DNA of 49,212 nucleotides from positions 1 through 49,212 of the forward strand of contig JASJCL010000061.1 of assembly GCA_030066015.1 (NCBI GenBank). Direction: 5' to 3'. The notes beneath the pieces are model-generated. The model was given only the letters and a program-made list of their open reading frames with translations, had not been told where the DNA came from and made no database searches. Every line of letters starts with the position of its first letter. Positions within the stretch are counted from its first letter, which is position 1. A program made the translations under genes and the position numbers. This document shows positions 1 through 49,212 of the stretch, in pieces. Source of the DNA: Desulfosarcinaceae bacterium (GTDB lineage: Bacteria; Desulfobacterota; Desulfobacteria; Desulfobacterales; Desulfosarcinaceae).

Positions 1-2367
1 CGTATAGGCATCGCTCGTCGGTGTGATCGTGTAGCTGCAGCTCCCCGCTGTCTGGGTCACCCGGTGCGCCTGTCCGGCCACCGTGATCGTCGCCGAACGC
101 TCGGCGCCGCTGTTCGCCGACACCTGATAGCTGACACTCCCGCCCCCACTGCCGCTGTCCCTGAGCAGCTGGATCCAGGCGACGTTGCTGCTTGCAGACC
201 AGGGACAGCCATCCGGCGCCGTCACCCGGAAACTGCCCTGGCCGCCGTTGGCGTCGAAGAGGGCTTGGGCGGTATCGATGGAAATGTCACTCTCGGCGCA
301 CACCCGATCGAAGGCAGCCGTCACCGTGGCATCGGCGGACATGGTGACGCTGCAGGTCCTGGCCGTGCCGGTGCAGGCCCCGCTCCAACCGCTAAACACC
401 GCGCCAGCGCCCGCAGTGGCGGTCAAGGTGACATCCTGACCGTCGGCGAAGCTGGCACTGCAGCTGCCCGTACTCCGGTTCTGATCGGTGTCACAGTCGA
501 TCCCGGTGGGCAAGCTCGTCACATTACCGCTGCCCTCTCCGCCGCCCTGGAGTGTCAGCCGGTGGCTGCCGCCGGATCCGCCTGATAGGGTGACATCGAG
601 ATCCACTGTGGCGAAGGCCACAACCTGCGTCCGGATGGTCGTAGGCGCGTATCCGGGGACGCCGGAGACCGAGACGGTGACCGGCGTGGCCACGCCTCCC
701 GGGACGCCGCTCAAGGTCAAGGTCAGCTGTCCCCTGGCATCGGTCTCATCGCCGCATCCCGCGGTGCAGGTCAGGTCGGGGTGACCCGTGGTGTCAATCG
801 TGACCGTGGCCCCCGGAATCAGACCGCTACCGTCGGCGGCGCTCATCACGGTCACCTGGATGCGGGCCGTGGAGAGGCCCGCATCCAGAGCGGTGCCCAG
901 TTCGGTGGCGGTGGCATCCACCGAGCTATTGACGATATCGGCCAATGCCTGCGCCCTGGCCGCCGGAATGGCCTGCCCCTCCAGAAAGGCGGGGTCGACC
1001 GGGTTTTGAGGATCCGCTGGTGCATTGTCGACCATGTCGGCCAATGCGGCGAGATAATCCACATCCAGGGCGTTTTTGTAAAAAATGTTGAACAGGGCGG
1101 TCGCCGAGAAGGCCACCAGGCCGACCTCTGGATTGGTGGCCGCTTCCGTTTTGGCCGTAAAGCCCTGCAGACTGCCTGCCGGATAATCGGGCCAGTCCAG
1201 CAGCACCTCGAGTCCCGCGATGTCATTCTGATAATTCTCTTTGACCGTTTTCAGATCCCGACTGAGCTGCGGTGCGATGACGGCGCTGAAGACCGTTGTG
1301 GCCGGTGAGACGTGTTCGTCGTCCCGCACCTCGCCATAGGCCCGACCCGGCACATAGGTACCCAGAACGAGCTGCTGGCTGTTTTCGGGCACGCAGCGCA
1401 CATAACCGGGTAGATTGGGCGGTATTCGCAGGAAGTATTCGCCGGCCGCGTTGGTGGTCGTGGCGAGGGCTTTGCCCAATCCGTCGGGAGGAAACACGGC
1501 CGCGAAGGCCCGTTGAATCTCCTCCGAGGTATCGCTCATCCCGTGGAAAACGTCTTCGGCCAGAGCGGCCAGATCGGGCCGGTTCAACTTACCGTCAACG
1601 AGGAGATCCGCCAGGGCGGTGGCATGAATCGGCTGGGCGGTTTCGAAATCGTCGCCGACCACGAAGGCACACGCGGCGTTGGCCAGTGGGGAGAAGTCGG
1701 CGCCATCGCCGGCGTCGCCGCCCACGCCGCCGTCACTGTCGCGACCGTCGGGATCCGGATCGCCCCCGTCACCGTGATCGTTGCCGAGACTGGTGTTGAC
1801 CTGCTCGGCCAGCATGGCGCGGTAGAGGCGCCCGGCCAAGGTGGTCACCAATTGGAGATTCGGGTCGCTCTGGGCTTGGAGAACCAGTTGGCCTTTGCGG
1901 GTTTCCGGATCCGATGGTTGCTCGAAGCGAATGATGTCGGCGGCCACCGTGGTGACCGGCGTGACGTTCTCGTTGGGCTTGACGTCACCGGCCTGGAAGC
2001 CGACCGTACTGGAAAAGGTGGTGAGATTGAGGTGGGTCATGGATCGGGGGCCGCAGTAGATATACCCCTGCACCCCCGGGGCCACGCTCAGCTGAAAGCG
2101 ACCGTCCAGCTGGGCGCCGCTGGTGAGTTCACAGATATCTTCGTCGTGCTCGACGCCCCCTCTGTCGACGAAGCGGCAGATGGCACTGGGAATGGTGCTG
2201 CTGGCCCCGCCGTCATCGACCACGCCGGTGATGGTGACCTTTTTCGGATCGGTTTCCCCGCCGCCGCCGCCACCGCCGCAAGTCGCCAGGAAGAACAGAA
2301 ACCCCGTGGCCGCCAAAATCGTCGCAATGCGTCGAATACCTTCTGTCTGCAACCGCCATGACTGCAT
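1..2367 (-). CDS. Multidomain surface lipoprotein, C-terminus beyond left edge
   Basis: An uninterrupted frame of 789 codons runs from an ATG at 2365-2367 to base 1, so the C-terminus lies outside the window. The start follows a purine-rich Shine-Dalgarno (GAGAGGGGGA). The N-terminus is a lipoprotein signal: a hydrophobic run ending LAT-C (Cys30), then a glycine run, so the mature protein is probably lipidated and exported. Next come a beta-rich domain, a Gly/Asp-rich linker near residues 190-222, and a long region shared with the neighbouring lipoprotein (motifs ADFSPLA, LNRPDLA, VSPATTVFS). Residues about 600-688 resemble a divergent InlB B-repeat (GWSGACTG, ATVTAAF). Residues about 688-775 resemble a BACON domain (CPWSASSN, ITVAGQ), and a second copy appears to begin at the window edge. 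It is a paralogue of the gene at 3131-6283. Function unknown; an adhesin or glycan-binding role is inference from the domains. Confidence 0.85.
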   Translation of the reverse strand, partial: MQSWRLQTEGIRRIATILAATGFLFFLATCGGGGGGGETDPKKVTITGVVDDGGASSTIPSAICRFVDRGGVEHDEDICELTSGAQLDGRFQLSVAPGVQGYIYCGPRSMTHLNLTTFSSTVGFQAGDVKPNENVTPVTTVAADIIRFEQPSDPETRKGQLVLQAQSDPNLQLVTTLAGRLYRAMLAEQVNTSLGNDHGDGGDPDPDGRDSDGGVGGDAGDGADFSPLANAACAFVVGDDFETAQPIHATALADLLVDGKLNRPDLAALAEDVFHGMSDTSEEIQRAFAAVFPPDGLGKALATTTNAAGEYFLRIPPNLPGYVRCVPENSQQLVLGTYVPGRAYGEVRDDEHVSPATTVFSAVIAPQLSRDLKTVKENYQNDIAGLEVLLDWPDYPAGSLQGFTAKTEAATNPEVGLVAFSATALFNIFYKNALDVDYLAALADMVDNAPADPQNPVDPAFLEGQAIPAARAQALADIVNSSVDATATELGTALDAGLSTARIQVTVMSAADGSGLIPGATVTIDTTGHPDLTCTAGCGDETDARGQLTLTLSGVPGGVATPVTVSVSGVPGYAPTTIRTQVVAFATVDLDVTLSGGSGGSHRLTLQGGGEGSGNVTSLPTGIDCDTDQNRSTGSCSASFADGQDVTLTATAGAGAVFSGWSGACTGTARTCSVTMSADATVTAAFDRVCAESDISIDTAQALFDANGGQGSFRVTAPDGCPWSASSNVAWIQLLRDSGSGGGSVSYQVSANSGAERSATITVAGQAHRVTQTAGSCSYTITPTSDAYT

Positions 2368-3130
2368 CTTTCCCCCTCTCAGCCCAGTATTGGAAATCAG
2401 GCCAGTTCAATGGTCGCCTTGTCCGCTCGCGGTGGTGTGATGACCGCTCACGGACGCAAGCAGGCGGGTAAACATCTCCACAATCGGCGCTAAGATAGCG
2501 GAAGCGGCGAAGTCAGACAGGACCCCAGTTTGAGAAAGACGCGGCCGTAGATCCTCGTGTCTTCGGCCGTTGGTGCACGAAACCCCCGATTGCTGAGGTA
2601 ATATGTGTACAACCTTTTTACGGACAGATGTTGTGGTGTCTACATCCTTCATAGAATAGGGCGTCGGCATCCGTAAAGGAAGAATTCACATTTGTGAATT
2701 ATCACGGCTGCAGTGAAGAAGGGGCGCATATCGGGGAGAAGAATTGGGTAAGACTTGGGACAACCACCGCAATCGGGCAAAGATCTGGGAGAAGAATTTC
2801 ATACTAGTAAAAAAGTTCACATTTAACGCAATGCTGTCACAAAAAGTAAATATATGAAAACGTATTCCACATTCCTTGGGCAACACATCGCTAGAAATCC
2901 GCCAACAGCATATAACTCATACCAATTCCGCTTGTGCAGGACGCTAGCACATCTTCTTCCACGCCCCTTCCCGAAGGTGCGTTTCCGGATGTGTCGCTGG
3001 GGTGGATCGATCCCATCCGTCCTGGCGGTTCTCCTGGTGGTGGACGCTGGTTACCCGGTCCCAAACCGGTAAGCGGTTTGAACCGGGCAACCGAACCCAA
3101 GCGGGCAACCGACCTAATCGGTAAACCAAC
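2368..3130. other. Intergenic region between the two lipoprotein genes
   Basis: This is 763 bases without a convincing gene. The part from about 2680 to 2890 is clearly AT-richer than its surroundings; short frames there lack a ribosome binding site or recognisable protein features. The right end (3054-3138) holds a hairpin and short direct repeats just downstream of the larger lipoprotein gene. The promoter of the left lipoprotein gene probably lies here on the minus strand, but no clear -35/-10 pair was identified. Confidence 0.6.
3054..3087. terminator. Hairpin downstream of lipoprotein gene
   Basis: CAAACCG (3062-3068) pairs perfectly with CGGTTTG (3074-3080) around a 5-nt loop. It is extended by CCCGGT (3054-3059) against ACCGGG (3082-3087). 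The hairpin lies 44 bases past the stop of the minus-strand lipoprotein gene. There is no T-tract, so it may be a Rho-dependent end or a 3' stabilising hairpin rather than a classic intrinsic terminator. Confidence 0.45.
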
Positions 3131-3138
3131 CTAATCGG
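3112..3138. repeat. Short direct repeat ACCTAATCGG
   Basis: ACCTAATCGG occurs at 3112-3121 and 3129-3138. It sits beside the related phrase CGGGCAACCGA at 3084-3094 and CGGGCAACCGA at 3102-3112. The second copy overlaps the stop codon of the lipoprotein gene. Significance unknown. Confidence 0.6.
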
Positions 3139-6100
3139 GCACGAGATTGGAGGTGAAGGTTTGCTCGATCGTACCGCTGCCAGTGCTGAAGCGAACCAGG
3201 TTCACCGCCTGCATCGCCGTCGGGCCTTGCAGGGTCAGGGTCACGGTTTGACTGCTGCCGGGGCCCAGATCGTAGCTGAAGCTGATGGGGCCGCCACCGG
3301 GATCCCCTACCGACTGGGCCGGCAGATCGCAAAAAGGTCCACCGTCGCACCAGACCGTGGGGCTCACCCGTAGTCCTGCATTTGCGTTGTCCACGATGGT
3401 CACCCGGGCAATTTCGTTCTCCTGCGGATTGGTGGCCGTCCAGCTGCCGATGAAATCGGACCAGGTCTGGTTGATGGTGTGGCCGTGTCCATTCACCCCG
3501 ATGAAACCCGATCGTGCGGTAGTGCCCGGGTTGGCGGCCACCCGGTATTGGACCCGCCCGTCACCGACACCGCTGCTGTTGGTCAAGGTGACCCAGTTGT
3601 CGTTCGTGCTGGCGTTCCAGACGCAGTCGTTGGGGGCGTTGACATCGAAAGCGCCCGTCCCCCCGCCTTCCGGCAGATCGGTGCTGGCGGGGCTGACCGA
3701 AATCTCGCCCTCACCGCAGCTGCGCATGATGGTGGCCGTCACCGTCCGGTTGCGGGTCAAGGTGAAAGTGCAGTCACCCGTTCCACTGCAGGGGTTGCTC
3801 CAGGCGGTCAATTGGTCACTGCCCGATGGATCGACTGCCAGACGCACTGCGGTGCCATCGGGAAAGCTGCTCCGGCAGTTGCCGCTGGTGGTGCCGGCGT
3901 CGATGCTGCAATTGATGCCGAGGGCATTGTCGAGGACGGTGCCGCTGCCACTGCCGCTGCCCTGAATGGTCAGCTGGAAGAGCGGCTCATAGGTCACTGG
4001 GAGCGTGGCCGTGGCGGTGTTACCGGCCGCGTCACGGGCGGTCACCGTAATGGTGTTGACCCCCTCCTGAAGCGGGATGCCGCTGGCGCTCCAGTTGGTG
4101 GTGCCGGTGCAAACACCGCTGCCGCCGCGATCGTTGGACCAGGTGACCTGGGTAACCGTCGCGTCGTCTGAGGCAACGCCGGCGATGTCCAGGGCGCTGT
4201 CGTTGGTGGTGGTGCCGGGGGCCGGCGAGCTGATGCTGACCGTTGGCGGCGTGGTATCGGGCAGGGTGTAGGTGACGACCACAACGGCATCGCTCTCGTT
4301 GCCGGCCGCGTCGCGGGCCGTCACCGTGATGCGATTGCTTCCCACGAGGAGGGGAATGTCGCTGGCGCTCCAGTTGGCCGTACCATCACAGGTCCCGCTG
4401 CCGCCGCGATCGTTGGTCCAGGTAACCTGCACCACCGCCGTATCGTCCACCGCCGTCCCCTGAATGGCCAGGCTACTGACGTTGGTGGCAAAGGTGGCGC
4501 CGGGGGGGGTGGTGATCGCCACCGCGGGGGGCTGGGCGTCCCTGGCAGGATCGGCCAGGCGAACCTCCAGGTCCACGGTGGCGAACGCCACGAGCTGGGT
4601 TGAAACGAGGGTGCGGTCGAATCCGGGCACGCCGGATATGGCCACCTCCACGTCGGTGGCGGCAAGGCCCAGGCCGTCGATGGCGAGGGTCAATTGTCCG
4701 TTGGCATCGGTCTGGCCGTCGCAGTTGCGGCAGAAGAGATCGGTGTTGGTGACCGCCAGCTCCGCATCTGGGATGAGGCTACCGTCCACGTCGTTCATCA
4801 CCGTCACGTTGATGCGACCCGAGGACCAGGCCGTGGCCAGGTCGGTGCCCAGCGTCGCAGCGGCGGCGTTGATGGCGGCGTTGACCAGATCAGCCAGGTT
4901 CTGCGATTGGTCGGTGGGGACGCCTTGGCTCTCCAAAAAGCCGGCGGTCACGCCCGCGTTCTGGCGCAGATGGGCGATGGCCGCCGGAAAATCGGCATCC
5001 CAGCCATTCTTGTTGAAGGCGTTGAACAGAGCGGTCACGGCAAAGGCCACCAGACCCACCTCGTTATCAGCCGGCAGGGTCTCGGTGCCCAAGGAGATAC
5101 CGATCAGCGGGCCGTCCGGTAAATTGGGACCGTTGAGACGAACGACCAGCCCGGCCTTGTCATCGCGGAAATTCTCCTGAACGATGGCCAGGTCGTCCTG
5201 AAGATACGGCGCGATCTCGGTGCTGAAGACCGTCGTCGCAGGGGTGACCGTCTGACCCGTGATCGTTTCGTCAACACGCCGGCCCCGGAAGTAGCTTCCC
5301 AGGATCAGCTCGCGGCGGTCCAGGGGCGTGCAGCGGATAAATCCCGCCATGTCGGGGGGAACGGGCAGCTCAAAGCGGCCCTGGGCGTCGGTAATGGTGG
5401 CGATGGGCTGCCCCAATCCTTGGGAGAAGACCTGGCTGAATGCATCGCGCACCGCGGCGGGGTCGGACCCCGCGTTCACTTGGTCGGCCACGACGGCCAG
5501 GTCGGGGCGGTTCAATAGGCCGTCTGCGATAAAGTCGGCCAGGGCCGCCGAGGTGACCCGCTCTCCGGCGGTGAGGCGATCGCCCACCACGAATTCGCAG
5601 GTGGCCTGCGCCAGGGGGGAGAAGTCGGCCCCATCGCCGGCATCGCCGCTGACCCCGCCCACGTCGCTGTCGCTGCCACCGCCATCACCGCCATTGCGAC
5701 CGCGGTCTCCATTGAAGGAGGCGTTGATCTGCTGGGTGTACATGGCCGCATAGAGACGCTCGGCCATCGCCACGACAATGGCCAGATTGGCATCCTGACC
5801 GGCGACGATATCGTTTAGCAGTTCGGCCTTACGCATCTCGGGATCTCCGGGATTCTCCTGCCGAAGGAGATCTGCCACCACAGTGGTCGCCGGGGTCACG
5901 TTCTCGCTGCGGATGGAACCGCCGGCGCCAACGCCTGCGGTGCTGGAGAAGGTTGTCAGGGCGAGGCTCGGCGTCCGGCGCGGATGGCAGACGATATGGC
6001 CCTGCACGTCCGGCGTGACCACTAGCCGAAAGGCGCCGGTGGCGTCGGTCACGTCGGAGTGCACCTCCGCTCCGGCAGCGTTGAGGAAGCGGCAGACGGC

Positions 6101-6283
6101 ATCGGGAATCGGGGAGTTGTCGGTGCCGTCATCCATGATGCCGGTGATGGTCACATTCTCTTCGGGCGGCGGTCCGCTACCGCCACCACCGCCGCCGCAG
6201 GCGGTGAGGAGCAGCAGACTGGCAAGGACCAATAAGTGGGTCAACCATGAACGGGTCTGGATGGGAGATCGGTAACTCAACAT
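3131..6283 (-). CDS. Multidomain lipoprotein with tandem Ig-like, InlB-like and BACON-like domains
   Basis: About 1050 residues. Four ATG codons lie in frame at 6298, 6289, 6286 and 6283. The first overlaps GGAGGG (6291-6296), which is well placed as Shine-Dalgarno for the last two, so 6283 is chosen. The signal ends LLTAC, with Cys at about residue 29, followed by glycines: a lipobox. Order: an N-terminal beta domain (VTITGIMDDG), a Gly/Asp-rich linker ending DAGDGADFSPLA, a long region shared with the paralogue at 1-2367, and two adjacent Ig-like domains (TWSNDRGGSG and ITVTARDAAGN motifs). Then follow an InlB-like repeat, a BACON-like domain (CVWNASTNDNW) and a C-terminal beta domain of about 110 residues containing an FCDLP motif. 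The two lipoprotein genes are co-oriented but 760 bases apart. The kinase and OmpA genes on the other side are divergent. A surface or glycan-contact role is inference. Confidence 0.88.
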   Translation of the reverse strand: MLSYRSPIQTRSWLTHLLVLASLLLLTACGGGGGGSGPPPEENVTITGIMDDGTDNSPIPDAVCRFLNAAGAEVHSDVTDATGAFRLVVTPDVQGHIVCHPRRTPSLALTTFSSTAGVGAGGSIRSENVTPATTVVADLLRQENPGDPEMRKAELLNDIVAGQDANLAIVVAMAERLYAAMYTQQINASFNGDRGRNGGDGGGSDSDVGGVSGDAGDGADFSPLAQATCEFVVGDRLTAGERVTSAALADFIADGLLNRPDLAVVADQVNAGSDPAAVRDAFSQVFSQGLGQPIATITDAQGRFELPVPPDMAGFIRCTPLDRRELILGSYFRGRRVDETITGQTVTPATTVFSTEIAPYLQDDLAIVQENFRDDKAGLVVRLNGPNLPDGPLIGISLGTETLPADNEVGLVAFAVTALFNAFNKNGWDADFPAAIAHLRQNAGVTAGFLESQGVPTDQSQNLADLVNAAINAAAATLGTDLATAWSSGRINVTVMNDVDGSLIPDAELAVTNTDLFCRNCDGQTDANGQLTLAIDGLGLAATDVEVAISGVPGFDRTLVSTQLVAFATVDLEVRLADPARDAQPPAVAITTPPGATFATNVSSLAIQGTAVDDTAVVQVTWTNDRGGSGTCDGTANWSASDIPLLVGSNRITVTARDAAGNESDAVVVVTYTLPDTTPPTVSISSPAPGTTTNDSALDIAGVASDDATVTQVTWSNDRGGSGVCTGTTNWSASGIPLQEGVNTITVTARDAAGNTATATLPVTYEPLFQLTIQGSGSGSGTVLDNALGINCSIDAGTTSGNCRSSFPDGTAVRLAVDPSGSDQLTAWSNPCSGTGDCTFTLTRNRTVTATIMRSCGEGEISVSPASTDLPEGGGTGAFDVNAPNDCVWNASTNDNWVTLTNSSGVGDGRVQYRVAANPGTTARSGFIGVNGHGHTINQTWSDFIGSWTATNPQENEIARVTIVDNANAGLRVSPTVWCDGGPFCDLPAQSVGDPGGGPISFSYDLGPGSSQTVTLTLQGPTAMQAVNLVRFSTGSGTIEQTFTSNLVPD
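3994..4545 (-). repeat. Tandem Ig-like domain repeat inside lipoprotein gene
   Basis: Two consecutive copies of about 270 bases encode near-identical Ig-like domains. Both contain WTNDRGGSG or WSNDRGGSG, then NWSAS, then ITVTARDAAGN. The DNA is also alike, for example CCGCTGCCGCCGCGATCGTT in both at about 4115 and 4397. This points to recent internal duplication. Boundaries are approximate. Confidence 0.75.
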
Positions 6284-6908
6284 CATCATGCCCTCCATCT
6301 TCAGCGAAACAGAAAAGCGATGCTGCGCTCTTGCAGTACCAGGCTCAAATCAATCGGCGGTGAGGGTCGGCTCGCCTGCCAGCGCGGCTTGGGGTGCTGG
6401 AGAGCACATGCGCGCGACGGACATGGACAGGATACTCGGCGGCAGCGCCATCACCGCATACGGGGGGTCGGTGGCGGGGAGAATGGATCTTGAAGAACCG
6501 ACTGGGTAACGATGAAGCCGCCGTTGATTATATCTGCGGCAAGCCCTTTACAAGCTATAAAACAGTGTCTCGGGTAAAGCAAGGCATCACCGATGGTGAA
6601 TATTTGCCGGGCGTGGCGACGGTGGCGACAGATACCTGCCAGCAGGGGCCGGTTGGGAAAATGACCCTCCCAGATGGGTAACACATCATCGTCGGCGGCG
6701 CCCGATGGAGATAAGTAGGAAGGCGAGGGGAAGAAGAGGTGCGGCACGGACGGGGAGCAAATTGACAACCATCTCAACCCTGCGTTATCCAAGAAGTTAT
6801 ACCCAGGTAGCACGTTTCACGGGTCGACATTAGGAACCGGAAATTGGACTGAAGATGAACGGACCGGCATCGGAGATCATGGACCGACCACGCAAGGGGC
6901 ACCCCTGA
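6284..6908. other. Divergent intergenic region, lipoprotein and kinase promoters
   Basis: This is 625 bases between the divergent lipoprotein (minus) and kinase (plus) genes. A TTGACA is present at 6762-6767, but the sequence 17 bases downstream (TTATCC) is a poor -10, so no promoter is called. Short frames here lack ribosome binding sites and look spurious. The size of the gap leaves room for regulation of both directions. Confidence 0.5.
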
Positions 6909-8795
6909 ATGAACGCCATCCACAGTCAGCAGGCGCTGGATCCCGACACCATGGTACAGGAGTATCGCGTCGACCGGGTGCTGGGCATGGGCAGCCTGGG
7001 CATCGTCTACGCGGCGGAGAACACCTACTTCAACGAAATGGTGGCGCTGAAGGAATTTCTGCCCTCCAATCTGGCCTGCCGCCGGGGGACGACGGTGACG
7101 CCGCTCTCATCCGAGGTACAACCGTCCTACGATTGGGCCCTTAAAAAATTTCTGGATGAGGCCCGTACCCTCAGGGAACTTTGCCACCCCGAGGCCCACC
7201 GCAACATTGTCCGGGTGCGCCAGTTCATCGAGCAAAACGACACGGCCTATATGGTGATGGACTATGAAAAGGGCCACCCCTTCGCGACCCTGCTGGAAGA
7301 GCGCAGGGTGTTGCCCGAGGCGGAGCTCAACGAGATTCTCCAGCCCCTGCTGGACGGGCTCGAACGCATCCACGCCGCCAACATCTGGCATCGCGACATC
7401 AAACCCAGCAATATCCTCATCCGCCCGGACAACTCGCCAGTCCTGATCGACTTTGGTGCGGCGCGGCACGAAGTGGTGGGCCGGGATCCCTCGGTCATGT
7501 CCCAGTATACGCCGGGCTACGCCGCCATCGAACAATTCCATGACGCTGCCGAGCAGGGGCCGTGGACCGATATCTTCGCCATGGGCGGCACCCTCTATCG
7601 GGCCGTCACCGGCCGCAAACCCGCCAAAGCGATCGAACGCTTCGTGGACGAAAACGTCTATGTGCCGGCGATGAAGGCCGCCCGGGGAACTTACACGCCC
7701 GCCTTTCTGGCCGCCATCGACGCCGCCCTGACGTTGAAGCCGGAGGGGCGGCCCCAATCCATCGCCGAGTGGCGTCGTTGGTTCGACGGCGCGGTGACGG
7801 TCGATCCGGACGGCGATGCTGCGGCCACCGTGGCCAGGCCCAGGAGCGGTGCGCCCCTGGACGCCACCATGGTACTTGGCGCGGGTCGGAAGCCGGTTCC
7901 CGCACCGTCGGACGCAGCGCCCCCCCTGCCGGCACCCCGGCGGCCCATCGGTCGCGGCCTGCTTACCGGGGTGGTAGTGGTCTGCCTGGCCGCGCTCGTG
8001 GCCGGCATCGGAACCCTTCTTTACCAGCGCCAGGCGGCCCAGGTCGGGCCAACTTCCACCGCACAGCCCCCAGCACCGCCAATTCAGACGCCGGATCTGG
8101 CGGAAAGCCGCGACCAGGTTGACGCGCTGCTCTCCGGCCTGGAATGCGCCAGCACGCAGGCTCGCCTGACGGATGACGGCACGCTCTCCCTGAGCGGCTT
8201 CGTCGCCTCCCCGGCGGACCTGTCCAGGATCCAGGGCGCGCTCAAACAGATCGACGGCATCGCCAAGATCGAGGACGACCTGGCGATTCAGCCGTGGCCC
8301 TTTTGTGAGATCCTCCGGGTGCTGCTGCCGCTCAAATCGCCGTCAGCGGCGGCCAGTGCCCAACCGCAGCTCCAATTGAACAAGCCGGATCGGCGCTACC
8401 GCACGGGCGACAAGCTGGTGGTCACCGCAACCGCGGGCCGTGACGTCAGCGCCTATCTCTATGTGGACTACATCGACAGTGACGGCAGTGTGGTGCACCT
8501 GCTGCCGTCTCCCAGACAACCCCAGAACCGATTGGAGCCGGGCCAGAAGATCGTGCTGGGCGCCCTGGATGCCAAGACATCCGGGGACTTCGTCTATGCG
8601 ATCGAGCCGCCCCTGGGGCCCGGCATGGTGATCGCCTACGCCAGTCGTCACCAGTTATTGGAAGCTCCTAGGCAACATGTGGAAACCACCGGGGAGTACG
8701 TTCCCGCCCTGCAGGCCGCCCTGCAGGACGTGTTCGCCGGGGAGCCGGAAGCGGGCCTTGTATCGACCCATACCCTGCTGGAGATCTATGAATAA
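6909..8795 (+). CDS. Membrane Ser/Thr protein kinase with DUF4384-like C-terminus
   Basis: 628 residues. It is a Hanks-type kinase: glycine loop GMGSLG (26-31), VALK with Lys48, Glu84 in the C-helix, HRDIKPSN with Asp163 and Asn168, and DFG at 181-183. All catalytic residues are present, so it should phosphorylate Ser/Thr on partner proteins. A Pro/Ala-rich linker leads to one membrane helix near residues 350-373, putting the kinase in the cytoplasm and the tail in the periplasm. The tail has a short BON-like alpha/beta segment (about 400-460) and then a DUF4384-like domain (YRTGDKLVVT, YLYVDYIDSDGSVVHLLPS), often found in envelope signalling proteins. The OmpA-type gene follows 54 bases later, so the two are probably cotranscribed. 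Substrate unknown. The start follows AAGGGG; a later ATG at codon 15 is possible. Confidence 0.9.
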   Translation: MNAIHSQQALDPDTMVQEYRVDRVLGMGSLGIVYAAENTYFNEMVALKEFLPSNLACRRGTTVTPLSSEVQPSYDWALKKFLDEARTLRELCHPEAHRNIVRVRQFIEQNDTAYMVMDYEKGHPFATLLEERRVLPEAELNEILQPLLDGLERIHAANIWHRDIKPSNILIRPDNSPVLIDFGAARHEVVGRDPSVMSQYTPGYAAIEQFHDAAEQGPWTDIFAMGGTLYRAVTGRKPAKAIERFVDENVYVPAMKAARGTYTPAFLAAIDAALTLKPEGRPQSIAEWRRWFDGAVTVDPDGDAAATVARPRSGAPLDATMVLGAGRKPVPAPSDAAPPLPAPRRPIGRGLLTGVVVVCLAALVAGIGTLLYQRQAAQVGPTSTAQPPAPPIQTPDLAESRDQVDALLSGLECASTQARLTDDGTLSLSGFVASPADLSRIQGALKQIDGIAKIEDDLAIQPWPFCEILRVLLPLKSPSAAASAQPQLQLNKPDRRYRTGDKLVVTATAGRDVSAYLYVDYIDSDGSVVHLLPSPRQPQNRLEPGQKIVLGALDAKTSGDFVYAIEPPLGPGMVIAYASRHQLLEAPRQHVETTGEYVPALQAALQDVFAGEPEAGLVSTHTLLEIYE

Positions 8796-8849
8796 TTCCA
8801 TGGGAGCGGCGCCGCTGAATTGAACGACCTAGCCAAAGGAAGACGCATC

Positions 8850-9785
8850 ATGAAAAGAGATCATCTTCAGAAAACACTCGTCCCCATCGCCCTCTTAATG
8901 AGTATGCTCTGCTGGCTGCCGGCAGCGCTGGCCGCCGACAACTGCGACAAGGCCGAAGCCCTCTTTCTCAACGCCTCCAAAGAGAGCGACCCCGCAGCCC
9001 AGGGAGCACTGCTTGAAGAGGCGGTCCAGCAATGCCCCACCCATGCCAAGGCCTGGAACAACCTCGGAACCGTTTATGAAAAACAGAAGCGCCTGACGGC
9101 CGCCCGGAACGCCTACGAAAAATCGCACCAGGGCGATCCGGAGCTGGGGACACCTTTGGCCGGATTGGGGGATGTGGCCATGAAGATGGGGCGCTTCGAG
9201 GAGGCGTCCAAATGGTACGCGCAGTTTCTGGCCTTCCTGCAGGAGGAGAAGTTGCGGGGCAACCCGCGCGGCCTCGGCATATTCGAGGGAGAGTATCAGG
9301 CCAAGTATGAACGCGTGCAGTTGAAACAGCAAATCCTGGCGGATTCAATGGCCGGCGTGGTGCCCAAGGAGGTCCTGAAAAGAGGGCTGCGGCCCATCTC
9401 GCCGGTCGACAGCGTCAAGGAGGATCTCGAGGCTGAGCGGCTCTCCCTCTTTGTCTACTTCGACTTCAACTCCGCCGAACTGAAAGCGCAGGGGCGGGCC
9501 CAGCTGGCCGAGTTGGCCGCCACCATGCTGCTGCCCGAATACCAGGAGCAGGCCTTTCTGATCGAGGGCCACTCTGACCTCTTCGGGGAGCAGGATTACA
9601 ATCACAATCTGTCCGCCCGGCGCGCCAAGGAGGTTCGCGATTTCCTTTCCGCCAGCGGCGTTGATCCCAAGCGGCTGCAGACCAAGGGCCTGGGCGAAAC
9701 GCGTCCGCTCGTGTTGGAGGGGGATCGTCAGGCTCAGCAGATCAATCGCCGGGTGGAATTTGTGCAGCTCGGCGTCGTGCAATAA
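8850..9785 (+). CDS. TPR and OmpA-domain envelope protein
   Basis: 311 residues from ATG 8850, chosen because AAAGGAAG precedes it and a typical signal peptide follows (MKRDH, a hydrophobic stretch, cleavage near ALAA-D). A longer TTG start at 8820 has no such support. Residues about 35-140 form TPR-like helices (AKAWNNLGTVYEKQKRL, EEASKWYAQF). Residues about 205-310 are an OmpA C-terminal peptidoglycan-binding domain (VYFDFNSAELKAQGRAQL, IEGHSD, NHNLSARRAKEV, GLGETRPL, NRRVEF). The protein should sit in the periplasm, tethered to peptidoglycan and offering a TPR platform. Placement right after the kinase gene suggests it is a partner or substrate of its periplasmic arm (inference). Confidence 0.9.
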   Translation: MKRDHLQKTLVPIALLMSMLCWLPAALAADNCDKAEALFLNASKESDPAAQGALLEEAVQQCPTHAKAWNNLGTVYEKQKRLTAARNAYEKSHQGDPELGTPLAGLGDVAMKMGRFEEASKWYAQFLAFLQEEKLRGNPRGLGIFEGEYQAKYERVQLKQQILADSMAGVVPKEVLKRGLRPISPVDSVKEDLEAERLSLFVYFDFNSAELKAQGRAQLAELAATMLLPEYQEQAFLIEGHSDLFGEQDYNHNLSARRAKEVRDFLSASGVDPKRLQTKGLGETRPLVLEGDRQAQQINRRVEFVQLGVVQ

Positions 9786-9958
9786 GCGCAAGGGGGCGGT
9801 CCGTTATCGCCCGACAAATCGCCATTCAAGAATAGGTTTCGGCCTGCCGGCTTGTCCCGAGATCCGGATTGCCGGTGGGCCGAACCCGCAACAGCCCCTG
9901 GCGCAGCCGGCCCATCGGTGCTGGTGGGTGTGCGGCTGAGGGCAATCTGGCATCTACG

Positions 9959-10618
9959 ATGAAGTCCATCCACGACATCCCTGCCTGTGATCGACCGCGA
10001 GAGAAGCTGCATCGCCGGGGCCCGCGGGCCCTGGCAGACCATGAGCTGCTGGCCATCCTGTTGGGCAGTGGATCGCGAGGGGAAGATGTGATGCGCGTGG
10101 CGACGCGAATCCTCGCCGCCCTGGACAGCGGCAGCGTCGAACCCCACGCCGCCGATCTGCAGAAGATCAAAGGGGTCGGGCCGGCCAAAGCGGCCGTCAT
10201 CGCCGCTGCGCTGGAGTTCGCCCGCCGGCGTATCCGCCCCGAAGGGGTCACCGTCACCGAACCGGTGGCGGTACTGCCCCTCATTCGCCATTATGCCGAC
10301 CGTAAACAGGAGCATTTCCTCGCCATCTCCCTCTCCGGCGCCAGAGAGGTGATCGCCACCCGGGTGGTGTCCATCGGACTGGTGGACCAGGCCCCAGTCC
10401 ACCCGCGGGAAGTGTTCGCCGATCCCATCGTGGATCGGGCCGCCGCCGTCATCGTCGCCCACAACCACCCTAGCGGCAGTTTGACGCCAAGTGCGGAGGA
10501 CCTCACCATGACCCGTCGCCTGGCGGCTGCCGGCAAAACCCTTGGCATTGAACTGCTGGATCACATCATCTTCAACGCCCGCGGCTATTACAGCCTCAAA
10601 GCACACCAACAGCTCTGA
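9959..10618 (+). CDS. radC: RadC-family JAB-domain protein
   Basis: 219 residues. The N-terminal part carries a UPF0758/RadC helix-hairpin-helix region (LADHELLAILLGSGSRG, IKGVGPAKAAVI). The C-terminal JAB/MPN domain has the metal motif HNHPSG followed by a downstream Asp (PSAEDLTMT), as in JAMM proteases. The start at 9959 (MKSIHDIPACDRPREKL) matches the usual RadC N-terminus; an upstream in-frame ATG at 9869 would add an unrelated Arg-rich tail. The RadC family has been linked to DNA repair and to mobile elements, but its biochemical role is unsettled. The gene appears to stand alone, 173 bases after the OmpA gene. Confidence 0.92.
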   Translation: MKSIHDIPACDRPREKLHRRGPRALADHELLAILLGSGSRGEDVMRVATRILAALDSGSVEPHAADLQKIKGVGPAKAAVIAAALEFARRRIRPEGVTVTEPVAVLPLIRHYADRKQEHFLAISLSGAREVIATRVVSIGLVDQAPVHPREVFADPIVDRAAAVIVAHNHPSGSLTPSAEDLTMTRRLAAAGKTLGIELLDHIIFNARGYYSLKAHQQL

Positions 10619-11044
10619 ATCCCATAACGGTGTATTTTTTACTTGCGACAGGGGACAAACTACGATACATGGCCCACGGTGTATGGTTGTAGACCTTCAA
10701 ACGGATGCACCAACCCCGCTTCGCTTTCTCCCTGACTCATAGCAACATCTTACGAGTGACATACTGAAAGCAAGACCGTGCCGATTCCCAACAGGCGGAT
10801 CTGCGCGCCGTGACATCGGCCGTTGCCGAGGCTACCTGCGCTGGGGCGATGAAGCGATCGCCCGTCGAACCACCGTGGTAAAAAGCTGTGCCGGCCCATC
10901 GGCCGGTGCGTACAGCGCCGCTCTCGCCAGTGCTGTCGATGACGGACACCACACAGGCCAGACCGAGGCGTGTTGATTTCGACCCCCTCATCGATCAAGG
11001 ACACCCGCACCGAGGACCGGTGCGGCAAAAAGGAAGCAAACCGA
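10619..11044. other. Intergenic region upstream of a small gene
   Basis: 426 bases without a supported gene. A perfect 8-bp hairpin, CCGCACCG (11005-11012) against CGGTGCGG (11018-11025) with a 5-nt loop, ends a few bases before the Shine-Dalgarno of the small gene at 11045, so it could affect translation of that gene. A second inverted repeat, CCGGCC-catc-GGCCGG, lies near 10890-10905. No promoter is called. Confidence 0.5.
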
Positions 11045-11206
11045 ATGGAAGCCCACAAGAAGAAGATGCTCGAGCGCAAGTTGCGCGAACTGATGCGTCA
11101 GGCCGATCTAGCCCCAGCTGCCGCCAGCGCTCGCCTCAACGCCAAACCCATCGTCACCCGCGTCATCCGTCGCCGGAAGGGCACCCCGGGGAGGGCCCCC
11201 TCCTGA
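11045..11206 (+). CDS. Small basic protein, 53 aa, unknown
   Basis: The chosen ATG at 11045 is preceded by AAAAAGGAAG about 8 bases upstream, a good ribosome binding site. The product is short and very basic. An amphipathic, probably helical N-terminus (KKKMLERKLRELMRQ) is followed by an Ala-rich turn and an Arg/Lys-rich tail (RVIRRRKG). No family was recognised. The charge suggests nucleic-acid or ribosome contact, which is only inference. It ends 53 bases before the convergent TPR gene, with a strong hairpin between them. Reality as a gene is moderately supported by the ribosome site and the biased composition. Confidence 0.5.
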   Translation: MEAHKKKMLERKLRELMRQADLAPAAASARLNAKPIVTRVIRRRKGTPGRAPS

Positions 11207-11213
11207 CCCAGCG

Positions 11214-11257
11214 GCCCGCCGCTTGAGCTCCCGTGACACGTCCGACGAGCGGCGGGC
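11214..11257. terminator. Bidirectional hairpin between convergent genes
   Basis: GCCCGCCGCT (11214-11223) is perfectly complementary to AGCGGCGGGC (11248-11257), a 10-bp stem with a 24-nt loop. It lies exactly between two convergent stop codons (11206 plus, 11260 minus). No T-tract is seen. The position strongly suggests a shared transcription end. Confidence 0.6.
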
Positions 11258-11259
11258 GT

Positions 11260-11784
11260 CTAGCCCTCCTCCAAACCAACCTTGGTCTTGGCCTGCCGGA
11301 CCAGTTCCTGATGCCGCTCATCGTCCGGATCCGCCGCCAAGGCCAATTTTCCCCAGTGGATCGCCTGACCCCAATCTTCCAGCTGGCGATAGTTTTCGGC
11401 GATGGCATAGAGCAGATGCTGACGTGCCACCCGGCGTTGGGGCTCCGGGAAGTCCAGTACACGGCAGAAATCGGTGATCGCATCGGTATGCCGTTTGAGG
11501 ACGGTGTAGCAGCTGCCGCGTCCGATAAGACTCTCCTCGTCGTTGGCGGCCACGGCCAAGGCGCGCGAATACAGGATGACGGCCCTCTCCAGATTGCCTT
11601 CAACCTCGTTGATTTTCCCCAGGTAGAAATAGGGATTGTCTCCGTTGGGATGCCGATAGGCGGGATCCATATCGACAACCTTTTCCAATGCCTGGACAGC
11701 GGCGACGCCATCGGGCTTGTGAAAGCAACGCACCCCCTCCTCAAACCACTCCTGAATCGTCACCGGGGCTTTGGCCTCGCTCAT
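11260..11784 (-). CDS. TPR-repeat protein
   Basis: 174 residues from ATG 11784, chosen because AAGGAGAC lies 5-6 bases upstream; an upstream extension has no ribosome site. The chain is mainly TPR-type helices: EWFEEGVRCFHKPDGVAAV, PYFYLGKINEVEGNLERAV, SLIGRGSCYTVLKRHTDAI, LYAIAENYRQLEDWGQAI. There is no signal peptide, so a cytoplasmic scaffold is likely. Partner unknown. It is monocistronic, convergent with the small gene to its left and divergent from the zinc peptidase gene to its right. Confidence 0.85.
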   Translation of the reverse strand: MSEAKAPVTIQEWFEEGVRCFHKPDGVAAVQALEKVVDMDPAYRHPNGDNPYFYLGKINEVEGNLERAVILYSRALAVAANDEESLIGRGSCYTVLKRHTDAITDFCRVLDFPEPQRRVARQHLLYAIAENYRQLEDWGQAIHWGKLALAADPDDERHQELVRQAKTKVGLEEG

Positions 11785-11987
11785 GCGGGTCTCCTTCAGC
11801 TTTGCGGGATGGAACGCAGGGAACAGCGGGTGGGTATTTCGGGAGACCGTTGACCTCCCGAACAATGGCTTAAGCCTGCCACGAACGCGATGGGAGTGCA
11901 AGGGTTGCGGGGAAATGCGGGGTGCCATCTGCGGTAAGGGTGCTTATTTTGGTTCCAAGTTAAATCCGCTAGGGAGAGCGCACACAC

Positions 11988-12668
11988 ATGATCATCGTCC
12001 TCGTCATCCTCGCCGGTCTGATACTCTTTTACGGTCCCCAACTCTGGGCGCGAGCGGTCTTGAGCCGCTACGACCGGGATGAGTATTTCTCCGGCAGCGG
12101 CCTCGATCTGGCCCGCCTCCTGGTTGAACGCCTGAAACTCGAGGCGGTCCAAGTGACGGAAACCCCCTTGGGGGACCACTACGATCCCCGGTCCAAAACC
12201 GTACGCCTCAACCAGGCGCGCGGCAACCGGCGTAGCCTGACGGCGGTGGTGGTCGCCGTCCACGAGGTGGGCCACGCCATTCAACATCAGGCGCGCTATG
12301 GCCCCCTCGAGACCCGCACGCGTCTCATCGGCACGGCTGCGAAGATGGAGCGAATCGGGGCCATCCTCATGATGGGGCTGCCCATCGTTACCGCCATCAC
12401 ACGCATCCCGGCGACCGGCGCCTTGATGCTGCTGGCCGGCCTCCTGACCCTCGGTGTACCGGTGGTGGTCCACTTCCTGACCCTGCCCACGGAGTTTGAC
12501 GCCAGTTTCAATCGGGCACTGCCAATCCTGGCGTCCGGAGAGGTGATCCCACCGGAGGATCTGCCCGCCGCCCGCACCATCCTATGGGCTTGCGCCCTGA
12601 CCTACGTGGCCGCCGCGTTGGCCGGCATGGTCAACGTCTGGCGCTGGATACGGGTGCTGCGCCGCTGA
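11988..12668 (+). CDS. Membrane zinc metallopeptidase, YugP family
   Basis: 226 residues with an N-terminal membrane helix (IIVLVILAGLILFYG). The zincin signature HEVGHAIQH contains the two zinc histidines and catalytic Glu of HExxH. Further hydrophobic segments follow (GAILMMGLPIVTAI, GALMLLAGLLTLGVPVVV, and a C-terminal one). The length and the YDPRSKTVRLN motif before the active site match the neutral zinc metallopeptidase family typified by Bacillus YugP. Substrate unknown; the site probably faces the membrane or periplasm. Start ATG 11988 follows a GGGAGAG ribosome site about 10 bases upstream. Confidence 0.9.
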   Translation: MIIVLVILAGLILFYGPQLWARAVLSRYDRDEYFSGSGLDLARLLVERLKLEAVQVTETPLGDHYDPRSKTVRLNQARGNRRSLTAVVVAVHEVGHAIQHQARYGPLETRTRLIGTAAKMERIGAILMMGLPIVTAITRIPATGALMLLAGLLTLGVPVVVHFLTLPTEFDASFNRALPILASGEVIPPEDLPAARTILWACALTYVAAALAGMVNVWRWIRVLRR

Positions 12669-12786
12669 GCGGCCGGGCGCCACTTTGCGCCGCGATTCCA
12701 AATCGGCTATGGTGGTACCGCCCGCCGTGCGCTCGCCGCCCGAGCGCCGGCGAAGCGGGACCAATCTGCTGCTCGAGTGGAACATT

Positions 12787-13701
12787 ATGGCGACATCGAC
12801 CTTTCCGTGGCGCTCCTACCTGCTGCTCACCTGTACCGTCCTCTTCTGGTCGGGCAACTTTGTGCTCGCCCGCGGCATCCGTGAGCTGATCCCCCCGGTG
12901 AGCCTCAATTTTTGGCGTTGGACCGGGGCCCTCATCCTGATTCTACCCGTCGCCCTGCCCCGCTTGCATCGTCAGCGCCACCTCCTGCGCCGCCACTGGC
13001 GCTGGCTGGCCCTTATGAGCCTCCCCAGTATCGTTTTCTTCAACACCTTCATCTACGCGGCCCTCCAATCCGCTTCAGCCACCAACACCGTCCTGGTCAA
13101 CGCGACGACCCCCATCTTCATCGTGTTGTTGGCCAGAGGCCTCTTCGGAGAGCGCCTCACGCCCCGACAATCGACGGGAGTGCTGGTATCCCTGGGCGGC
13201 TTGCTCTTCATCATCAGCCGCGGTGATTGGGCCGTCCTGGGTCAGTTCAGCTTCGTCACGGGCGACCTCTGGACCTTGGGCGCCTCTCTCTCCTGGGCCA
13301 TATATAGTGTCCAGTTGCGACAACGCCCTGCGGGCATCGATCCCTTGGTCTTCCTCACAGCCATCATCGCCTTGGGAGTGGTGCTGCTGCTGCCCGTTTA
13401 CTTGGCCGAATGGTATCTGCGCGGCGGCTTCCCGGTAACGCCGGCCAGCCTGGCCAGCATCGCCTACGTATGCGTCTTCCCGTCGCTCTTGGCCTATCTC
13501 TTTTGGAACCGAGGGGTATCGCGAGTGGGGCCTGCCAGGGCCGGCATCTTCATGCACCTCATGCCGGTTTTCGGCATCTTGCTGGCAACCCTCTTTTTGG
13601 ATGAGGTGCTTCGCCGCTATCATCTGGCCGGCATTCTACTGATCTTTACCGGTATCGCCATGACCACCTATCCGGTGGGCACTCCCCGGCGCACGCCTTA
13701 G
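12787..13701 (+). CDS. EamA/DMT-superfamily transporter
   Basis: 304 residues from ATG 12787 (MATSTFPWRS). An upstream in-frame ATG would add an Arg/Pro-rich tail unlike the family. About ten membrane helices form two EamA halves: the first begins LLLTCTVLFWSGNFVLARG, the second with GDLWTLGASLSWAIYSV. Conserved features such as NTVLVNATTPIFIVLLA and FLDEVL are typical of drug/metabolite exporters. Substrate cannot be inferred. The stop overlaps the stop of the convergent msrA gene (shared TTAG at 13698-13701), so the pair has no terminator space between them. Confidence 0.9.
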   Translation: MATSTFPWRSYLLLTCTVLFWSGNFVLARGIRELIPPVSLNFWRWTGALILILPVALPRLHRQRHLLRRHWRWLALMSLPSIVFFNTFIYAALQSASATNTVLVNATTPIFIVLLARGLFGERLTPRQSTGVLVSLGGLLFIISRGDWAVLGQFSFVTGDLWTLGASLSWAIYSVQLRQRPAGIDPLVFLTAIIALGVVLLLPVYLAEWYLRGGFPVTPASLASIAYVCVFPSLLAYLFWNRGVSRVGPARAGIFMHLMPVFGILLATLFLDEVLRRYHLAGILLIFTGIAMTTYPVGTPRRTP

Positions 13702-14498
13702 CGATCGCGACGCTGCACGAGCGCGACCAGCTGTCTGCGGCTCTCCTCGCGCAATCCCAATCCATCGATCTCGGCCTGCAGTTGGGACCAGCTGCCGTAA
13801 CCCCCCAGATAGCCGTTTAGGCGGGTTGCGGCCGTGGAGTCGGTGAGGGCTCTCGCTCTGGGGTAGAAGCGGGTCAGATCGCGCAGAAATTCGGGGCGGC
13901 TGCGCAGGCGGTATTTTTGATGGTACCCCTCCGCCCGGTAGAAGGTTTTTAGCGGTTCGATGGCGGTGCGGACGTTGCGGTTCCTTGCGTGGGCGATCGC
14001 ATTGCGGTGACGCTCAGCGGCCGCGCGCTGTTCATCGTCATGGTAGAACAATGCGTTGCGATACTGGCGCGACCAACTGCGGCTGAAGGGTTTATGCGCC
14101 TTCCAGAAGATCGCCAGGAGCGTGTCGTAGGGGATCTGGGCAGGGTCGAAATCGATCTGCAGCGCCTCGCTGTGGTCCCCCAGGTCATGATAGGTGGGGT
14201 CCTTCAAGTCCCCGCCGGTGTACCCGACACGGGTGCGAATCACGCCCTTCAAACTCCCGAACTGGGAGTCGGGTCCCCAAAATCAGCCCAGGGCAAAGGT
14301 GGCCGTTTCGAAATCGCCGGGCGCGGCCAGGTCGATCGCCGGAGGTGTCGGGGACGGCGTGTCGCCCGCCGCAGCGGTGTCACCGCTGCCGGCGGCAAAG
14401 ACGGGGCTGGCGGTGCTGGTCGGTTTACATCCTTGTAGGAGGGTGGTCAATCCAGCCGATCCCAAGGCACAGTGGGAAAGAAAGGTGCGTCTGTTCAT
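13698..14498 (-). CDS. msrA: Selenocysteine-containing peptide-methionine (S)-S-oxide reductase, Tat/lipoprotein type (UGA at 14283-14285)
   Basis: One frame of 266 codons if the UGA at 14285-14283 is read as selenocysteine. ATG 14498 has a strong GGAGGAG site. The N-terminus NRRTFLS is a Tat-like twin-arginine motif, and LLQGC (Cys24) a probable lipobox. After a Pro/Ala/Thr linker comes TFALG-U72-FWG, exactly the MsrA active-site motif GCFWG with UGA in place of the catalytic Cys codon. The rest is canonical MsrA: GVIRTRVGYTGG, PTYHDLGDHSEALQ, FWKAHKP, QYRNALFYHDDEQ, AEGYHQKY. No cysteine occurs after U72, so there is no resolving Cys. A SECIS-like hairpin follows at the expected distance. 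The enzyme should reduce methionine-S-sulfoxide in periplasmic proteins. The alternative, a pseudogene or sequencing error, would require a stop to hit exactly the catalytic codon with everything else intact. Confidence 0.9.
14253..14269 (-). promoter_or_regulatory. SECIS-like hairpin after msrA UGA
   Basis: On the msrA mRNA, ACUCCC (14269-14264) pairs with GGGAGU (14258-14253) around the loop AGUUC. A further G-U pair can extend the base of the stem. The stem starts 13 nt after the UGA. Known bacterial SECIS elements are short hairpins about 11 nt after UGA with G and U in the loop, and this fits. It would recruit SelB with selenocysteyl-tRNA. A bulged U like that of E. coli fdhF is not obvious. 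Confidence 0.75.
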
Positions 14499-14652
14499 GG
14501 TGGTCTCCTCCGGTTTTGGCAGCATCATGGGTAAACAGCGCCATTGATCCCAGAATAAGCATCGCTCCCACATAGGAAACCGCCAAAACCGTAAAGATTG
14601 TGTAAACCCGGTCCCGCTTATCGCTGCTCGGCGAGCAATGCTCGGTAAGCAT
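14425..14652 (-). CDS. Possible small membrane protein overlapping msrA start
   Basis: A 75-codon frame starts at ATG 14652 and overlaps the first 74 bases of msrA in another frame. Its first 45 residues look protein-like: a polar start (LTEHCSPSSDKRDR), then a good membrane helix (VYTIFTVLAVSYVGAML and following). There is no clear ribosome site, and the tail within msrA looks arbitrary. It may be a genuine small membrane protein, a degraded remnant or chance. Confidence 0.25.
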   Translation of the reverse strand: MLTEHCSPSSDKRDRVYTIFTVLAVSYVGAMLILGSMALFTHDAAKTGGDHHEQTHLSFPLCLGIGWIDHPPTRM

Positions 14653-14956
14653 GCCAAAAGCGAAGCAGAACTGGAACGCCGACCGAACCGTATGGATTGG
14701 AACCTAGCGGCGGTATGCGCGTCGCCGGCGACAGGGCCTTTTTTGGTAAAGGCGAAGCGTCTATGATGCAGCGCTTCGCTGTCAGTGGAGCGGCAATTGC
14801 TTCTGAAGTGCCCGGGGCACCGCAAAAACGCGTGCAACGTGTTGTTGAGACTTGAGTATTTAAAAAACATTAATAATATTATGAAATTAGTGGGGTTCGG
14901 CAGATAACCATACTGAACGAAGCATCCAATTGCTCCGGAGGGCATGGGCTCAACAG
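14499..14956. other. Divergent intergenic region, msrA and histidine kinase
   Basis: 458 bases. Overlapping palindromes at 14626-14644 (GCTCG-G-CGAGC and CGAGCA-A-TGCTCG) are framed by GCTTA (14616-14620) and TAAGC (14646-14650), a possible cruciform or leader hairpin on the msrA side. The right third (about 14850-14890) is strongly AT-rich and includes the likely kinase promoter. A doubtful small membrane frame is listed separately. Confidence 0.55.
14852..14879 (+). promoter_or_regulatory. Candidate promoter of the sensor kinase gene
   Basis: TTGAGT (14852-14857) and TAATAT (14874-14879) are separated by 16 bases in the most AT-rich part of the gap. Each matches four of six sigma-70 consensus bases. 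An alternative -10 is TATTAT at 14877-14882. Confidence 0.35.
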
Positions 14957-16063
14957 ATGCACACCATATCTGAAGAAAAAGCCAGTCTTGTCGAGAAGAT
15001 TCGCATTTTAGAATGTTTGTACCAGATCTCCGAATTGGTGGTCGAGGACGCAGATGGTTTTGAAAACACCATTCAGCGCATCGTTGATTTGGTGCCCCGG
15101 GCATTCGAATATCCCGAGAAGGTGGCCGCGGCCATCGATCTGAAGGAGCGCCGATACCAAACACCTGGCTTTGAAACTGCGCAGGGCACCGTCCAACACC
15201 CGATTGTCGTCAATGGTGAGGGAAGGGGTTCCCTTGCGATAGGCTGTATTGAAGAGGGCGCCTTTGCCCTGAGTACGGAGGGGACCTGTAGCATTGCGGA
15301 AAACAATTTGATGGCCGCAGTTGCGAAGAAGGTCGCCTATATGATTGATCGCAAAGAGGCCATCGACAGAAAGCAACTTTTGGAGGAGCAGTTGATGCAT
15401 GCGGATCGCTTGTCGACAATCGGTCAACTGGCTGCCGGCATCGCGCATGAATTGAACAATCCACTTGGAGATATTCTGGGGTTTGCGGAATTGGCCGCCA
15501 ACACGCCGGATTTGCAAGAAGAGATTTACAAAGACTTGGTTAAAATTGTCAAATCAACCCTGTATGCCAGGGAAATCATCAAAAAGGTATTGTATTTCAG
15601 CCGGCAGACACATCCACGGGAGGCAACGGCCGATTTGAATCAGTTAATCGGTGAGTGGATGGATTTTCTCGAATCGCGGTGTGCCAAAAATGGCATTCAG
15701 GTGGCATTACAGCTGGATGACAACTTGCCCATCGTCAACGGAGACCCAGCCCAACTGAACCAGGTGCTCATCAATGTGGTGGTCAATGCCATCCAAGCCA
15801 TGCCAGATGGCGGCATCCTGACCATTCAAACGCGGCGCAAGGAAAACCAAGTTTCACTCGTCGTTCAGGATACCGGCAATGGGATCGAAAAAGCGGTCAA
15901 AGACAACATTTTTCTTCCTTTTTTCACTACCAAGGAGGTCGATCAGGGGACCGGTCTGGGATTGTCTGTGGTTCATGGCATCGTCCAGGAACACGGTGGC
16001 AGCATCGAGGTGGCAAGCCAGGTCGGCCAGGGTACGATTTTTACGATTTGGTTGCCCGTTTAG
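14957..16063 (+). CDS. Cytoplasmic sensor histidine kinase
   Basis: 368 residues from ATG 14957; a TTG start nine codons upstream is the alternative. There are no membrane helices. Residues about 1-135 form a GAF-like sensor region (FENTIQRIVDLVPRAFEYPE, PIVVNGEGRGSLAIGC). A helix then leads to the HisKA domain with phospho-acceptor His164 in AAGIAHELNNPLG. HATPase motifs follow: the N box NVVVNAIQAMPDGG, G1 DTGNGIE, and G2 GTGLGLSVVHGI. The gene lies 19 bases before an NtrC-type regulator, its obvious cognate partner. The signal sensed is unknown; location just upstream of the Mrp operon suggests ion or pH stress (inference). Confidence 0.92.
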   Translation: MHTISEEKASLVEKIRILECLYQISELVVEDADGFENTIQRIVDLVPRAFEYPEKVAAAIDLKERRYQTPGFETAQGTVQHPIVVNGEGRGSLAIGCIEEGAFALSTEGTCSIAENNLMAAVAKKVAYMIDRKEAIDRKQLLEEQLMHADRLSTIGQLAAGIAHELNNPLGDILGFAELAANTPDLQEEIYKDLVKIVKSTLYAREIIKKVLYFSRQTHPREATADLNQLIGEWMDFLESRCAKNGIQVALQLDDNLPIVNGDPAQLNQVLINVVVNAIQAMPDGGILTIQTRRKENQVSLVVQDTGNGIEKAVKDNIFLPFFTTKEVDQGTGLGLSVVHGIVQEHGGSIEVASQVGQGTIFTIWLPV

Positions 16064-16082
16064 GCATTAACGAGAGGGAAAA

Positions 16083-17429
16083 ATGAGCGCGGCGAATGAA
16101 CAGCAACATCTGATTCTAGCGGTTGATGACAACCGGAACGCGCTGGAGATCATCCGGCGCACGCTGAGCAAATCTGGGTATCGCGTGATGACGTGTGAAG
16201 GGGTTCCCGATGCCGTCGAGGTCATGATCAAACACCATATCGATCTGGTCATAACGGATCTCAAAATGCCCAAGCACGACGGACTGGAACTGGTCCGATA
16301 CGTCAGCGAGAATTTCTTTGATACCGCTGTCATCATGGTGACCGCCTATCCGTCCATCGAGGGTGCGGTTGAGGCGATAAAGTCGGGTGCCGATGATTTT
16401 CTGGCCAAACCGTATACTGCTGAAGAGTTGACCAGCACTGTCCAGCAGGCCTTGGAACGGTTGGCCACTCAGCGGTCGGCCCAGGATAAATTGGAACTTG
16501 AGGCGACGTTCGGTATTGTCGGCACCAGCAAACCGATGAAGAATGTGTTTCGTCGTATCGCCAAAGCGGCGGCAATGAAGGCAAATGTGTTGATATCGGG
16601 CGAGAGCGGCACGGGTAAGGAACTTGTCGCACGGGCCATCCATTACAGCAGCCCCTGCTCATCGGCGACATTTGTTCCCGTAAACTGCACCGCGATCCCG
16701 GACAGCCTCGTCGAAAGTGAGCTGTTCGGCCACGAGAAGGGCGCCTTCACTGGGGCCAACGCTTTGCGCAAAGGTTTTTTTGAGGTGGCATCGGGCGGTA
16801 CCGTGTTTCTGGATGAGATCGGCGATGCGAGCCAAAGCCTGCAGGCGAAATTGCTCCGTGTGTTGCAGAACAAGGAGATCATCAAGGTTGGCTCAAGCCA
16901 GGTCGTCAAGGTCGATGCCCGCATCGTGGCGGCCACCAATAAAGATTTGATGGATTTGGTTCAGAGGGGATCGTTCCGGGAGGATCTGTACTACCGCATC
17001 AACGTCATCGATATCCCCATACCACCGCTGCGTGAGCGGGAGGAAGACATCCCTTTGCTGATTCAGCACTGCGCGGCGCAGCTATGCAAGGAGATTGGCG
17101 GTGAACCACTGACCTTCTCGGACCGCGTCCTGGCGGCGATGGCCGACTATTCGTGGCCGGGAAATGTAAGAGAGCTCGAGAACCTCATTCAAAAATTTTT
17201 CGTCACGGTGGACAACCATCGCGTCGACATTACAGACCTGCCTGCGCAGATGCGATTTTCAATCCATCATGGGAAGGGATTGAACCGCTCTTTGGCCGCT
17301 GTGGAAAGTGAGCACATTCTAAATGTCGTCGCGAGTGTCGGCGGCAACAAGACCCAGGCGGCCAGAATTCTTCAAATAGACCGCAAGACGCTGCGAGAGA
17401 AATTAAAGCGCCTGGCGAATGATGGTTAA
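16083..17429 (+). CDS. NtrC-family sigma-54 response regulator
   Basis: 448 residues in three domains. The receiver (1-120) has acidic pocket VDD and phospho-acceptor Asp59 in LVITDLKMP, with KP at the end. The AAA+ domain (about 145-375) has Walker A GESGTGKE, the sigma-54 contact motif GAFTGA (220-225), Walker B GGTVFLDEI and the arginine-finger region REDLYYRINV. The C-terminal Fis-type helix-turn-helix is NKTQAARILQIDRKTLREKLKRL. All key residues are intact, so it should activate sigma-54 promoters when phosphorylated by the kinase 19 bases upstream. Ribosome site GAGAGGGA precedes ATG 16083. The Mrp operon starts 275 bases downstream, but no clear -24/-12 element was found before it. Confidence 0.95.
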   Translation: MSAANEQQHLILAVDDNRNALEIIRRTLSKSGYRVMTCEGVPDAVEVMIKHHIDLVITDLKMPKHDGLELVRYVSENFFDTAVIMVTAYPSIEGAVEAIKSGADDFLAKPYTAEELTSTVQQALERLATQRSAQDKLELEATFGIVGTSKPMKNVFRRIAKAAAMKANVLISGESGTGKELVARAIHYSSPCSSATFVPVNCTAIPDSLVESELFGHEKGAFTGANALRKGFFEVASGGTVFLDEIGDASQSLQAKLLRVLQNKEIIKVGSSQVVKVDARIVAATNKDLMDLVQRGSFREDLYYRINVIDIPIPPLREREEDIPLLIQHCAAQLCKEIGGEPLTFSDRVLAAMADYSWPGNVRELENLIQKFFVTVDNHRVDITDLPAQMRFSIHHGKGLNRSLAAVESEHILNVVASVGGNKTQAARILQIDRKTLREKLKRLANDG

Positions 17430-17704
17430 TGGCGCGTTTTTCCCCACCGGGACCACTCGCCCCACAAGCCCCTATCGGGCAAAGCCGGTCCCACTGATGG
17501 CGCTTTTATAGCCCAAGCAATAAAAATGTATATAAATTTAACGGTTTTGATCGGCCGGTGCCAGTCGTGACCAAACCGGTATCGAATCTGCTTACGTCTA
17601 CACGCAATATCACCCTCCACGCCGTATCGTATGACGATGGAGATCTCGATGCGCGTCGCTGAAGTCTCGATGGTAACCACGTCTACGGCAGAAGTCGGTA
17701 AAAG

Positions 17705-20485
17705 ATGAATCTGTTCTGGATTTGCCTTGTTGTGACACTTGGGATGTTGATGCCACGCTTAACGGAGCGATGGGGACGCAGTGCCAGCGCTGCCGCCGCC
17801 GCGCTGTTGCCGGCAGCGGTCTTGGCCATATTGCTGCCCCGCGTCTCGGCTGTGTTGGCTGGGCAGGTGTACCGTCTGGAGGCGAACTGGATCCCCTCAC
17901 ATGGAATGAACTTCGGATTTCAATTAGATGGCCTATCCCTTCTATTCTCCACCTTGATTGTCGGAATTGGGCTGCTCGTCATCCTGTATGCCCGCTACTA
18001 CCTGCCGGAAAGGGACAAGGGCGGTCGCTTCTACGCCTATCTCCTGTTTTTCATGGCGGCAATGCTCGGCGTTGTGCTGTCGACCAATTTGCTTCAACTC
18101 TGGTTTTTCTGGGAGCTCACCAGCGTCAGTTCCTTCCTCTTGATCGGATATTGGCACCACCGCAGCGACGCTCGCAGAGGGGCCCGCATGGCCCTGACCA
18201 TGACGGGAGCGGGTGGCCTGGCACTGCTGGGTGGTTTTGTCCTTATCGGTCAAACCGTCGGTTCCTACGACATCGGCCAAGTGCTGTCCAATGGCCATCT
18301 GATCCAAAGTTCCGGTCGCTATCACGCGATTTTGATCTTAGTGCTGCTGGGAGCATTTACAAAGTCGGCGCAGTTTCCGTTCCATTTTTGGCTACCGCAT
18401 GCCATGGCGGCACCCACTCCGGTCAGTGCGTATTTGCATTCAGCCACCATGGTGAAGGCCGGCCTTTTTCTGTTGGCAAGACTCTACCCGATTCTTGCCG
18501 GAACGGCCAGTTGGTTCCTGATCGTCAGTATCACCGGGATGTTGACGATGCTGATCGGTGCTTACCAGGCGCTCCTGAAGCACGACCTGAAAGGGCTGCT
18601 CGCCTACTCCACAATTAGCCACCTGGGATTAATCACGCTGCTGTTCGGTATGGGATCAGCCCTTGCTGCCGTGGCCGCCGTCTTTCACATCATCAACCAT
18701 GCCACCTTCAAGGCCTCTCTCTTCATGGCGGCCGGCATCATTGACCACGAGACCGGCTCGCGGGATATGCGCAAACTGAACGGCCTCTGGAAGCACATGC
18801 CAATTACGGCGACGCTGGCGATGGTCGCCGCGGCGGCGATGGCCGGGGTGCCGCTGCTCAACGGTTTCCTCTCCAAAGAGATGTTCTTCGCAGAAACACT
18901 TGACCAAAGCACGCTGGGATCCATCTCCTGGATGATACCGGTGTTCGCCACCATCGGGGCCGCATTTTCCGTCGCCTATTCGCTCCGATTCATCCACGAC
19001 GTGTTTTTCAACGGCGAACCGGTGAATTTGCCCCGAAAACCCCATGAGCCACCCCGCTACATGCGCGTGCCGGTCGAAATCCTCGTCGCGCTATGCCTGA
19101 TTATCGGTATACTTCCGGAGTATACCGCCGGAAAAGTGCTTGCCGGAGCGTCCACCGTGGTATTGGGAGGGCAACTGCCCACGTACCATCTTCACATCTG
19201 GCACGGCCTCAATACACCCTTTGTGATGAGTGTTATTGCGATGTTCGCCGGTGGCGCCATCTATTACGGTCGCGGGCGGATTTTCAAGCTCCAAACCTTT
19301 TTCCCGGCACGCGATGAGAGTCGCCTGTTCGATGACGCTATGCGGAAAGGGCAGCATTTCTTCCGGACGCTACTGGACCATTTTGACAACGGGTCGATGC
19401 AACGCGCTGTTTTCTGGTTGCTCTTCGTCGCCCTGGTTTTCATGATGGTTCCCTTGATGGAGCTCGATATGACCATCGGTCTGCGGCCGCAGATCCCCGT
19501 CGACTTCGTGATGATCTCCGGCGCGACCCTGCTGTGCGTCAGTTCTGTCGCCACGGTCATCTGGCACCACCAACGGCTGCTTGCCATCCTGCTGCTCTCT
19601 GTCGTCGGCCTGGTGGTCGCCATAGTATTCGCATTGTTCTCGGCACCGGATCTGGCCCTGACGCAATTGTCGGTGGAGGTTGTCACCATCGTCCTGCTGC
19701 TACTCTCGCTTCACTTCTTGCCAAAGCGAATCCGCAATTTCTCCTCGCCCACCATTATCATACGAGATGCCTCATTGGCCGTCCTGATTGGCGGTGTCGT
19801 CGGGACAATCACCTTTGCACTCCTGACACAGCCATTCGACACCATATCGGGCTTCTTCACGGAAAACGCAAAATCTTTGGGGGGCGGAACGAACGTCGTC
19901 AACGTGATCCTGGTCGATTTCCGTGGATTCGACACCTACGGCGAAATCAGCGTATTGGCCATCGCCGCCATCGGCATAACGGCTTTGATTGACGGTATCC
20001 ACCAGGCGAAAATCCCATCAGATCCCAATGCGCTTGGATGGGCGATCGACAAGCACCCCATGATGCTGTCGGTCATCTCCCAGGCGATGCTGCCGCTGGC
20101 CATCGTGGTGTCGGTCTATATTTTCCTGAGAGGCCACAATCTGCCTGGCGGCGGCTTTATCGCAGGTCTGATCACCGCCATCGCAATGATTCAACAATAT
20201 GTCGCCCAAGGGTATACGTGGCTAGCGGCCAGGATGCCCTTAAATTATCCGAGTATGGTGGCTGGCGGCCTTTTGACGGCCGCTATGACGGGATTGGGTG
20301 CCTTCTTGTGGAGACAGCCATTTCTGAAAAGCTGGCATGGCCACCCCCACCTTCCCCTCATCGGGGAGATCGAGCTGGCCAGTGCGATGGTGTTCGACCT
20401 CGGTGTCTACCTCACGGTGGTGGGTGCCTGTATGATGATTCTGTCGAGGCTCGGTCGATTGAGCTCGTCGAGCGAGGCCCGGTAA
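17705..20485 (+). CDS. mrpA: Mrp Na+/H+ antiporter subunit A fused to subunit B
   Basis: 926 residues, almost all membrane helices. The first 600 or so resemble MrpA and the NuoL proton pump: FFWELTSVSSFLLIGYWHH, KSAQFPFHFWLPHAMAAPTPVSAYLHSATMVKAG, LLAYSTISHLG, HIINHATFKASLFMAAGIIDHE. The C-terminal part (from about residue 780) is an MrpB domain (MLPLAIVVSVYIFLRGHNLPGGGFIAGL). Such AB fusions mark the six-gene group 2 Mrp/Pha operons. The complex exchanges cytoplasmic Na+ (or K+) for protons. The gene leads an operon of six tightly packed genes. The 275-base region upstream holds an AT-rich patch (17515-17545) that may include the promoter. Confidence 0.95.
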   Translation: MNLFWICLVVTLGMLMPRLTERWGRSASAAAAALLPAAVLAILLPRVSAVLAGQVYRLEANWIPSHGMNFGFQLDGLSLLFSTLIVGIGLLVILYARYYLPERDKGGRFYAYLLFFMAAMLGVVLSTNLLQLWFFWELTSVSSFLLIGYWHHRSDARRGARMALTMTGAGGLALLGGFVLIGQTVGSYDIGQVLSNGHLIQSSGRYHAILILVLLGAFTKSAQFPFHFWLPHAMAAPTPVSAYLHSATMVKAGLFLLARLYPILAGTASWFLIVSITGMLTMLIGAYQALLKHDLKGLLAYSTISHLGLITLLFGMGSALAAVAAVFHIINHATFKASLFMAAGIIDHETGSRDMRKLNGLWKHMPITATLAMVAAAAMAGVPLLNGFLSKEMFFAETLDQSTLGSISWMIPVFATIGAAFSVAYSLRFIHDVFFNGEPVNLPRKPHEPPRYMRVPVEILVALCLIIGILPEYTAGKVLAGASTVVLGGQLPTYHLHIWHGLNTPFVMSVIAMFAGGAIYYGRGRIFKLQTFFPARDESRLFDDAMRKGQHFFRTLLDHFDNGSMQRAVFWLLFVALVFMMVPLMELDMTIGLRPQIPVDFVMISGATLLCVSSVATVIWHHQRLLAILLLSVVGLVVAIVFALFSAPDLALTQLSVEVVTIVLLLLSLHFLPKRIRNFSSPTIIIRDASLAVLIGGVVGTITFALLTQPFDTISGFFTENAKSLGGGTNVVNVILVDFRGFDTYGEISVLAIAAIGITALIDGIHQAKIPSDPNALGWAIDKHPMMLSVISQAMLPLAIVVSVYIFLRGHNLPGGGFIAGLITAIAMIQQYVAQGYTWLAARMPLNYPSMVAGGLLTAAMTGLGAFLWRQPFLKSWHGHPHLPLIGEIELASAMVFDLGVYLTVVGACMMILSRLGRLSSSSEAR

Positions 20486-20499
20486 AAGGAGGTCACTGG

Positions 20500-20862
20500 A
20501 TGGAACTTGTCTTTGCCTTTTGCGTCGGTGTGCTGACCAGTTGCGGCGTTTACCTCTGTCTGCGCGGCACTACGTTTACCGTGCTCATCGGCCTGACCCA
20601 GCTCGCGTATGCGGTGAATCTATTCCTCTTCGCGAGCGGCCGCCTCTCCATTAACGCCGCCCCCATCTTGGGCATCTCTGAAAAAATCGCCGATCCATTG
20701 CCGCAGGCGCTGGTGCTCACGGCAATCGTGATCGGCTTTGCCATGACGGCCTTCCTTGCCGTGCTTGCCATAAGAACATACGCCGATTGGGGCAATGACC
20801 ACGTCGATGGGCGCCCTTCCGCTGTGGAGCGCATCATCCAGCGTGAGGGGATGCGCCGATGA
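20500..20862 (+). CDS. mrpC: Mrp antiporter subunit C
   Basis: 120 residues from ATG 20500, preceded by AAAAGGAGGT, an excellent ribosome site. It is a NuoK-like protein with three helices: FAFCVGVLTSCGVYLCL, FTVLIGLTQLAYAVNLFLF and ALVLTAIVIGFAMTAFLAVLA. The family core DPLPQALVLTAIVIGFA is present. It is a membrane subunit of the Na+/H+ antiporter. It lies 14 bases after the AB gene and overlaps mrpD by four bases (ATGA), so translation is probably coupled. Confidence 0.95.
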   Translation: MELVFAFCVGVLTSCGVYLCLRGTTFTVLIGLTQLAYAVNLFLFASGRLSINAAPILGISEKIADPLPQALVLTAIVIGFAMTAFLAVLAIRTYADWGNDHVDGRPSAVERIIQREGMRR

Positions 20863-22397
20863 ACCATCTGCCCATCGTTCCAATTCTGTTACCATCGCTG
20901 GCAGGCACGCTCATGCTGCTGCCCCCACTGTCCAAACGGCTTTGGTTACAGCGCTGGATCACCGGGTTCGGATTGCTCGCGCTGGTGGTCGTCGCCGGCG
21001 CGCTGATGGTCCTCGCGCAGCAGCAGATACGGATCTACGCTTTAGGGGGCTGGCAGCCGCCGTTCGGGATCGTCCTGGTCGTCGATCGCATGACCGCTCT
21101 ACTGCTAATGACAACGGCCATTCTTGCGAGTTGTGCAGGGCTATACAGTGCTGAAAACGAGGACCGGCAGGGGCCCTTCTTCTATTCCTTGTTCTGGTTT
21201 CAGATAATGGGCATCAATGGCGCGTTTCTGACCGGTGACCTGTTCAATCTGTTCGTATTTTTCGAAGTACTCCTCATCTCATCATACGCGCTGCTGATAC
21301 ACGGCGGTGGCAAAGAGAAGACAAAGGCAGGCTTTCAGTACGTCTCCTTGAACCTCATCGGCTCAGCACTTTTTCTTGTTGCGCTGGGGACGCTGTATGG
21401 AACGGTGGGCTCGCTCAACATGGCAGACTTGGCGGCCAAGGTTCGCTTCCTGACGCCTGAAGAGCAGATCCTCGCGAAAGTGGGCGGACTACTACTGCTG
21501 CTGGTCTTCAGTTTGAAAGCGGCCCTGTTACCCCTGCATTTCTGGCTGCCGAAGGCCTATGGAGCGGCCTCCGCATCGGTGGCGGCGTTGTTCGCTATTC
21601 TAACCAAGGTGGGCTTCTACGCCATTTGCCGGGTGTTCAGCGGCATCTTCGGAGACAACGGCGGTGACCTGGCGCATTTCGCGGCGCCTTGGATTTGGCC
21701 CCTGGCCATCGCCACTATCGCCGTGGGCAGCGTTGGGATCTATGCCGCCGCCTCTCTGCGAATGGCGACCGCGAATGTGGTCATCGTGTCCGCCGGAACC
21801 TTGCTGCTCACCCTCGTGGTCAATGACGGGCAGTCCCTGCCGATCGGTCTCTTTTACCTGCTCCATTCAACCGCTGTCACCGGTGCGCTGTTCCTGGTCG
21901 CCGATCAGATGGGTACCCAACGGGGTGCCGCTCCGAACCAGCATGTCGGAACGGCACCGGAGAAGCAGTCCGCTTTGCTGGGATGGCTGTTTCTCACCGC
22001 GTCGGTTGCCGCCGTCGGGCTGCCACCGCTCTCGGGCTTCGTCGGCAAAGCGCTGCTGCTGCAGTCCACGACCCGCTTTATCGAGCAGGTGTGGGTGTGG
22101 CCGGCCCTGTTGATCAGCAGCTTTGCGTCCCTGGTGGCCTTTTCAAGGGCCGGTACGGCCTATTTCTGGAATGCCACCCCATCACCATCACCACCGGTGG
22201 GCGGTGATAAACTGCGGCTGACCCAAATCGTGGCGATATCGATTCTGCTGGCATCGACAGCCCTGATGGCGGTCTATGCCGACCGAATCCTGACGTACAG
22301 CCAGGGCGCCGCCGAAGACCTCCGGCGTCACCCGCTAACCGATTCAGCCAACCTCACGGAAGAGAGGAGCGGCCTCAATGCGGCGCATGAATCATAA
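20859..22397 (+). CDS. mrpD: Mrp antiporter subunit D
   Basis: 512 residues with about 14 membrane helices, related to NuoN/NuoM and MrpD. Recognisable parts are GDLFNLFVFFEVLLISSYALL, KAALLPLHFWLPKAYGAASASVAALFAILTKVG and PPLSGFVGKALLL. The Glu in FFE and the lysines in the KAALLP and TKVG segments correspond to the proton-path residues of the family. It overlaps mrpC by four bases and mrpE by 20, typical of a translationally coupled Mrp operon. Confidence 0.95.
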   Translation: MNHLPIVPILLPSLAGTLMLLPPLSKRLWLQRWITGFGLLALVVVAGALMVLAQQQIRIYALGGWQPPFGIVLVVDRMTALLLMTTAILASCAGLYSAENEDRQGPFFYSLFWFQIMGINGAFLTGDLFNLFVFFEVLLISSYALLIHGGGKEKTKAGFQYVSLNLIGSALFLVALGTLYGTVGSLNMADLAAKVRFLTPEEQILAKVGGLLLLLVFSLKAALLPLHFWLPKAYGAASASVAALFAILTKVGFYAICRVFSGIFGDNGGDLAHFAAPWIWPLAIATIAVGSVGIYAAASLRMATANVVIVSAGTLLLTLVVNDGQSLPIGLFYLLHSTAVTGALFLVADQMGTQRGAAPNQHVGTAPEKQSALLGWLFLTASVAAVGLPPLSGFVGKALLLQSTTRFIEQVWVWPALLISSFASLVAFSRAGTAYFWNATPSPSPPVGGDKLRLTQIVAISILLASTALMAVYADRILTYSQGAAEDLRRHPLTDSANLTEERSGLNAAHES

Positions 22398-22881
22398 ACC
22401 CTATATCCCGCATCCATTTCAATTTCTGATGCTCTTCATCGTGTGGCTCTTGCTGACCCACCGATATTCGCTCGGCAATATGCTCCTCGCGGCGATACTG
22501 GCATGGCTCGTCCCCATCGCCGCCATGGCCATAAGAGCGCCAACAACGCCCGTCAGAAGACCGCTGAAGGCCATATCATTCTTCTGGCTGCTGCTGGGGG
22601 ACATTTTCGTTTCGAACATTGTGGTTGCAAAACAGGTATTGGGGGCAACGGAGCGCCTAAGGCCGGGATTCATCGCCGTACCGCTGGACATGCAGGCGGC
22701 GTTGCCGATAACGCTTCTGGCCAGCACGATTTCGCTCACGCCGGGGACCGTGAGCATCGAGATTACCGAAGACCATCAATTTCTGTACGTGCACGCATTG
22801 CATGTGGAGAGCGAAAAGGAGATGGTTGATCGGATTAAGCGTCGGTATGAAAAACCGCTAAAGGAGATTTTCCAATGTTAG
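22378..22881 (+). CDS. mrpE: Mrp antiporter subunit E
   Basis: 167 residues. The start at 22378 is supported by GAGAGGAG eight bases upstream, inside the end of mrpD; a second ATG at 22387 is possible. Two N-terminal helices (FQFLMLFIVWLLLTHRYSLGNMLLAAILAWLVP) precede the MrpE hallmark region: LLLGDIFVSNIVVAKQVL and LPITLLASTISLTPGTVSIEI. It is an accessory subunit needed for Mrp complex assembly. It overlaps mrpF by seven bases. Confidence 0.94.
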   Translation: MRRMNHKPYIPHPFQFLMLFIVWLLLTHRYSLGNMLLAAILAWLVPIAAMAIRAPTTPVRRPLKAISFFWLLLGDIFVSNIVVAKQVLGATERLRPGFIAVPLDMQAALPITLLASTISLTPGTVSIEITEDHQFLYVHALHVESEKEMVDRIKRRYEKPLKEIFQC

Positions 22882-23144
22882 ACACCATCGCTTTGGCCGT
22901 CAGTGCCGTCATCGGCCTGTCGCTCCTGCTCAATTTGGGGCGCTTTATGATCGGGCCCCACATGCTCGATCGCCTAATAGCGCTCGACACCATGTATATC
23001 AATGCCATCGCCTTGATCGTCATCCTCGGCATTTTCAGGGGATCACCACTATACTACGAGGGAGCGCTGGTCATTGCCATGCTCGGATTCGTGAGCACCA
23101 CCGCGGTGTGTAAATTTATACTTCGTGGCGATATCATCGAATAG
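22875..23144 (+). CDS. mrpF: Mrp antiporter subunit F
   Basis: 89 residues, three helices. Family features: FMIGPHMLDRLIALDTMYINAI and EGALVIAMLGFVSTTAVCKFIL, containing the Asp-Arg of the DR(L/V)xALD motif characteristic of MrpF. Ribosome site AAGGAGAT precedes ATG 22875, which overlaps mrpE. Its nearest well-studied relatives are the bile-acid-efflux-like MrpF/PhaF proteins. Confidence 0.94.
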   Translation: MLDTIALAVSAVIGLSLLLNLGRFMIGPHMLDRLIALDTMYINAIALIVILGIFRGSPLYYEGALVIAMLGFVSTTAVCKFILRGDIIE

Positions 23145-23153
23145 GAGATCCAT

Positions 23154-23504
23154 ATGCTGCTTATTGAATTGGCGACCGGTTTTTGCCTGATGGTTGGGGC
23201 CATATTTCTACTGGTGGGATCGATCGGGTTGTTTCGATTGCCGGACTTCTATATGCGCCTACATGGCCCGACCAAAGCCACCACATTGGGTTTGGGCGCC
23301 ATCTTGACGGCGTCAATCATCTTTTTTTCATTTCGTGGAGATGGTATCAGCACCAAAGAGATACTGATCATTTGGTTCATTTTCCTGACGGCGCCAATTA
23401 CGGCGCACATGCTCTCAAAGGCTGCGCTGCATGTCCGCCAAAAACCGCGCGCGGATACGCTGAATCAGGATCGATTGGCGTCTATCCGCGAACGCCGGCA
23501 GTAA
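23154..23504 (+). CDS. mrpG: Mrp antiporter subunit G
   Basis: 116 residues, three helices. Typical MrpG core: GAIFLLVGSIGLFRLPDFYMRLHGPTKATTLG, then LTAPITAHMLSKAA. The start follows GGAGATCCAT with a nine-base gap from mrpF. It is the last gene of the operon, completing the AB-C-D-E-F-G set, so the antiporter should be functional. A weak hairpin, CCGCCC (23506-23511) against GGGCGG (23533-23538), follows the stop. Confidence 0.94.
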   Translation: MLLIELATGFCLMVGAIFLLVGSIGLFRLPDFYMRLHGPTKATTLGLGAILTASIIFFSFRGDGISTKEILIIWFIFLTAPITAHMLSKAALHVRQKPRADTLNQDRLASIRERRQ

Positions 23505-23809
23505 ACCGCCCCCAGCAAGGCCTGGATCTCAAGGGCGGCTGTCCATTTCGTCCCCCTCCGTGAAAACAGATCGGATGCTGCAGGTGTGCGCATGAACCGT
23601 TGAAGTTGCCCGCCAGCAGGCCGTTGATGGAACATGTAGCGGGGCGAATCCCAGCGTTGCGGGCAGATCCCGCTCGCGGCCGGCGGTACCGACCAGCTTC
23701 GCAGACCGCTTGTCTGCACCGGCTTCGGGAAGGGTGGGGGGTGGCCGCCTATCGACCGGCGGCGATCAATTTCGCCATGGCACCGTCAAGGGTGAACTGC
23801 ATGGCTGGA
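23505..23809. other. Convergent intergenic region
   Basis: 305 bases between the ends of the Mrp operon and the DUF3124 gene. It contains the CCGCCC...GGGCGG inverted repeat just after mrpG, and GC-rich sequence without a credible gene. Transcription from both sides probably ends here. Confidence 0.5.
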
Positions 23810-24289
23810 TCAGTTGATGATGGCCCTGCCGCGGGATGAGAAGGATACGCCCTGGCCGGATTGGGTTCCAATCATAATCGATTCGATGATGGGCGGGTTT
23901 ACTTGGGTGGCGGATCTCCATTTCACGATGAAATTAGCGCCTGAACCGCCGGTTTTATCGTTCTCGGCGATGACGAAGCGGACGGACTCCTGGGGCCTGA
24001 TCGTCAGTGCCTCGTCGGTAAACGATTTGATGAGCCCTCCGCTGGAACCATAGTAGTGAACGTCAGAGATGATGATGTCCGCGTCAAGATCGATATTTCT
24101 GATGCTCAGCGTAATCGCCAGGGCAAACGGGCGCTTGTTGCTCCCCACGTAAATGTGCGAATACGCCGGCACGTAGACGGTTTGGGAATCGGACAACGCC
24201 TGTCCATCGTGGGCCTCCAGCGGCAGAGGTGTTATGCCGATGAAGGTGCTCACCATAACAATAGCGATGATATTCTTTAACGATGTCAT
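23810..24289 (-). CDS. DUF3124 exported protein
   Basis: 159 residues. ATG 24289 follows GGGAGACCC. A signal peptide is evident (KNIIAIVMVSTFIGITPLPLEAH). The mature protein matches DUF3124: VYVPAYSHIYVG, FALAITLSIRNID, VHYYGSSGGLIKSF, ENDKTGGSGANFIVKW, NPPIIESIMIGT, QGVSFSSRGRAI. The family is periplasmic, of unknown function, and common in sulfate reducers and other proteobacteria. It is the last gene of a minus-strand run of eight that begins with the Cache kinase at 31016. A ligand-sensing or ligand-binding role for the regulatory cluster is inference. Confidence 0.88.
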   Translation of the reverse strand: MTSLKNIIAIVMVSTFIGITPLPLEAHDGQALSDSQTVYVPAYSHIYVGSNKRPFALAITLSIRNIDLDADIIISDVHYYGSSGGLIKSFTDEALTIRPQESVRFVIAENDKTGGSGANFIVKWRSATQVNPPIIESIMIGTQSGQGVSFSSRGRAIIN

Positions 24290-24378
24290 GGGTCTCCCAT
24301 TATCTCAGCGTGAAGTTCTGCCTGGGTTCGGCGTCGCTTCTTTTGCGGGTGCCATGTCGAGCGTATGCTCGACGGATG

Positions 24379-24942
24379 TCATGATCCGGTATCTGATGCA
24401 GCCAGCGGTTGAAAAACGGCGGAGAAGACATCCGAAAGCCGTAGAATACCGACAATCTTCTCCGCTCGGGACACCAGCAGCGATTGATGGTGACCCATGA
24501 TCAACAAATGGATTGCCTGGTCCAAAGTGGCCTCTTCACTCACGCAATCCTCGGCGGACAGGGTATGCATAAAATCGCGCACGAGGATGTTGGCGGCCTT
24601 TTTGCGCATGTCCTCCAAGGTGCCATCGAAGAGGCGATGGTACTCGATCATCGAATTTAAGAACATGCGACTGAAATGACGATAAACGCCCCTGGTGTCC
24701 TGGCCCTGAATCTCTTTGTACTTGGGCTCCAGCGCCCTCAACGCATCGATTTGACTGATCATGCCGATAGGCTGCTGATCCTGATCCAGCACAAGGATTG
24801 CCCGGTGACGATATTTGGTCCGGCACAAGTTCTGTTGGGCTTTATCGAGCGCCGCGATGGCCTCCGCGAGTGTTGCCGTCTCGGGTACCGTTGCATACTC
24901 GCTGAGCGGGACCATTAATGCTTTGATAGAGACTGTTTTCAT
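24379..24942 (-). CDS. CBS-domain pair protein
   Basis: 187 residues. The start at 24942 follows CGGAGAGATCC. Two CBS motifs: residues about 5-75 (LMVPLSEYATVPETATLAEAI, AILVLDQDQQPIGMISQIDALRAL) and about 115-180 (ILVRDFMHTLSAEDCVSEEATLDQAI, LLVSRAEKIVGILRLSDVFSAV). A helical insert of about 40 residues separates them. CBS pairs usually bind adenine nucleotides and sense energy status. There is no enzymatic partner domain. It lies 12 bases after the receiver gene at 24955, so it belongs to the same operon. Confidence 0.88.
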   Translation of the reverse strand: MKTVSIKALMVPLSEYATVPETATLAEAIAALDKAQQNLCRTKYRHRAILVLDQDQQPIGMISQIDALRALEPKYKEIQGQDTRGVYRHFSRMFLNSMIEYHRLFDGTLEDMRKKAANILVRDFMHTLSAEDCVSEEATLDQAIHLLIMGHHQSLLVSRAEKIVGILRLSDVFSAVFQPLAASDTGS

Positions 24943-24954
24943 GGATCTCTCCGT

Positions 24955-25395
24955 TTAGATATTGCCACCTCTACGAAGGAGCTGTCTGGCTTCTGCCTTT
25001 CTGATCCGCTCATCCTGCTCGGCTTTCCGAAGCTTGGCTTTCTCCAGAATGGTCTGTAATTCTTCAAAGTCGGCCGGTTTTAAAAGATAATCGAAGGCAC
25101 CTAATTTCATCCCCGCTATGGCCGTTTCCGTTGTCCCATGTCCTGTCAACAAGATAACCTCGACCAGCGGGTATCGTAATTTGATCTCTTTCAGTGCCTG
25201 GATGCCGTCCATTCCCGGCATTTTAATGTCGAGGATGACGACATCAATGGGAATCTTTGCGAGAGTTTCAAGACACATATGCCCGTCGTAGGCTGGTGTC
25301 ACCTTGTCACCCGCATCCTCGAGGCGCATCGAAAGCATCTCTACGAAGTCTTTTTCATCGTCAACCAGTAAAATATTGGTGGGGACATGAATCAT
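24955..25395 (-). CDS. Stand-alone response regulator receiver
   Basis: 146 residues from ATG 25395, chosen because AAGGAG stands eight bases upstream; an in-frame ATG at 25464 lacks this. It is a single receiver domain: VDDE acidic pair, phospho-acceptor Asp56 in [15 protein letters not shown] with Thr, and Lys-Pro in YLLKPAD. A charged helical tail of about 25 residues follows and there is no output domain. It probably acts as a phosphate shuttle or binds a partner. It sits 34 bases downstream of the receiver-kinase hybrid and 12 bases before the CBS gene. Confidence 0.92.
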
Positions 25396-25429
25396 TTTCG
25401 CACGCTCCTTCCGTTCGCCGGCCACCGGA

Positions 25430-26599
25430 TCACTGGGTGCCAGAACCGTCATCGCTGAAACCAATTTGGTTGGGAATGATTACACTGAAACGTGAACCTT
25501 CACCCAGCGTGCTCTCGACCGCTAGCCGTCCACCAAATTTTTCAACGATTTCCCGGGTGACGTATAGGCCCAGCCCAGTGCCTTCACCGGGTGATTTTGT
25601 GCTGAAAAAAGGCTCGAAAATACGACCCTGGTTCTCCCTGGAAATACCGATGCCGGAATCTACGATTTCGATGGCGGCTTCGGCAGTTGTCGATTGAATG
25701 TAGACGCGGATTTCACTGTTGTCATAGGAGGCGTGGATCGCGTTGCTCAGCAAGTTGATGAAGACCTGCCGGATCTGATTGGGATCCGCCCAAAGCGGCG
25801 CCGCTTCCCCTTCCGCCTCGAGTTGCACCCGAATCCCTTTCTTCTCGGCTTCTCGACGAATCAGGGCCAAGGTTTCTGTCAGCAGTGCTTCCAAATCAAT
25901 TTCAACCACCACGCGTTCTCTCTTGCCGACATCGGCGAGCAATTGGTGGGTAATCGCCCGCGCGCGCTTGACGCTATTTTCTACCTTCTCAAGTGCTTTC
26001 TCAAAGGTGGCTCTGTGGGGCATCTCGGCAAGTTCACGCTTCTGCAGTAACGCTTTCAGATACCCAGCGGCTTCATTGACAATGGCCAGCGGGTTGTTGA
26101 TCTCATGGGCGACACCTGCCGCAAGTGTGCCCAAGGCCGCAAGTCTTTCAGTGGCGATCATCTGCTGTTCGATGCGGGTTTTGAATTCTTCGGCCGCCTT
26201 TTGCCTCTTTTCCGAAATGATCTTGTCATAGGCTTGGAAGATTTTGCCCAGCAGATGGTCGAACTCTACCGGTTTGGTCAGATAGTCAAAGGCGCCGTGC
26301 TTAATCCCCTCGACGCCATCCTGCGTGTTTGCGTTGCCCGTCAGAAGGATGACCTCGATTTGCGGATATTGCTGCTTGATCTGATACAAGGTGTCGATGC
26401 CGTTCATACCCGGCATCACAACATCCATCACGACCACGTCGATCGCGTGATCGGCCAGCACCGCGAGACAATTATCGCCATCGGCTGCTTGAAGCGAATC
26501 GAGGCCCCTTTTTCGCAGTCGCTTGGCCAGTGTATTCCGAAACTCGCTTTCGTCATCCACCAGCAGCAATCGGATGTGCTTCACACTATCAGCGTCCAT
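25430..26599 (-). CDS. Receiver-histidine kinase hybrid (REC-HisKA-HATPase)
   Basis: 389 residues, soluble. The N-terminal receiver has phospho-acceptor Asp59 ([10 protein letters not shown]) and Lys109-Pro. A coiled linker leads to HisKA with His165 in [12 protein letters not shown]. The ATPase has [20 protein letters not shown] and [12 protein letters not shown]. With the receiver first, the kinase is likely controlled by phosphorylation from another kinase, such as the Cache kinase of the same run. It follows the permease gene by 29 bases. No strong ribosome site is visible before ATG 26599 (GGAACAG only). Confidence 0.93.
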
Positions 26600-26628
26600 A
26601 GTCTGTTCCGTAACACAGGTTCATTGCC

Positions 26629-28215
26629 TCAAACGAGCCCCAGTATATTCCACCACACAGCGGCGACCAGCACAAGCAGTGCCAACAGCAACGGGGTCGC
26701 CACGAGGCCAGCGCGCGTGATATCGGCAGCCTTAAACTCTTTGAAACTGTAGGCGATCGCGTTGGGAGGACAACCGATAACCAGTAACATCGCGAAGGAA
26801 GTTGCGGTGCCCATGCAGAGTGCCAACACCCTTGGATCCACACCTTCCAGCTGCGCCATGGGAATCACGATGGGCAAAATCAGCGCCGCCGCAGCCACAT
26901 TGGCCATGGCGTTGGTCACGAGCGCTCCAAAAATGGCCACGCCAGCGAAAAGCAGCAACCAGCCGCCGCCTTCAACAAGCGGGAAGAAAAGATTGGCGAA
27001 GTAGGCCGCCGCACCAGAGTCCCCCATGGCCAGGCCCAGCGAAATGCCACCACCGAAGATGAACAACGCCGTTCCCCACTCCAGGTTTTCGTGAACATCA
27101 TCCCACCGCAAAATCCCTGCCAGTACCAGCGCCGCGACCCCCAGCATGCCGGTCACGGAATAGTGCAGGCCGTGGAACTCTTTGGTTAACCACAATATAA
27201 AGCAGACGGCGATAATGGTAAGTGTGATGATCTCTTTTCGGGACCACGGGGCAATCTCGTCGTCGAATTTTGGCAGTTTTATGGCGGGATCGGGGCGAAA
27301 AACCAGATACACCACGCCCACTGCGGCGGGAACCGTCACAATGGCCATGGGCATGGCGAATTTAATCCAATCCATGAAGGAAATCTCTATCCCCGTAAAT
27401 TCCTTCAGGAAGGCTGCCGACACCATCGTCCGCCCCCCGCCGACCAAGGTCCCCATGCCACCGCATGAGCAGGCGAACGCCAGTGAGATCAACATGAATT
27501 TCGCAGTGCGGGAGTGGGGTTCGATGCCGGCGCTGCGCATCAGCGGCAACATGGTAACGATACCGATGGACACCGCCGCCGCGTCGTGAATAAATGACGA
27601 TGCCAGCCCCAGCCCGACACTGATGATGAAGGTGAACCGGGTCACGCTGGTACCTGCCTTCGCCACGATGAAGTGCCCCAGCCGCTTGGTAATGCCGGCC
27701 TTGTCCAGCGCAATGGCAAAGATTAGGCAGCACATGATGAAGACCACGACCGGGTGCATGTAGGGCGCCCATGCGGTTTTGACATCCACAACCTGCATGA
27801 CGACCAAGAAGACACCGATGAGAATGGCCGTGATTTCCAGTGGGATTGGCTCCAACATGAACAAGAATATCAATACCGCCAGGACGGCCAGGAAGCGATG
27901 CGCTTTGGCGGAGAGGCCGTTTTGATATAGGATCTCAATATTGGCGTCATCGTGGAGAGCGGCCTTCTCCTGCAGGTAGGTGCCCGGCGACGCGGCCGCT
28001 TCGCCAGCCTTGACGCGGACGAGGTAACCATCCGCATCTGAATCCCCCTCTGAGAGGACCGTGAAGCGCTCACTGATGGATTGGAAGTAAGCGCGATCTG
28101 CGTCGCCCACGATCTTGAAGGTCGTCCCATCGGGTCTGGGTAACATCAAGACAACAGCGCCCAGCAGGAACGCCATGCAGAGTTGTAATTCTCTGTTTTT
28201 GAGTATCGCAGTCAT
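26629..28215 (-). CDS. SLC13/DASS-family anion permease
   Basis: 528 residues. The first helix (ELQLCMAFLLGAVVLML) is followed by a soluble insert of about 80 residues, then 11 or so helices. DASS features: EPIPLEITAILIGVFLVV, VVVFIMCCLIFAIALDKAGITKRL, HDAAAVSIGIVTMLPLM, GTLVGGGRTMVSAAF, and ALVTNAMANVAAAALILPIVIPMA with SFAMLLVIGCPPNAIAY. The family moves sulfate or dicarboxylates, usually with Na+. Exact substrate is uncertain. Na+ coupling would link it to the nearby Mrp antiporter (inference). ATG 28215 follows CGGAGATATTTAG. It is embedded among two-component genes, so it may be regulated by them or act as a co-sensor. Confidence 0.9.
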   Translation of the reverse strand: MTAILKNRELQLCMAFLLGAVVLMLPRPDGTTFKIVGDADRAYFQSISERFTVLSEGDSDADGYLVRVKAGEAAASPGTYLQEKAALHDDANIEILYQNGLSAKAHRFLAVLAVLIFLFMLEPIPLEITAILIGVFLVVMQVVDVKTAWAPYMHPVVVFIMCCLIFAIALDKAGITKRLGHFIVAKAGTSVTRFTFIISVGLGLASSFIHDAAAVSIGIVTMLPLMRSAGIEPHSRTAKFMLISLAFACSCGGMGTLVGGGRTMVSAAFLKEFTGIEISFMDWIKFAMPMAIVTVPAAVGVVYLVFRPDPAIKLPKFDDEIAPWSRKEIITLTIIAVCFILWLTKEFHGLHYSVTGMLGVAALVLAGILRWDDVHENLEWGTALFIFGGGISLGLAMGDSGAAAYFANLFFPLVEGGGWLLLFAGVAIFGALVTNAMANVAAAALILPIVIPMAQLEGVDPRVLALCMGTATSFAMLLVIGCPPNAIAYSFKEFKAADITRAGLVATPLLLALLVLVAAVWWNILGLV

Positions 28216-28310
28216 CTAAATATCTCCGCTCATGAATCGCTGCAACGCACGTTGCACCTAATTGGAAGGCCCGTTTGCCTTTGCGAATAGAGTTTCCGCT
28301 GTGCCACCTG

Positions 28311-28712
28311 TCATCCTTCCAGTTTTTGCCGATAAGCGTCCCTGATCTTTTCTATCAAGCCCTTCAATTCACAGGGTTTCGTCAGGTAGTCGTAGGCACC
28401 CAGCCGTATCCCCTCATGGGCTGCCTCGGCCGAGCCATGTCCCGTTAGCATGATCACAACCATCTCGGGAGCCATCTTCTTGAGCACCTTTAGCACCTCA
28501 AGCCCGTCCATATCGACCATTTTGAGGTCCAGTAGGGCGACGTCAAAGTCTTGCTGACGCAGTGCCTGAAATGCTTCTGAACCAGAACTGGCCTTCCCCA
28601 CGATGAAGCCGCGCTTCGACAGCCGATTGGACAGCACATTGACATACCCCAGTTCGTCATCGATGAGCAGCACCCTGACAGGCGCGGCCGGGACATTTTC
28701 AGTTTTCGTCAT
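28311..28712 (-). CDS. Stand-alone response regulator receiver
   Basis: 133 residues, single receiver domain. Acidic pair LIDDE, phospho-acceptor Asp62 (VALLDLKMVDMDG), LTGHG and YLTKPCELKG. There is no output domain. The ribosome site GGAGAGGG precedes ATG 28712. It is 23 bases after the next receiver gene, and 95 bases before the permease. Asp-Met replaces the usual Pro-Gly after the phosphorylation site, a modest deviation. Confidence 0.92.
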   Translation of the reverse strand: MTKTENVPAAPVRVLLIDDELGYVNVLSNRLSKRGFIVGKASSGSEAFQALRQQDFDVALLDLKMVDMDGLEVLKVLKKMAPEMVVIMLTGHGSAEAAHEGIRLGAYDYLTKPCELKGLIEKIRDAYRQKLEG

Positions 28713-28735
28713 TATCCCTCTCCAAGGTTATTCAC

Positions 28736-29167
28736 CTATGGACGTCGCAAGGTGATTGCCTGCATTCGTGCTTCCATTATTTTTTCCTCGTGGTCGCGCT
28801 TGCGCTTTGCGGCATCATTTACCTTGGCAATCAACTGGTCCATGTCGCAGGGTTTCATCAGGTAATCAAAAGCGCCCCGCTTCATGCCTTCAATGCCGGT
28901 TTCGACCGTGGCATGACCGGTCAGCATTATCACTTCAACCAATGGGAATTTGCTCTTAATCTCCTTCAGTGCCGTCATCCCATCCATAACCGGCATTTTG
29001 ATGTCCAGAATGACGACTTCGAGGTCGCTTTTTTCCTTTAAACACACCAATGCTTCTTCACCATTGTAGGCTGGGGTGACGTCAATCGACCGCTTCTTGA
29101 GACGCTTCATCATGGTTTCGACAAAGGGTTTCTCATCATCAACCAGCAGTACTTTCGTCGCGTTCAT
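28736..29167 (-). CDS. Stand-alone response regulator receiver
   Basis: 143 residues, one receiver domain with a basic helical tail (NDAAKRKRDHEEKIMEARMQ). Phospho-acceptor Asp55 in [18 protein letters not shown], and YLMKPCDM. Strong ribosome site GGGAGGT. It follows the Cache kinase gene by 70 bases. Its tail resembles that of the receiver at 24955, suggesting gene duplication within the cluster. Probable first acceptor of phosphate from the Cache kinase (inference). Confidence 0.92.
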   Translation of the reverse strand: MNATKVLLVDDEKPFVETMMKRLKKRSIDVTPAYNGEEALVCLKEKSDLEVVILDIKMPVMDGMTALKEIKSKFPLVEVIMLTGHATVETGIEGMKRGAFDYLMKPCDMDQLIAKVNDAAKRKRDHEEKIMEARMQAITLRRP

Positions 29168-29237
29168 ACATTACCTCCCTGCAGTGGCGCCGGCGGTGTG
29201 CCGGCGGTATTGATGGCCCTAACAAGATCGGTGGAAA

Positions 29238-31016
29238 TTAGGCCTCATCTCGCTGAATCCCGGGATCCACGGAAACTTGCGGAGCCGGTTCCCCATCCGT
29301 TTCAGCTTCAGAAGAAGCACTCGCGCGTGGGACGGGTATTCGGATTTCAAAGGTGGCACCTTCTCCTTTTTTGCTGCGCACATGGATGTCGCCGCCAATT
29401 TTCTTGATGATGCCATAGCAAATTGATAGCCCCAGGCCGGTGCCTTTTCCGACCGGTTTGGTGGTATAAAAGGGGTCGAAAACACGTGCCAAATTGGCAC
29501 TCGCAATGCCCGGCCCGTCATCGACGACGGTTAAGAGGATGTCGTCTCCATTGCGTTCGGCCCCCAAGGTGATGTTGCCGCCGCTCTTCTCCATGGCGTC
29601 CAGTGCGTTGTTGACAAGATTCAGCATGACTTGCTGCATCTCGGTTTCAGAGGCGGGGATGGGCGGCAGGTCTTCCTCAAATCGGGTCTGAATATTGATG
29701 TTGCTGTACTTTGCACGTTGAGAGGAGAGATAGGCAATTTCATTCAGCATTTCGGCGATTGGGATCTCCACGATCCGAGAGTCGGTTTTACGGGCAAAGC
29801 TCAGCAGTTTGTGGGTGATCTCCTTGCACCGCCTGCCCTGTGTCTGAATCTGATTCAAGGCTCTGGTGAACTCTTCGAGATTTTCGCTTCCGCCGAACTC
29901 CTCATCTTCCAGCAGGTCTTGGATCCAACCCGCCTCCTCGATCATGATGGCCACTGGATTGTTGATTTCATGTGCAATGCCCGCCGCCAGTTCACCGACC
30001 GATGCCAGCTTCCCGGTTTCGATCACCTGCTGCGACAGCATCTCCTTATTCTCTATGGCCTTTTCCTTCTCTTTGTCCGCCTGTGAAATGCGGTTTACGA
30101 GTCGTTTGGACACAATTAGGCTCGCTATGATGATGCCCAAACTGGCAAGCACAATGAATATCAGCACGATTCGCTGGGTTTTTTTAAAGTCTGAGAAGGC
30201 ATCCGCCGCGTCTTGTTGAATCACCATTATCCAGTCGCCGCCCCGCAGGGGTGCCAGGGCGTATATGACTTCGCTCCCATGGGGTGTACGTTTTTGGGTC
30301 ACGAGGTGGGATTGCTTCGCCAATCCCAACTCTTTGAAAAACACCATCAATTCATCTGCATTCACATCGGCGATGGGGTTGGTCTGGAACTCGCCGGCAG
30401 CATTCAGAATAAAGGCGAAACCGGTCTCACCAATGCGCAGGAATTCGACCAAATTGTTAAATTCGCCAAAGTCGATGGTCGCTCTTAGGATCCACGGATC
30501 GCCATTGCGCTCCTGCCGAACCGATACGATAAAGTGTGGCGCGCCGCGCAACCCCTTGAACACATCACTGATAAAGAAAGTCTTGTTTATGGCCTGTTCA
30601 AACCATTCGGCGCCTGCGTAATTCACGTTCGACAACTCGAACGGTCCCGCATAGGCGATCTGACGCCCTTCATGGTCTACAACACCCAAGTCGACAAAGG
30701 ACCGGTCGAAAGCGCGTTGCAATTCGTTGAACTTCTGATTGAGAATGGTCGCATCGGACAGCTCCTCGAAGCGATTGGTTTTTGCCAAAAGGCGAATGTC
30801 CATCAGTTTTTCATCCAAAAAGATATCGATGCTTCGTTTGTGCTTTCTCGTCAGGACTTCGAGATGATCATACACCTTTCCTTCGTAGGAGACCCGGAAG
30901 GCATCCAATATAAAAATGCTGACAACCACAGTGGGCGTTATGGCCGTAATAAGTATGCTAAGGACAATATTGCGAAGTAGCGATTGGTAGTACTTGTGTT
31001 GCTTTTCAGCATTCAT
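29238..31016 (-). CDS. Membrane Cache-domain sensor histidine kinase
   Basis: 592 residues from ATG 31016, chosen for the GTAAGGA site upstream. A TTG at 31118 would add 34 residues. Order: helix TM1 (NIVLSILITAITPTVVVSIFIL), a periplasmic dCache-like sensor of about 250 residues (DRSFVDLGVVDHEGRQIAYAG, GLRGAPHFIVSVRQE), TM2 (IVLIFIVLASLGIIIASLIV), a coiled segment, then HisKA with His349 (AAGIAHEINNPV) and HATPase (NLVNNALDAMEKSGG, DDGPGIA, GTGLGLSICYGI). Cache domains bind small ligands such as organic acids or amino acids. It heads the minus-strand run that includes an anion permease, suggesting anion sensing. Confidence 0.93.
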   Translation of the reverse strand: MNAEKQHKYYQSLLRNIVLSILITAITPTVVVSIFILDAFRVSYEGKVYDHLEVLTRKHKRSIDIFLDEKLMDIRLLAKTNRFEELSDATILNQKFNELQRAFDRSFVDLGVVDHEGRQIAYAGPFELSNVNYAGAEWFEQAINKTFFISDVFKGLRGAPHFIVSVRQERNGDPWILRATIDFGEFNNLVEFLRIGETGFAFILNAAGEFQTNPIADVNADELMVFFKELGLAKQSHLVTQKRTPHGSEVIYALAPLRGGDWIMVIQQDAADAFSDFKKTQRIVLIFIVLASLGIIIASLIVSKRLVNRISQADKEKEKAIENKEMLSQQVIETGKLASVGELAAGIAHEINNPVAIMIEEAGWIQDLLEDEEFGGSENLEEFTRALNQIQTQGRRCKEITHKLLSFARKTDSRIVEIPIAEMLNEIAYLSSQRAKYSNINIQTRFEEDLPPIPASETEMQQVMLNLVNNALDAMEKSGGNITLGAERNGDDILLTVVDDGPGIASANLARVFDPFYTTKPVGKGTGLGLSICYGIIKKIGGDIHVRSKKGEGATFEIRIPVPRASASSEAETDGEPAPQVSVDPGIQRDEA

Positions 31017-31326
31017 ACGCTGGCTATCCTTACGCGAACCGCTGTTGACGTTACCGAAGAGGTGAACCAACCTCTTCAGCATAAATTGTACCAGATGGGA
31101 CTCCGATTGCCTTTCCAAAAAATAATTTATAAGAAACTAATATAATTATGATTTTCAATTTCTGGAGAAATACTGAAACCGAAATGCGTCAATCGCCCAA
31201 GAAGGGCCAACCGGAGAAAATCGTGGCGGCGGGGCGAAACGCCCCGCTTCCGGTACGGGCAGAGATACCCTTTTTCTTCGTATCTGCTGGCGCATGGGTC
31301 CTTGGGTTTGTCTGCAGGAATGGGGT
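31017..31326. other. Intergenic region at the GC transition
   Basis: 310 bases between the MFS gene (ending 31327) and the Cache kinase start. The kinase side is AT-rich (about 31100-31160) and likely carries its minus-strand promoter; the MFS side is GC-rich. It contains the hairpin at 31229-31247. No gene is supported. Confidence 0.5.
31229..31247. terminator. Perfect GC hairpin after MFS gene
   Basis: GCGGGGCG (31229-31236), loop AAA, CGCCCCGC (31240-31247): an 8-bp perfect stem 80 bases past the MFS stop on the minus strand. No T-run follows, so termination strength is uncertain. Confidence 0.5.
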
Positions 31327-32496
31327 TTAGGTATTGCGCACAGTGGGAAAATAGTGAATCAGCACCAGGGTGATCAGGGGGATCAGGGCCAGAGCGGTGA
31401 GAACCGTCTCCACGGTGTAGAGATCGGCCAGCTTGCCCACCACGGGCGACACGATTCCCCCCAGGCCAAAGGCCAGGCCCATCATCAGGCTGGAGACCAT
31501 GGAGCGCCCCTTGGGCGCCAGGGTCTGGGCCATGACCACTCCCAGGGGCAAGGAGGCGAGTACCACGCCGCCGGCCAGCGCGGCCCCCAGGTAGACCCAG
31601 TGACCCTCGAGACGCAGGAAGAGGAGCAGGATGGGGGTCATGAAAAGGTGGGACGCCCAGAAGAGCGGCTTGTAGCCCCAGCGGTCGGCCAGATGCCCGC
31701 AGAGCAGGCCGCTGAAGGTGCCCGCAACGGTGAAGAGGGAGAAGATCACGCCGGCCGACACCACCGAGAAACCTTTCTGGACATAGTACACCGGCATGAA
31801 GGTCATGAAGGACTGGCCCACGACGGCCCGCAGCACCATCACCAGCCAGATCAGGACAATACTCCTCCAGGCGTCGCCCAGACTCTCTTTGAGGGCGCCC
31901 AGAAACCCAGTTTGCTGAAGGCCCTCGCTCTGGGGAGCGGGGAGGGCGACGCACAGGTAGACGACAACTCCCAGCCCCAAGACCATGGTCCAGGGCAGGG
32001 CGGCGAGTCCATAGCGGGCAGCGTACCACGTTACCAGGAGGGGGCCCACACCGAACGCCAGGGTGCCGCCGGTGTTGAAGACCGACATGGAGAAAGCGGC
32101 GTTGCGCCCGGCATAGAGCGGCACCATCCCTGTCACCGAGGGGTGGAACATAGAGGAGCCCAGGCTGCCTACGGCCACCAGGCACATGAGGGACCAGAAG
32201 CCCCAGGCCAGGCCCGACAGGGGAATGCAGACCACCGGCAGCAGCAGGCCGGCCAGGATGAAGCCACGGGTGGGGTAACGGTCGGCGAGGTAGCCCACCG
32301 AGGGCTGCACAATAAAGGCCAGGAAACGATTGATTCCCGCGATGGCGCCCACCTGCGTCAGCGACAGCCCCAGCTTCTCGACGAAAAGGGGGAAGAGCGG
32401 GCTGGTGAAGGAGCTGTAAAAATCACCGGTGAAGTGCACCAGGGTGAGGGCGAAGAGCACCTTGATGTTGGCGTTGGTGGCGGCAGTGTTGCGCAT
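31327..32496 (-). CDS. MFS transporter, fosmidomycin-resistance-like
   Basis: 389 residues from ATG 32496; a TTG at 32523 is an alternative. Twelve helices are expected. The N-terminal signature VLFALTLVHFTGDFYSSFTSPLFPLF and the GYLADRYPTRG loop are typical of MFS carriers, and the pattern FHPSVTGMVPLYAGRNAAFSMSVFNTGG is characteristic of the Fsr-like group (small-molecule efflux). Substrate unknown. The upstream region carries a 23-bp palindrome (32550-32572), a plausible repressor site. Confidence 0.88.
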   Translation of the reverse strand: MRNTAATNANIKVLFALTLVHFTGDFYSSFTSPLFPLFVEKLGLSLTQVGAIAGINRFLAFIVQPSVGYLADRYPTRGFILAGLLLPVVCIPLSGLAWGFWSLMCLVAVGSLGSSMFHPSVTGMVPLYAGRNAAFSMSVFNTGGTLAFGVGPLLVTWYAARYGLAALPWTMVLGLGVVVYLCVALPAPQSEGLQQTGFLGALKESLGDAWRSIVLIWLVMVLRAVVGQSFMTFMPVYYVQKGFSVVSAGVIFSLFTVAGTFSGLLCGHLADRWGYKPLFWASHLFMTPILLLFLRLEGHWVYLGAALAGGVVLASLPLGVVMAQTLAPKGRSMVSSLMMGLAFGLGGIVSPVVGKLADLYTVETVLTALALIPLITLVLIHYFPTVRNT

Positions 32497-32549
32497 GGCG
32501 CGGTCGGTCTTTCTGAAGGTCAATCCGGCCAGTGGTCAGGAGGCAATCC

Positions 32550-32572
32550 ATAGTGTCGGAAAGCGGCACTAT
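32550..32572. promoter_or_regulatory. Palindrome upstream of MFS gene, possible operator
   Basis: ATAGTGTCG (32550-32558) and CGGCACTAT (32564-32572) are inverted copies with one G-T mismatch and a 5-base centre. The site is 54 bases upstream of the MFS start on its strand. Shape and position fit a TetR- or LacI-like operator, or a leader hairpin. Confidence 0.4.
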
Positions 32573-32796
32573 AGAGATCCAATCCAGCCGGGTCAACGCT
32601 AAACAGATCCGCTCGCCACCGGGTCGACGGCGCGGTCGTCCGCGGCTTTGCCAACCAGCCGTGCACCACGGTTACCACATGCCCTCACAGGATTCATCCG
32701 GTCGGATGGACAGCTTCCGGGATTATTCCCCGAATGAGTGGTCCGGGTTCCCTTTAACCCGCCAGGATATTATGGTTTTATCGGGTGTAAGAACGC

Positions 32797-32878
32797 CGGG
32801 CATTTCGCCAGATTGACCGGTTCTGTCCCCCCCATCTCAGCGGTGTGAAGATCTTCTGGCGAATCGCGTAAATGCCCG
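32797..32878. repeat. Interrupted inverted repeat upstream of gltS
   Basis: CGGGCATTT (32797-32805) plus CGCCAGA (32806-32812) are mirrored by TCTGGCG (32855-32861) and AAATGCCCG (32870-32878). The left arm is continuous; the right arm is split by eight bases. It could fold as a cruciform or long hairpin in the gltS leader. Confidence 0.5.
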
Positions 32879-32986
32879 CTTTGCCGCCGCTCCGAATCGA
32901 TCCACGCGCGACTTGCCATCCCCCGCTATTCGATAGCAGTGCCTGAGGTGACGGTTCGCCCCACCCCGGATGGAGAGCATTGGGCC

Positions 32987-34192
32987 ATGAACACACCGAT
33001 TGAACTGAACGCCTTTACGACCCTGACCCTGGGATTCATCGCTATGGTGGTGGGAGAGGCCTTCAATCGTCGGGCCCCGGTGCTACGGCGCATGGCGATT
33101 CCCGCCGCCGTCATCGGCGGCGCCTGCCTGGCGGTGATGCACCTCGGCCTGCAGGCCGCTTGGCAGGTGGAATTCCATTTGGACACGGCAGTGAGGGACT
33201 GGGCCCTGCTCTATTTCTTCACATCGGTGGGACTCAACCTCCAGCTCGACGCCCTTCGGGTCGGCGGGCGCGCCCTGCTGCTCCTGCTGGCCGCGACGCT
33301 GGTTTACATGTGCTTGCAGAACAGCATCGGCATCGGTCTGGCGACCTGGATGGACAAACCCCCGGTGTTCGGCATCATCGGGGGCACCGCCTCTCTGATT
33401 GGGGGGCACGGCACGGTGGTCGCCTGGGCCCCGCTGTTTGAAGAGCGGTTCGGCGTGACAAACGCATTGGAGATGGGAACCGCCTGCGCCACCCTGGGAC
33501 TTCTCCTGGCCAGTGTCACTGGCAGTGTGGTGGGGAAATTCCTCATCCAGCGGCATCGCTTGTCCACCCGTTCAAGGATCACGGAAGGGGTTTTGGCCAC
33601 TGTGGCGGCAAACCATTGCACCCTCCAAACGGTGTCCCTTCTGTATCATCTGCTCTTGGTCCAAGCCTTGATCGGAATTGGGCACCTGCTGCACGCGGCA
33701 CTGCAGACGAGCCAGGTCCAGCTGCCCCTGTTCATGACCTGCATGTTGGCCGGGTTGGCTTACAGCTTCGCGACGGCGCTGTTTTTTAGGAAGCCTTCGA
33801 CCCACCACTCCACCCGCTACACTGCCTTAACGGGAGAGATCTCGCTGGGATTGCTTCTGGCCACCAGTCTGATGGGCATGGATCTTCAGGCCATCTACCG
33901 AAACAGCGGCCCCCTTATCCTGATCCTGTTGCTGCAGGCGCTCGTGGCCTCAGCGTATGCCATTCTCGTCATCTACCGACTCCTGGGACGCAACTATGCG
34001 GCCGCCATGGTCAGTTCCGGTTTCAGCGGCATCTCTCTGGGGGCCACCCCCACGGCCATGGCCAACATGGGCAGCCTGGCCCGGCAGTATGGCCCTTCCC
34101 GCAAAGCCTTCCTGATCGTTCCCCTGGTCTCGGCCTGCTTGATCGATGTGGCCAATGCGATCTTCATCAATCTCTTCGTCATCCTGCACTGA
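32987..34192 (+). CDS. gltS: Sodium/glutamate symporter
   Basis: 401 residues, matching GltS length. ATG 32987 follows GGAGAG; a longer start at 32939 adds a polar tail unlike the family. About ten helices. GltS landmarks: the pore-loop Gly/Ser-rich motif GIIGGTASLIGGHGTVVAWAP in the first half, and its pseudo-repeat SSGFSGISLGATPTAMANMGSLARQYG in the second. It should import glutamate with Na+. It stands alone between the divergent MFS gene and the EamA gene, 124 bases further on. Confidence 0.92.
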   Translation: MNTPIELNAFTTLTLGFIAMVVGEAFNRRAPVLRRMAIPAAVIGGACLAVMHLGLQAAWQVEFHLDTAVRDWALLYFFTSVGLNLQLDALRVGGRALLLLLAATLVYMCLQNSIGIGLATWMDKPPVFGIIGGTASLIGGHGTVVAWAPLFEERFGVTNALEMGTACATLGLLLASVTGSVVGKFLIQRHRLSTRSRITEGVLATVAANHCTLQTVSLLYHLLLVQALIGIGHLLHAALQTSQVQLPLFMTCMLAGLAYSFATALFFRKPSTHHSTRYTALTGEISLGLLLATSLMGMDLQAIYRNSGPLILILLLQALVASAYAILVIYRLLGRNYAAAMVSSGFSGISLGATPTAMANMGSLARQYGPSRKAFLIVPLVSACLIDVANAIFINLFVILH

Positions 34193-34316
34193 CGCGTCAC
34201 AACCGCCAGAAACAGCATAAGGGACCCGATGGCGGTCAGCACAAAGGGGTGGTCTCTTGCGACGGATTGGTCTAAGATGCGGCACTTCTTCGCGCCGAGA
34301 GGAGGTGTCCGGCAAT

Positions 34317-35201
34317 ATGCCACCCGTCAGCGCCACCACCAAAGCGATCGGCCTCATCTTGACCGCCACCCTCGGCATCGTGCTGATGAACACCTGCGCC
34401 AAGCTGGTCAGCCCGGGCCACAATGCCGTCGAGATGGTTTTCTACCGTGGATTGATGGCCCTGGCCCTGCTGGTTCCCTACATGGCCGCGACGCGACCCC
34501 TGAGCGTATTCACCACCCGCCGCCTGGGGGCCCACCTCTATCGCAGCCTGGTGGGCAATTTGGGCGTCGGCTTCGTCTTCTGGGCCTACACCCTGATGCC
34601 CATGGCCGATACGACGGCCCTGCTCTTCGCCGCCCCGCTCTTCGTCACCGCCCTGAGCCCTCTTCTGCTAAAGGAGAAGATCGGCGCGACCCGCGGGCTG
34701 GCAGTCTTGGTGGGCTTTGGCGGCGTGCTGCTCATCGTGCGCCCCTCGCCCGCCCTGTTGAGCCAGCCGGGGGCCCTGATCGGCCTGGCCGCAGCCCTCA
34801 TGATGGCCCTGGTGGACATGGCCTTGCGCAACTTGGGCCGCACCGACGATCCACTGACCACCGTCTTCTTCTTCATCCTCATCGGCGTCGTGGTGTCCGG
34901 CGTCTATACCCTCCTTTGGGGGTCCTGGCCGCGCGGGGCCCATCTGGGCATCCTCGCCGCCATGGGGATCTTCACCGCCATCCAACAGGTGGCCAAAACC
35001 ACCGCCTATCGCCATGCCGAGGCCTCCTTTCTGGCGCCCTACACCTATTCGGCCATCATCTGGGCCACGCTCACCGGTTGGCTCTTCTGGCGCGAGTGGC
35101 CCAGCCTATCCGTTGTGCTGGGAACCATCGTCATCATCGCCAGCAATCTCTTCCTCGGCTGGCGGGAACCTGCCCCCTCCGGCACCCGTCAGTGGCGGTG
35201 A
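34317..35201 (+). CDS. EamA/DMT-superfamily transporter
   Basis: 294 residues from ATG 34317, with GAGGAGGT about ten bases upstream. There are ten helices in two EamA halves: AIGLILTATLGIVLMNTCAKLV, MVFYRGLMALALLVPYM, DTTALLFAAPLFVTALSPLLLKEKIGATR, then GALIGLAAALMMALVDMALRNLGR and TYSAIIWATLTGWLFWREWPS. This variant resembles exporters of the S-adenosylmethionine/amino-acid group, but substrate cannot be assigned. It differs clearly from the other EamA gene at 12787. Confidence 0.9.
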   Translation: MPPVSATTKAIGLILTATLGIVLMNTCAKLVSPGHNAVEMVFYRGLMALALLVPYMAATRPLSVFTTRRLGAHLYRSLVGNLGVGFVFWAYTLMPMADTTALLFAAPLFVTALSPLLLKEKIGATRGLAVLVGFGGVLLIVRPSPALLSQPGALIGLAAALMMALVDMALRNLGRTDDPLTTVFFFILIGVVVSGVYTLLWGSWPRGAHLGILAAMGIFTAIQQVAKTTAYRHAEASFLAPYTYSAIIWATLTGWLFWREWPSLSVVLGTIVIIASNLFLGWREPAPSGTRQWR

Positions 35202-35318
35202 GCCCGCCGCCTTCCACGCGCCGCAAATCGCGGCCGCTTGACTTCATCTTCGAATTCCACTAAGCAACTCTTGACACTTGCCATTGGGGGAGCACCTCTG
35301 CCGATTCGAGGACGTGCC

Positions 35319-35660
35319 ATGACCCACACCAAAGACACCTTCCTCGTGGTGGGCAACGCCAAAACCACCAGCGACAACCCCATCACCCACCAGTGGACAA
35401 GCTTCTTCGTCTCGTTTCTGGTTCATGCCGACGACGGCCGTATATTGGATGCCGAGGCTTCGGTCATCCTGCCCCTGAGCAAGCGCTTCATCCGCGATCT
35501 CTTTGTGGACGGCAGTTTGGCCGCGGAGGACCAAGACCTGATCGCCGATATCCAGCGTCGCTACCATGGCTCTTCTCGCAAGGCCCTCGTCGTGGCGTAT
35601 AAGGATGCCGTCAAGAAATATCGCCAGGCGCTCACCGCCTGGAACGCTTCTGCAGGATGA
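35319..35660 (+). CDS. DUF3870 protein
   Basis: 113 residues from ATG 35319, chosen because GAGGA stands seven to eight bases upstream. The body matches DUF3870: FLVVGNAKTTSDNPITHQW, ILDAEASVILPLSKRFIRDLF, IQRRYHGSSRKALVVAYKDAVKKYRQ. The family is small, soluble and of unknown function, and is often found next to amino-acid or peptide transport genes, as here. The stop codon's last A is the first base of a tandem repeat tract. Confidence 0.85.
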   Translation: MTHTKDTFLVVGNAKTTSDNPITHQWTSFFVSFLVHADDGRILDAEASVILPLSKRFIRDLFVDGSLAAEDQDLIADIQRRYHGSSRKALVVAYKDAVKKYRQALTAWNASAG

Positions 35661-35750
35661 TGCGGCCGCAATAGATGCGGTCGCAGTAAGATGCGGGCGC
35701 AGTAAAATGCGGGCGCAATAGGATGCGGTCACAAGCCGATACGGTCAAAG
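35660..35750. repeat. Tandem repeat, six units of about 16 bp
   Basis: ATGCGG starts at 35660, 35675, 35691, 35707 and 35723, then ATACGG at 35739: spacing 15, 16, 16, 16, 16. The unit consensus is ATGCGGNCGCARTARG. The first four units are well conserved and the last two decay. The tract begins at the DUF3870 stop codon. The same core recurs at 46160. Confidence 0.85.
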
Positions 35751-35758
35751 AACCAACC

Positions 35759-35773
35759 GTTCATGTGATGAAC
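35759..35773. promoter_or_regulatory. Palindrome before promoter, possible operator
   Basis: GTTCAT-GTG-ATGAAC is a perfect inverted repeat, 10 bases upstream of the candidate -35 box at 35784. AACCGTTC is also repeated directly (35755 and 35771). It fits a regulator site for the peptide-binding protein gene. Confidence 0.4.
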
Positions 35774-35783
35774 CGTTCTCCCT

Positions 35784-35811
35784 TTGACCCGATTGCTATC
35801 TGATCTGTAAG
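35784..35811 (+). promoter_or_regulatory. Candidate sigma-70 promoter of the peptide-binding protein gene
   Basis: TTGACC (35784-35789, five of six) and TGTAAG (35806-35811, four of six) with a 16-base spacer. It would give a leader of about 165 bases that contains a hairpin and a terminator before the ATG at 35982. Confidence 0.45.
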
Positions 35812-35865
35812 AGTGGCGCCGCCTCTCGCTCGGCGAGAACCCCGGCCCACCGCGCGGAATAGACC

Positions 35866-35911
35866 CAGCAGGCAACCGCCCCCCCAGGGGACGGGCCTGC
35901 TGTTTTTGTTT
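35866..35911 (+). terminator. Intrinsic terminator in leader, possible attenuator
   Basis: CAGCAGGC (35866-35873) pairs perfectly with GCCTGCTG (35895-35902), followed at once by TTTTTGTTT (35903-35911). This is the clearest Rho-independent terminator in the window. It lies downstream of a candidate promoter and 70 bases before the peptide-binding protein start. A smaller hairpin, TCTCGC-TCG-GCGAGA, lies just upstream at about 35823-35837. The arrangement fits attenuation; it could also simply end DUF3870 transcription. Confidence 0.75.
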
Positions 35912-35981
35912 GTAAGCAATGGTGGATGAACCGGCCCCCGGCGGCAGGTTCCTCCGGCAACCCCCAATCGAGGAGGAGCAG

Positions 35982-37724
35982 ATGAAGACCGCGATTCGTT
36001 TACTCACCGTCGTACTGAGCCTCGCCCTGGCCGCAACGGCCGTGGCAGGCCCCAAAAACCCAGACACCTTCATTAAGGCCTCGGCCTCCACCATCCGCAC
36101 CCTGGACCCGGCGGCGGCCTATGACATGGCCTCCATGCAGAAGGTGGAGAACATCTACGACAAGCTCATCGCCTTCGACGGCCCCAACCTGGACAAGTTC
36201 ATCCCCGTGCTGGCCACCGAGGTGCCCAGCTTGGCCAACGGTGGCATCAGTGCCGACGGCACCACCTACACCTTCACGGTCCGCAAGGGCGTCAAATTCG
36301 AAAAGGGCGGCGATCTGACGGCCAGCGACGTGGCCTACAGCATCCAGCGGGTCATGGTCCTCGACCAGAGCGGCGGTCCGGCCTGGATGCTGCTGGAGGC
36401 GCTCACCGGCGAGGGCAGCACCACTGACAAGGATGGAAAGCTCAAAGCCGGCATCATGGAGAAGATCCTCGCCTCGGTTTCGGCCGAGGGGGAGCGTGTG
36501 GTCTTCCGCTTGCCGCGACCCTATCCGCCTTTCATGGGGATCATGGCCAAATCCTGGGCCTCGGTGGTGGACAAGGAGTGGGTGATCGAGCAGGGCGGTT
36601 GGGATGGGCGCCTCGCCAACGCCGCCGACTACAACAGCCCAGCCCCGGGGAAGGAAACCCTGCACAAGATTTGCAACGGGTCCGGGCCATACAAACTGGC
36701 CCACTGGGATCCCTCCGCCCAGTTCGTCTTCGAGCGCAATGGCGCCTACTGGGGGGCGGCCCCCAAACTGAACCGGGCGGTGTTCAAGTACGTGCCCGAG
36801 TGGAGCACCCGCAAACTCATGCTTCAGAACGGCGACGTGGATTCGGCCACCGTCGATGATCAGTATGTGGCCGAGGCGTCGGCCATGAAGGGCGTCAAGA
36901 GTTACAAGATCCCCCAGCTGGCGGTGAGCGTGGCCATGTTCTGCCGCAAGATCGACCCCACCGGCAACCCCTACATCGGCAGCGGCAAGCTCGATGGCGC
37001 CGGCATCCCCATCGATTTCTTCGCCGACATCCATGTGCGGCGGGCCTTCTGGCACTGCTTCGACAGTGAAATCTACGCCAAAGACGTCCTCCAGGGAATC
37101 AGCGTCGTCCCCAGCAACCCCATCGTTCAGGGACTGCCCCACGCCGTGAAGACGCCGGTCTACGCCTTCGACCTGGAGAAGGCGGCCGAGAGCATGAAGC
37201 GGGCTTGGGGCGGCGAGGTGTGGCAGAAGGGTTTCAAAATGACCATCCTGCACAACACCGGTAACGCCATGCGCGAAGCGGCCGCCCATATGCTGGCCGA
37301 GAACGTCATGCGCCTCAATCCCAAGTTCCAGGTCGAGGTGGCCCACATGTCCTGGCGCGACTATCTGAGCGCCTATCGTCAGTTCCGCTTCCCCATCGCC
37401 GTCATCTCCTGGGTGGCCGACTACCCAGATCCCCACAACTTCGCCCACCCCTTCATGCACAGCGAGGGCAGCCACGGGCGCTACATGGGCTCGCCCAGTC
37501 CAGAGACCGACAAACTGGTCGAGGCCGGCGTGGCCACCACCGATCCGGCCAAGCGGGCCGAGATCTATGCCCAGCTCTCCAGTCGATGGTACGAAGAGGC
37601 CATGGGGATCCCCGTCTACCAGTCCACCGAGATGCGCTTCTATCGCGAATGGGTGCACGGCTTCGTAGGCAATCCCCTGGATGCCGGCGACACCGAGTGG
37701 CTCTGGCGGTTGCACAAGCAGTAG
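35982..37724 (+). CDS. ABC transporter substrate-binding protein, peptide/nickel (SBP_bac_5) family
   Basis: 580 residues from ATG 35982, with AGGAGGAG directly upstream. A signal peptide is clear (KTAIRLLTVVLSLALAATAVAG). The mature protein has the family 5 layout: RTLDPAAAYDMASMQKVENIYDKL, PVLATEVPSLANGGISADGTTYTFTVRKGVKFEKG, NGSGPYKLAHWDPSAQFVFERNGAYWG, DIHVRRAFWHCFDSEIYAKDVLQG, ISWVADYPDPHNFAHPFMHS. Such proteins deliver oligopeptides to an ABC importer in the inner membrane. No permease or ATPase genes lie in the window, so the importer must be encoded elsewhere. The next gene, a muropeptide-processing fusion, suggests the ligand is a murein peptide (inference). Confidence 0.92.
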   Translation: MKTAIRLLTVVLSLALAATAVAGPKNPDTFIKASASTIRTLDPAAAYDMASMQKVENIYDKLIAFDGPNLDKFIPVLATEVPSLANGGISADGTTYTFTVRKGVKFEKGGDLTASDVAYSIQRVMVLDQSGGPAWMLLEALTGEGSTTDKDGKLKAGIMEKILASVSAEGERVVFRLPRPYPPFMGIMAKSWASVVDKEWVIEQGGWDGRLANAADYNSPAPGKETLHKICNGSGPYKLAHWDPSAQFVFERNGAYWGAAPKLNRAVFKYVPEWSTRKLMLQNGDVDSATVDDQYVAEASAMKGVKSYKIPQLAVSVAMFCRKIDPTGNPYIGSGKLDGAGIPIDFFADIHVRRAFWHCFDSEIYAKDVLQGISVVPSNPIVQGLPHAVKTPVYAFDLEKAAESMKRAWGGEVWQKGFKMTILHNTGNAMREAAAHMLAENVMRLNPKFQVEVAHMSWRDYLSAYRQFRFPIAVISWVADYPDPHNFAHPFMHSEGSHGRYMGSPSPETDKLVEAGVATTDPAKRAEIYAQLSSRWYEEAMGIPVYQSTEMRFYREWVHGFVGNPLDAGDTEWLWRLHKQ

Positions 37725-37731
37725 GATTCCC

Positions 37732-37762
37732 CCCGGGGGCTTCCGGGATGGAGGCCCCCGGG
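37732..37762. terminator. Hairpin after peptide-binding protein gene
   Basis: CCCGGGGGC (37732-37740) and GCCCCCGGG (37754-37762) form a perfect 9-bp stem with a 13-nt loop, beginning 8 bases after the stop. No T-tract. It may end transcription or protect the 3' end, reducing read-through into the epimerase fusion gene. Confidence 0.55.
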
Positions 37763-37861
37763 TGAGCCGTGTCGTCACGGGACACGCAACCGCCCTCCCG
37801 ATCACCTCATCAAACCGCTGATGCGTCCATTCGGCCAACCCCGAATCCACGCAGCGGCGCT

Positions 37862-37873
37862 TTGATGCATCAA
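37862..37873. promoter_or_regulatory. 12-bp palindrome before epimerase fusion gene
   Basis: TTGATGCATCAA is a perfect palindrome 17 bases upstream of the ATG at 37890. It could be an operator, though a 12-bp palindrome can occur by chance. Confidence 0.25.
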
Positions 37874-37889
37874 CGAAAGCCAATCAGCG

Positions 37890-39989
37890 ATGCGCCACCC
37901 GCCGGAAACACTCTCCTGGGAGAAGATCGCGGTCGAGATTCAGGTCCCCTTTCACCTGGCCCACGGGATCTGCCAGCGACGGACGGTCCATTGGATCCGT
38001 CTGCCCCGCGATGCCGGCTGGGGAGAGGCGACCATCCCGCCCTATTACCGGATCCCGGAAGCGGAGATGGTGGCGCTCTGGTCGACAAAGGCCGCGGCCG
38101 CGGCGGGACCCCTCCCGGAGCACCCGGAGGAGATCCCCGCCTGGGTGGGGAGGGAAGGACCGGCGCCGGCCCGCTGCGCCCTTGACATGGCCCTCCACGA
38201 CCGCCTGGCCCGCCGCCTGGGCATCCCCCTGTTCGCCCTGCTGGGTCTTCCGCGGCCCCGGCCGGTGACCACCGCCTTCACCATCCCCATTGCCGCCCCG
38301 GAAAAGATGGCAGCCATGGCGGCCCGTGCCAGCGCGTTCGCGCGCTTGAAGATCAAGCTGGGCAGCGATAATGACCCGGCCCGGCTGGCCGCCATACGCC
38401 GCGCAAGACCCGACGCCCGCCTCATCGTAGATGCCAACGCCGGCTGGTCGCCCGAACGGGCCGTGGCCTGCATCACCGAACTGATCCCTTACGGCATCGA
38501 GTTGGTGGAGCAGCCGGTGGCGGCCGACGATCCAGCGGGTATGGGCGCGGTGCAACAGCGGATCGACGTGCCGGTGATGGCCGACGAGTCGGTCTGCAAC
38601 TTGGATGATCTGGAACGCCTGGCGGCAGCGGGGATTCGGGCCGTCAATCTCAAACTCCAGAAGGTCGGCGGCATCGCCCCCTGCCTGGAGCTGATCGTGA
38701 GAGCCCGCCAGCTCGGGATGCAGGTCATGCTGGGCTGCATGATCGAGACCTCGCTCGGGGTGACGGCCATGGCCCACCTGAGCCCCCTGGCGGACTGGAT
38801 CGATCTGGACGCCCCCCTCCTGGTGGTGCACGACCCCTTTGCCGGGGTGCGATACGACGGGGCCCGCATCCATTTGCCGGAGGGGCCGGGCATCGGCATC
38901 CGAACCCGCTCGCGCGAGGAATCCGATGTCGCGGCCACGCTGGCAAGATGGGGCCAAACCCGCTACCAGGACCGGCGCGTCACCTGTTTCGATGTTGGCC
39001 TGCAAGCAGACGGGGAGGGCAAGGTGCGGGTGAGCGGCGCGGTGCTCACCCCCGATCAGGCCCAGGCGGTGACCCATCTCGCCGATACCCGGGGCCTAGC
39101 CGTGGCGCTGCAGACCCGCTTGGGCGAGGCAACCCCCCGCGCCTGGGTGAGGCGGGTGGTCACCGATCTGCGCCGCGCGCCCACCAGCCTCTCTGAGCGC
39201 CTCAACCAGGCCCTGCTGGGGGATGCGGTGCGCATCCTGGAGGTTCACCAAACCCGCGAAGAATGGTGCCATGTGCAGTTGGAGCGGGATGGTTATCTGG
39301 GCTGGCTCCAGCAGGCCGCCCTCAGCCCGTCAACGGATGCCCATCGACCGGAGAGGGCCACCCATCTGGTGCGCACCGCCTGGGCGCTGGGATACGCCAA
39401 CCCCACTGCGGATAGCCGCTGCCTGGGTCGGCTCCCCATGGGGCTGCAGGTGGCGGTGACGGCGCAGGCCCACGGCTTCTGCCGCCTGCACCTGACCGGC
39501 GGCGCCAGCTGGTGGGTCGCCAGCGGAGACCTCCTGGCCCTGGCGGCGCGTCCCTCCCCCACAGCGGAGGGAATTCAAGCCTGCCTGGAGCTGGTGGCGC
39601 CCCTCACGGGCGTCCCCTACCTCTGGGGCGGCTGCACCCCTTACGGCTATGATTGTTCGGGATTCACCCAGATGTTCTGGGCCCTCATGGGCATTCGTCT
39701 GATGCGGGACGCCGATCAGCAATTCGACCAGGGACGGCCCGTAGAGATGGGCCGCGAGGGTCAGGGGTGCCGGCCCGGGGATCTGATCTTCTTCGGCAAG
39801 GAAGGGGCACCGGCGGCGGGCATCGCGCACCAGATCCCCCACGTGGCCCTCAGCCTGGGGGGCAGCCGGTATCTGCACGCCAACGGTACCTCCTGGAATC
39901 TGCGGCACAACAGCCTGGATCCGAAGGCCGTGGATTACCGAGAAGATCTGCACGCCGACCTCATGGGGGCGCGGCGCTATCGCCGGTGA
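37890..39989 (+). CDS. Fused L-Ala-D/L-Glu (dipeptide) epimerase and NlpC/P60 endopeptidase (YkfB-YkfC fusion)
   Basis: 699 residues, no signal peptide, so cytoplasmic. Residues about 10-345 are an enolase-superfamily dipeptide epimerase: acid/base Lys154/Lys156 in LKIKLG, metal ligands Asp181 (VDANAGW), Glu207 (VEQP) and Asp232 (ADES), and Lys255 (NLKLQKVGG). Residues about 350-560 look like SH3-type domains. Residues about 565-699 are NlpC/P60: catalytic Cys589 in GYDCSGFTQ, His651 and His663 (LHANG), and the GVPYLWGGC entry. In Bacillus these activities are separate adjacent genes, ykfB and ykfC. Together they would cut gamma-D-Glu-diamino acid bonds and epimerise the released L-Ala-D-Glu. 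The end overlaps the convergent D-aminoacylase gene by 29 bases. No strong ribosome site precedes ATG 37890. Confidence 0.88.
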   Translation: MRHPPETLSWEKIAVEIQVPFHLAHGICQRRTVHWIRLPRDAGWGEATIPPYYRIPEAEMVALWSTKAAAAAGPLPEHPEEIPAWVGREGPAPARCALDMALHDRLARRLGIPLFALLGLPRPRPVTTAFTIPIAAPEKMAAMAARASAFARLKIKLGSDNDPARLAAIRRARPDARLIVDANAGWSPERAVACITELIPYGIELVEQPVAADDPAGMGAVQQRIDVPVMADESVCNLDDLERLAAAGIRAVNLKLQKVGGIAPCLELIVRARQLGMQVMLGCMIETSLGVTAMAHLSPLADWIDLDAPLLVVHDPFAGVRYDGARIHLPEGPGIGIRTRSREESDVAATLARWGQTRYQDRRVTCFDVGLQADGEGKVRVSGAVLTPDQAQAVTHLADTRGLAVALQTRLGEATPRAWVRRVVTDLRRAPTSLSERLNQALLGDAVRILEVHQTREEWCHVQLERDGYLGWLQQAALSPSTDAHRPERATHLVRTAWALGYANPTADSRCLGRLPMGLQVAVTAQAHGFCRLHLTGGASWWVASGDLLALAARPSPTAEGIQACLELVAPLTGVPYLWGGCTPYGYDCSGFTQMFWALMGIRLMRDADQQFDQGRPVEMGREGQGCRPGDLIFFGKEGAPAAGIAHQIPHVALSLGGSRYLHANGTSWNLRHNSLDPKAVDYREDLHADLMGARRYRR

Positions 39990-41565
39990 GCTGGGCATCC
40001 AGAAAGCGGCCATGGCGCGTGCGCGACACGTGACCGGCATCCAGGACACAGTGGCCGTCGATGTACACCTGTTCGATGCCCACCGGGGATTGCCGGGGTA
40101 CTTCAAAGGTGGCCGTGTCGGCCACCTGCTGCGGTTCGAAGAGCACCAGGTCGGCCCGCATCCCGCGGGCGATGCGGCCGCGATCCTTCAGGCCCAGCCG
40201 GCGGGCGGGCAGGGCCGTCATCTTGGCCACGGCGGTTGCCAGGTCGAGAACGCCCAGCTCGCGGACGAAGCGGGCCAGGACCCGGGGGAAGGTGCCGTAA
40301 AGGCGCGGGTGGGGCAGCCCGCCGGTGGGCACACCGTCGGAACCGATCATGACAAAGGGCAGGGTCAGGAAGCGGGCCACGATCTCCTCGGACATGCTGG
40401 CGGCGATGACGGCAACCTGGCCGCCGGTGCTGCGGATCAGTTCCAGGGCGAAGTGCGCCGGGCACATGCCGGCCTGATCGGCTGCGGCTTGGAGCGTGCA
40501 TCCCTCCCATTGTCGCTCGCCCTGGTCGGCAATATGTGCGATGGTGATGCCGTCCCAGCCGGCATTGCGGGCCATGTTCTCCCAGCCAGGCAGCCCGGCA
40601 AGCATCTGGGCGCGGATCTTGTCCTGCTGGTGGGGATCCGCCAGTCGTGCCAGGAGTCCGGCCACGCCACCGGATTGGGCCCAGGGGGGGATGAGGGCCA
40701 GGATGGTGGTGGCCGAATGCTGGTAGGGGTAGATATCGGCGGTCAGATCGAGCCCTTTTTGGCGCACCCGCTCCAGAAAGGCCACGACGCGGTCGGCCTG
40801 GGCCCAGTTGCGCCGTCCAGCGAGCTTGAGGTGGGCCACATGGGTGGCCGCGCCGCTGGCCAGACCGGCGGAAGCCACCTCGGCCAGGGCGGGCAGGATC
40901 GCTTCGGCCTCGTTGCGGATGTGACTGGCGTGAAAGCGCCCCCTGCGGGCCACCACCTTCAACAGTGCCACCAGCTCGGTGGCATCGGCATAGGCCGAAG
41001 GCGGATAGTAGAGGCCGGTAGAGAGGCCGGCGGCGCCGGCCGCCAAGCACTCCGACAGCGAACGGCACATGGAGCGCAACTGGTCGGGTGAGGGGTGGCC
41101 GGCGACAGGCCCCATTGCCAGCAGCCGCAGGGCGGTGTGCCCCACGTGGGCACAGACATTGAGGTGGGGACGGGCGGTGTTCACCGCCTGAACATACGCC
41201 CTGAAATCCATGGCGCCCGGGAAGGCCTGAGCGCCGGTGAAATGCGCCTTGAGCTCGGGTAGCGACAGGTCTGAAGCGGGCGCCAGGGATTCGCCGCAAT
41301 TGCCCACCACCTCCAGACAGACCCCTTGACGCAGTTTCATGTCGGCCGCCGGTTGGAAGAGGTGCAGGAGATCACTGTGGGCGTGGAGATCGATGAAGCC
41401 CGGCGCCAGACAGCGCCCGCCGGCATCCACCCGCCGGCGGGCGTCAGCGGTGATGCGCGGCGCGACGGCGGCAATGGTGCCGTCGCGGACAGCGACGGCG
41501 CCCCGTTGGGCGGGCTGCCCGCTGCCGTCCACGATCTTGGCGTTGTGGAGGATGAGGTCGAACAT
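39961..41565 (-). CDS. N-acyl-D-amino-acid deacylase (D-aminoacylase), amidohydrolase family
   Basis: 534 residues, usual length for the family. It opens with the beta sandwich of amidohydrolases (FDLILHNAKIVDGSGQPAQRG), then metal ligands His61 and His63 in GFIDLHAHSD. Further features are VVGNCGESL (conserved metal-bridging Cys), HASHIRNEA and HVAHLKLAG with histidines, and VMIGSDGVPTGGLPHPR with catalytic Asp. The C-terminal AGMRADLVLFEP segment is typical. It should free D-amino acids from N-acyl or peptidyl forms. Next to the epimerase/endopeptidase fusion, D-Glu or D-Ala derivatives from murein are logical substrates (inference). Its ATG abuts a plus-strand ATG in CATATG (41563-41568). 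Confidence 0.9.
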   Translation of the reverse strand: MFDLILHNAKIVDGSGQPAQRGAVAVRDGTIAAVAPRITADARRRVDAGGRCLAPGFIDLHAHSDLLHLFQPAADMKLRQGVCLEVVGNCGESLAPASDLSLPELKAHFTGAQAFPGAMDFRAYVQAVNTARPHLNVCAHVGHTALRLLAMGPVAGHPSPDQLRSMCRSLSECLAAGAAGLSTGLYYPPSAYADATELVALLKVVARRGRFHASHIRNEAEAILPALAEVASAGLASGAATHVAHLKLAGRRNWAQADRVVAFLERVRQKGLDLTADIYPYQHSATTILALIPPWAQSGGVAGLLARLADPHQQDKIRAQMLAGLPGWENMARNAGWDGITIAHIADQGERQWEGCTLQAAADQAGMCPAHFALELIRSTGGQVAVIAASMSEEIVARFLTLPFVMIGSDGVPTGGLPHPRLYGTFPRVLARFVRELGVLDLATAVAKMTALPARRLGLKDRGRIARGMRADLVLFEPQQVADTATFEVPRQSPVGIEQVYIDGHCVLDAGHVSRTRHGRFLDAQLTGDSAAPP

Positions 41566-41652
41566 ATGGCCCCCGTTTCAGCGCGGCAGATGACCGCTAC
41601 CCGCTACTATCCGCTGCCGGCAGGATTCGTCAAACCCAAAGTGGGAGATGGG

Positions 41653-42429
41653 ATGAGAGAAGGCCTCACCGCCGTTTGGCTGAAGGGTTTTTCCGGTGTG
41701 GCCGGCATCTGCGTGGATCTGGGTGACGACCGTCGGCTGACCCACCACCCCATGCGGCCGTTTCCCGCCGCCAGCCTTATCAAACTGCCCATCTATATCA
41801 GCTATCGCCTGGCCTGCCAGACCGACGGGCTCGATCCCCAACAGCAACTCGTTCTGCGGCAAAGGGATATCGTGGGCGGCTGCGGCCGCCTTCAGCACGC
41901 GCCGCCCGGCAGCCGGTTTTCCCTGGAGACCATTGCCCGTTGGATGCTCACGCACAGCGACAACACTGCGGCCAATCTGCTCATCGAACGACTCGGATTT
42001 CATCGCATCAATCTCCTCATCCAGGCGCTGGACCTCCGCGCGACGCGGCTTGAGCGCAAACTGATGGACAGGGCCGCCCGTGCGGCGGGCCGCGACAACT
42101 GGACCAGTCCGGCGGACATGCTGACCTTGTTTCAGCGCCTCCGCCATCCGCCCGCTGCATTGGCCGCGGTCGCCGCCAAGACCTTGGCAACGCTCGAGCG
42201 ACAGACGCTCACCCACAAGCTGCCCCACCACCTCCCCACCGGTACCGTGGTGGCCCACAAGACCGGCGAATTGGACGACAGCGAACATGATGCCGGCATC
42301 ATTTACCGCGGGGGCGCCGCCGCCATTGCCGTGGTGTTGACCACCCACCTCAGCGAACCGTCCCAAGGCGTGGCCCTCTGCCGCCGGGTGGGGGTCTGGA
42401 CATACGACCGGATGGCGTTTTCCCCCTGA
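41653..42429 (+). CDS. Serine hydrolase of the class A beta-lactamase fold
   Basis: 258 residues from ATG 41653, with GGGAG five bases upstream. ATG 41566, directly abutting the divergent D-aminoacylase start, is an alternative adding 29 residues. Active-site motifs: Ser41-x-x-Lys44 (SLIK), Ser102-Asp103-Asn104 (HSDNTAAN) and Lys-Thr-Gly (AHKTGELDD), in the right order and spacing. There is no signal peptide, so it is probably cytoplasmic and not a secreted antibiotic-resistance enzyme. Position beside murein-peptide genes suggests a peptidase or amidase acting on cell-wall fragments (inference). The deacylation Glu of true class A enzymes is not clearly recognisable. Confidence 0.82.
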   Translation: MREGLTAVWLKGFSGVAGICVDLGDDRRLTHHPMRPFPAASLIKLPIYISYRLACQTDGLDPQQQLVLRQRDIVGGCGRLQHAPPGSRFSLETIARWMLTHSDNTAANLLIERLGFHRINLLIQALDLRATRLERKLMDRAARAAGRDNWTSPADMLTLFQRLRHPPAALAAVAAKTLATLERQTLTHKLPHHLPTGTVVAHKTGELDDSEHDAGIIYRGGAAAIAVVLTTHLSEPSQGVALCRRVGVWTYDRMAFSP

Positions 42430-42494
42430 TGGGGCTATAGTTGGCGCTGATGTCAAGCTGCCGGCAACGGGCGCATCCGCAAAGCGAGCGAGCC

Positions 42495-44039
42495 ATGGCC
42501 CCAAAACGCCCCCTTCTGCTCATCCATCCACCGGTCGCGAAACCCTGCGAACCCCCGGCCGGCGTTGCCCGTCTGGCGACCGCCCTTCAGGCGGCCGGCG
42601 TTCCTTGTCGCCTTTTCGACGCCAGCCTCTTCGGCCTCCTCGACCTGCTCACGGAGCCGTTGGACGCCTCGGACACCTGGACCCGGCGGGCACTCACCAA
42701 ACGCCACCGGCACCTGGCAGCCCTGCGCAGCCCCCACCTCTACGGCCACCGGGAGCGCTACCGACAGGCAGTGACCGACCTGGCCAGACTCCTGCGGGCC
42801 GCCGGCAGGGGAAAACGGATCGGTCTGGCCAACTACCACGATCCAGACCTGTCGCCGGTGCGCAGCGCAGACCTGTTGCGGGCGGCTGAAACCTATGCGG
42901 AGAACCCCTTTTTTCAGAGTTTCAGCGGCCGCTTGACGAGGATCCTGGCCGCATTCTCACCGCAGGTCGTCGGCCTCTCGGTGAACTTCATGAGCCAGGC
43001 CTTGGGCGCCTTCGCCATCGCTGGTTGGCTGCGCCGATACGCTCCCCGGCTGCGCATCGTGATGGGCGGCGGGCTGGTCACCTCCTGGGGGCAGATCCCC
43101 GGCATGGGCAACCCCTTCGGCGGACTGGTGGACGATCTGATCGAGGGACCGGGGGAGCGAGTCCTTTTGGATATCTGCGCTCCCGGCGAGACACTGCCCG
43201 AGACACGGTCCCAATTCGCCGGGGACCTGCTGCCCATGTCGGACTATCTGGCGCCCCGTCCCATCCTGCCCTATAGTACGGCGGACGGCTGCTGGTGGCG
43301 CAAGTGCGCCTTCTGCCCCGAGCGGGCGGAACGGCAGCCCTATCGGCCCCTGGCAGCGGCGGCCATCCAGAAGGATTTGCAGCGCTTGACGGCGCGAGGG
43401 GATGCGGGGCTGATCCACTTTCTGGACGATGCCCTGGCGCCGCGTTTCCTGGCCCACATGGGCCAGATGCCGCCGGGGATGCCCTGGTATGGCTTCGCCC
43501 GTATCACCGACCACTTGGCGGACCCGGATTTCGCGCGGGCGCTGAAACGATCCGGTTGTGTGATGCTCAAGCTGGGGATCGAGTCCGGCGACCAGACGGT
43601 CCTCGACGCCCTAAACAAAGGCACCCGCATCGCGCTGATTTCGAAAGCCCTGCACACCCTCAAGGCGGCCGGCATTGGGGTCTACGCCTACCTGCTTTTC
43701 GGCACACCGGCCGAGACCGAACCGGCGGCCAGACGCACCCTAGCGTTCACCCTGGCCCACAGCGAGGCCATCGACTTTCTCAACCTGGCCATCTTCAACC
43801 TGCCGGCATACAGCCCCGAGGCGCGCGCGCTGAAGACCCGGCCCTTCTACCCCGGCGATCTCTCCCTGTATGCCGACTTCGAGCACCCCGGCGGCTGGCG
43901 GCGTCAGCGGGTGCGCCGGTTCCTGGCGGCCGTCTTCAAGAAGCCCGCGCCCATCCGCCGGATTCTGGCCAACGACCCGCCCCACTTTACCTCCAACCAT
44001 GCGCCCCTCCTCCTGATGCACTCTCGGCAGTCGGCGTGA
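42495..44039 (+). CDS. B12-binding-type radical SAM protein
   Basis: 514 residues from ATG 42495 (MAPKRPLLLIHPP), the usual opening of COG1032-type proteins; an earlier ATG at 42441 adds a polar tail. The N-terminal Rossmann part (about 1-200) includes PQVVGLSVNFMSQ and LRIVMGGGLVTSWG and resembles a cobalamin-binding fold, though the DxHxxG motif is not evident. The radical SAM part has the cluster motif GCWWRKCAFCPE (C-x4-C-x2-C), IHFLDDAL, and VMLKLGIESGDQTVLDALNKG. It would use a 4Fe-4S cluster and SAM to generate a radical. Substrate unknown. It begins 65 bases after the serine hydrolase gene on the same strand. Confidence 0.87.
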   Translation: MAPKRPLLLIHPPVAKPCEPPAGVARLATALQAAGVPCRLFDASLFGLLDLLTEPLDASDTWTRRALTKRHRHLAALRSPHLYGHRERYRQAVTDLARLLRAAGRGKRIGLANYHDPDLSPVRSADLLRAAETYAENPFFQSFSGRLTRILAAFSPQVVGLSVNFMSQALGAFAIAGWLRRYAPRLRIVMGGGLVTSWGQIPGMGNPFGGLVDDLIEGPGERVLLDICAPGETLPETRSQFAGDLLPMSDYLAPRPILPYSTADGCWWRKCAFCPERAERQPYRPLAAAAIQKDLQRLTARGDAGLIHFLDDALAPRFLAHMGQMPPGMPWYGFARITDHLADPDFARALKRSGCVMLKLGIESGDQTVLDALNKGTRIALISKALHTLKAAGIGVYAYLLFGTPAETEPAARRTLAFTLAHSEAIDFLNLAIFNLPAYSPEARALKTRPFYPGDLSLYADFEHPGGWRRQRVRRFLAAVFKKPAPIRRILANDPPHFTSNHAPLLLMHSRQSA

Positions 44040-44080
44040 GGCGCCACAGGACCCCATGGGCCGAAGATGTCGATCACTAG

Positions 44081-44110
44081 TTGACAGGCGGGCGATGCGT
44101 CACATGGTAT
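44081..44110 (+). promoter_or_regulatory. Candidate promoter of ATP-grasp/esterase operon
   Basis: A perfect -35 TTGACA (44081-44086) is followed after 18 bases by TGGTAT (44105-44110), three of six for -10. It lies 70 bases before the ATP-grasp start. Confidence 0.35.
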
Positions 44111-44181
44111 GGACACTCCGGTTCCCGGAAGTCCGAGCACCAATGCCCCCAATCCCCAGCCACCATTGCCAAGGAGCCCCC

Positions 44182-45345
44182 ATGAACGTTGTCTTCCTCT
44201 CCCCCCATTTTCCGGAACACTACGCGGCCTTCTGCACCGAGTTGCGGGCCGCCGGCGCCACGGTGCTGGGCATCGCCGACGCCCCGTACGAGGCCCTGAG
44301 CCCCGCCGTCCGCGAAGCCCTTGCGGCGTATTATCGGGTCGACGACCTGCACGACTACGATGGGCTGGTGCGGGCCCTGGGCTATTTCACGCACAAGTAC
44401 GGCAAGCTCGAGCGCTGCGAATCCCTCAATGAATATTGGCTGGCCACCGAGGCACGACTGCGCGACGACTTCAATATCGAGGGTATCCGCGGCCATCAGA
44501 TCGACGCCATTCGGCGAAAATCGGAGATGAAGCAGCGCTTCCGCCAGGCGGACGTCGCGGTGGCCCCAGGCCGGGTGGTCCACGACCTGGCCCAGGCGCG
44601 CGCCCTCGTCGCCGAGACCGGCTATCCGGTGGTGGCCAAGCCCGACGCCGGGGTGGGGGCCCTGGACACCTATCGATTGGATTCAGACCACGACCTGGAA
44701 GCCCTCTTCGAGGCGCCCCTGCCAGCGGACTATATCCTGGAGGGTTTCGTCACCGGCGCCATCGTCAGCTTTGACGGCCTGGCCGACCGCGAGGGCCGTC
44801 TTGTCTTCGCCACAGGTCACCGCTACAGCCAGGGAATCATGGAGACGGTCAACGAGGGGCGTCACATCAGCTACACCTCCTTGCGGGAGATTCCTCCCCG
44901 ACTGGAAGAGCTGGGTCGCCGCTGCGTGGCGGCCTTCGAGGCCCGCGAACGCTTTTTTCACATCGAATTCTTCCACCAGGGCGGGGACGATTACGTGGGG
45001 CTGGAGATCAACATGCGGCCGCCGGGCGGCTTCACCACCGACATGTTCAACTACGCCTGCGACATTGACATCTACCGGACCTGGGCACGCCTGCTGGTTC
45101 ACGATGCGGGTCGACTGGCCTACGAGCGCAAATACCACTGCAGCTATGCCAGCCGCAAGAACGGCATCCCCTACACCCACAGTCATGGGGAGATAATGGA
45201 GCGCTTCGGCGGCGACATCGTCAAGGTGGCCAGTGTACCAGGCGTCTTCAGCAGTGCCCTGGGAGACGTGGGCTATATCTTCCGTTCCCCGGAAATAGAA
45301 CGCAACGAAGAGATCATCCGGTTTATTCACGCCACCTCAGCGTAG
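44182..45345 (+). CDS. ATP-grasp domain ligase
   Basis: 387 residues from ATG 44182; AAGGAG stands five bases upstream, which decides against the earlier in-frame ATG at 44056. The N-terminal Rossmann part (NVVFLSPHFPEHYAAFCTEL, GATVLGIAD) precedes the ATP-grasp core: KSEMKQRFRQADVAVAPG, GYPVVAKPDAGVGALDTY, YILEGFVTGAIVSFDGL, and metal-binding FFHIEFFHQ and GLEINMRPPGG. It should form an acyl-phosphate and join a carboxylate to an amine or thiol. Substrate unknown. It is 11 bases before the esterase gene, so the two are an operon and likely act in sequence. Confidence 0.9.
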   Translation: MNVVFLSPHFPEHYAAFCTELRAAGATVLGIADAPYEALSPAVREALAAYYRVDDLHDYDGLVRALGYFTHKYGKLERCESLNEYWLATEARLRDDFNIEGIRGHQIDAIRRKSEMKQRFRQADVAVAPGRVVHDLAQARALVAETGYPVVAKPDAGVGALDTYRLDSDHDLEALFEAPLPADYILEGFVTGAIVSFDGLADREGRLVFATGHRYSQGIMETVNEGRHISYTSLREIPPRLEELGRRCVAAFEARERFFHIEFFHQGGDDYVGLEINMRPPGGFTTDMFNYACDIDIYRTWARLLVHDAGRLAYERKYHCSYASRKNGIPYTHSHGEIMERFGGDIVKVASVPGVFSSALGDVGYIFRSPEIERNEEIIRFIHATSA

Positions 45346-45356
45346 GAGACACCACC

Positions 45357-46109
45357 GTGCATATCGAAGAACACTGCTGGCACAGCCCCCACCTTGGGCG
45401 GCAGATGGCCCTGAAGGTCTACGGCCACTGGGGACGGCCCCTCATCGTCTTTCCCTGTTCGCGGGGGCGCTACTTCGACTACGAGGGGATGGGAATGATC
45501 AACGCCATCGCCCGTTTCATCGATGGCGGACGGATCAAGCTCTTCTGTGTGGACAGCATCGACGCCGAGTCGTGGTACGACTTCGGGGTGCCGCCGGCGG
45601 AGCGTAACCGCCGTCACGAAGCTTATGACAGCTACATCAGCGATGAGGTGGTACCCTTCATCCGCGATCACTGCCGCAATCCTGGCGTGCGCGCCCTCAC
45701 CAATGGCTGCTCCATGGGCGCCTACCACGCGGTCAACAGCTTCTTCAAACATCCCGATCTCTTCGGCGGCACGCTGGCCCTGAGCGGGCTCTACCGTCTC
45801 GACAGGGGCGAGTTCGGCCTGGGGAGCCAGGCGTTGCCGGCCGTTTACTTCAACTCTCCGCTGGCATACCTGCCCGGCATCAACGACCCCGCCACACTGG
45901 ATACCTACCGCCGAAGCGACATCATCGTCTGCGCCGGTCAGGGCGCCTGGGACGAGGAGGCCCTGGCGGACACCCGCGCGCTGGGACGGATCCTCCACGC
46001 CAAGGGGGTCCCCGCCTGGATCGACATCTGGGGACATGACGTCAACCACGACTGGCCCTGGTGGTACAAGCAGATGAATTATTTTTTAGAGCGGCTGAAC
46101 CTTGGCTAA
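45357..46109 (+). CDS. Alpha/beta-hydrolase esterase (COG4947-like)
   Basis: 250 residues from GTG 45357, with TAGGAG eight bases upstream. The sequence shows an alpha/beta-hydrolase: PLIVFPCSRGRYFDYEGMG near the oxyanion region, nucleophile elbow G-C-S-M-G (TNGCSMGAYHAVNSFFKHP) with the catalytic Ser, and His in DIWGHDVNHDWPWW near the C-terminus. It resembles the esterase group often encoded beside an ATP-grasp ligase, as here. No signal peptide. It may hydrolyse an ester or thioester made or used by the ligase (inference). Confidence 0.87.
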   Translation: MHIEEHCWHSPHLGRQMALKVYGHWGRPLIVFPCSRGRYFDYEGMGMINAIARFIDGGRIKLFCVDSIDAESWYDFGVPPAERNRRHEAYDSYISDEVVPFIRDHCRNPGVRALTNGCSMGAYHAVNSFFKHPDLFGGTLALSGLYRLDRGEFGLGSQALPAVYFNSPLAYLPGINDPATLDTYRRSDIIVCAGQGAWDEEALADTRALGRILHAKGVPAWIDIWGHDVNHDWPWWYKQMNYFLERLNLG

Positions 46110-46144
46110 CCCCCGCCCAGGAAGGCGCCCTTTGCGGTAAGGCC

Positions 46145-46204
46145 GGGCGGGCGCAACCGATGCGGGCGCAAGCGATGCGGGCGCAAGCGATGCGGGCGCA
46201 AGCG
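46145..46204. repeat. Tandem repeat, 15-bp unit, three perfect copies plus one degenerate
   Basis: ATGCGGGCGCAAGCG occurs three times head to tail at 46160, 46175 and 46190, with a degenerate copy at 46145-46159 (GGGCGGGCGCAACCG). It lies between the esterase stop and the convergent tautomerase stop. The core ATGCGGGCGCA is also that of the 16-bp repeat at 35660-35750. Confidence 0.9.
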
Positions 46205-46286
46205 GCAGCCGGTATGGGGACGTCGGAAGTAAGGTCTCGGGTCGGTGCAACGGTCCATTACGCGCCCGACCGCGAGACAGCCGTCA

Positions 46287-46487
46287 CTAACCGCGTGCCC
46301 GCCGGACCGTTATGCTCTCGCCACCAATTCCCCAATTGTCCGTGGGGATCTCCTCGATGACAACAACAGTGGTGGCGGGATTCTTGCCCAGCACCCGGAC
46401 CAGCAGATCGGTTGCCCCCTGGATAAGTTGGGCCTTCTGTTCCCCCGTCACCCCCTCCTCGGTCACCTTGATGTTGACATACGGCAT
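46287..46487 (-). CDS. 4-oxalocrotonate tautomerase family protein
   Basis: 66 residues, typical for the family. ATG 46487 follows AGGAGGTAAATC, a near-ideal ribosome site. After Met removal the N-terminus is Pro (PYVNIKVTEEG), the catalytic base of tautomerases. EQKAQLIQGATDLLVRVLGKNP and VVIEEIPTDNWGIGGESI complete the beta-alpha-beta fold. Such enzymes form hexamers and interconvert enol and keto acids; the substrate here is unknown. It is monocistronic and divergent from the methyltransferase gene. Confidence 0.92.
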   Translation of the reverse strand: MPYVNIKVTEEGVTGEQKAQLIQGATDLLVRVLGKNPATTVVVIEEIPTDNWGIGGESITVRRARG

Positions 46488-46675
46488 GATTTACCTCCTG
46501 CGTCTGGATCCCTTCGGTGCACTGCACAATGGCCGACACGGCCATTATCCCGGTTTGGGAAGCGGCTGTCGACAGGCGTCTTTTTCAGATTCGGTTGACA
46601 ACGCGCCCCCAACCCTTAAAATCGGCCCTCGAACCGACATGCTGCAGAGAGCCGAATACCGCGAGTGATGCTGCA

Positions 46676-47824
46676 ATGACCCGTTACCTCTATCAGAAAC
46701 ACCAGCGCTACGTGGCCCAGATTCCGGCCGGCATGGCCGAACTGGCCACCACCGAACTGGCGGCCCTCGGGGCCCGCGACATCGCGGTGCTCGGCCGCAG
46801 CTTGCGCTTCACGGCGACACCGCCCCAGATCTACGCCATCGTCTACCAAGCGCGCTGCGTGAGCCGTCTCCTGGCACCCCTGCTGAACTTCCCCTGCGAC
46901 CGCCGCGAGGCGCTTTACCGCGCCGGTCGACAGATCCGGTGGGAACAACTCTTCCACCTGCGCCAAACCTTCGCCATTTTCGCCAATGTCATCGACACAC
47001 CCGGCTTTACCAACTCCCATTTCGCCAGCCAGTGCCTCAAGGACGCCATCGCAGACCATTTCCGTCAGAAAATGGGCAAACGCCCCAGTGTGGACCGCCG
47101 CCACCCCCACATCTGGATCAACCTCTACATCCACAATGGCCAGGGGACCATCAGTTTGGATCTGGGCGGCGGCGCCCTCCACCGCCGAGGCTACCGCCGC
47201 CAGTCGGTCATCGCCCCCATCCAGGAGATCGTGGCCGCCGCCATGGTACAGCTCTCCGGATGGCGGGGGGATCGTCCCTTGCACGACCCCATGTGCGGTT
47301 CGGGAACCCTGCTTTGCGAAGCCCTCATGCACACCTGTCGGATACCGGCGGGCCATCTGCGCGACGCAGGCGGACTGCCCCGTCTACCGGATTTTGACGG
47401 CGCGCAGTGGAAACGGGTCAAGGCCGCCGCCGATCGCCAGATGGAGCCCCTCACCACCGGCCTCATCTCGGGCAGCGACAAGGATCACCGCGCCATCCAG
47501 GCCGCCCGCCAGAACTGCCGGCGGTTGCCCGGTGGTCGTCAGATCAACCTCTATCGCAAGGACTTCCGCGAGCATCCCGGACTTCAAAATGGGGTCATTC
47601 TCTGCAATCCGCCCTACGGGCTGCGGCTGGAGCGCGGGGCTGAGATCGGCACGCTCTACAAAGCGCTCGGTGACTGGCTCAAGCAGCGCTGCAGCGGCTC
47701 CTCGGCCTTCATCTATTTCGGCAACCGGGAGTTGATCAAGAAGATCGGCCTGAAACCGGCCTGGAAGAAGCCCCTCCGCAACGCCGAACTGGACGGACGG
47801 GTGGTGAAATATGAACTCTACTGA
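46676..47824 (+). CDS. THUMP-domain class I SAM-dependent rRNA methyltransferase (RlmL-like)
   Basis: 382 residues from ATG 46676 (MTRYLYQKHQRYVAQIPAG). The preceding extension to 46517 overlaps the tautomerase promoter and is rejected. An N-terminal ferredoxin-like and THUMP region (IPAGMAELATTELAALGARDI, TNSHFASQCLKDAIADHF, WINLYIHNGQGTISLDL) is followed by the catalytic domain: PLHDPMCGSGTLLCEAL (SAM binding), GSDKDHRAIQAARQN, and active-site NPPYGLRL. It matches the N-terminal half of E. coli RlmL, which makes m2G2445 in 23S rRNA. It lacks the RlmK half, as in many bacteria. It ends 33 bases before the ABC-F gene. Confidence 0.9.
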   Translation: MTRYLYQKHQRYVAQIPAGMAELATTELAALGARDIAVLGRSLRFTATPPQIYAIVYQARCVSRLLAPLLNFPCDRREALYRAGRQIRWEQLFHLRQTFAIFANVIDTPGFTNSHFASQCLKDAIADHFRQKMGKRPSVDRRHPHIWINLYIHNGQGTISLDLGGGALHRRGYRRQSVIAPIQEIVAAAMVQLSGWRGDRPLHDPMCGSGTLLCEALMHTCRIPAGHLRDAGGLPRLPDFDGAQWKRVKAAADRQMEPLTTGLISGSDKDHRAIQAARQNCRRLPGGRQINLYRKDFREHPGLQNGVILCNPPYGLRLERGAEIGTLYKALGDWLKQRCSGSSAFIYFGNRELIKKIGLKPAWKKPLRNAELDGRVVKYELY

Positions 47825-47857
47825 ACCGAAGACACCGGTCGGGAGTTGGTTCGAACA

Positions 47858-49212
47858 ATGGCGTTGATCGGCATGCGCGACCTCACCTGGGGGTTCGACC
47901 ACCCGCCCCTGCTGGAGAAGATCAACCTCCAGATAGACCCCGGTGAGCGGGTCTGCCTGCTGGGCCGCAACGGTGCGGGCAAATCCACCCTGCTCAAACT
48001 CCTGGCGGGCCACTTGGCGCCGGACAGCGGTGAGATCTGGCGCCAGCAGGGGCTGCGACTGGCCCTGCTGCAACAAGAGGTCCCTCTGGCGGTCGACCGC
48101 AATCTCTTCGATTTCGTGGCCGAAGGCTTGGGATCTGCCGGTGAAGCATTGGTGGCCTATCACCGCCTCTGTCACCTGCCTGAAGAGGCCCAAAACGCCG
48201 AGACCGATCGCCGGCGGGAGGCCCTGCAACTGGTGCTGGAGAAAGGCGATGGGTGGTCCCAACAGCGGCGGGTGGAAAGCGTGCTCTCTCAGACCGGCCT
48301 CGAGGCTGAGCGCCCCTTCGACAGCCTCAGCGCCGGCATGAAGCGACGTGCCCTCCTCGCCCGGGCCCTGGTGACGGCCCCCGAGCTCCTCCTGCTGGAC
48401 GAGCCCACCAATCACATGGACATCGAGGCGATTCTCTGGCTGGAAGAATTTCTACACAAGCGGGTTCCGAGCCTGCTCTTTGTGACCCACGACCGCGCTT
48501 TCCTGAAAAAGATCGCCAGCCGCATCATCGAATTGGACCGGGGGCGCGCGATCAGCTATGCCTGCGACTACGCCACCTACCTCAAGCGCCGCGAGGACGA
48601 TCTGGCCGCCGAGGCCAAGGAGCGGGAACGCTTCGACAAGAAGCTCAGTCAGGAGGAGGCTTGGATCCGCCAGGGGATCCGTGCGCGGCGGACCCGCAAC
48701 GAGGGTCGCGTGCGGGCCTTGGAAAAAATGCGGGCCGCCTACCGCGAGCGGCGCCGCAACGGTGGCAGCGTGCGCCTGCACGTGCAAGCGGCCGAGCGGT
48801 CGGGCAAATTGGTGATCGAGGCGCGGGGGATTGGGTTCGCCCACGGCGGGCGGTCCATTGTCCGGGATCTCTCCACCGTCATCATGCGGGGCGACAAGGT
48901 GGGCCTCATAGGGCCCAACGGGATCGGCAAGACCACCCTGATCAAACTGCTCCTGAAAGAGGTTGCGCCGCACACCGGCAGCGTCCGCCACGGTACCCAC
49001 CTGGAGGTGGCCTATTTCGATCAGCTGCGAACCCAGCTGGCGGAAGAGAAAACGGTCCAGGAGAACATCGGCGGGGGCAATGACTACGTCGAGATCGCCG
49101 GCCGCCGACGCCACACCATCAGTTACCTGCAGGACTTTCTCTTCTCCCCCCAGCGCAGCCGCACTCCGGTGTATGTGCTTTCGGGCGGCGAGAAGAACCG
49201 GCTCATGCTGGC
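47858..49212 (+). CDS. ABC-F ATPase (Uup-like), C-terminus beyond right edge
   Basis: 451 codons are visible from ATG 47858; the gene runs off the window. There are two ABC cassettes without membrane domains. First: Walker A GRNGAGKST, signature LSAGMKRRALLARAL, Walker B LLLLDEPTNHMD, then the H-loop THDRAF. The interdomain linker is long and charged (AKERERFDKKLSQEEAWIRQG, ARRTRNEGRVRALEKMR), as in Uup. Second cassette: GPNGIGKTT and LSGGEKNRLML at the edge. ABC-F proteins act on ribosomes; Uup is also tied to DNA-structure tolerance. The first signature is SAGMK rather than SGGxx, a mild deviation. Neighbouring the rRNA methyltransferase supports a ribosome role. Confidence 0.92.
   Translation, partial: MALIGMRDLTWGFDHPPLLEKINLQIDPGERVCLLGRNGAGKSTLLKLLAGHLAPDSGEIWRQQGLRLALLQQEVPLAVDRNLFDFVAEGLGSAGEALVAYHRLCHLPEEAQNAETDRRREALQLVLEKGDGWSQQRRVESVLSQTGLEAERPFDSLSAGMKRRALLARALVTAPELLLLDEPTNHMDIEAILWLEEFLHKRVPSLLFVTHDRAFLKKIASRIIELDRGRAISYACDYATYLKRREDDLAAEAKERERFDKKLSQEEAWIRQGIRARRTRNEGRVRALEKMRAAYRERRRNGGSVRLHVQAAERSGKLVIEARGIGFAHGGRSIVRDLSTVIMRGDKVGLIGPNGIGKTTLIKLLLKEVAPHTGSVRHGTHLEVAYFDQLRTQLAEEKTVQENIGGGNDYVEIAGRRRHTISYLQDFLFSPQRSRTPVYVLSGGEKNRLML

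Follow-up and report, generated by a model that had tools for sequence, protein, structure and literature searches.

Introduction

The gene described here raises two questions: whether a TGA at the codon for the catalytic residue of a methionine-S-sulfoxide reductase (MsrA) ends the protein or is read as selenocysteine (Sec), and where in the cell the complete enzyme would work. It lies in a window of 49,212 nucleotides, the whole stretch analyzed, from a Desulfosarcinaceae bacterium (contig JASJCL010000061.1, assembly GCA_030066015.1). With a probability of roughly 0.93, it encodes a helical-domain MsrA of the 1-Cys/1-Sec type, most likely made as an exported lipoprotein that faces the periplasm.

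The closest characterized enzyme is CoMsrA of Clostridium (Alkaliphilus) oremlandii OhILAs (PDB 4LWJ, 4LWK, 4U66), which has the same catalytic and helical domains as the window protein, and like it has Sec at the catalytic site and no resolving Cys. According to excerpts of the published work, the Sec form of CoMsrA exceeds the Cys form 20-fold in activity, CoMsrA is resolved by glutaredoxin (PMC4479559), and the helical domain is essential (PMC4333827). A 2006 table, part of PMC1794560, lists MsrA as a selenoprotein of Syntrophobacter fumaroxidans (Deltaproteobacteria); this enzyme, likewise deltaproteobacterial, is known here from the table entry alone, which does not give its N-terminus. 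We take the window gene for a probably exported variant of helical-domain selenoprotein MsrA, an enzyme type already known.

The gene and its product

The initial annotation had proposed that two frames, split only by a TGA, join as one complete MsrA. On the minus strand they do so, giving 266 residues with both domains over cut-off (Table 1), and the codon falls exactly where that annotation placed it, on the catalytic Cys of GCFWG (codon 72, 14285-14283), in agreement with the homologs. Translation of 14498-13698 meets this single TGA and no other stop before the TAA, and the context of the UGA is TFALG-U-FWGPDSQFG.

Table 1. Coordinates of the Sec-MsrA gene and its parts in the window
Feature	Position	Strand	Basis and remarks
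Complete Sec-MsrA gene	14498->13698	minus	Translation; 266 codons, codon 72 = UGA, plus TAA
Ribosome-binding site GGAGGAG	14505..14511	minus	6 nt upstream of ATG
Putative export signal, residues 1-24 (MNRRTFLSHCALGSAGLTTLLQGC)	14427..14498	minus	Pattern matches; twin-Arg RRTFL plus lipobox LLQGC, Cys24
Linker, residues 25-61	14316..14426	minus	Separates signal from catalytic domain
MsrA catalytic domain PMSR, residues 65-199	13902..14306	minus	Profile match and structure alignment
In-frame TGA, codon 72, catalytic Cys position of GCFWG = selenocysteine	14283..14285	minus	Translation and homologs
bSECIS-type hairpin	14253..14269	minus	6-bp stem, loop AGUUC, loop 19 nt past UGA
C-terminal helical domain, residues 200-266	13701..13901	minus	PF20939 match on 218-250 (13749-13847); model

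Both domains were recognized by profile, PMSR (PF01625) at 138.6 bits and MsrA_helical (PF20939) at 35.7 bits, each against a cut-off of 23.7, and TIGR00401 (msrA) was matched at 122.2 bits, above its cut-off of 108.1. The active site GUFWG occupies residues 71-75, and Glu111 is invariant in 9 aligned homologs. By sequence, the closest solved structures are forms of the C. oremlandii enzyme (E 4e-54). A model of the window protein (mean pLDDT 82.8, residues 1-46 below 50) was aligned with 4LWK over 205 residues with 42% identity, at an rmsd of 2.8 and a Z of 28.3; the match joins residues 62-266 to 6-210 and so runs to the last residue, helical domain included. Ordinary MsrAs reached Z 18.7 or lower over approximately 140-155 residues. 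In the match with 4LWK, U72 corresponds to residue 16 of CoMsrA and Glu111 to Glu55, which serves that enzyme as proton donor according to part of PMC4479559. The window protein has no Cys after U72, as is also true of 70 of the 94 homologs in the set described below. From its sequence the gene almost certainly encodes a selenoprotein MsrA, with a predicted function.

A convergent gene for an EamA transporter (12685-13701) overlaps the stop codon of the Sec-MsrA gene with its own at 13698-13701. On the upstream side, and divergent, are a histidine kinase (14930-16063) and then a sigma-54-type response regulator (16083-17429). With these convergent and divergent neighbors the Sec-MsrA gene is probably transcribed alone, as its own unit. 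Rfam, at gathering thresholds, and ARAGORN gave no matches in the window. Another candidate selenoprotein frame there, with one TGA (minus strand, 36000-39077), was rejected as a probable shadow frame, since no Pfam family matches either half and the plus strand opposite has ORFs of its own (35919-37724 and 37890-39989).

UGA at the catalytic codon in relatives

The initial annotation had expected Cys or Sec at codon 72 in an alignment with homologs; both were found. Homologs were picked by score alone from 146 genomes, the bacterium's own included. Full-length ones came from 26 other genomes and fragments from two, and each contains a single TGA, which in 26 of the 26 full-length genes is at the catalytic codon. 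A sample of the order (389 genomes, again with its own) contained 53 copies in 52 genomes at E<=1e-55. TGA was present in 52, in all of which the catalytic site was verified codon by codon, and the remaining copy begins beyond that site. In the phylum sample (395 genomes) copies were found in 28 genomes, 28 of 28 with TGA, L197 (see below) being the one with two; the same threshold of E<=1e-55 applied to order and phylum, and divergent Cys members could have been missed by it. A scan over named genomes gave, among its best 80 loci, 18 with TGA, 61 with Cys and 1 without a readable site, counts to be read with the knowledge that one of the two patterns used requires Cys. The TGA loci among these 80 belong to Desulfosarcina, a 'Deltaproteobacteria' bin, Planctomycetota, Actinomycetota, Chloroflexota, Acidobacteriota and Bacillota, and Halanaerobium and haloarchaea are among the sources of Cys members of this type. 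TGA/Cys pairs at the catalytic codon exist in other organisms. Genome G029, from the family to which the window genome belongs, carries its gene at the same coordinates as Desulfosarcina alkanivorans PL12, and the window would thus derive from a relative of Desulfosarcina.

A further set of 94 genes served for the hairpin hold-out and for the localization and start counts. It was built from TGA genes, so that the TGAs in it carry no weight as evidence; the counts free of this selection are the score-picked, order, phylum and best-80 ones. Left out of the 94 were L053, which has lost its N-terminal part; L054 and L055, which are ordinary MsrAs; fragments in G018 and G127; L056, the same gene as L028; L068, with an unreadable site; and L197, which has TGA at the site and a second TGA two codons later. 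In L197 (genome G737) this second TGA is at the Trp of GCFWG, and may be an error, decay or something odder.

Several loci in the collection deserve record. Genome G388 carries two Sec-MsrA copies (L174 and L175), both with TGA at the site. At L034 (G045, 370-795 and 1495-2229) the Sec-MsrA gene is preceded on the same strand by an ordinary MsrA-like match, and at L066 (7083-7880), in a Dehalococcoidia genome, the next gene after Sec-MsrA encodes a heliorhodopsin.

Selenocysteine machinery

The genome of the window (G000, 5.73 Mb in 155 contigs) was searched for the Sec machinery, as the initial annotation had suggested, and all four components are present: SelA (608 bits), SelB (363 bits), SelD (370 bits, with an in-frame TGA of its own) and tRNA-Sec with anticodon tca (73.4 bits, gathering score 47). 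Together with the UGA in 26 of 26 relatives and the conserved hairpin described below, this machinery strongly supports the reading of the gene as a selenoprotein MsrA.

Co-occurrence with SelB was tried as a test and dropped. At E<=1e-60 SelB was found in 129 of the 146 genomes, 26 of 29 with a TGA gene vs. 103 of 117 without, and being nearly universal it does not discriminate. At that threshold it was not detected in three draft genomes that carry the TGA gene (G065, G128, G145). Two SelB-like matches each were seen at E<=1e-60 in G008, G014, G039, G042, G045, G046, G052, G076, G077, G110, G124, G137 and G144, and these pairs are perhaps duplicated or divergent selenocysteine elongation factors.

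The hairpin downstream of the UGA

A bacterial SECIS element was sought, as the initial annotation had advised, and one was found that fits the bSECIS model, covaries among Sec genes and recurs in genes held out. The model, as set out in part of PMC13188914, has a loop of 3-9 nt, a stem of 4-16 bp, G in one of the first two loop positions, a spacing of 16-37 nt and an MFE of -7.5 kcal/mol or lower. In the window the hairpin ACUCCC-AGUUC-GGGAGU starts 13 nt past the UGA; its 5-nt loop has G in second place, and at -8.6 kcal/mol it agrees with the model on every point.

The weight of this evidence is in the family rather than in the window stretch alone. Taken by itself, the 51-nt window stretch folds no better than its synonymous shuffles (z 0.12), 25% of which contain a fitting hairpin. 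The 17-nt hairpin gave z -3.3 against 200 dinucleotide shuffles, for a segment that had been chosen as a hairpin. Over the family, with the loop limit set at 3-14 nt, the bSECIS rule fitted 37 of 44 Sec genes, leaving 7 unfit, where synonymous shuffles predict 17.4; among Cys genes it fitted 25 of 61, against 21.5 expected. In the 44 Sec genes 96.8% of stem cells are paired, compared with 78.6 (sd 2.0) after shuffling, and the covariation score is 0.444 compared with 0.119; neither value was reached in 500 shuffles. Two weaker measures, the pairs changed on both sides (3) and the further pair types (9), were reached by 12 and 35 of 500 shuffles, respectively.

The two outer pairs follow the codon at the active site. 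Pair 18-32 is kept in 41/44 Sec genes, 5/53 ordinary Cys genes and 1/8 helical-type Cys genes, and pair 19-31 in 40/44, 15/53 and 1/8; the helical-type Cys genes, eight in all, were assigned manually. The Sec genes have AU, CG, UA, GC and UG at 18-32, and UA, GC, UG and GU at 19-31. Among 50 held-out Sec genes the pairs recur in 40 and 43, respectively. Since columns 19 and 31 each fall on the first position of a codon, the amino acids at two sites would appear to change together as the stem is kept.

These results bear on two other accounts of the TGA. That a Cys codon became TGA in a pseudogene, or was misread as TGA, is hardly credible: TGA is one base away from TGC and TGT, and another MsrA, an ordinary one with no stop in it, is encoded in the genome, but the same codon is TGA in 26/26 relatives picked by score alone and 28/28 in the phylum, the window gene has no further stop, and the covarying hairpin goes with TGA and is not kept with Cys. 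It is also very improbable that UGA acts mainly as a stop, the usual product being an exported stub of 71 residues and the full-length enzyme appearing only when selenium is plentiful. At the UGA of any selenoprotein gene termination competes with Sec insertion, and the ordinary MsrA could cover the function; against this, the domain downstream and the hairpin are conserved over the family, and the full-length protein is therefore what selection keeps.

Probable export of the protein

The initial annotation had described a ribosome site and a signal sequence. The GGAGGAG is there, 6 nt before the ATG. For the signal the motifs RRTFL and LLQGC stand (the latter within SAGLTTLLQGC), in the right order and spacing for the Tat (RR-x-FL) and lipobox (+1 Cys) patterns, while the hydrophobic stretch scored 1.16 in a crude scan, below the cut-off of 1.45. 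The motifs suggest that the window protein is a Tat-exported lipoprotein.

In the same scan an N-terminal hydrophobic segment was found in 84 of the 94 homologs, 38 of those with a lipobox, and no signal in 10, window gene included. The scan reaches up to 125 codons before Sec with the start codon unfixed, and some of these hits (e.g., L030) may precede the real start. Within the phylum of the window the segment is present in 75 of 77 genes, the exceptions being L041 and the window gene. The supposition in the initial annotation that a Tat/lipoprotein-targeted Sec-MsrA would be unusual is not upheld by this count. In the tree the window gene is nearest to L027 (support 98/63), which begins MNQRRFFLK and also has AASC.

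Divergence by codon position was considered as a test for selection on the signal and was dropped. In most of 22 close pairs third positions in the signal region are little above first and second positions, without a clear excess, which was seen in a few pairs (L037-L048, L156-L157, L182-L188); selection on the signal amino acids is therefore not generally supported.

It remains to weigh a selenoprotein MsrA that stays in the cytosol because its N-terminal stretch does not function in export. The low hydrophobicity of the window sequence favors it, as do the existence of homologs without a signal by scan (10/94, including this one) and the lack of an N-terminal extension in CoMsrA, whose active-site residue is number 16 of 209; in the window protein Sec is preceded by 71 residues, which include the Tat-like/lipobox segment. 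We consider it rather unlikely, in view of the ordered and correctly spaced RRTFL and LLQGC, the RRFFLK and AASC of L027, and the hydrophobic segment in 75/77 genes of the phylum. On this sequence evidence export of the window protein is likely.

A possible second start in homologs

Many homologs have, between signal and domain, an in-frame ATG after a sequence resembling AGGAGG or AAGGAG. In codons -45 to -15 before Sec the 94 genes have 112 scored ATGs, of which 43 follow a ribosome site, defined as 5 nt or more at a spacing of 4-10; one ATG lacking upstream sequence was skipped. Synonymous shuffles predict 20.1 such ATGs (sd 3.1, maximum 31 in 1000). Inside the domain 11 of 241 ATGs have a site, and out of frame in the same stretch 1 of 71. 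Exactly at codon -33 there are 36 ATGs, 25 of them with a site, where shuffles give 11.4 and at most 18. An internal start with a site is present in 43/94 genes, that is in 39 of the 84 that bear a signal and in 4 that do not, in which it may be the sole start; thinning of near-duplicates leaves 28 of 66. The signal-less L060 begins at the same codon as the internal ATG. Members with such an ATG near codon -33 include L027, L028, L031, L037-L039, L044-L049, L057, L058, L063, L065 and L075, among others.

These counts are consistent with a family in which one gene yields a long exported form and a short cytosolic form, both with Sec and with different reductants, a proposal to which we give even odds. 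As selection on the signal amino acids is not generally supported, a given member may use only one of the two starts. In the window gene, codons -45 to -12 before Sec contain no ATG, GTG or TTG, though its nearest relative, L027, has such a codon at -35. If there are two isoforms in the family, the window gene may be one that lacks the internal start and is committed to export.

Proposed catalysis and reduction in the envelope

The following sequence of events is proposed. SelB and Sec-tRNA would decode UGA72 as Sec. The RR signal would direct export, probably by Tat, and Cys24 would be lipidated, anchoring the enzyme so that it faces the periplasm. Sec72 would attack methionine-S-sulfoxide, with Glu111 as proton donor, to form a selenenic acid. 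Because the mature protein lacks any Cys besides the one that bears the lipid, resolution would have to come from a thiol supplied from outside or from a second molecule. The likely role would be repair of envelope proteins when the anaerobe meets oxidants.

CoMsrA relies on glutaredoxin, which one would not expect outside the cytoplasm. The genome of the window has a gene for a CcdA-like membrane protein, with a gene for a thioredoxin-like protein (hydrophobic N-terminus, WCKYC) just downstream, and this pair is a candidate electron path to Sec-MsrA, though the donor is a guess. No redox gene was found among the window ORFs scanned. Gene neighborhoods were tried as a hint to the donor and set aside: ten neighbor ORFs of seven homologs included no redox partner, one of them having no Pfam match. 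A Sec glutaredoxin was also rejected, as none of the three glutaredoxin matches in the genome has an internal stop.

Repair of methionine sulfoxide outside the cytoplasm, as proposed for the window protein, has precedents in pneumococcal SpMsrAB2, with its CcdA/Etrx system, and in MsrPQ of Escherichia coli. In the portions of PMC3914529 consulted here, the surface enzyme SpMsrAB2 receives its electrons from CcdA-Etrx pairs, in which thioredoxin-like lipoproteins work with CcdA, donors that resemble the CcdA-like/thioredoxin-like pair of the window genome; SpMsrAB2 forms an intramolecular disulfide and is thus not of the 1-Cys type, unlike the window protein. MsrP, in an excerpt of PMC6316033, is a different enzyme, which takes electrons from the respiratory chain. 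Selenium is not mentioned for SpMsrAB2 or MsrP in those portions of the two papers.

Implications

No description of an exported Sec-MsrA or of a dual-start bacterial MsrA turned up in the searches made of open-access PubMed Central texts. An export signal on Sec-MsrA goes unmentioned in the parts of PMC13188914, PMC9312934, PMC2398784 and PMC12013277 that were available, the last of which does not contain the word MsrA. Selenoproteins with extracytoplasmic names, a multihaem cytochrome and an outer-membrane barrel family, are listed in part of PMC13188914, so that export of a selenoprotein is in itself nothing new.

The window gene illustrates clearly how an entire enzyme would be missed if UGA were taken for a stop. 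Whether one bacterial gene can serve two compartments could be tested simply with the internal start seen in about half of the signal-bearing homologs. If the reading of the window gene as an exported selenoprotein is true, selenium-based methionine repair sits in the envelope of sulfate-reducer relatives, beyond the reach of glutaredoxin, and the re-reduction there of a Sec enzyme without a resolving Cys becomes a direct question, for which the genome provides a candidate donor pair.
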